Shown piece by piece: positions 1-28,467 of a stretch of DNA of 28,467 bases (its first letter is position 1; each line of letters starts with the position of its first letter). The translations under genes were made by a program, and so were the position numbers. The notes under the pieces are model-generated. The model saw nothing but the letters and a program-made list of their open reading frames with translations, made no database searches and was not told the DNA's origin. Where the stretch lies: the IMG/VR virus record IMGVR_UViG_3300025131_000310, positions 1 through 28,467 of that record. One strand, 5' to 3'. Source of the DNA: a virus.

Positions 1-88
1 TGTAAAACACTACCTTTGATAAGTTTTCTCCTGAGTAGTATACTTGTTGGAGTGCTTATCTTATTTCTCGTTACTTTTGCAGATTGTA
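1..88. other. Short non-coding end of window downstream of nrdJ
   Basis: After the nrdJ stop codon the minus strand carries about 88 bases with no open frame I can assign. A purine-rich stretch reading caggagaaaac on the minus strand could be a ribosome binding site for a gene beginning past the window edge. I see no hairpin followed by a T-run, so there is no evidence for a terminator. Confidence 0.4.
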
Positions 89-2056
89 TCATATCTCGCA
101 ACTCCCAGATACACAAGCTAATTGTTGGCTACCTTCTGTCATATCTGTAGTTTCAAACTCGCTTATACCACCCCAATTAATATCTTTAGGCATAATCTTA
201 TTTAGTTCATTATATTCTTCTTTATTACATTCTTGATATGGTGCTTGTTTATATGAATGTTCTGAAAACGGTAAAAACGCTACACCAGATATTTTATTAA
301 AATGTTTCCATACCCATGCTCCAACATCTAGCCATTCTTTCTCCTTAACATTAATAGTTGTAGATGGATTATGGTCACAATAATGTTCTTTGTATATCAT
401 CCACAACTCTAATTGTTCTATTGCAGTTTTGTCTGTTCTAGTTATACAACCTTTAGGCGATTTAACAGGAAATTTAAATATTACTGTACTATCTGGTTTA
501 GTGTTATCATATTCATACGGAAAACCTTTACTTATCATAAACTGTGCTATTGGGTCTCTTTTACTTACCCTAACAGTTCTTATATAGTATTCTGAATGTC
601 TAGCATGTATACCAGAAGAAGAATTAACTAGCTGACTAACATTTCCAGAAGGTTTCACACAAGTTATTGCAGCAGCTTGGTTGATACCTATTTTCTTAGA
701 CCATTCTTTATTAACTTCTGTTGCGTAATCTCTTAACTCATTTAATAGTTTTATTAGTTTTTCTTTACCTTGTGAACCATTTGTTAAAGAGTTATCCATA
801 ATACCTGTCATTGATACACCAAGTAATGCCTCTTCTTTGCAGTTTTCAGACCATTTAGATGAAATATATTTAAAATCAGTTAATGATGCTTGAAATGTAC
901 CTAGTATAGTAGCAATTCTAATCTTTTCTTTTAACTCTTTTATTGTATCATTTGATCTAACTATAACTTCAGATAAATTACAACAAGATCTAGACCTTAA
1001 TAGTATTTCTGCACAAGGGTTCGTCAAATACTCTTCTTTTATAGATCTTCTTTCTTCTCCTGCTCTTTCATTTATATTTTTTATTGTTTCTATTGCTGAT
1101 TGTCTATTAAATATACCTCTTTCACCAGATTTAGAATTATGTAAAGCTAACCATTCTTCCATAAATACACCTATATCGGGTTTCTCTGTATAACAAACTG
1201 AATTATTAGATAGTGCAAGTTCTGGGTTTTCTAACCACCAATTACCATGTTTTGCGTGCCTCATTCTCATATCTGATAGATTACTTAATGATATTAGACT
1301 AGCCCTTCTAACACCACCAACTACTACAACATCTGCTATCTTACAAAATAACTTATGTACTTCAAATGATGTTAATTTCCTACCAGTAGAGTCTTTAAAT
1401 ATCTGTATAGTAAATCTAAATAGTTCATCTAAAGGTACAGGACCGCTAGACCTTCCACCAAAGGTTTTTAGTCTTGCTCCTGCTGGTCTTATATGAGACA
1501 TATCCCATTTTGGTACTTGTCCAGCTAATAACAATGAAATAAGCTCTTTGTAGGCTTTAGCCCAACCACCTTTTGAGTCTGCAACTACTATTGTTGTATT
1601 TGTATCATTAAATTCTTCTGCTATTGTAGGTAATTTCTGTACAAATTGTCTTTCTACACTAAACCCAACACCAACACCATTCAACAATACATATAACATC
1701 TCATCAAAACATCTTATTTTATCTGCTGAAATTGCTGAACAATTAAAATTTGCTAAATTATCTCTTTTTAAAGCTTCTCCTGCTGTCATTAAAGCTCTCA
1801 TAGATCCTACTACTTCCAGGTTTAATATAGCATCTTTTATTTCATTATGTATATTTTTAGGTAGTTTATAATTCTGTTTTTCTTCTAGGTGTTCAGAAAA
1901 GAAGTCCATATATCTGGTAACTGTTTCATACCAAAATTCCCTTCTACCTTTATCTTCTAACCATCTTGAATAACGTGATAGATGAATAAATGACTGGTAC
2001 AATGTAGGTAATTCCTTTGTATCTCCATCTGTCTGCTTTTCATCGGTTTTATTCAT
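89..2056 (-). CDS. nrdJ: Adenosylcobalamin-dependent (class II, monomeric) ribonucleotide reductase
   Basis: The 655-aa protein reduces ribonucleotides to deoxyribonucleotides using coenzyme B12, supplying dNTPs for phage replication. It matches the Lactobacillus leichmannii-type monomeric triphosphate reductase, which is somewhat longer (about 740 aa). Visible landmarks are Cys106 in NFNCSAIS (first active-site cysteine), NPCAEI with Asn346, Cys348 (thiyl radical position) and Glu350, and Cys359 in CCNLSEV eleven residues later, the partner cysteine. The C-terminus ends CVSGSCEI, giving the CX4C pair Cys648/Cys653 that re-reduces the active site. All catalytic residues are therefore present. 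The ATG start overlaps the preceding small gene by 8 bases and has an AAAGG upstream. No NrdA/NrdB-type genes are visible. Substrate level (NTP rather than NDP) is inferred from the monomeric type. Confidence 0.93.
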   Translation of the reverse strand: MNKTDEKQTDGDTKELPTLYQSFIHLSRYSRWLEDKGRREFWYETVTRYMDFFSEHLEEKQNYKLPKNIHNEIKDAILNLEVVGSMRALMTAGEALKRDNLANFNCSAISADKIRCFDEMLYVLLNGVGVGFSVERQFVQKLPTIAEEFNDTNTTIVVADSKGGWAKAYKELISLLLAGQVPKWDMSHIRPAGARLKTFGGRSSGPVPLDELFRFTIQIFKDSTGRKLTSFEVHKLFCKIADVVVVGGVRRASLISLSNLSDMRMRHAKHGNWWLENPELALSNNSVCYTEKPDIGVFMEEWLALHNSKSGERGIFNRQSAIETIKNINERAGEERRSIKEEYLTNPCAEILLRSRSCCNLSEVIVRSNDTIKELKEKIRIATILGTFQASLTDFKYISSKWSENCKEEALLGVSMTGIMDNSLTNGSQGKEKLIKLLNELRDYATEVNKEWSKKIGINQAAAITCVKPSGNVSQLVNSSSGIHARHSEYYIRTVRVSKRDPIAQFMISKGFPYEYDNTKPDSTVIFKFPVKSPKGCITRTDKTAIEQLELWMIYKEHYCDHNPSTTINVKEKEWLDVGAWVWKHFNKISGVAFLPFSEHSYKQAPYQECNKEEYNELNKIMPKDINWGGISEFETTDMTEGSQQLACVSGSCEI

Positions 2057-2279
2057 TCATTACCTTTCTTTTATATACATGATTAAAAATTCTACGGCAA
2101 ATGTAACCTCTTACGAAACTAATTGATGTGAAAATTAAAGATATTAACATACTATCATGTAATGTTATTTCTGTCAAATTAAATAACGGTAGTATGTGTA
2201 ATATTAATATTTGTGCTATTAAAAACCCTGTAAATACATTAGTTGCAGACTCTATAAACGATAATTTTTTACTTTGCAA
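2049..2279 (-). CDS. Small two-helix membrane protein, DUF7220-like
   Basis: This 76-aa protein has two hydrophobic segments (about residues 15-36 and 43-60) and a basic tail (RRIFNHVYKRK), so it is probably an inner-membrane hairpin. The opening SFIESATNVFTGF followed by a second helix and an Arg-rich end resembles DUF7220, a family of small phage and bacterial proteins of unknown function. The start is a TTG at 2279, chosen because the family-like N-terminus begins there and no in-frame ATG lies upstream; the ribosome binding site is weak. It overlaps nrdJ by 8 bases and the preceding mini-ORF by 11, suggesting translational coupling. No function is assigned. Confidence 0.7.
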   Translation of the reverse strand: MQSKKLSFIESATNVFTGFLIAQILILHILPLFNLTEITLHDSMLISLIFTSISFVRGYICRRIFNHVYKRKVMNE

Positions 2280-2358
2280 ATATAGATATTACCTTATAAA
2301 TTATACTAAATGATATTATAGCTGACAATACATATAATAAACAACCTAATTTTCTCAT
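2269..2358 (-). CDS. Putative 29-aa membrane peptide
   Basis: A 29-codon frame fills the apparent gap between the 81-aa gene and the DUF7220-like gene. It starts with an ATG that overlaps the upstream stop codon as ATGA and ends 11 bases inside the next gene. After MRKLGC the product is almost entirely hydrophobic (LLYVLSAIISFSIIYKVISIF), one membrane span. The Cys close to the N-terminus could make it lipoprotein-like, but there is no clear lipobox. Junctions of this kind are typical of real genes in this window. Its small size leaves real doubt, and no function can be given. Confidence 0.42.
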   Translation of the reverse strand: MRKLGCLLYVLSAIISFSIIYKVISIFAK

Positions 2359-2600
2359 AAATCTTCACCAAAATCAAATTCTTCTTCTATTTTAAAGTTA
2401 TCAGTATTCCATCTAATGATAGAATAATTAATATTATCTTTAAAAGATTCTTCTTTTAAAACTTTATCTATTGCTTGTCTAGCTCTGTATAATAGAGGAT
2501 AACCAGTTGTTACCTTATTAGCATTATACCCTATATGTATGTTTATCATAATCTGACACTCTGATGTATCTTCAGATTTATTTTGTTTTATATCACTCAT
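2355..2600 (-). CDS. Hypothetical protein, 81 aa
   Basis: I do not recognise this family. The protein has a polar N-terminus, a central segment with mixed hydrophobic and basic residues (YPLLYRARQAIDKVLKEE) and a strongly acidic end (EEEFDFGEDL). No membrane span, cysteine pair or catalytic motif is visible. It begins three bases after the metallophosphoesterase stop and overlaps the next mini-ORF as ATGA, so it is cotranscribed with the nucleotide-metabolism genes. Confidence 0.65.
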   Translation of the reverse strand: MSDIKQNKSEDTSECQIMINIHIGYNANKVTTGYPLLYRARQAIDKVLKEESFKDNINYSIIRWNTDNFKIEEEFDFGEDL

Positions 2601-2603
2601 AGT

Positions 2604-3281
2604 TTATAACTTCATACGGAATATTTGTGGACTTTCACCTTTAAATACAACTCCACAAGATACTATTGGTTTGAACTTTGAATCCTTACCATATGCAAAT
2701 GCCAAAGCTGAATTATCAACACCGCTACCTACATTCATACCAAATATACAATCTCTAGGACTAGCGGTATAAGCTATACCAGCAAAACCATGACAATGTC
2801 CCATAACTGTACTCATTCTATTTGCTAGTGCTAAATTCAAATGAGCTAACTTACCACTATTACCAGTTCCATGCTTATATAGTACATCATCTATTATAAC
2901 TTCAAAACAATCTTTCCATCCTTTAGGTAGCTTCCACATATCTCTAAAAGGGTAAAAACATCTTTTGGGTAATCCTGCTGTTCTACCTTTTCTGTCGACT
3001 AAATTATCGTGATTTCCTTTAGTTAGTGTTAGTTTAGGAAATGCTTTAAACCATTCCTTTAATACTATATCTACCTTATCCATTTCATCTGAAGCTGAAG
3101 ATAAGTTTGGATCTGACTCATGATAGGATATAGCATGACCATCGCTGAGGTCGCCTATATGGACAACCTTATTACAATTATTCTCTTTCTTTATCCTTAA
3201 ACAGAAATCTAGATACCCTTCCTGTTCGAACGGAAAGTGTGTATCACCTATTACTAATACGTTATCTTTTTGTTTTCCCAT
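2604..3281 (-). CDS. Calcineurin-like metallophosphoesterase
   Basis: The 225-aa protein carries the ordered metal-binding motifs of the calcineurin-like phosphoesterase superfamily: GDTH (residues 12-15), GDLSD (43-47), GNHD (89-92) and GHCH (161-164), with an additional KHG near 136-138. These hold a two-metal centre that hydrolyses phosphoester bonds. The substrate cannot be read from the sequence; small phage members could act on nucleotides, nucleic acids or phosphoproteins. There is no signal peptide, so it is cytoplasmic. It follows the zinc-ribbon gene by one base and precedes the 81-aa gene, in the same run as nrdJ, which makes a role in DNA or nucleotide metabolism the better guess. 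Confidence 0.88.
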   Translation of the reverse strand: MGKQKDNVLVIGDTHFPFEQEGYLDFCLRIKKENNCNKVVHIGDLSDGHAISYHESDPNLSSASDEMDKVDIVLKEWFKAFPKLTLTKGNHDNLVDRKGRTAGLPKRCFYPFRDMWKLPKGWKDCFEVIIDDVLYKHGTGNSGKLAHLNLALANRMSTVMGHCHGFAGIAYTASPRDCIFGMNVGSGVDNSALAFAYGKDSKFKPIVSCGVVFKGESPQIFRMKL

Positions 3282-3282
3282 T

Positions 3283-3627
3283 TTATATTTCTGGATTTTT
3301 ATAAATATGTATAATAGTTATGCTTTCTATCGCTATATTACATGTATTACATATCCTATTATGGTTACCTTCTGAATTAAAATCTTCACCACATATAATA
3401 CATTTTCGTACCTTTTTTATTAAACGACTATTTACTCTTAATAGATACTTTTCAATAAGTTTACTTTCATTTATTTTTCTTATTCTTATTGAATTTCTGT
3501 TGTTGATACGTATTCTTTCTCTTTTACATTCCTCATGTAGATATTTTTCATTACCAAAATTTTTAATTCCTAACTTATTACAATGTTTACATATACCTGT
3601 GTATTTTTTCCATTTTTTATCTTTCAA
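3283..3627 (-). CDS. Small protein with two zinc ribbons
   Basis: This 114-aa basic protein has an N-terminal CKHC paired with a later HEEC (residues about 13-34), a long Arg/Lys/Ile-rich linker that is probably helical, and a C-terminal CIICG...CNTC pair (about 87-106). The layout suggests two zinc-binding knuckles separated by a positively charged helix, compatible with nucleic-acid or protein binding. The only available start is TTG at 3627, with a weak purine-rich site upstream, so the N-terminus is uncertain. It is the first gene after the palindrome-rich gap and probably the first gene of the nrdJ transcription unit. No function is assigned. Confidence 0.62.
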   Translation of the reverse strand: MKDKKWKKYTGICKHCNKLGIKNFGNEKYLHEECKRERIRINNRNSIRIRKINESKLIEKYLLRVNSRLIKKVRKCIICGEDFNSEGNHNRICNTCNIAIESITIIHIYKNPEI

Positions 3628-3653
3628 TAACTAGATACTTTCTATTAAATAAA

Positions 3654-3743
3654 TTGGTGGGGGTGGCTATCAAGGTCATTCTTAGTATATGTCAAATTAA
3701 AATTAATTTGAGTTAAAATTGTTTACCCTAGCCACCCCACCAA
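3654..3743 (-). terminator. GC-rich long inverted repeat in the intergenic gap, possible terminator or structured RNA
   Basis: On the plus strand, ttggtgggggtggcta (3654-3669) is matched by tagccaccccaccaa (3729-3743), its reverse complement apart from one extra G. The loop of 59 bases contains a second perfect hairpin, tcaaatta/taatttga with a four-base loop (3692-3711). In minus-strand RNA the outer stem is followed by tttatttaat. Such a GC-rich paired element is striking in AT-rich surroundings. It sits after the accessory operon and before the nrdJ unit, so termination, RNA processing or regulation are all possible. The loop is longer than in a classical intrinsic terminator. Confidence 0.5.
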
Positions 3744-3821
3744 ATAGATTGACATTTACTATATATATATACAACAAATATATTTAGTAATAGATATATA
3801 AAATATAGCGTAAATTGTTTA

Positions 3822-3863
3822 TTTATAACAACTTATGTTATAAATAGTACATATACTATTTAT
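3822..3863. repeat. Two overlapping perfect AT-rich palindromes
   Basis: tttataac (3822-3829) pairs with gttataaa (3837-3844), and ataaatagta (3840-3849) pairs with tactatttat (3854-3863). The arms overlap at 3840-3844, so in RNA the two hairpins exclude each other. A further self-complementary stretch, agtatatatatact, lies at 3882-3895 over the stop codon of the preceding gene. Together with the GC-rich inverted repeat these account for most of the 266-base non-coding gap at 3628-3893. They may be operators, an origin-like element or an attenuator; AT-rich sequence also produces palindromes by chance. Confidence 0.4.
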
Positions 3864-3893
3864 TATAGAAACATTATAATAAGTATATATATA

Positions 3894-4097
3894 CTAGCAA
3901 GGTTTTTTTAAATAAAAATACTTTTTTATTTGTTCTTCTGGTATATAATCAGGAACATTTTTCATACAATTATCACATATCATACAGTTTTCTACTATAT
4001 GATAATTGTTAATATCAGATGGTTTATCACATATAACACAAATACATTGTACACCATTAATTTCTTTCATTTTCCCAGTATATATTGAAGCACACAT
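3894..4097 (-). CDS. Small Cys-rich putative zinc-binding protein, last gene of the accessory operon
   Basis: The 67-aa product has CICVIC near residues 18-23 and CMICDNC near 38-44, enough cysteines for one zinc ribbon, followed by a charged and aromatic tail ending in KKPC. I prefer the ATG at 4097, which shares a base with the stop codon of the radical SAM gene (TAATG), over a TTG at 4109 that would add four residues. The same coupling occurs elsewhere in this operon. Function is unknown; it could be a chaperone or partner of the neighbouring radical SAM protein, or an independent regulator. Confidence 0.6.
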   Translation of the reverse strand: MCASIYTGKMKEINGVQCICVICDKPSDINNYHIVENCMICDNCMKNVPDYIPEEQIKKYFYLKKPC

Positions 4098-4981
4098 TAG
4101 ATATCCCAACTAGGTAATTTTATATCTTTTTTAATAATATCAACTGAACATGAACCCATTTCAAGAAAACGATTAGTTTTTAATTTAACATCACAAGGAT
4201 TACATTCACCATAATTATAACAATCTCTATAACAAATGTCTATTTTAAAATTATCATCAAAAATAGAGCTTATTGAGTGTTCATTTAAATACAAATCTCT
4301 ATGACACTTATAAATATTACCTTCAGGACCTATAATCAGTTCACTTGTTTTACATGAAACCTTTGTATCTTGTTTGCCTTTAATACTATCTGGATATTTG
4401 AAGTGTCCAAATAAATGTCTATTATAGTAACCTAAATAGTCTTTAATAAAGAAATATATCTTAGCATTTCTACATTCTTCAGCTAATTTAAGGTTATATT
4501 CAGTATTCTGTGGAAAATTAATAGAAAATATACCTACATTAAAACCAAAACTTTGTAATACAGATGCCTTTAATACTGTATCTTCAATACCCATAAATTT
4601 TGGATGGAAACTAATTCTTATTGATTTATAACCTTTTATATCATGAGAAAACATATTCTCTGGTTGTACATTCTTTATAAAATCAGTTAAATCAAAATCT
4701 AAATTAGTAAGTAAATCTATAGGGTGATTTAATTCTTTTAATAGGTTATAAAATTCTTTATATAATGTCGGCTCACCACCACCTATTGTAATAGGTATAT
4801 TTTTAGGTATATCTAGTCTATTTAAGAACTTTAACCAGTCTTTTGATGGTATTTCTGTTCTTGATTTTATTAAATTACTTGATCTACCATTAATACAGTA
4901 AGAACAATTTAACTGGCACCTTAAAGTTAAGAAAACTGGTATGTATGTTAAATTATCAGGCACAGATATTTTATGTAACAT
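4097..4981 (-). CDS. Radical SAM protein with C-terminal SPASM-like cysteines
   Basis: This 294-aa enzyme has the canonical radical SAM cluster motif CX3CX2C (Cys22, Cys26, Cys29 in RCQLNCSYC) and a GGGEPT motif (about residues 67-72) that contacts the amino group of S-adenosylmethionine. A one-electron cleavage of SAM would generate the 5'-deoxyadenosyl radical. The C-terminal third holds many cysteines (CKTSELIIGPEGNIYKCHRD, then CYRDC, YGECNPC and a final GSC), a pattern like SPASM or twitch domains that bind auxiliary iron-sulfur clusters. The substrate is unknown: SPASM enzymes modify peptides, proteins or carbohydrates. Its start lies inside the 58-aa zinc-ribbon gene and its stop overlaps the last operon gene, so it is cotranscribed with the thiamine-diphosphate enzyme and glycosyltransferase. 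Confidence 0.9.
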   Translation of the reverse strand: MLHKISVPDNLTYIPVFLTLRCQLNCSYCINGRSSNLIKSRTEIPSKDWLKFLNRLDIPKNIPITIGGGEPTLYKEFYNLLKELNHPIDLLTNLDFDLTDFIKNVQPENMFSHDIKGYKSIRISFHPKFMGIEDTVLKASVLQSFGFNVGIFSINFPQNTEYNLKLAEECRNAKIYFFIKDYLGYYNRHLFGHFKYPDSIKGKQDTKVSCKTSELIIGPEGNIYKCHRDLYLNEHSISSIFDDNFKIDICYRDCYNYGECNPCDVKLKTNRFLEMGSCSVDIIKKDIKLPSWDI

Positions 4982-5147
4982 AAAAATTTTTGCCTTCCCT
5001 TATTCTACGATCACAAGTAACACAAACTTTAACCTCAACACCTATACAAGTAGTACCTATAAATACAGGCGGTTTATCTAAAGACTCATATACTTTATCA
5101 CAAATAGAACATTTCCACGGATACCTTTTAATTTTTTTATTTTTCAT
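4971..5147 (-). CDS. 58-aa zinc-ribbon protein in an apparent gap
   Basis: An ATG at 5147 opens a 58-codon frame that overlaps the SEC-C gene by 11 bases and the radical SAM gene by 11 bases. The product is basic (MKNKKIKRYPWK) and has two CXXC knuckles, CSIC (residues 13-16) and CVTC (42-45), separated by a hydrophobic loop, plus Cys34. That is a classical small zinc ribbon, which argues strongly for a real gene despite its size. Neither function nor family is recognised. Confidence 0.68.
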   Translation of the reverse strand: MKNKKIKRYPWKCSICDKVYESLDKPPVFIGTTCIGVEVKVCVTCDRRIREGKNFYVT

Positions 5148-5391
5148 TATTAGATTTTATGTGTTCGCTATCTAACTTATTCAAATCACACATTAATTCA
5201 TTTAATCTTTCAGTTTTTTCTTCATGTTCTGGTAAACAACAATTTTTAAATTTAATACCAGAACCACAATAACACATATTATTTCTACCTGTTTTAGACT
5301 CTAAATTAACAACTTTATAAAGTAAATTAATTTGGAATACTGTTTCTTTACGAAGTTCTTGTTTATCTTTATCTATTTCATATAGACTCAT
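5137..5391 (-). CDS. SEC-C motif protein
   Basis: The 84-aa protein contains CYCGSGIKFKNCC (about residues 40-52), an excellent match to the SEC-C zinc-binding motif first known from the SecA C-terminus, where it binds SecB and ribosomes. Here it is flanked by charged helical sequence. Free-standing SEC-C proteins occur in many bacteria and phages, mostly of unknown role; a metal-dependent protein-protein contact is the likely function. Its ATG overlaps the stop of the glycosyltransferase gene as ATGA, and its end overlaps the 58-aa zinc-ribbon gene, placing it firmly in the accessory operon. Confidence 0.82.
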   Translation of the reverse strand: MSLYEIDKDKQELRKETVFQINLLYKVVNLESKTGRNNMCYCGSGIKFKNCCLPEHEEKTERLNELMCDLNKLDSEHIKSNNEK

Positions 5392-6182
5392 TTTAATACT
5401 CCCATAGTGTTAATAATACTCTCGTTACTAGGAACTTCAAAAAACAAATTTAACTTATCTTGGTTTTCTGCTAAATGCCTATCTTTCCACATAAAATTAT
5501 ATAACCATAATACACAAGTATCAATATTACCTGCATAATGTGCAACCATAAAAGGCCAAGATGCTATACCTATATAACCTTTACTGTTTAATATTAAAGG
5601 TATACAATGAAAAAATGTATCTCTATCTGTATAGGCTGATATAACGTCATCTGTACCCCAATCTATAAACTCTTCTTCGCCACCAATAACTATTGGACTA
5701 CCACCAAATTTTTTAATATCTTTAAATAGTAGTTTCCACCAATCTTCTTTAGGACTTCTAACATATTTCTCATCTTTCGACCAAGAACTACCACCTAAAG
5801 TATATGGGTATATAACTATAGGATTATGTACACCTTCTAATATATCTAAAGACCATTTAATGTCTTTATTATCATAAGGAAACTTATAATCTTTTTGAAT
5901 AGGATAAGGTAATGGTGAATCATCTTCTCTCCAATCTACAAATTTTTTATAACCTTCCCCGTATGCTGGTAATCTATTAATATAAACTTTATCTATAATA
6001 GGTGAACGTTCTAGAAGCTCTACAATCATATAAGTAACACCTATATATGTATTTAACAAATACACATCAGCTTTATCTACATTTTCTTTATTTAATAAAG
6101 ATTGTAAACGTGCTACATATGTTACACTATCTCCTAGACCACCACTAATTATTAAAGCAATTTTATTCTTATCGCCTCTCAT
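5388..6182 (-). CDS. GT9-like (heptosyltransferase-fold) glycosyltransferase
   Basis: This 264-aa protein resembles ADP-heptose:LPS heptosyltransferases (GT-B fold). The N-terminus reads ALIISGGLGDSVTYVARLQS, like the glycine-rich GD loop that opens GT9 enzymes. The second half has VIYPYTLGGSSWS, a GSPIVIGGEEE strand-turn and YIGIASWPFMVAHYAG, which aligns with the GT9 donor-binding region where a Ser/Gly-rich segment precedes AHxAxA. It is shorter than cellular heptosyltransferases (about 320-350 aa). Donor and acceptor are unknown. It starts on the stop of the thiamine-diphosphate enzyme gene (TAATG), so the two products are probably made together. Expected role: transfer of a sugar onto a glycan, virion protein or other acceptor. 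Confidence 0.72.
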   Translation of the reverse strand: MRGDKNKIALIISGGLGDSVTYVARLQSLLNKENVDKADVYLLNTYIGVTYMIVELLERSPIIDKVYINRLPAYGEGYKKFVDWREDDSPLPYPIQKDYKFPYDNKDIKWSLDILEGVHNPIVIYPYTLGGSSWSKDEKYVRSPKEDWWKLLFKDIKKFGGSPIVIGGEEEFIDWGTDDVISAYTDRDTFFHCIPLILNSKGYIGIASWPFMVAHYAGNIDTCVLWLYNFMWKDRHLAENQDKLNLFFEVPSNESIINTMGVLK

Positions 6183-7924
6183 TAATTCTCCATTATCTTT
6201 TTAATTTCATCTCTTGCTAATAAAGGTGCCATATCTTCTATTGGTTTTCCAAACACTAATTTTGGTAGTATTTGTTCACAAGGTTTTATTTTAATATTAC
6301 AAAGTATAGGTCCATCATAGTCTAAAACATAATCAATAAAACAAATTTCACTATGACCATCAATCTCTATAACACGAAAACCGTAAGCTATAGCTACTCT
6401 AACAATATCAGGAAACCCTAGACCACCACTTGAATCAGATGCAGTATATTTAGAATTTAACCAAGTATCTTGCTGGAGTTTTATCATACCATACTCGTTA
6501 TTGTTCATCACGAATATTTTTATAGGTAAAGAATTATGGATTACTGTTTCTAATTCCTGTATATTCATACTCATACCACCATCACCTGTAATACATATTA
6601 CTCTATTATTATGATTAACATATTGAGTACCTATACTGGCAGGTAGAGCATACCCCATAGGTGAATGGTTAAATGCACTAAATAATTTTTGTTTATGTCT
6701 CATTTTATATGCTTGCATAGTCCAAGTAAGAGTAGCACCAGTGTCTGTAATTATGGTATCATTATCTTTGGTTCTCTTAGAAAGTTCGTTCATAAAAACA
6801 TAAGGATTAACACTATCTTTCCTATCATAATACTCTAATAAACATATTGGGTATTTCTCTTTCCAAACTAAAATTTTATTTTTCCAATTACTTAAATCTT
6901 TAGTTTTAATTTTATACGTATTTATATTAGGTAAAAATTCTTTTAGATCACAACAAATTTTTAAATCTATTTCCACACCATTATTTTTATTCATCTCATT
7001 GTGATCTATATTTATAGATATTTTCTTAGATTTTGGTGAAAATTCTGAAGGATTGCTACCAGTTTGGTGTGTATCTAGTCTGGAACCGAAGTTTATGATT
7101 AAATCAGCGTTCTGTACTGCAAAATTACCATACCTATTAGAAGATACACCAAAACCACCTATAAGATTTGGTGTATCTTCATGAAATAAATCAACTGTAG
7201 CCCATGTAGTAACAAAAGGAATACCTGAATTTTTTAAAAACTTACACATTTCTTCTTCTGTGTGGCTAATCTTTACACCACCACCTATTATTGCAACAGG
7301 TCTTTCAGATTTAGAAATCAAACTTAACATATCATAAGTATTACTTCTTAAAAATGTAAAATCAGAAATGTCTTTTGCTATAAATGATTTTAATTCAGAA
7401 GGGTTACCTATATCAACTCTTTGTAGATCATCTGGTATATCTAATACCACAGGTCCAGGATTACCTGAATTTGCTGTATGTATTAGTTTATCTAGTTCAT
7501 ACTTAATAGAATAAGGGTCTTTTAATAAAACAGCATATTTAGTAATAGGTTCTACAATATTTACAACATCCATTTCTTGGAAACCTAATTGTCTTACTTT
7601 TCTACCATTTTTAAGATGATTAGTTGGAGGTGCTCCTACAATGTATAATACTGGTATGGAATCAAAATAAGCACAAGCAATACCTTGTATTAGGTTAACC
7701 ATACCAGGTCCACTTGTAGCAATAGCAACACCTAATTTGCCAGATACTCTGGAATAGGCTTCTGCTGCTATAGCTGCTCCTTGCTCATTTTGACAAGGTA
7801 TTTCGGTTATACTTTTATTATTAGCTATGCTGTCTAATAAACCTACAACAGTACCACCGTTACCACAAAAAACATGTTTAGTATACTCTTTTAAATATTC
7901 TGCTATATAATCAGAAACTTTCAT
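6182..7924 (-). CDS. Thiamine-diphosphate-dependent enzyme, acetolactate synthase superfamily
   Basis: At 580 aa this is a full-length member of the large acetolactate synthase/pyruvate decarboxylase superfamily with three domains: PYR (about 1-170), central (about 190-345) and PP (about 370-560). Glu47 in QNEQGAA is the conserved glutamate that activates the cofactor. GDGG (about 447-450) and NNNE about 27 residues on form the GDG-X-NN motif that binds Mg2+ and thiamine diphosphate. SGPG and RQLGFQEMDVV segments are also family-typical. Such enzymes decarboxylate 2-oxo acids and join the acyl unit to an acceptor. Biosynthetic acetolactate synthase is possible, but neither other branched-chain amino acid genes nor a regulatory subunit is present. 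Homologues in surface-polysaccharide clusters (for example YerE, which makes branched sugars) fit the neighbouring glycosyltransferase better. Confidence 0.9.
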   Translation of the reverse strand: MKVSDYIAEYLKEYTKHVFCGNGGTVVGLLDSIANNKSITEIPCQNEQGAAIAAEAYSRVSGKLGVAIATSGPGMVNLIQGIACAYFDSIPVLYIVGAPPTNHLKNGRKVRQLGFQEMDVVNIVEPITKYAVLLKDPYSIKYELDKLIHTANSGNPGPVVLDIPDDLQRVDIGNPSELKSFIAKDISDFTFLRSNTYDMLSLISKSERPVAIIGGGVKISHTEEEMCKFLKNSGIPFVTTWATVDLFHEDTPNLIGGFGVSSNRYGNFAVQNADLIINFGSRLDTHQTGSNPSEFSPKSKKISINIDHNEMNKNNGVEIDLKICCDLKEFLPNINTYKIKTKDLSNWKNKILVWKEKYPICLLEYYDRKDSVNPYVFMNELSKRTKDNDTIITDTGATLTWTMQAYKMRHKQKLFSAFNHSPMGYALPASIGTQYVNHNNRVICITGDGGMSMNIQELETVIHNSLPIKIFVMNNNEYGMIKLQQDTWLNSKYTASDSSGGLGFPDIVRVAIAYGFRVIEIDGHSEICFIDYVLDYDGPILCNIKIKPCEQILPKLVFGKPIEDMAPLLARDEIKKIMEN

Positions 7925-7926
7925 AT

Positions 7927-8142
7927 TTATTCAGTGTCATCTTGTAAAGGACATAAATTTAATATTGTTTTATCTGAAATTACATAAACTGGGATTTTTA
8001 AAGTTTCTTTCTGTTCTGAAACAGGACACCCACAAATATAATCTACAACAAAATAAACTGTAGTATCCTCTATTAATTCATTTGTTACTCTTTGTAAATA
8101 CGGACAACTAATACAACTACTGATAGATAATCTTTTATTCAT
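7927..8142 (-). CDS. Small Cys-rich protein
   Basis: The 71-aa product has CISCPYL near the N-terminus (Cys10, Cys13), CGCP in the middle (Cys37, Cys39) and NLCPL near the end (Cys64). CXXCP with a terminal CPL resembles small metal- or cluster-binding proteins common in phages. The gene lies between the first radical SAM gene and the thiamine-diphosphate enzyme with gaps of 14 and 2 bases, and a GGAGAG precedes its ATG. It could be a metal-binding accessory protein; a peptide substrate of the adjacent SPASM-type enzyme is an alternative I cannot exclude. Confidence 0.6.
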   Translation of the reverse strand: MNKRLSISSCISCPYLQRVTNELIEDTTVYFVVDYICGCPVSEQKETLKIPVYVISDKTILNLCPLQDDTE

Positions 8143-8156
8143 ATATACTCTCCATA

Positions 8157-9263
8157 CTAAACAAAATTAATTCCACTAGGTTTCTTATTTACATACCCAT
8201 CTAAAAATATATTACAAGCATCCATTCTACAGCAACCTTTACAATCTTTATTAACTTTAAAATCAGTTTTTAAATGTTCTATAATCTTCCAGTATCTTTC
8301 ACTATTTATTATTTCTTCTATAGTATTATCATGAACATTACCCATACACATATCAGGATAATTACCACCAAAGAAATAACCACAAGGGTAACATCCGCCA
8401 TCACCGCTTATTTCAAATATCAATGGTATTGCAAGACACTTATCATAAGGTTTTTCACCTTTAAGTTCCATTATATTCCATTTAGGTGTAATATCAGTAT
8501 CCTTTGTACTCATACTTTCAGCTGTTTTTAATACATTAATCACATCTTCATCATTATACCTGTTTAAATCAAACTGTGTCATACCAGTTTCACCATCATC
8601 TGGTAAACTACACTGTTTAATAACAAAATAATCTACACCTGAATTTATTGCGAACTTAGATAATGGTATTATTTCATCAAGCATATTATTTGGTGTAAAT
8701 ACCATTTGAATACCTACATCACATTTAAGATTAAATTGTTTTTTCAATCTTACTATATCTTTAACATTTTGAAATACTATATCTCTTTTATTGGAATTAT
8801 GTATCTTTTTATATGCTTCCTGAGAATAAGCACTTATATTAAAACGCATCCATTCACATGATTCTAGTACGGTTTTTTGTTTATATTCATTATCTACAAG
8901 AATACCATTAGTAGATATAGCCATACTTAAACCCTCATTTTTACCAACAGATAAAGCATTAAAACATTCTGGATTCATAGTTGGCTCACCGTCACCAATA
9001 AACCCTAACGATTTAACACCTGCTTTAGCTGAAGATTTAACAAGGTTGGTTATTAATGCGTCTTTTTCTATACTAGCACCATTTAAATCTTGAAATTTAC
9101 AAAATCCGAAGGAGCATAACATATTACAACGTTTTGTAAGACCAACATCTATGTGTATAGGTGAGATTCTTTTACTTTTATCAAAGTAATCTATTACTCT
9201 TTCCATGTGAAAAAGTAATTTTGTACTATCATGGTATCTTTTAGTATCAGTTGTAGTTTGCAT
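8157..9263 (-). CDS. Radical SAM/SPASM protein with a non-canonical CX3CX4C motif
   Basis: This 368-aa protein has the order of a radical SAM/SPASM enzyme: an N-terminal cluster motif, a GDGEPT motif (residues 90-95) and a Cys-rich end with GGCYPCGYFF and CKGCCRMDAC (Cys341, 344, 345, 350) that would hold auxiliary iron-sulfur clusters. The first motif is odd: RCNMLCSFGFCKFQ places cysteines at 46, 50 and 55, so CX3CX4C instead of CX3CX2C. Position 53, where the third cysteine belongs, is Gly, while 55 is Cys. The enzyme may use a variant cluster geometry or have lost it. It is the first gene of the accessory operon, about 84 bases downstream of the predicted transcription start. No convincing ribosome binding site precedes its ATG. 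The substrate is unknown. Confidence 0.86.
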   Translation of the reverse strand: MQTTTDTKRYHDSTKLLFHMERVIDYFDKSKRISPIHIDVGLTKRCNMLCSFGFCKFQDLNGASIEKDALITNLVKSSAKAGVKSLGFIGDGEPTMNPECFNALSVGKNEGLSMAISTNGILVDNEYKQKTVLESCEWMRFNISAYSQEAYKKIHNSNKRDIVFQNVKDIVRLKKQFNLKCDVGIQMVFTPNNMLDEIIPLSKFAINSGVDYFVIKQCSLPDDGETGMTQFDLNRYNDEDVINVLKTAESMSTKDTDITPKWNIMELKGEKPYDKCLAIPLIFEISGDGGCYPCGYFFGGNYPDMCMGNVHDNTIEEIINSERYWKIIEHLKTDFKVNKDCKGCCRMDACNIFLDGYVNKKPSGINFV

Positions 9264-9287
9264 GTTGGAATGTTTTTATGTTATGAT

Positions 9288-9410
9288 TAAAAATTTAACT
9301 TGACATATTTCTCTTGATAATGATTTTCTGAAAGAGGAATTTTGACTAAGTTTATTATAACATAAATTTAAAATTTGTCAAATATATTTGTAATAAAAAT
9401 TTGACTTGAC
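9288..9410 (-). repeat. 17-bp direct repeats flanking the promoter
   Basis: On the minus strand gtcaagtcaaattttta (9410-9394) recurs as gtcaagttaaattttta (9304-9288), 16 of 17 bases identical. One copy is just upstream of the -35 box and the other is in the leader, about 106 bases apart, roughly ten helical turns. Paired operator sites for a repressor or activator are a reasonable reading. AT-rich sequence makes chance similarity possible, and no regulator gene is visible in this window. Confidence 0.42.
9354..9381 (-). promoter_or_regulatory. Near-consensus sigma70-type promoter for the accessory operon
   Basis: The minus strand carries TTGACA (9381-9376), a 16-base spacer and TATAAT (9359-9354), both hexamers perfect. 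Transcription would start near 9347, leaving an 84-base leader before the radical SAM start codon. Immediately upstream lies the stop of the last collar-fibre gene and a weak stem (gactt/aagtc) followed by aaattttta, which might separate the two units. A perfect host-type promoter here implies that the accessory operon can be expressed independently of the late tail genes. Confidence 0.78.
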
Positions 9411-9413
9411 ACT

Positions 9414-10343
9414 TTAAGTCCTTATTATATAACTAAAAGCAGTACTAGGTTGCATATTATTATGAGTACTACCGCTACCTGTACTACTTGATGTAGCAGT
9501 AGTAGTATATATAGGAGAACCTCCAGATAAACCTCCACCACATGCAGTACCTGATCTATAACCATAAGTATGAGTATGTGCAGGTATTTCAGCTGTTGAT
9601 AGAGTGTGGTTCACTGTACCTGAAACACCTCCTAAACTATCCGCATTTGCACTTGTAACCCTATTTGCACTACTACCACCCATATTATCTAAACCTATAA
9701 CAGTTCTACCTCTTAAATCAGGTATAGTAAAATTACCGCTACTACCACCATAAGTATAGCCTATTACTGAAAATAGGTCTACATATGTTGAAGCAGCTAC
9801 TGATTGACCTGCACAAAGTAACCAACCACCAGGTGCTGTAGTACCAGCAAATAATATAATTCCACCTGAAGGACTAGTTGAACCTGTACCAGAAGAACCT
9901 GAAGCTTCTACCCAAGGTTTTACCAATATTTCATTAGTTCCAATAGCAAAGCCAACTAAAACAGCATTACCGTCAGGTTTATTTGTTGTTATTTCACCTT
10001 CTGTACTTGTTGATAAATAATAAGGTGCACTAACAGACAAAGACCAATTAGGATCAGATATCCAACCTGTATGTTGAGCATAACCGTCTTCACCACTCTG
10101 AAAAGCTGACCTAGTAAAACCTATAAATCTTGAAGAAGGATCACCTGTAGTACCAGCAATAGCTAACTTTATAGTATTATTTGTAGTACGATATACAACT
10201 TTATAAGCACCTAATGCTTCACCTGCTTGAGTCTTAATTGTAGGACCTTTACCTATCTGGTCGAAGTTATCATTAATAGGTGTTTCCCATTTATCAACTC
10301 CTTGTGCTACTGTCTCTAAACTATGATGTTTTGTAAAACTCAT
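9414..10343 (-). CDS. Tail-collar fibre protein, copy C
   Basis: One of three adjacent 306-309-aa paralogues. The N-terminus (about 1-150) carries a shared sequence with WETPINDNFDQI and SDPNWSLSVSAPYYLS, probably the tail-attachment part. A Ser/Gly linker near 150-165 leads into a phage tail-collar domain (about 165-230) with GGWLLCAGQSV, GYTYGGSSGNF and PDLRGRTVIGLDNMGG. The end has AEIPAHTHTY, a variable Gly/Ser-rich loop and THNNMQPSTAFSYIIRT. Collar-domain proteins form trimeric short fibres or tips that contact the host surface. The ATG is preceded by an AGAGGAAATAA ribosome binding site almost identical in all three copies. Among the three, this one is closest to the middle copy. It is the last tail gene of the late run. 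Confidence 0.88.
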   Translation of the reverse strand: MSFTKHHSLETVAQGVDKWETPINDNFDQIGKGPTIKTQAGEALGAYKVVYRTTNNTIKLAIAGTTGDPSSRFIGFTRSAFQSGEDGYAQHTGWISDPNWSLSVSAPYYLSTSTEGEITTNKPDGNAVLVGFAIGTNEILVKPWVEASGSSGTGSTSPSGGIILFAGTTAPGGWLLCAGQSVAASTYVDLFSVIGYTYGGSSGNFTIPDLRGRTVIGLDNMGGSSANRVTSANADSLGGVSGTVNHTLSTAEIPAHTHTYGYRSGTACGGGLSGGSPIYTTTATSSSTGSGSTHNNMQPSTAFSYIIRT

Positions 10344-10354
10344 TTATTTCCTCT

Positions 10355-11284
10355 TTATGTTTTAATGATATAAGACATTGCCATATAAGGTTGCATATTA
10401 TTATGCGTATTACCGCTACCTACAGAACTTGATGTACCAGTATTCTGAGTTTGTGGTGCACCACCTAAATTTCCAGCACCAACTGGGCTGCCCCATTGAT
10501 TAGTATAAGTATGAGTATGTGCTGGCATTTCACTTGTAGTAAGTGTATGATTTTCAGTACCACCAGAACCACCTAAAGAGTCAGCAGCAGATGTAGTAAC
10601 TACATTAGCACTACTACCACCCATATTATCTAAACCTATAGCACATCTACCTCTCATATCAGGCACATTAAAATTAGCTCCACTACCACCATAAGTATAT
10701 CCTATTGATGAAAAAAGACCAGAATATGTTGAAGTGGCTACTGATTGACCTGCACAAAGTAACCAACCTGTAGGTGCAGTAGAACCAGCAAATATAATAA
10801 CAGTACCTGTTGAACTACTACCACTACCTCCCCCACTTTGACCTGAAGCTTCTATCCAAGGCTTAATTAGTATTTCATTAGTAGATATAGAATAACCAAC
10901 TAAAATAGCATCACCATCAGGTTTACTTGATGTTATTTCACCTGCTGTACTTGTTGATAAATAATAAGGTGCACTAACAGATAAAGACCAATTAGGGTCA
11001 GATATCCAACCTGTATGTTGAGCATAACCTGTAGCCCCATTTGCAAATGGTTCCCTAGTAAAACCTATAAATCTTGAAGAAGGGTCACCTGTAGTACCAG
11101 CAATAGCTTTTACAATTTCGTTATTTATTGTACGATATACAACTTTATAAGAACTTAATGTTTCACCTGCAGTTGCTTTTATTGTAGGACCTTTATCTAT
11201 CTCTACAAAATTTGCATTGAGAGGAATATCCCAGTTATCTACACCTTGTACTACTGTCTGTAAATTATGATGTTTTGTAGCCAT
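10355..11284 (-). CDS. Tail-collar fibre protein, copy B
   Basis: This 309-aa paralogue has the same plan: attachment region with WDIPLNANFVEI, a Gly/Ser linker at about 148-160, then the collar domain with TGWLLCAGQSV, GYTYGGSGANF and PDMRGRCAIGLDNMGG, and a C-terminus with SEMPAHTHTY and NTHNNMQPYMAMSYIIKT. Large blocks are nearly identical to copy C at the DNA level (for example the segment encoding SDPNWSLSVSAPYYLS), pointing to fairly recent duplication or gene conversion. The segment between the HTHTY and HNNMQP motifs differs most (NQWGSPVGAGNLGG), as expected of a receptor-contact loop. It likely forms homo- or heterotrimers with the neighbouring copies. Confidence 0.88.
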   Translation of the reverse strand: MATKHHNLQTVVQGVDNWDIPLNANFVEIDKGPTIKATAGETLSSYKVVYRTINNEIVKAIAGTTGDPSSRFIGFTREPFANGATGYAQHTGWISDPNWSLSVSAPYYLSTSTAGEITSSKPDGDAILVGYSISTNEILIKPWIEASGQSGGGSGSSSTGTVIIFAGSTAPTGWLLCAGQSVATSTYSGLFSSIGYTYGGSGANFNVPDMRGRCAIGLDNMGGSSANVVTTSAADSLGGSGGTENHTLTTSEMPAHTHTYTNQWGSPVGAGNLGGAPQTQNTGTSSSVGSGNTHNNMQPYMAMSYIIKT

Positions 11285-11294
11285 TTATTTCCTT

Positions 11295-12215
11295 TTAATA
11301 TTTAATCATCCAATTAAGTGCAAGCCAAGGTTGCATATTATTATGAGCACTACTACTACCTACAGTGGACATATCTCTTGTATCATAAGCTGAGTCTGCA
11401 CCACCACTAGCCCCAGCACCATTTCCATGCCCATAATTCTGTGTGTAAGTATGAGTATGTGCAGGTATTTCAGATTCTGACAGTGTGTGATTCTCTGTAC
11501 CAATAGTATAATTTAAACTAGTAGCACCTGATACTCTACCAGCAGATGACCCACCCATATTATCTAAACCTATAGATGTATACCCTCTCATATCTGGAAG
11601 ATTAAAATTAGCCCCACTACCACCATAAGTATATCCTATTACATTAAATAAATCAATATAAGTAGCTTTATCTTTTGACTGACCATAACACATAAACCAA
11701 TTTGATGGTACTGTAGCTGAACTAAACATCCTCATAGAACCTATAGGTCCTGGAGATTCTTCACTACTTACCCCATCAAGTTCTACCCAAGGCTTAATTA
11801 GTATTTCATTAGTTCCAATAGCAAAGCCTACCAATGTAGAACCAGAAGGTTTACTTGTTGATATCTCTCCAGGTGTTATTGCTGATAAATAGTAAGGGTC
11901 ACTAACACTCAAACTCCAATCAACATCCTTAATCCACCCAGCATGTTGAGCATACGCATTTTCATTTAAATCATAAGATTCTCTAGTAAACCCAACAAAC
12001 CTAGAACTAATATCACCTGTAGTACCAGCAATTGCATGATGTAATTTACCATCTGACTCTAAATATACAACCTTAAAACGTGATAATGTTTCACCAGCAA
12101 TCCCAAAAACAGTAGGACCTCTATCAACAGCATCAAAGTTCTCATTAATAGGCGCATCCCAATTATCAACTCCTTTTTCTACTAACTCTAAATTAGAATG
12201 TTTTGTAAAACTCAT
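11295..12215 (-). CDS. Tail-collar fibre protein, copy A
   Basis: The most divergent of the three copies, 306 aa, and the first in transcription order, directly after the J-like gene. It keeps WDAPINENFDAV and SRFVGFTRESY in the attachment region and the collar signature GYTYGGSGANF plus PDMRGYTSIGLDNMGG. It replaces the LLCAGQSV segment with FMCYGQSK and has an acidic linker (DGVSSEESPGP) in place of the Gly/Ser linker. The C-terminal loop between HTHTY and HNNMQP is YGHGNGAGASGG-rich. Position next to the tail-tip protein suggests it could be the ancestral fibre attached to the tip. Whether the three proteins assemble together or act as alternatives cannot be told from sequence. Confidence 0.87.
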   Translation of the reverse strand: MSFTKHSNLELVEKGVDNWDAPINENFDAVDRGPTVFGIAGETLSRFKVVYLESDGKLHHAIAGTTGDISSRFVGFTRESYDLNENAYAQHAGWIKDVDWSLSVSDPYYLSAITPGEISTSKPSGSTLVGFAIGTNEILIKPWVELDGVSSEESPGPIGSMRMFSSATVPSNWFMCYGQSKDKATYIDLFNVIGYTYGGSGANFNLPDMRGYTSIGLDNMGGSSAGRVSGATSLNYTIGTENHTLSESEIPAHTHTYTQNYGHGNGAGASGGADSAYDTRDMSTVGSSSAHNNMQPWLALNWMIKY

Positions 12216-12233
12216 TTATTTCCTCTCTTATTA

Positions 12234-15200
12234 TCACATTACACTAAGTATATCTATTGTTATATCAGTAGATGCAACAGATCTACCATAAGCCCCTCTA
12301 GAGAATACCTTAAATTCTATAGGACTTGATAATGAACCATTATCAGCAATATTTTCAACAGCAGTATACACATTACTTGTTTCTGTAGCACCCGCAAATG
12401 TTGTTCTTACCAAACTCCCATTATACCAGTTCTCAATAATAATATCAACATATTCTTCACCAATTGGAGTTCCTTCTTTTACTGCGTACCCAAACCCTTG
12501 TCTACCAAATCCTGTTTGTTTATTTACCAATGACCATGTTATAGTTATATCATTTTCAAGAGATATTACGGCACTCTTATGATGTACACCACTACTGAAT
12601 AATTGCACAGAAGATGGTGGATGTGGTCTATGTGCTTTACCTTGAACAGTCATAGACCAAGGTGCTATTTCAGATATATCTATTTCATTTTTAAATATGT
12701 TAATAGGAACAGCTTTGAAAAATAAATTAGTACCAATTTTACCTTTTCCTAATGTAAAATGATCTACATTAGCCATTTGATAAACAGTAGAACCTACTAA
12801 ATGTGTAGTTGTTTCTGTACCGTGCCTACCCCTTATAAAATTAGAAAATTCATAAGTATCTGTACTGACTAAATCAGCATCTTGAACCATCATATACTCA
12901 TCATCAATTATTATTGAATTAATACCAGAGAACATTTCATTTCTAGTTGAACTTACAAAACCATTCTCGCTAGGTATCCCTGATATATCTACTTCTACTG
13001 TTTGATTATCTAACCAATGGTCTGAATCCATTTCTGATTTTAATACACCAACTGGTGGATGGTGTCTGCTTTCTAATAGTAATTTATAACTTATACCGCT
13101 ATCAGTACTATAATACAAGTCAACACCTATAGTATCCTCATGACCTACACCGTATAATAAAGCTAATTCCAAAACACCTGTATCTGTTAACAATTCAAAT
13201 GGTGTTTCTTTAATAGTAAACCCGACAATATTAGATAGTCCTGAAGCATAGGGTTTTTCTGGTGCTGCTAATGGTGCTGGTACTGTATAGTCTACAGGGT
13301 CAAATATATAATCAGGCTCTTCTTTACACGAAACACTTAAATTAAAATCAGTTTTTTCCTCTATAAGCTGAACTCTAGCTCTTAACCAATTTATATTAGC
13401 ATTTGGAAAATGTAAAGTAACAGGGTCACCAACCTCTAAATCTAAATGTTCAGGTCCTAAAGTAAAAGATAAACCTCTTCTACTATATAAAGCACTTCTT
13501 AACATTATATTACCAACATGTTTTACAACCTCTTTATCTACAAAACCTGGTAATGATATAGAAGTTTTATCAATACCGTTTATTTGTTGATCTGCAATAT
13601 CTTCAACCATTACAGGTCTTTGAGAATAAGCTTTATTTGGGTCTGTAAATTCTATTTCCAAACGGTTTATTCTTTCTGAATTACTTGTTTCATCTATTCT
13701 TAAACTCTTATCAGTACCAGTACCTACAAGATGTGCTTCACCAATAGTTGTAACAACATCTTCATCTTTAGAAATAAGTAATTTTATACCTCTACCAGAA
13801 AATATAGTGGATACCCAACCATGTGCAGATGCAGTACCAACTAAACTGGCTAAATCATTCTTTTCTGTAATAGCAACATTCATATAATACTTTTCATCTA
13901 AGCAATCGTTTTTTGCTTTAACAAAATTTGTTACTCTATTAAAATCACCACCATATCTTTCAGAAGTAATTATATCATCTACAACTTCTGCTGTTGTAAT
14001 TAACTCATGTATAGTTGGAGTCATAGTAGCACCTACTACCATAGAATAACTTTCACCTGCACCATGAGAATAAATAATATCATTAAAAGTCCCCGATCCT
14101 AACTCACTTGTAGTACCAGAAATACCTAAAGGTCTATATAAATAATCATTGTGTTTATATAGACTTGTACCATGATGCTCATAATTTTCAATAGCTTTAC
14201 TATTGGTAAAATTATCTCTTGTTTTATAAATTTTCCATTTATCTAAATCAGAAGTATCATTTTTACCATAATATAAAGTTCTTCTATCATGATATAATGG
14301 AACATGATAAGTATTAGTAGGTTGTGATTCTAGACTAGACGGATTTTTATTAACAACAGCTGCTGTTGAATATAAAGTATCAGACCAGCTATTTGTAATT
14401 AAATCAAAATATTTAATTTTACCTGTATTAACACTAGCAGTACCATCAGTATATCCAACATATATTATAGCACCTATAACTGACGCACTACCTATTTCTG
14501 GAACATAACTTGTTTCTAAATCATTAGTATTAATTTTAATATATGAAGAATCATAATCTAATGTTTTCCACGGTCCAACTAATAAATCATAATCTTCTAA
14601 TAATGATACATTTAATCTATAAACAGAACCATTAGAGAATAAAAGAATAAAACAATCTTCATATTCAAAAAACAATACTTCTTTAATATCTTCATATATT
14701 CTTGCTATAGTAATCCAAGCATGAGAACTTTCTATAGGAAATCCTGCAAATTGATTAACACTACCAAAAGTTGATGGTGATGAATAATTTTGTGTTCTTG
14801 CAAGTATTTCACAGAACCCGAGATCAGTTTCATGTGACACAGCAACAAGAGTAACATTTTCTTCTCTTACAATAGTACTATCTAACTCTTCATAAGCTAC
14901 ACCATTCCAGTATAATTCTACTTGACTTACTGTACCTCTACCACTACCTAAACCTAGTAATGTAGTATCTCCGCTAGTAGATAACATACTCCATTTAATA
15001 TGAGCAGTTCCGCTATTATCTTCTCCTTTAATATAAATTTTACTTAATCTACCACAAGGAAAAACTTCTTTACTACGTGCATATACTTTATCATATGATG
15101 ACATAGAAGAATCAGTAGAAATATATATACTACTACTAGGATAAATTGTAAATTCATATGCTTGAGATGGTATATCTATCTCATAAGGATACGCAGTATA

Positions 15201-16304
15201 CCCAACAGGAGAACTTGTAAACTTAGATTCCTCTGGTGTACGTATAACATTATCATATATATCATAAGGTAATGAACCAGCAACAGTAGCTATTATGCTT
15301 TCATTACCTATTTCTGTTAAAGCAGAATTAAAAAATTTAATATTTAAAGATTCTATACTATTAGTTAACCCTAAAGTTGTACATGCTATATAATCACCAG
15401 CATCTGTAATATTTACATTACCATTTAAAGAAGGAAAATCATTATAAATATTATCTGTTCTATTATAAATTACACCTGAAGTATTAGAACCGCTATATGT
15501 TGTCCACCCAGGTATGTAATCTCTGTTATTATATCTTAAATAACCATTTTGAATTAAACTAGAACCTAAACCATTACTTGTTACTACACCAGGATTCCAA
15601 GAAAAATTATTAGTTTCTGAATCTTTTCTATCACTAGATATACCTAAACTATGTAAGGCACCTTCAACTTCAAAAGTTAAAGCTGGGATAGTAGAACTAC
15701 TACCTAAATTATAATCTCTAAATACTATATAAGATGTGCCACGATATGCAACTGCTTTTCCTGTTTTACTTGTTAAAAAATCATCGGCTTCCTGTGTAAA
15801 AGAACCAGGATAAAAAGTATGTGCTATATCTACAATATTTTTACCTTCATAGATATTATGTAATATAATTGGTCCTTCACCTAATGACATTACAAAATCT
15901 GCTGTAAACCATGTTGTAGTTGTAGTAGTTTCAGTAGACCCGCCACCGCCACCACCACCACCTTTTCCTCCACCTCTACTAGAACTTACAGTCTGTGTTG
16001 ATTCGTGCCTAGTTATATCACTTTTAAACATAACATTAGCACCAACACGAGTTCTACCAAATATAACATGTACAGGTACACCTTCAACAGCAGAAGTTCC
16101 TACAGCAGATTTAATTTGTCTGATTTTAGTTTCAGGTTTTGGTGGAGGGTATATCATACCGCCAGCTATTCCACCAGCAGCACCACCAAGCGTAGCACCT
16201 AATGATGCGCCAGCGTACCAACCAATATGCGGTTGTCCTATAAAAGCTCCAGCTACTGCACCTACAACAGCTGTACCTAGTTGTACCCCTGTTTTACTAC
16301 CCAT
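12234..16304 (-). CDS. J-like tail tip / host-specificity protein
   Basis: The 1356-aa protein is the giant tip component, the counterpart of lambda gpJ and of the largest GTA tip protein. The N-terminus is a glycine-zipper segment (about 8-50: GAVAGAFIGQPHIG, GGAAGGIAGGM) able to insert in a membrane, followed by VFGRTRVGANVMFK-like sequence typical of the family and a poly-Gly stretch near 111-122. A region around 750-870 resembles the Phage-tail_3 family, and beta-rich sequence with a possible fibronectin-like end (from about 1230) follows. Residues about 374-441 duplicate a domain of the separate 111-aa tail protein. It probably closes the tail tube, contacts the receptor and bears the collar fibres encoded just downstream. 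Confidence 0.88.
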   Translation of the reverse strand: MGSKTGVQLGTAVVGAVAGAFIGQPHIGWYAGASLGATLGGAAGGIAGGMIYPPPKPETKIRQIKSAVGTSAVEGVPVHVIFGRTRVGANVMFKSDITRHESTQTVSSSRGGGKGGGGGGGGSTETTTTTTWFTADFVMSLGEGPIILHNIYEGKNIVDIAHTFYPGSFTQEADDFLTSKTGKAVAYRGTSYIVFRDYNLGSSSTIPALTFEVEGALHSLGISSDRKDSETNNFSWNPGVVTSNGLGSSLIQNGYLRYNNRDYIPGWTTYSGSNTSGVIYNRTDNIYNDFPSLNGNVNITDAGDYIACTTLGLTNSIESLNIKFFNSALTEIGNESIIATVAGSLPYDIYDNVIRTPEESKFTSSPVGYTAYPYEIDIPSQAYEFTIYPSSSIYISTDSSMSSYDKVYARSKEVFPCGRLSKIYIKGEDNSGTAHIKWSMLSTSGDTTLLGLGSGRGTVSQVELYWNGVAYEELDSTIVREENVTLVAVSHETDLGFCEILARTQNYSSPSTFGSVNQFAGFPIESSHAWITIARIYEDIKEVLFFEYEDCFILLFSNGSVYRLNVSLLEDYDLLVGPWKTLDYDSSYIKINTNDLETSYVPEIGSASVIGAIIYVGYTDGTASVNTGKIKYFDLITNSWSDTLYSTAAVVNKNPSSLESQPTNTYHVPLYHDRRTLYYGKNDTSDLDKWKIYKTRDNFTNSKAIENYEHHGTSLYKHNDYLYRPLGISGTTSELGSGTFNDIIYSHGAGESYSMVVGATMTPTIHELITTAEVVDDIITSERYGGDFNRVTNFVKAKNDCLDEKYYMNVAITEKNDLASLVGTASAHGWVSTIFSGRGIKLLISKDEDVVTTIGEAHLVGTGTDKSLRIDETSNSERINRLEIEFTDPNKAYSQRPVMVEDIADQQINGIDKTSISLPGFVDKEVVKHVGNIMLRSALYSRRGLSFTLGPEHLDLEVGDPVTLHFPNANINWLRARVQLIEEKTDFNLSVSCKEEPDYIFDPVDYTVPAPLAAPEKPYASGLSNIVGFTIKETPFELLTDTGVLELALLYGVGHEDTIGVDLYYSTDSGISYKLLLESRHHPPVGVLKSEMDSDHWLDNQTVEVDISGIPSENGFVSSTRNEMFSGINSIIIDDEYMMVQDADLVSTDTYEFSNFIRGRHGTETTTHLVGSTVYQMANVDHFTLGKGKIGTNLFFKAVPINIFKNEIDISEIAPWSMTVQGKAHRPHPPSSVQLFSSGVHHKSAVISLENDITITWSLVNKQTGFGRQGFGYAVKEGTPIGEEYVDIIIENWYNGSLVRTTFAGATETSNVYTAVENIADNGSLSSPIEFKVFSRGAYGRSVASTDITIDILSVM
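14982..15185 (-). other. Domain inside the J-like protein shared with the 111-aa tail protein
   Basis: Residues about 374-441 of the J-like protein align nearly without gaps to residues about 45-111 of the 111-aa protein encoded at 18028-18363. Shared positions include P..AYEF, the I.IS strand, YD, KE.FPC.R, I.IKG, GT.H and a Trp two residues before the end of the domain. The pattern is a small beta domain, present once alone and once embedded. Duplication and insertion within the tail module is the simplest explanation. Confidence 0.7.
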
Positions 16305-16323
16305 ATAACTAATCCTTTATTTT

Positions 16324-16797
16324 TTAATCTATGTAAGAATAATACTTTTTCTCTCTTTTATACCATTGAGAACTATACCTGTTTGATACAGTTACACCTA
16401 TAGGTTTTTCTGAGTGAATTATAAAATCATCTTCTAATAGTAATGAACTGTGAGATAAACATTTACCAAACTGGTATAAAATTAAATCTCCTGGTTGCAT
16501 TTCTTCTTTTTTTATTTCTACACAATACTTTTGTACTATTGACTCAAACATCTCACCTACTGGTTTATGCCATGCCCAATCTTCTGGGTAAAAGTCAGGT
16601 TTTTCTTCTTTAATTAAACCTAATTTAGAATAAACACCTATAATAAACAAACCACAATCAGCTCCTGCACCTTTACATATTGTATAGTGTCTATGTGGTG
16701 TACCTACCCAACTTCTAGCTTCATGTATTACTTTATTTCTCCACTCTTGCCTTTTACTTACTTCATTTTGTCTACCTAATCCTTGTCTTACTGCCAT
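16324..16797 (-). CDS. NlpC/P60-type peptidase of the tail tip
   Basis: The 157-aa protein has the cysteine peptidase signature of the NlpC/P60 (C40) family: Cys48 in GADCGLFIIGVY, His116 in CLSHSSLLL and a third polar position around His128 in FIIHS. An N-terminal EARSWVGTPH segment is typical of the phage subgroup. Lambda gpK and the GTA peptidase are equivalents: they act at the tail tip, likely cutting peptidoglycan peptides during DNA injection or processing a tip protein. The gene lies exactly where expected, between the DUF2163 hub and the J-like protein, and has a good AGGAG site before its ATG. Confidence 0.9.
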   Translation of the reverse strand: MAVRQGLGRQNEVSKRQEWRNKVIHEARSWVGTPHRHYTICKGAGADCGLFIIGVYSKLGLIKEEKPDFYPEDWAWHKPVGEMFESIVQKYCVEIKKEEMQPGDLILYQFGKCLSHSSLLLEDDFIIHSEKPIGVTVSNRYSSQWYKREKKYYSYID

Positions 16798-16806
16798 ATT
16801 ATTCTC

Positions 16807-17631
16807 CTACATAATTGCATCTTGTTTAGGTACATAAGGAAAACCACCATAATTAATTAAATTATTAAATTTATCTTCACAATCACCAATATCATGTCTG
16901 CAACCTGGTACAACCTTAAAAGATGTGGATTGAGCTAAAGTAAATGGAAACGGTGGTATAACTGTAACTGCATCAGATGTATGACTTGATATAGATCTTT
17001 TAAGATGTTTATTATCACCTGACGTTATTTCAACATAACCTAAAGTATAATACTCATTTGTTTCACCAGAAAATGTTGTAGAATTTAAAATTCTACCTGT
17101 AGCTGACGCCTGAGATGTTACACCTGAACTTTGAAATGTTGTGACACCTACAGAACAAAACTTATCATATAGTTTCCAGTTACAAGCTACCTGTATTTCC
17201 CTTCTCGGTAACAGAAAATTAAGAAAATCTAATGTTTGTGCTCTAAGTTGTATTTCACTAAAACCAGATGCAATATTTGCAATCTCACCATCAAATAATA
17301 ACATATTATCGTGGTCAGGTGCCTCTTTTCTAACTCTAGTAATAGAAAAAGCAGCACCGCTTAACAGATTAGCGGTAACTGCTCTATCTAGTCCCCAATT
17401 TCTAGCTAACCTTACAGATGTTTGATCTACTCTAAGGTCAACAGAAAAATTAACTTTTTCTCTTTTAATAGGATATGGTGTATATGTTAAACCATGGTAT
17501 TTTACAGCCTCTTTACTATCAGTATATGTAAATAAAGACATACCTACAGCAGAAATTTTATATAATTCTACTACAGACTGTGTTAATCCTGCTAAATGTG
17601 CTAAATATCCTGAAGATAATGCTCTCGTCAT
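16807..17631 (-). CDS. DUF2163 tail hub protein with probable iron-sulfur cysteines
   Basis: This 274-aa protein matches the DUF2163/BR0599 family, the hub protein of GTA and related siphophage tails (lambda gpL role). The C-terminal region has VACNWKLYDKFCSVG and PGCRHDIGDCEDKFNNLINY followed by GGFPYVP, the family hallmark. The four cysteines are Cys150, Cys159, Cys244 and Cys251. Their spacings (nine, then seven within the second pair) correspond to the cysteines reported to bind a [4Fe-4S] cluster in lambda gpL. It should form the trimeric hub under the tail tube. Neighbours on both sides are the expected tip genes. Only the cluster itself is inferred. Confidence 0.88.
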   Translation of the reverse strand: MTRALSSGYLAHLAGLTQSVVELYKISAVGMSLFTYTDSKEAVKYHGLTYTPYPIKREKVNFSVDLRVDQTSVRLARNWGLDRAVTANLLSGAAFSITRVRKEAPDHDNMLLFDGEIANIASGFSEIQLRAQTLDFLNFLLPRREIQVACNWKLYDKFCSVGVTTFQSSGVTSQASATGRILNSTTFSGETNEYYTLGYVEITSGDNKHLKRSISSHTSDAVTVIPPFPFTLAQSTSFKVVPGCRHDIGDCEDKFNNLINYGGFPYVPKQDAIM

Positions 17632-17649
17632 AACTTAACATACCTTATA

Positions 17650-18015
17650 TTATATAACTTCTTCAATAAAAGAAACAGTACCATAATATCCTAAAAGATT
17701 TGCAAAATAATCAAAATCCTGTACATCTTTATCAAATGTAACAGTATGTGTTGTACCTAAAGGCGCAGCATATATTTGAAAACTTTCATATATACCTTTT
17801 CTAGCAATAAAAAAATCCTTTATTGCAGACATATCAGCCTTTGCAACAGGTGTTCTATATTTTATTGTAAACCTATACCTAGGTGTATCCCATTTAGAAT
17901 TTCTAACCCTTTTACCAGAATCAAACTCTGTAACAATAGTTTTAAATTGTGGTGAAACAGTAAAATGTTCAACAGTAGGGTTTACAGCCTTTGATGTCCA
18001 TATATAAGTAGCCAT
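17650..18015 (-). CDS. DUF2460-like minor (distal) tail protein
   Basis: The 121-aa product contains GKRVRNSKWDTPRYRFTIKY and IKDFFIARKGIYESFQIY, which resemble the core of DUF2460, the distal tail protein of GTA-like tails, and lambda gpM-like minor tail proteins. Full DUF2460 proteins are near 200 aa, so this one is a compact version. It would form the ring that joins the tail tube to the hub. It lies between the 111-aa protein and the DUF2163 hub, in the GTA gene order. A GGAG ribosome binding site precedes the ATG. Confidence 0.75.
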   Translation of the reverse strand: MATYIWTSKAVNPTVEHFTVSPQFKTIVTEFDSGKRVRNSKWDTPRYRFTIKYRTPVAKADMSAIKDFFIARKGIYESFQIYAAPLGTTHTVTFDKDVQDFDYFANLLGYYGTVSFIEEVI

Positions 18016-18027
18016 TTTATATTCTCC

Positions 18028-18363
18028 TTATAAAGTGTGCCAACGAAAATGAACAGTACCACCCAAAGTTGAACCTTTTATAAATATATTAGTCATTCTA
18101 ATACAAGGAAACGATTCTTTTACAGTACCTTCTATTAAATCATATCCAGTAAATGCTAGAGTATCAGATATTTTAATATCTTCTGTTGGTGATACTATAA
18201 ATTCATAAGCATTATCAGGTACAACTAATGTCATACCCGCAGTTGTATTTACTAAAGGTGATGTTTTAGGTGTACCGCTACCATCTTGACATACAAATTG
18301 CGCTGTAATTTGAATATTATTACCTGCTGAATCTTGTTGTAAAGCAGATGTTATACTTGCCAT
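18028..18363 (-). CDS. Small tail protein sharing a domain with the J-like protein
   Basis: I do not recognise this 111-aa protein as a named family. It begins with a polar stretch (residues 1-43) followed by a beta-rich domain (44-111) that reappears inside the J-like protein (encoded at 14982-15185), with VPDNAYEF, KESFPCIRM, IFIKG and HFRWHTL as the best matching blocks. It sits between tape measure and the DUF2460-like gene, where GTA-like clusters have nothing. A TTGGAG site precedes the ATG. It is probably a structural or accessory component that binds the same partner as the embedded copy. Confidence 0.7.
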   Translation of the reverse strand: MASITSALQQDSAGNNIQITAQFVCQDGSGTPKTSPLVNTTAGMTLVVPDNAYEFIVSPTEDIKISDTLAFTGYDLIEGTVKESFPCIRMTNIFIKGSTLGGTVHFRWHTL

Positions 18364-18381
18364 GTTAATTCTCCAAAATTA

Positions 18382-21300
18382 TTATAATGGTCCTCTACCA
18401 GAAGAACCTAAACCCCCTATTGCTGGTGATCCTTTTACCCCTAGTACTGCTGACGCTAATATATCTTTATTAGCTTCTACATATTCCCCAAAACTTTGTG
18501 TATCTATAGCATTAATGACAAATGTAGTAGGTTTGATTAAATCTGCAAACTTATCTAAAGGTACTATTGCTTCTTTCTGTCCTCTTTCTGATATTGCTGC
18601 TATTGTAGGTCTTTTGGTTACCATTGCAGAATTATTTAAACCTGCAAGACTGGTTATACCACCTTTAGCAAAATTCTGTAAATCTACTATACCACCTTTA
18701 TGTGCAAACATAGTACTACCTATTTTCAGAGCTGTGTCCCAGATACTACTAGTATTATTACCACTAGAACCACCTTTGCCAAATAAACTCTTTATACTAT
18801 TAAATATACCTGAAAATCCTTTGCCAAGAAACTTACCAAAACCTTTAAGTTTTTTACCTATTGCGTCTTTTGCATTTGTCAAACCTTCAAATGCACCATC
18901 TTTTATCTTTAATAAACTGTCTTTGGCTCTTTCAAAAAGAGATTTATCTTCACTTGCAACGGCTATACTGCTACTAAGCGTAGCACCGAGATTACCATCT
19001 GGTCTAGCCAACATTCCTGGACTAGTAGAAGTAGTATCTGGTCTAGCCAACATTCCTGGACCAGTAGAAGTAGGAGTATCTGGTCTAGCCAACATTCCTG
19101 GACCAATAGTAGGAGTAGTATCTGGTCTAGCCAACATTCCTGGACCAATAGTAGGAGTAGTATCTGGTCTAGCCAACATTCCTGGACCAGTAGAAGTAGG
19201 AGTAGAAGTGTTTTTAGTAACCCAACCTTTTATTGTTGTTATAAGCCTTTGTACCCATGTAGTACTTGTATTTGTAGCTGTAGTAAGAGTACTTGTAGCT
19301 GTAGTATTAGCTTTTGTAGCATCAACAGCTGCATCTGGTATTATTAATTTAATAAGATTAGAAACAATAAATTCAGCTGTAAATTTAGTAGCCATCCTTA
19401 ATATACTATTAAATAAACTCTTAAAAGCTTCTTGTAAGCTACTTATTTTCCCTTTAATAGCATTAAAGAAAAAGTTATCAAGAGAATTAGTCAAACCTTG
19501 CGCCAGTTGTCTACCCATGCCTTCTAATCTACCTCTTGTATTATCAAAATCTCTAACCCATTGATGTAAACCTTTTTGTATACTATCTGAACCATTCTTT
19601 GCTGCTTCATTTGCCTGAATCTGCATTTCATCAAAAAAGTCTCTAGATGCTTTACTCATAGAATAATAAAATGGTTGCATGTCAGCTAAAATCTTATCCA
19701 TAGCTTTTGCTAATTCATCTTGTGACAATTTTAAATCTTTTTTGTCCCAAAGTAATGAAGATTCTTGTGACTCTTTTAATCTTTTAAGATTTGATGTAGC
19801 TGTATTAATATCTGTTGTAAGCTTTCTAGCTGTTTTACCGCCTAATGTTTCTATAAATGCCCCTTCATTTATAGTTTTTTGTGTCTCTTTTATTTTCTGT
19901 AGCTTTTTACCCATTTCATCTAATATTAAAGTATAGCTTGAAATCCCAGCAAGATTAGGTGCTGCTATAGCAAACAATGCCCCCACATTTAGAGCATTTT
20001 GTTTTAAATGTTCAAGACTAGCTTCCATAGCTTTTACTCCTGCATCTATTGCTGCTTGCTGGTCTGAGTATGACATAGTTGGTATGCTAATTGTTGTATT
20101 TACACTTTTTAATTTATCTTGAAATACTTTTAGATGGTCTATATCATAACCAGCATTCATAACTTTATCCATGTCAGCAAAAGCTTTCGTCATGTTAGCT
20201 ATAACTTCTTCAACAGTTTTACCTGTATCTATCACCTCTGTTTCTAAAAGAGAAAGCCAGAATGGGGTTGTTATTTTACCAGTATTAATTGCTTCTAATG
20301 TTACCTTTATATCTAATATTTCATCATTGAGTTTTTTCTTCTCTTTCAATGCTGCTGCATCACTTTTAGTAGCTAGCCGAGTTAGGACGTATTCTTTTTT
20401 AGATTTTTTTGATTCTAATTCATCTCTTTTTCCTCTTAATTCTTTCAAGTCTTTTTCTATTTTATCAATTAAATCCATGTGTTTGTCGAACTCTCGATAC
20501 TCTCCCAACGCCCAACTCCACAGGCTCTTCTTTGGAGCTCTCTTAGAAGCTGTTAGTTTATCAAGTTCTTTAAGTTTACTCTCATATGTCGCTATATTTC
20601 TATCTTCCCCATAATTTTTATCTGATCCCTCTATTTTTTCTTTAACGTCTTTTACTAAAGCAATACCAGGTGCAATACCTTTGAGTAAAGTGTTACCCTT
20701 ATCTTTTGCCATCTCCTTTGCACCACTTTTTACAGCTGCCATAAAACCTTGTCCTATAAGTTTACCTAAAGCAATGAATAATTGTTTTATTTTATCTAAT
20801 TGACCTCCAAATGAAAGCTTATGAAATTGTTTAATATGTTCAACTAATATTGCCATTGCTGCCACTACTTTTAACAAATGTTTAGTAGCCTTAGAAAACT
20901 GTTCAGCTATATACTGTGGGGCTTTTGTTTCTAAAAAGTCTTTAATTTTATCTATAACCCCAAGTTTTGTAGAAAGCTCAAAAATACCTCCCATAACAGT
21001 TTTAATTATTATAGATATTCTTTGACCAAACTCTTTAATCATAACTTGCATTTGTGCTAATTGGTCAACAAAATCTTCTACATCTTCACCACGATCTTCT
21101 ACTGTTTTCATACCCTGTCTTAGAGCTTCTTCTTGAAAAGCCTGTGCTTTTTCAAAATCAGTTAAAGCCCCAACAGCAACACCTATTTTATCTGCATACT
21201 TCTGATAAGCAACACCAGTCCGAACTATAATACCCAAATTATCAAGAATCAAACGTGATTGTCTACCTAAACCAAGTGCTATATCAGAAAACGCACCTGC

Positions 21301-22005
21301 AACTGAAGTACCCATAGCTTTAGATGCTGCTCTGGCTACTTCCATTAACTTTGTTAATTTATCAGGAGATATACCAAGTAGAATTGCTCTACTTGCTGTT
21401 GTCATAAGACCAAAAGTAGTTAAAGTACCTTTACTTGCCTTTTTTAATTCTTTTACTGTAGAAGATGCAACAGCACCATGAGACGCCATTAAATTAGCAA
21501 ATGCTTTACTTTGAACTTCAATAGCAGCTGCTTCTTTAGACATATCTAAAGCTTTTTTGAAACCAATAAATGCTGCACCAAAGGCACCTAGCGCTATCAA
21601 AGGTAACTTAATAGACTTTTTTAATAGCTTAAACTTTTTAGACGCATCTTTTGCTTTTTCACCTAAATCTTTGGTGTGCTTACCAGTTTTCTTTGCCTGA
21701 GATCTAAAGCTAGTCATCATCTGTACAGTATCTTTCATACCAGATGCTATTCTTTTATTAAACCCAGTCATTGATACTTTCATACCATCTAAAGAAGTTT
21801 TTACACCACCAAGCGTTTTCTGGAATGTTTGGAACACATTTTTTCCACCTTCCATGGCAGAACTCATCTTATTAACAGATGAAGTTACACTCTTACCACC
21901 AGTCTTACCAAAATCTTTAGTAGCTTTAGTAGCACCTTTCAAAGCGTTTTTGAAATCTTTAGTTTTAATACTAAGATTTATACCAAAAAAGTTTTTCTTT
22001 GCCAT
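18382..22005 (-). CDS. Tape measure protein
   Basis: At 1207 aa this is the length ruler of the tail; at about 1.5 angstrom per residue it predicts a tail in the region of 180 nm. Features: a basic N-terminus, a hydrophobic segment (about 133-149, LPLIALGAFGAAFIGF) that could enter the host membrane, long helical coiled-coil regions, a lambda gpH-like C-terminal section (LAQGLTNSLDNFFFNAIKGK) and the end motif SERGQKEAIVPLDKF seen in many tape measures. Residues about 934-1003 hold five tandem repeats. The ATG follows the frameshifted chaperone stop by four bases, with GAGGG as ribosome binding site. Its large size and the adjacent chaperone make the call secure. Confidence 0.95.
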   Translation of the reverse strand: MAKKNFFGINLSIKTKDFKNALKGATKATKDFGKTGGKSVTSSVNKMSSAMEGGKNVFQTFQKTLGGVKTSLDGMKVSMTGFNKRIASGMKDTVQMMTSFRSQAKKTGKHTKDLGEKAKDASKKFKLLKKSIKLPLIALGAFGAAFIGFKKALDMSKEAAAIEVQSKAFANLMASHGAVASSTVKELKKASKGTLTTFGLMTTASRAILLGISPDKLTKLMEVARAASKAMGTSVAGAFSDIALGLGRQSRLILDNLGIIVRTGVAYQKYADKIGVAVGALTDFEKAQAFQEEALRQGMKTVEDRGEDVEDFVDQLAQMQVMIKEFGQRISIIIKTVMGGIFELSTKLGVIDKIKDFLETKAPQYIAEQFSKATKHLLKVVAAMAILVEHIKQFHKLSFGGQLDKIKQLFIALGKLIGQGFMAAVKSGAKEMAKDKGNTLLKGIAPGIALVKDVKEKIEGSDKNYGEDRNIATYESKLKELDKLTASKRAPKKSLWSWALGEYREFDKHMDLIDKIEKDLKELRGKRDELESKKSKKEYVLTRLATKSDAAALKEKKKLNDEILDIKVTLEAINTGKITTPFWLSLLETEVIDTGKTVEEVIANMTKAFADMDKVMNAGYDIDHLKVFQDKLKSVNTTISIPTMSYSDQQAAIDAGVKAMEASLEHLKQNALNVGALFAIAAPNLAGISSYTLILDEMGKKLQKIKETQKTINEGAFIETLGGKTARKLTTDINTATSNLKRLKESQESSLLWDKKDLKLSQDELAKAMDKILADMQPFYYSMSKASRDFFDEMQIQANEAAKNGSDSIQKGLHQWVRDFDNTRGRLEGMGRQLAQGLTNSLDNFFFNAIKGKISSLQEAFKSLFNSILRMATKFTAEFIVSNLIKLIIPDAAVDATKANTTATSTLTTATNTSTTWVQRLITTIKGWVTKNTSTPTSTGPGMLARPDTTPTIGPGMLARPDTTPTIGPGMLARPDTPTSTGPGMLARPDTTSTSPGMLARPDGNLGATLSSSIAVASEDKSLFERAKDSLLKIKDGAFEGLTNAKDAIGKKLKGFGKFLGKGFSGIFNSIKSLFGKGGSSGNNTSSIWDTALKIGSTMFAHKGGIVDLQNFAKGGITSLAGLNNSAMVTKRPTIAAISERGQKEAIVPLDKFADLIKPTTFVINAIDTQSFGEYVEANKDILASAVLGVKGSPAIGGLGSSGRGPL
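18998..19206. repeat. Five tandem 39-42-bp repeats within the tape measure gene
   Basis: An identical 24-base core begins at 18998, 19037, 19079, 19121 and 19163, so the unit is 39 or 42 bases and stays in frame. The encoded unit is GPGMLARPDT plus a Thr/Ser/Pro spacer. Perfect cores with variable spacers suggest recent expansion by slippage or unequal recombination. The resulting linker is likely flexible and lies shortly before the C-terminal end of the tape measure. Confidence 0.93.
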
Positions 22006-22009
22006 TTTC

Positions 22010-22303
22010 TTATCCCTCTACTACATCAATACCCATGCGTCTTATTTTATCTGTATCTGATAAATTTACAGGTTTATTAAATTTCTCATTTTTTATATCT
22101 GCACCATGTAAACCTGCCTGTAACTTGTAATCTTCTCTTTTTCTATCCGACATAGCCTCTATTAAAAATCCAACTTGATCTTTTGTATGACTAAAAACCT
22201 GTTCAACAGTCCAACCATATTCACTGCAAAGTAAGTCTATTATTTGACTAAAGTCTGACTTGCCTGTTGGAATATCGTTGTGTATTTGCTGAACAAAGTT
22301 CGC
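22010..22303 (-). CDS. Tail assembly chaperone -1 frameshift extension (gpT-like part)
   Basis: The gap between the chaperone stop and the tape measure start holds an open frame with no suitable start of its own. Reached by a -1 shift, it adds 97 residues (beginning ANFVQQIHND, containing LLCSEYGWTVEQVF and EAMSDRKREDYKLQAG, ending GIDVVEG) to the first 122 of the chaperone, giving a 219-aa fusion. This is the arrangement of lambda gpG/gpGT: the extension binds the tape measure while the common part recruits tail tube protein. Its stop lies four bases before the tape measure ATG. The acidic and aromatic character and absence of stops support coding. Confidence 0.85.
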   Translation of the reverse strand, partial: ANFVQQIHNDIPTGKSDFSQIIDLLCSEYGWTVEQVFSHTKDQVGFLIEAMSDRKREDYKLQAGLHGADIKNEKFNKPVNLSDTDKIRRMGIDVVEG

Positions 22304-22668
22304 AAAAAAGGTACAAACACTCCCATCACATCATCCGATGTTAGTGTTTCTTCTATTTCCTTTTCTGACTTGCTTGTAATAATAGCTACTATTTGTGTAA
22401 TAGTTTGTGGTGCTTGTTGAATTAACGGTGTAACTAAACCTAACATAGCATCAAAACCTGATTCACCTTCTTCTACATTACCAAGATTATTAAACACCTC
22501 AATCATGCCATTTTCAGTGAAAAATTTTGATACCAGCTGACATACAAATATTTCTTTACCCCAAGGTAATGGTTTTATATTAATCTTATTACCATTGGTT
22601 AAAGTATATTCTTCTCCTATTGCTGCAAAAGCTTTTACTTCTAAATCTTCCTTCTTCTCGTTAGACAT
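22240..22668 (-). CDS. Tail assembly chaperone, short form (gpG-like)
   Basis: The 142-aa acidic protein lies between the major tail protein and tape measure genes, the canonical position of the tail assembly chaperone. It begins with a beta-rich part (EEYTLTNGNKINIKPLPWGK) and continues with amphipathic helices. Such proteins coat the unassembled tape measure and are absent from the finished virion. When no frameshift occurs, translation ends at 22240 after LRTLFSKYTT and further helical sequence; when it does, the 219-aa fusion is made. An AGGAGG ribosome binding site eight bases before the ATG indicates strong expression. Confidence 0.82.
   Translation of the reverse strand: MSNEKKEDLEVKAFAAIGEEYTLTNGNKINIKPLPWGKEIFVCQLVSKFFTENGMIEVFNNLGNVEEGESGFDAMLGLVTPLIQQAPQTITQIVAIITSKSEKEIEETLTSDDVMGVFVPFLRTLFSKYTTIFQQASQTLVK
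22303..22309 (-). promoter_or_regulatory. T TTT TTG slippery heptamer for -1 frameshifting
   Basis: In zero frame the codons CCT TTT TTG (residues 120-122) contain the heptamer T-TTT-TTG, which fits the X-XXY-YYZ rule. Shifting back one base re-pairs both tRNAs on TTT codons and continues at GCG in the extension frame. A short hairpin (gaac, ttt, gttc, with a possible extended bulged stem) follows directly, closer than the usual 5-9-base spacer, so I do not rely on it as a stimulator. Confidence 0.8.
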
Positions 22669-22704
22669 ATTTTGTGCCTCCTAGACATCTAAATATTTAA
22701 TTAA

Positions 22705-23238
22705 TTAATTTTGTCTTCGCATCTGAAATATCGTACTATCACCAGACAATAGGTTAGTTGCCCAATCAGTTGTAGAGTTTAACCCAGTAAAACTATATGG
22801 GAATTCCTGAACATCATCTCCGAAACTTGTTGATAACTCGCCACTACCATTTGCCTTCCAAATATCTATCTCAATAGTAGAACCAGCAGCCATTCTATGA
22901 ACGTATTTTACAGCGACTTCACTAAAATTCACATCACCACCAAAATCAAGCTGTGTAGCTGATGCTACACCTGCGCCTAGTGATTTAGCTAATTGCTCAA
23001 AATTCCATTCTATAGCTGTAACTGTTAACTGTACATCTTCTGATGTACAATAAGAAATAATAGGTTGAGCAGGGAAACCCTGGTCAACATCTAATTTTTC
23101 TCTTGTAACACTTAGTTCACCGCCTCTAACAGCACCAACATCTGTTGTAGGAGTAGTACCAGCAGCAGCTAAGTACAGAACACCTGGACCTATTGAGATA
23201 TTACTTGTTGTATACGATGGGACATTATACCCAGCCAT
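22705..23238 (-). CDS. Major tail (tube) protein
   Basis: The 177-aa product, rich in beta-type sequence with few charged clusters, occupies the slot immediately before the tail chaperone. Typical tube-protein features are the N-terminal ISIGPGVLYLA followed by GAVRGGELSVTRE, and a C-terminal FPYSFTGLNSTTD. These resemble siphophage tube subunits that stack as hexameric rings. A strong AAGGAGA site precedes the ATG, consistent with high expression. I identify it by position, size and character rather than by an unmistakable motif. Confidence 0.78.
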   Translation of the reverse strand: MAGYNVPSYTTSNISIGPGVLYLAAAGTTPTTDVGAVRGGELSVTREKLDVDQGFPAQPIISYCTSEDVQLTVTAIEWNFEQLAKSLGAGVASATQLDFGGDVNFSEVAVKYVHRMAAGSTIEIDIWKANGSGELSTSFGDDVQEFPYSFTGLNSTTDWATNLLSGDSTIFQMRRQN

Positions 23239-23273
23239 AATTATCTCTCCTTATTAAAAAAATAAAATATTAA

Positions 23274-23480
23274 TTAATCATCACAATAATTAACCATATT
23301 TTGTTTACCGCAATTTCTACATAAAACGGTAACTTCACCTTTACGAATATATACAAATAAATCTTTGTATTTTATTCTTAAAATCTCACTTCTTGAATCT
23401 GTATAACCTAAAACCTTCTTACAGTCTATACACTTCCAAGCAACACATAATATTTTTTCTTCTTCTTCTTTATCTTTCAT
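23274..23480 (-). CDS. Small zinc-ribbon protein within the tail module
   Basis: This 68-aa protein has CIDCKK (near residues 17-20) and CRNCGK (about 54-57), a zinc ribbon with a long middle loop, and a very acidic N-terminus (MKDKEEEEK). It starts directly after the stop of the tail completion gene and lies before the major tail gene. No structural role is known to me for such a protein. It is one of five small cysteine-rich proteins in the window and may be a moron gene. Confidence 0.66.
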   Translation of the reverse strand: MKDKEEEEKILCVAWKCIDCKKVLGYTDSRSEILRIKYKDLFVYIRKGEVTVLCRNCGKQNMVNYCDD

Positions 23481-23879
23481 TTATACACCTATTATTTGAA
23501 GATCTAGGTCTACTATAACTATATATAACCTATTACCTTCATTAAATGTTTCAAAAGGTGATCCACCTTCTGTTATACGAATCCTAATATTTGAATCTTC
23601 AACTACAGAAAGTAATACTAAGCTTCTTATTTTCTCATAAATATTCCAACTCTCATTAAAACTTTTAGTAGAATAACATTTAACTGATACACTAGCTCCT
23701 GCTAAACCTGGTATATTACTATCAGATTCTCCACCTTGAAAGGTAAAAGTAATACACGGATATGTTGGATTTTTTAATGTTGCTAAATCCTGTGGGTATA
23801 TTTTACCTTTTACTAAATTAAACAATGTAGAATCAGATCTCATTGTTCTCATTAATAATGTTCTACTCTCTTTTATCAT
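23481..23879 (-). CDS. Tail completion/terminator protein, DUF3168-like
   Basis: The 132-aa protein has the size and pattern of DUF3168-like tail completion proteins: an N-terminal helix, KIYPQDLATLKNPTYPCITF (the loop where these proteins read YP..A....PY), a central beta-strand region (GASVSVKCYS) and alternating strands at the C-terminus (RLYIVIVDLDLQI). Such proteins cap the tail tube and join it to the head. Position just before the major tail gene supports this. The ribosome binding site is weak, and an 85-base AT-rich gap precedes it, perhaps carrying regulatory sequence. Confidence 0.72.
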   Translation of the reverse strand: MIKESRTLLMRTMRSDSTLFNLVKGKIYPQDLATLKNPTYPCITFTFQGGESDSNIPGLAGASVSVKCYSTKSFNESWNIYEKIRSLVLLSVVEDSNIRIRITEGGSPFETFNEGNRLYIVIVDLDLQIIGV

Positions 23880-23964
23880 AACTAATTTTAACCTAATTTA
23901 TGATTGTTGTATGTTACTTTATTTTACTTTATTACGCTCTTTAACACATATAACTAATCAAAAA

Positions 23965-24621
23965 TTAGGTATATTTCTCCAAATACAAATCATTTATACT
24001 AAAACGTTCTTGTATTAATTTAATTTTCTCATCATGATCTTTCCAAGACTCCTCAGATATTTCACCTCTTTGAGAAAAATGGTCGCAAACATTATGTGTT
24101 GCTTTAAACTTATAACCCTTTTCTCTCATTTGCAACTGTACCCATGTTTCATCATGCCAAGAACGCCATTTAATGTCTGGTAGTAAGCCTTCAGGTATAT
24201 TTCTGTGCATCCAACAATATCCTGTAAGGACATCAACATAATCACCTTGTATACCACCATGTTTATTGTAATTACTTAAATCTTCATGTACGTAGTGTCC
24301 ACAAGGTCCTGCACCTACTACATTACTATCTTCTTGTATTGTATTTAATAGTACTTCATCCCAACCAGGATATACTATTACATCATCATCTATACATGCT
24401 ATATATTTATATTTAGCCAGTAATTTACCGTAATTTCTGGAATATGTCCATTCATTATCTTTTAACCCTATATACTTATCTACATAACCATCATAACTTA
24501 TTTTATAGTTATTAGCGTTATCTACTAAAATTATTTCATGCTTACTAACAGTATTGTCTTTTATAGCATTTAAACAAGGTAATACATCACGGTTGTATGT
24601 TAGTATATTTATACTTATCAT
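23965..24621 (-). CDS. GT2-type glycosyltransferase
   Basis: The 218-aa protein has a GT-A fold glycosyltransferase core: MISINILTYNRD at the start, VDNANN (about 34-39) and YIACIDDDVIVYPGW (about 72-86) with the DDD metal and nucleotide-sugar site, then a C-terminal WRSWHDETWVQLQMREKGY that supplies the catalytic-base-like acidic pair. There is no membrane segment. It overlaps the stop of the membrane protein gene as ATGA. Such an enzyme may decorate virion proteins or modify host surface sugars to block superinfection. Its position inside the tail operon is unusual; the GT9-like enzyme in the accessory operon may act in the same pathway. Confidence 0.86.
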   Translation of the reverse strand: MISINILTYNRDVLPCLNAIKDNTVSKHEIILVDNANNYKISYDGYVDKYIGLKDNEWTYSRNYGKLLAKYKYIACIDDDVIVYPGWDEVLLNTIQEDSNVVGAGPCGHYVHEDLSNYNKHGGIQGDYVDVLTGYCWMHRNIPEGLLPDIKWRSWHDETWVQLQMREKGYKFKATHNVCDHFSQRGEISEESWKDHDEKIKLIQERFSINDLYLEKYT

Positions 24622-25274
24622 ATCATCATATCGTCAACTGCTATAAAATTGCCATCTTTGTCAGTATAGTAGCAAAGCCTGCCTTCGCTATCATAAACAT
24701 TGATTAAACAACTCCCTGTAGCTATCTGCCAATCTGCTGAAATTGCTTCAGTTAAATACTTTAAAGTATTTTCTTTTGTCACCAGGAAATTCTTTGGTTT
24801 ATTTGTGTAAAATTGTAGTGTTGGTATTTCTATATCAGGTGCCGCACATGAAAAGGTAAAGCCAAATGCTTTACTAGCATCGGCTTCGTTAAAAGCTTTT
24901 ACCACTACGTCAATTGGCATCCCCTCAACGATAGGGCAATCAGGATTATGTTTCTTTTCTTCTCCACTTGCCTTATTGAAGTATGACATAACTCCGAATG
25001 TTATACCTACAATGGTAGCGATAATAACTATACCTTTAACTAAATCAGAAAGTTCTAATACTCTTTTCTGTTGTAGTTTATGTACTATAGATAATATCTT
25101 ATCAATCTTACCGTTTTGTTCTTTAATATGTGCAGACTCTACACAAGTATTTGCACTACTTAGTAGTGCATCATACTTTCTATTACCGTCTTTTTCATGT
25201 TTTTCAAAATCATCTTTTAAATTTTTAACTGTAACATCTGTACGAATAACTATATCCCTTATGTCCTCTTCCAT
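24618..25274 (-). CDS. Coiled-coil, single-span membrane protein of unknown function
   Basis: The protein has a charged helical N-terminus with heptad-like spacing (about 1-78), one transmembrane segment (about 79-99, IVIIATIVGITFGVMSYF) and a C-terminal domain of about 115 aa with four or more cysteines. I choose the ATG at 25274, which has AAAGG six bases upstream, rather than one two codons earlier that would abut it. A cytoplasmic coiled coil followed by one span is also seen in XhlA-type holin-associated proteins, but the large C-terminal domain is not, so a lysis or membrane-remodelling role is only a possibility. It is translationally coupled to the GT2 gene by ATGA. Confidence 0.6.
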   Translation of the reverse strand: MEEDIRDIVIRTDVTVKNLKDDFEKHEKDGNRKYDALLSSANTCVESAHIKEQNGKIDKILSIVHKLQQKRVLELSDLVKGIVIIATIVGITFGVMSYFNKASGEEKKHNPDCPIVEGMPIDVVVKAFNEADASKAFGFTFSCAAPDIEIPTLQFYTNKPKNFLVTKENTLKYLTEAISADWQIATGSCLINVYDSEGRLCYYTDKDGNFIAVDDMMI

Positions 25275-25302
25275 TTGCATCCTTTATGTTATTTATTAAA
25301 TG

Positions 25303-25671
25303 TTAAATTAAATCCCAACCTTGATTTTCTTCATTCCACACATAGTCATTATCATCGTCTGGATACGGCAATGGAGATTCCCACTGGCAACTATCTTCAT
25401 TCAATGTCCATGATGGATAGGGTTGTGATGTATAAAAAGCATCCCTATCACTATCGTAGGTAAAACCAACCCCTGCATAATTCTTTCTTAAAGCAATACC
25501 ATCATCAGGCTCATTACTATTAGGAGCATAGTGTATCCCACCTCTTGTATTATAACTTGTCTGCAACCAGTTAGAGGAATCACCAACAGCACCAGAATTT
25601 ATAAAGTCCTGTTCTGCAACAATTACCCTTGTCACTATATTGTTTTCATCTAGTTCTGCAAAATGAGCCAT
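25303..25671 (-). CDS. Small probable virion protein
   Basis: The 122-aa acidic protein begins MAHFAELDENNIVTRVIVAE and is rich in Trp, Tyr, Asn and Asp, with repeated YPSWTL/ CQWESP-like elements near the end. Similar proteins are frequent in marine phages, usually as unassigned structural proteins next to fibres. I choose the ATG at 25671 because AAGGAGG lies five bases upstream; an alternative start 18 codons earlier would overlap the glycine-rich gene and lacks such a site. No enzymatic motif is visible. Confidence 0.66.
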   Translation of the reverse strand: MAHFAELDENNIVTRVIVAEQDFINSGAVGDSSNWLQTSYNTRGGIHYAPNSNEPDDGIALRKNYAGVGFTYDSDRDAFYTSQPYPSWTLNEDSCQWESPLPYPDDDNDYVWNEENQGWDLI

Positions 25672-25676
25672 TGCTT

Positions 25677-25683
25677 CCTCCTT
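25677..25683 (-). promoter_or_regulatory. Ribosome binding site that fixes the start at 25671
   Basis: AAGGAGG on the minus strand is the full Shine-Dalgarno complement, with a five-base spacer to the ATG. It decides against a longer open frame beginning at 25725. Confidence 0.85.
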
Positions 25684-25694
25684 GTTATTTATTA

Positions 25695-28274
25695 TTATTG
25701 ATATTTGTATTTTACAATTACACAACCAGATCCGCCTGCACCACCTGAGTTAGAGTTTCGGTTAGTTGCACCGCCTCCACCGCCAGTATTTGCTCCACCT
25801 GCTCCTCCTTGGTCAGAACCAGAAACAGTTCCATCAGCACCTGCGTTTAAGCCTGTACCTCCTGTACCAGCAGTTCCAGAATTTCCTGCACCAGCACCAC
25901 CACCACCGCCAACTCCACCATCACCTGCCGTGTCTTGGTAAGCTGAACCACCTCCACCTCCGCACCATGAGTGATTAGTGGTGTTTATATCATTTGTCTT
26001 ACCTGCTCCACCATTTGCACCTGCATTTGATGATGTAGTTGCCCCATTAGATGAGCCTCCTGCACCGCCACCGCCTCCTGCACCGCCACCGTGACCACCG
26101 CCACCAGAATATGCACCGCCACCTAAATCACCACCATCTCCACCGTATGAACCTCCTGTAATCGCCTCACCTGCACCGCCTCCCAGAGAGGTTATTGTAT
26201 GGAATACTGAATTACTACCAGCACTCCCTGATGAATTTAAACCTCCCGCACCGCCACCTCCAACCGTAATTGAATAATCAGTTGCGGTTATAGTAAAATC
26301 ATATGCTTCATTGTCGTCTATTTCACCACCACCGCCACCACCACCGTTATGACAACCTCCACCACCACCACCTGCGATGGAAAGATATTCAATTACATCA
26401 CCATAAGTGCCATCAGTTCCGAGGGCTTCTACCGTAAAGGTGCTAGATGAATTAAATGTATGTATTTTATAGTCTCCGTCAGTGGTTATTGTACCACCAC
26501 TTGCTACCATATATTCTGCTTCTTGATATTTATATCTTACAATTACTACACCAGAGCCACCATTACCTCCTGACGTGCTATTAGAACCACCACCTCCTCC
26601 GCCTTCATTAGTAAGCCCTGCAGCTCCTACTACCCCTGATCCACCTGCTCCTCCACCTCCTGTTCCACCTGCTCCAGCAGTGCTTCCTCCTCCACCGCCT
26701 CCTCCACCTCCACGAGTGGCAGCGGTACCAGTGATAGAGCTGGCTCTTCCTATTCCTCCTGCTCCATTATAACTTGTTGTACTGCTACCTCCTATTGCCC
26801 CTGCACCTCCACCGCCTGATCCATTATAAGGAGATTCACCTGTACCAGAACCTCCATCATATCCCTCTACAGGAGAATAAGATCCAGAATTTCCTGCCCC
26901 TCCTACTACTCCTCCATGTCTACCACCGCCACCTGAACCACCTGTTCTACCTGCACCTCCTGATCCTCCTCCACCACCAGAAGCATAAATAGTATCAAAT
27001 CTTGAATTAGAACCATCCGCCCCCGTAAGAGCCCCTGTCCCTCCTGCTCCTACAGTAACTACTTTTTCACCTGTTGTAATTGAGAATGTAGTTAATGTTC
27101 TATAACCTCCAGCACCACCACCACCACCACTTCTAGCACTCTCTGATCCTCCACCACCACCACCTGCGATAACGAGATACTCAACTTCATCACCATAAGT
27201 GCTATCAGTTCCAATGGCTTCTACTGTAAAGGTGTTAGAGGAATTAAATCTATGTATTTTATAATTACCATAAGTGGTAATTGTACCTCCACTTGCTACC
27301 ATATATTCTGCTTCTTGATATTTATATTTTACAATTACTACACCAGAGCCACCTGCACCAGAAGCTGCCTTTTCTGATTTCCCAGCACCACCGCCACCTC
27401 CTGTGTTAGCTCCACCACTTCCACCCTGACCATTTACGCCATTGCCTCCAGTATTCTGTGCGCTTCCACCACCAGTACCTGGGCTGGTGTCTGTCGCACC
27501 GCCACCGCCACCGCCAAGCCCCCCATCACCACATGGAGGATAACTACCATGACAAGCAGCACCGCCACCACCGCCATAATAATAATTATTATAGTCTAAG
27601 TTATTCTGATACCCATTACCACCATCACCAGCGATGTATGTTCCTTGTGTTCCAGCATCCTCTCCATCCTCACCACATCCACCGCCACCGCCACCACTCG
27701 CTGCTGCACCATCGCCTCCATCGTAGCCACCACGACCAGTAGCATCTCCACCCACAACAGCAGGTACAGTTCCTGTTCCTCCCGACTGTCCATCTCTAGC
27801 ACCACCGCCATTTGCACCAGCACCACCACTACCAGAACCACTAGCAGCACCTCCAGCGGTTGCAGTTTCTCCATCAAATGTTGTATTATTTCCGATATTG
27901 CCAGCATTCCAATTATTATCAACACCTGCTCCACCAGCACCAATTACAATAGCAAGTGTCTCACTTGATACTCCCCTTGATGCAATCTCAACCATACCAG
28001 CACCAGCACCACCACCACATTCTCCATGAGAACCACCAGAACCTCCACCACCACATAACATTGCGTCTATATTGCCTGTACCAGTTACCACAAAATCACC
28101 ACTTGATGTAAATGTATGTATTTTGTAATTACCATAAGTGGTAATTGTACCGCCTGTGGCTTCCATATATGAAACACCACCACCAGCAGCACCCATCATC
28201 ATGCGACCTGTCATAAGGTGTCTAGCCCTTTTGGTATAGCAATCAACCATCAAGTTTTTCAAAGACTTTATCAT
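25695..28274 (-). CDS. Glycine-rich three-module structural/adhesin protein
   Basis: The 859-aa protein consists of three similar modules (about 36-320, 321-584, 585-859). Each opens with GGTITT.G.YKIH.F and a short beta section, runs into a very glycine-rich region with many GGGGGG tracts, and ends GGSGVVIVKYKYQ or a close variant. This is the glycine-rich domain organisation of phage tail and adhesin-like proteins; such tracts can pack as polyglycine II helices. It may be a fibre, tip adhesin or neck appendage. It carries no signal peptide and begins with basic sequence. The gene is noticeably GC-richer than its surroundings because of Gly codons. AGGAG precedes the ATG. Confidence 0.83.
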   Translation of the reverse strand: MIKSLKNLMVDCYTKRARHLMTGRMMMGAAGGGVSYMEATGGTITTYGNYKIHTFTSSGDFVVTGTGNIDAMLCGGGGSGGSHGECGGGAGAGMVEIASRGVSSETLAIVIGAGGAGVDNNWNAGNIGNNTTFDGETATAGGAASGSGSGGAGANGGGARDGQSGGTGTVPAVVGGDATGRGGYDGGDGAAASGGGGGGCGEDGEDAGTQGTYIAGDGGNGYQNNLDYNNYYYGGGGGAACHGSYPPCGDGGLGGGGGGATDTSPGTGGGSAQNTGGNGVNGQGGSGGANTGGGGGAGKSEKAASGAGGSGVVIVKYKYQEAEYMVASGGTITTYGNYKIHRFNSSNTFTVEAIGTDSTYGDEVEYLVIAGGGGGGSESARSGGGGGAGGYRTLTTFSITTGEKVVTVGAGGTGALTGADGSNSRFDTIYASGGGGGSGGAGRTGGSGGGGRHGGVVGGAGNSGSYSPVEGYDGGSGTGESPYNGSGGGGAGAIGGSSTTSYNGAGGIGRASSITGTAATRGGGGGGGGGSTAGAGGTGGGGAGGSGVVGAAGLTNEGGGGGGSNSTSGGNGGSGVVIVRYKYQEAEYMVASGGTITTDGDYKIHTFNSSSTFTVEALGTDGTYGDVIEYLSIAGGGGGGCHNGGGGGGGEIDDNEAYDFTITATDYSITVGGGGAGGLNSSGSAGSNSVFHTITSLGGGAGEAITGGSYGGDGGDLGGGAYSGGGGHGGGAGGGGGAGGSSNGATTSSNAGANGGAGKTNDINTTNHSWCGGGGGSAYQDTAGDGGVGGGGGAGAGNSGTAGTGGTGLNAGADGTVSGSDQGGAGGANTGGGGGATNRNSNSGGAGGSGCVIVKYKYQ
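26491..27353. repeat. Pair of 71-bp near-identical direct repeats in the glycine-rich gene
   Basis: Bases 26491-26561 and 27283-27353 are the same apart from two substitutions. Each covers a junction between modules (the YKYQEAEYMVASGG segment). Repeat identity at the DNA level, well above that of the flanking modules, indicates recent duplication or recombination and could allow module loss or gain. Confidence 0.88.
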
Positions 28275-28290
28275 ATTTTATAATCTCCTA

Positions 28291-28467
28291 TTAACTAAAG
28301 TCTTGACCAGCCGTAAAGCCATACCATGTAGTGCCAGCATCGGTAGTTATAAAAGTAAAAATATCCACGCTACTCGCTGTACTTGTAATGGTTGGAGCAG
28401 TTCCTCCAGCCCATTCTACGCTTGCTGGAAAGGTAACAGTTCTGCTCCCTGTGCCATCTTGTTTTTG
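28291..28467 (-). CDS. C-terminal part of a structural protein, cut by the window edge
   Basis: An open frame enters from the window edge and ends at 28291. The 58 visible residues include ASVEWAGGTAPTIT, SVDIFTFITTDAGTTWYGF and TAGQDFS at the end. This C-terminal motif is widespread in phage tail and fibre-like structural proteins. The stop is followed after 16 bases by the glycine-rich gene, so the two are likely cotranscribed. The rest of the gene lies outside the window. Confidence 0.7.
   Translation of the reverse strand, partial: QKQDGTGSRTVTFPASVEWAGGTAPTITSTASSVDIFTFITTDAGTTWYGFTAGQDFS

Follow-up and report, generated by a model that had tools for sequence, protein, structure and literature searches.

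A radical SAM and ThDP enzyme gene core shared by phages and cells as a candidate pathway for carbon-branched sugars

The window analyzed here, a stretch of 28,467 nucleotides from the virus record IMGVR_UViG_3300025131_000310, harbors an eight-gene operon in which the genes for two radical SAM proteins (rSAM1 and rSAM2) and a ThDP-dependent enzyme form a conserved core. Because this core recurs beside sugar genes in many unrelated phages and in some bacteria and archaea, its most likely product is a branched sugar of an unusual kind, and a branched-sugar pathway common to phages and cells is the best reading of the sequence comparisons. On balance we favor the view that the core supplies a sugar or polyol unit of unusual, probably carbon-branched, structure, which the phage may attach to itself or to its host.

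The operon lies on the minus strand (9263-3894), and all eight genes proposed in the initial annotation are present. In order of transcription, they code for rSAM1 (8157..9263, 368 aa), a small Cys-rich protein of 71 aa (7927..8142), the ThDP-dependent enzyme (6182..7924, 580 aa), a putative transferase of 264 aa (5388..6182), a SEC-C motif protein of 84 aa (5137..5391), a Cys-rich protein of 58 aa (4971..5147), rSAM2 (4097..4981, 294 aa) and a second small Cys-rich protein of 71 aa, zinc-ribbon-like and with a TTG start (3894..4109). Genes overlap, as had been described: by 1 nt (TAATG) between the ThDP and 264-aa genes, by 4 nt (ATGA) between the latter and the SEC-C gene, and by 11, 11 and 13 nt at the last three junctions. 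The neighbors are tail collar fiber genes on one side and an adenosylcobalamin RNR gene on the other, in agreement with the position first assigned between tail fibers and nrdJ; the tail is lambda-like, of siphovirus type, and the kinship of nrdJ gives a hint of an alphaproteobacterial host. HNH-like genes flank the cassette at two other loci, L010 and L012.

The operon has a perfect promoter of its own (9354..9381, minus strand), a sigma70-type TTGACA-16-TATAAT sequence matching the consensus at 12/12 positions, with a TG before the -10 (extended -10), around 90 nt upstream of the rSAM1 start. It is the sole 12/12 site in 9.5 kb, and promoter-like sites overall show no enrichment over shuffles (54 vs 62). 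The diverged relative L009 retains both hexamers and the TG with a spacer of 17 nt, while the leader itself has diverged. At the other end, an AT-rich noncoding stretch (3628..3893) is more stably folded than any of 200 shuffled versions (z -4.55), which bears out the structured end noted originally. It contains a long inverted repeat (arms 3648-3669/3729-3750) forming a stable hairpin downstream of the operon, which probably marks the transcript end; no Rfam family matches the stretch.

The ThDP enzyme contains all three TPP-enzyme domains (117, 113 and 110 bits in Pfam), consistent with the full-length member of the acetolactate synthase superfamily that had been announced. These are the PYR, middle and PP domains, and the catalytic Glu47 and the GDG motif (447-449) align with those of JanthE and the E. 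coli enzymes. JanthE (8rph), described as YerE-like (PMC12188165), is the best PDB match of the profile, at around 31% identity. In a phylogenetic tree from which YerE and ErwE are absent, the window enzyme groups with JanthE (support 0.99), apart from IlvB, IlvI, Gcl and PoxB; identity to IlvI and IlvB is 27-28%. The best NCBIfam match is the acetolactate synthase large-subunit model TIGR00118, with 364.6 bits against a cutoff of 538.35. The sub-cutoff score and the separate clade set the protein outside AHAS, and its placement with JanthE rather than with E. coli IlvB/IlvI speaks against the grouping with housekeeping acetolactate synthases that would have refuted the initial proposal. No regulatory subunit and no other ilv gene was found in the operon.

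Both other core proteins belong to the radical SAM superfamily (PF04055, 36.1 bits for rSAM1 and 30.8 bits for rSAM2, cutoff 29.5). Of the SPASM-like character attributed to the two, Pfam supports that of rSAM1 (PF13186, 35.2 bits) but gives no SPASM match for rSAM2, although its cysteines are conserved. In rSAM1 of the window and L009 the third cluster cysteine is displaced, giving CX3CX4C (Gly53 and Cys55 in the window), whereas the canonical one is present in 33/35 family members, the L012 enzyme among them; C276, C294, C341 and C345 are conserved as auxiliary-cluster cysteines of the C-terminal SPASM domain. rSAM2 has the canonical CX3CX2C motif, found in all 33 members of its family, and further conserved cysteines at 210, 226, 254, 260 and 263, as well as 278 in close relatives. 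The cassette enzyme genes are under purifying selection, strongest in rSAM1 (dN/dS 0.11 with respect to L009). The AF2 model of rSAM2 (pLDDT 92) has SuiB, SkfB, anSME, BlsE and SpeY as nearest folds, and on this comparison SPASM enzymes that act on peptides cannot be told from those that act on sugars. In both sequence and fold, the two proteins are equally near peptide-acting (SuiB, SkfB, anSME) and sugar-acting (BlsE, DesII, BtrN, SpeY) enzymes.

The core genes are linked by co-occurrence. A ThDP enzyme is present at 34 of 41 nonredundant loci with this radical SAM family and at 1 of the 69 loci taken as controls, which surround other radical SAM genes of phages (p 2.5e-20), the core genes lying nearly always on one strand. 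The partner is of the YerE/AHAS type at 8 loci and a split pair, of E1 type or true-transketolase type, at 26, never both (p 7e-5). The finding that was to refute the initial proposal, genes rarely occurring together, is not borne out for the core, since rSAM1, rSAM2 and the ThDP enzyme recur together in cells (Omnitrophota, DPANN archaea and others) as well as in distantly related phages. rSAM2 has no match among 50,697 phage records; in the phage collection rSAM1 has remote homologues only, and the ThDP matches are all less than 60% identical and largely host-contig-like in appearance.

The surroundings of these loci point to sugars. Among the 36 nonredundant viral ThDP loci, 22 have an epimerase, 18 a B12-radical SAM and 15 a DegT gene, and the cellular homologues adjoin genes for GT2, GT9, DegT, C-methyltransferase and epimerase; dTDP-sugar isomerase genes also recur near relatives in both phages and cells. 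Of the idea that a glycan is made or remodeled, the sugar or glycan part is supported by the gene neighborhoods seen in phages, in Omnitrophota and in DPANN archaea. The window cassette has neither a nucleotide-sugar epimerase or dehydratase nor a confirmed glycosyltransferase. Genes related to 2-oxo acids are also frequent: PanB (PF02548, 328 bits) lies immediately upstream of the ThDP gene at 13/36 viral loci, and an aminotransferase is present at 5/8 YerE-type loci but at 0/26 split-type loci (p 2e-4). The YerE-like enzyme ErwE has a preference for 4-hydroxy-2-oxo acids, a kind of product that a PanB-like enzyme could make. Moreover, a review lists decarboxylases, alpha-keto acid dehydrogenases 2 and transketolases as the ThDP enzymes with an established or proposed role in ketosugar branching (PMC12247030); the YerE-type and E1/transketolase-type partners correspond to these three classes, which supports the branched-sugar reading.

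The five other genes do not share this distribution, and the eight genes are not one conserved unit, since only rSAM1, the ThDP enzyme and rSAM2 are widely conserved; the transferase-like, SEC-C and small Cys-rich genes were encountered in close siphophage relatives only. The GT9-like label of the 264-aa protein, a GT9/GT-B resemblance by eye, could not be confirmed. No match was found in Pfam, PHROGs or NCBIfam, no credible one in PDB and none by profile-profile comparison; a GT9 profile built in this analysis scored below zero, and the AF2 model (pLDDT 47) is too poor for a comparison with the GT-B fold. Homologues share 83% (L009) and 60% (L012) identity with it, and a deeper viral scan returned close copies only. 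The SEC-C assignment is sound (PF02810, 31.1 bits, cutoff 20.4), and the protein is conserved in L009 and L012. The three small Cys-rich proteins all exist as annotated. That at 7927..8142 has a homologue in L009, otherwise near-identical copies only, and evolves fast (dN/dS 0.70); in L009 an ORF of comparable length occupies the position of the 58-aa protein, and a homologue exists there of the protein at 3894..4109. By eye, the latter is related to small ORFs in L010. Across loci, no small gene accompanies the radical SAM pair.

The proposed pathway would start with one or both radical SAM enzymes modifying a sugar precursor, for example by deoxygenating it or by oxidizing one of its hydroxyls to a ketone. 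The ThDP enzyme would decarboxylate a 2-oxo acid and add the acyl anion to the precursor ketone, giving a tertiary-alcohol branch; this carboligation step is suggested by the YerE-like kinship and by the replacement elsewhere by other branching classes of ThDP enzymes. In the window phage, pyruvate from the host, or a different 2-oxo acid, would serve as donor; in relatives, the 2-oxo acid would be supplied by the aminotransferase or PanB hydroxymethyltransferase beside the ThDP gene. A transferase, possibly the 264-aa protein, may attach the product to a protein of the virion, for instance the neighboring tail fibers, or to the host surface. Behind the tail-fiber genes, the cassette has a strong promoter to itself.

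Among other explanations, the most serious is that the product is a small molecule other than a sugar (an acyloin, an amino-polyol, a lipid head group or something cofactor-like), made by ThDP and radical chemistry, and that the sugar genes elsewhere are incidental. ThDP carboligases and radical SAM enzymes are common in secondary-metabolite routes, and the window cassette itself lacks nucleotide-sugar genes, but the neighborhoods of relatives in phages and cells include time and again genes for epimerase, DegT, GT2, GT9, dTDP-sugar isomerase and C-methyltransferase, and we consider this reading unlikely. Maturation of a peptide, perhaps one of the small Cys-rich products, or of a virion protein by the radical SAM pair is more doubtful still: the nearest structures of rSAM2 include SuiB, SkfB and anSME and three small Cys-rich genes lie within the operon, but the pair occurs without an accompanying small gene across loci, the 71-aa protein at 7927..8142 is the fast-evolving one, and we know of no role for a conserved ThDP enzyme in peptide maturation. 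RiPP maturation with the small genes as precursors was rejected, since none tracks the pair.

The three remaining explanations are all very improbable. If the cassette were a set of unrelated cargo genes (morons) brought together by chance in one phage lineage, the lineage-specific transferase-like, SEC-C and small genes would fit, as would the HNH-like genes flanking it at L010 and L012; for the core this is contradicted by the way its genes keep together, with few exceptions on one strand, in cells and in distantly related phages, and it stands only for the small genes. Scarcely any weight falls on auxiliary metabolism, in which an acetolactate synthase would boost branched-chain amino acids during infection. 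The large-subunit model is indeed the best NCBIfam match, but branched-chain amino acid synthesis was rejected on the score far under cutoff, the low identity and separate clade, and the absence of ilv partners; elsewhere, moreover, the enzyme is replaced by E1/transketolase pairs, not by acetolactate synthases. DNA hypermodification, in which phage DNA would be the substrate of the transferase, is just as improbable: phages do use radical SAM and transferase enzymes in DNA modification, but no known gene of this kind is present in the cassette and the cellular homologues lie in glycan clusters.

If the branched-sugar pathway is real, phages possess a sugar-branching chemistry known until now from the polysaccharides and antibiotics of bacteria. 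It would account for some of the radical SAM genes that environmental phages carry, and would make available a new source of ThDP carboligases as well as a defined gene set to probe virion decoration versus host-surface rewriting. Three ThDP classes swapping around one radical SAM pair provide comparative functional evidence beyond any single genome. More tentatively, and with somewhat less than even confidence, we propose that the radical SAM pair and the ThDP enzyme are a new branching module, common to many phages and to Omnitrophota, DPANN archaea and others, in which the three classes are interchangeable, and which would yield new carbon-branched sugars on virions or hosts. We found no description in the literature of a phage ThDP/PanB/radical SAM combination or of branched sugars in phages.

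Partial likenesses to known systems exist. The SPASM/twitch enzymes BtrN, SpeY, DesII and BlsE, acting on sugars or cyclitols, share fold and auxiliary-cluster-type cysteine layout with the two radical SAM proteins, but these are weak, superfamily-level matches, equaled or surpassed by peptide-acting SPASM enzymes. In the part of the Pelagimyophage study considered here (PMC7029224), host-recognition clusters combine glycosyltransferases with radical SAM cassettes, and a role in changing the O-chain of the host has been proposed for them. There, too, phage genes of glycan type and radical SAM genes adjoin tail-fiber genes, but that part mentions neither a ThDP enzyme nor the rSAM1/rSAM2 pair, and those phages are myoviruses whereas the window phage has a lambda-like siphovirus tail. 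The alpha-KADH2/split-transketolase enzymes of the branched-sugar antibiotics aldgamycin and kibdelomycin, also proposed in miharamycin, resemble the two-gene E1/transketolase-type enzymes that replace the YerE-like one beside the radical SAM pair at 26 loci; the phage versions are short (around 204 + 170 aa), with no transketolase C domain seen, and the window cassette does not carry this type. There are also the YerE-like ThDP lyases (YerE, ErwE, JanthE) of O-antigen and other polysaccharide clusters. The window enzyme, for which carboligation is predicted, differs from them in being phage-encoded, around 31% identical to JanthE, and paired with two radical SAM enzymes without a nucleotide-sugar dehydratase, but shares with them the superfamily, the three-domain layout, the catalytic Glu and the GDG motif.

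The window, a viral record of 28,467 bases, contains a tightly packed block of eight genes on the minus strand (9263-3894), with three paralogous tail collar-fibre genes on one side and the gene for an adenosylcobalamin-dependent ribonucleotide reductase (nrdJ) on the other; the closest relatives of nrdJ include alphaproteobacterial phages. The arrangement described in the initial annotation, eight overlapping genes between the tail fibres and nrdJ, is present: gaps of 2-14 nt lie among the genes for rSAM1, the first small protein and the ThDP enzyme, and overlaps of 1-13 nt follow (1 nt between the ThDP gene and the gene for a 264-aa protein, 4 nt between the latter and the SEC-C gene, then 11, 11 and 13 nt). 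Pfam confirms radical SAM and SPASM domains in rSAM1, the first protein; the three domains of a TPP enzyme in the third protein, the ThDP enzyme; a SEC-C motif in the fifth; and a radical SAM domain in rSAM2, the seventh. The operon's own promoter is also borne out: TTGACA-16-TATAAT, with a TG ahead of the -10, lies about 90 nt 5' of the first gene and is the sole perfect sigma70-type site in 9.5 kb. In the close relative L009 both hexamers and the TG are retained with a 17-nt spacer, and the remaining leader is diverged and shorter. The structured noncoding end is likewise found as a 266-nt AT-rich stretch past the last gene, which contains a long GC-rich inverted repeat, folds better than 200 of 200 shuffles (z -4.55) and has no match in Rfam; it may represent the transcript end. 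The three tandem tail collar-fibre paralogues directly upstream (9414-12215, about 306-309 aa) are possible targets or recognition variants.

The ThDP enzyme retains the catalytic glutamate and the GDG motif, and in the PDB its profile scores highest with 8rph (395 bits); 5ahk reaches 373 bits and E. coli acetolactate synthase I 343. The entry 8rph is JanthE, a YerE-like enzyme that joins 2-oxo acids to ketones (PMC12188165). The enzyme was tested for grouping inside the acetolactate synthases; a small tree placed the phage enzymes, along with a Pacearchaeota homologue, beside JanthE at a support of 0.99 and apart from IlvB, IlvI, Gcl and PoxB. Its score with the NCBIfam acetolactate synthase model (365) is far under the cutoff of 538.

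In the rSAM2 family, the CX3CX2C motif and further cysteines are kept in all 33 members. The third cluster cysteine of rSAM1 is kept in 33 of 35, the exceptions being the window (8157-9263, minus strand) and L009 (8973-10079), which have Gly53 and Cys55 (CNMLCSFGFC, CX3CX4C). Between these two, rSAM1 is the most constrained of the genes compared (dN/dS 0.11), and is therefore probably functional despite the displaced cysteine. The confident rSAM2 model (pLDDT 92) resembles the peptide-acting SuiB, SkfB and anSME and, more weakly, BlsE, SpeY and DesII, which act on sugars or cyclitols; profile searches of the radical SAM enzymes gave the same mixture, which points to no one class of substrate. 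An rSAM1 of 677 aa in L109/L110 (6945-8978) carries an apparent intein-like insertion inside the CX3CX2C motif.

Single-sequence scans of viral contigs recovered near-identical copies of the cassette and relatives at 82-90% (L009, with the complete gene set), 60-71% (L010/L012, and the second, cut-off contig L135) and 40-49% (L011, a distant contig of 194 kb). L012 retains rSAM1, ThDP, the 264-aa protein, SEC-C and rSAM2, with additional aminotransferase, methyltransferase and HNH-like genes. In L011 rSAM1, ThDP and rSAM2 alone remain; a PanB-family gene immediately precedes them and a methyltransferase gene lies inside. The proposed co-occurrence holds widely for these three genes, the other five being seen only in close relatives. 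HNH-endonuclease-like genes before rSAM1 (1311-1799) and between ThDP and the 264-aa gene (5832-6530) in L010 suggest cassette mobility. Profile scans extended the rSAM family to dozens of viral contigs, DPANN archaea, one Omnitrophota and one Deltaproteobacteria MAG; rSAM2 had no match among 50,697 phage records. Several viral contigs are true phages, since terminase and portal genes lie a few genes from the cassette. A phage Cpn60/TCP1 chaperonin gene adjoins it in L092 (4070-5494), L093 and L094, with terminase not far off.

A ThDP enzyme was found nearby in 34 of 41 nonredundant loci chosen by rSAM1 or rSAM2, versus 1 of 69 control loci that surround other radical SAM genes of phages (Fisher p 2.5e-20, although the loci share descent to varying degrees and the p-values here do not come from independent events). 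Many control loci are shorter, which somewhat inflates the contrast but cannot plausibly explain 83% versus 1%. The enzyme is of the single-chain decarboxylase type in 8 loci and a split pair in 26, never both (p 7e-5); by motif inspection, about 18 of 25 clustered large subunits are E1-type and about 7 true transketolase-type. All core genes share one strand in 24 of the 25 loci with both rSAMs called, and a class I/II aminotransferase accompanies 5 of 8 decarboxylase-type versus 0 of 26 split-type loci (p 2e-4).

The GT9-like label given to the fourth gene was not confirmed: the 264-aa protein has no match in Pfam, PHROGs or NCBIfam and none credible in the PDB, and profile, profile-profile and fold tests were negative or unusable, so that no glycosyltransferase is confirmed in the window. 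Neighbours of the cellular homologues include GT1, GT2, GT9, epimerase, DegT and C-methyltransferase genes. rSAM2 is present in 31 of 285 Omnitrophota genomes, and among 19 fetched regions (18 Omnitrophota, one archaeal) ThDP occurs in 12 and GT9 genes in 10, with the recurring order GT9 - rSAM1 - E1 pair - rSAM1 - rSAM2. The mostly Omnitrophota clusters L222-L240 (GT9 - rSAM1 - E1alpha - E1beta - GT2 - rSAM1 - rSAM2), which have genes for TPR or large membrane proteins close by, look like an unstudied surface-glycan locus.

A broader search with the ThDP profile gave 57 viral contigs (36 nonredundant loci). A PanB gene (PF02548, 328 bits) directly precedes the ThDP gene in 13 of these loci, and across the 36 there are epimerases in 22, B12-radical SAM genes in 18 and DegT aminotransferases in 15. 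PanB hydroxymethylates a 2-oxo acid and could therefore provide the ThDP enzyme with a hydroxylated donor; elsewhere the donor may come from the aminotransferase. By analogy with BtrN and SpeY, one rSAM would generate the ketone acceptor. Phage contigs L154-L196, some >100 kb, show the recurring order B12-radical SAM - PanB - ThDP enzyme (for example L157, 5539-9830) and also hold DegT, epimerases, dTDP-sugar isomerase and PfkB or GHMP kinase; these are apparently nucleotide-sugar clusters of their own.

The initial annotation named no described phage system with this combination, and the literature searched, with most subscription journals outside, gave no description of an rSAM pair in phages whose ThDP branching enzymes are interchangeable, nor of phage PanB-ThDP clusters. 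Phage glycan genes and radical SAM cassettes next to tail fibres are already known from pelagimyophages (PMC7029224). A 2025 review (PMC12247030) lists three ThDP classes with known or proposed ketosugar C-branching, namely YerE-like decarboxylases, among which ErwE prefers 4-hydroxy-2-oxo acids, alpha-keto acid dehydrogenases 2 (E1-type pairs) and split transketolases. The same three kinds take turns next to the two rSAM genes, and on this comparison a branched sugar is the probable product of the cassette.
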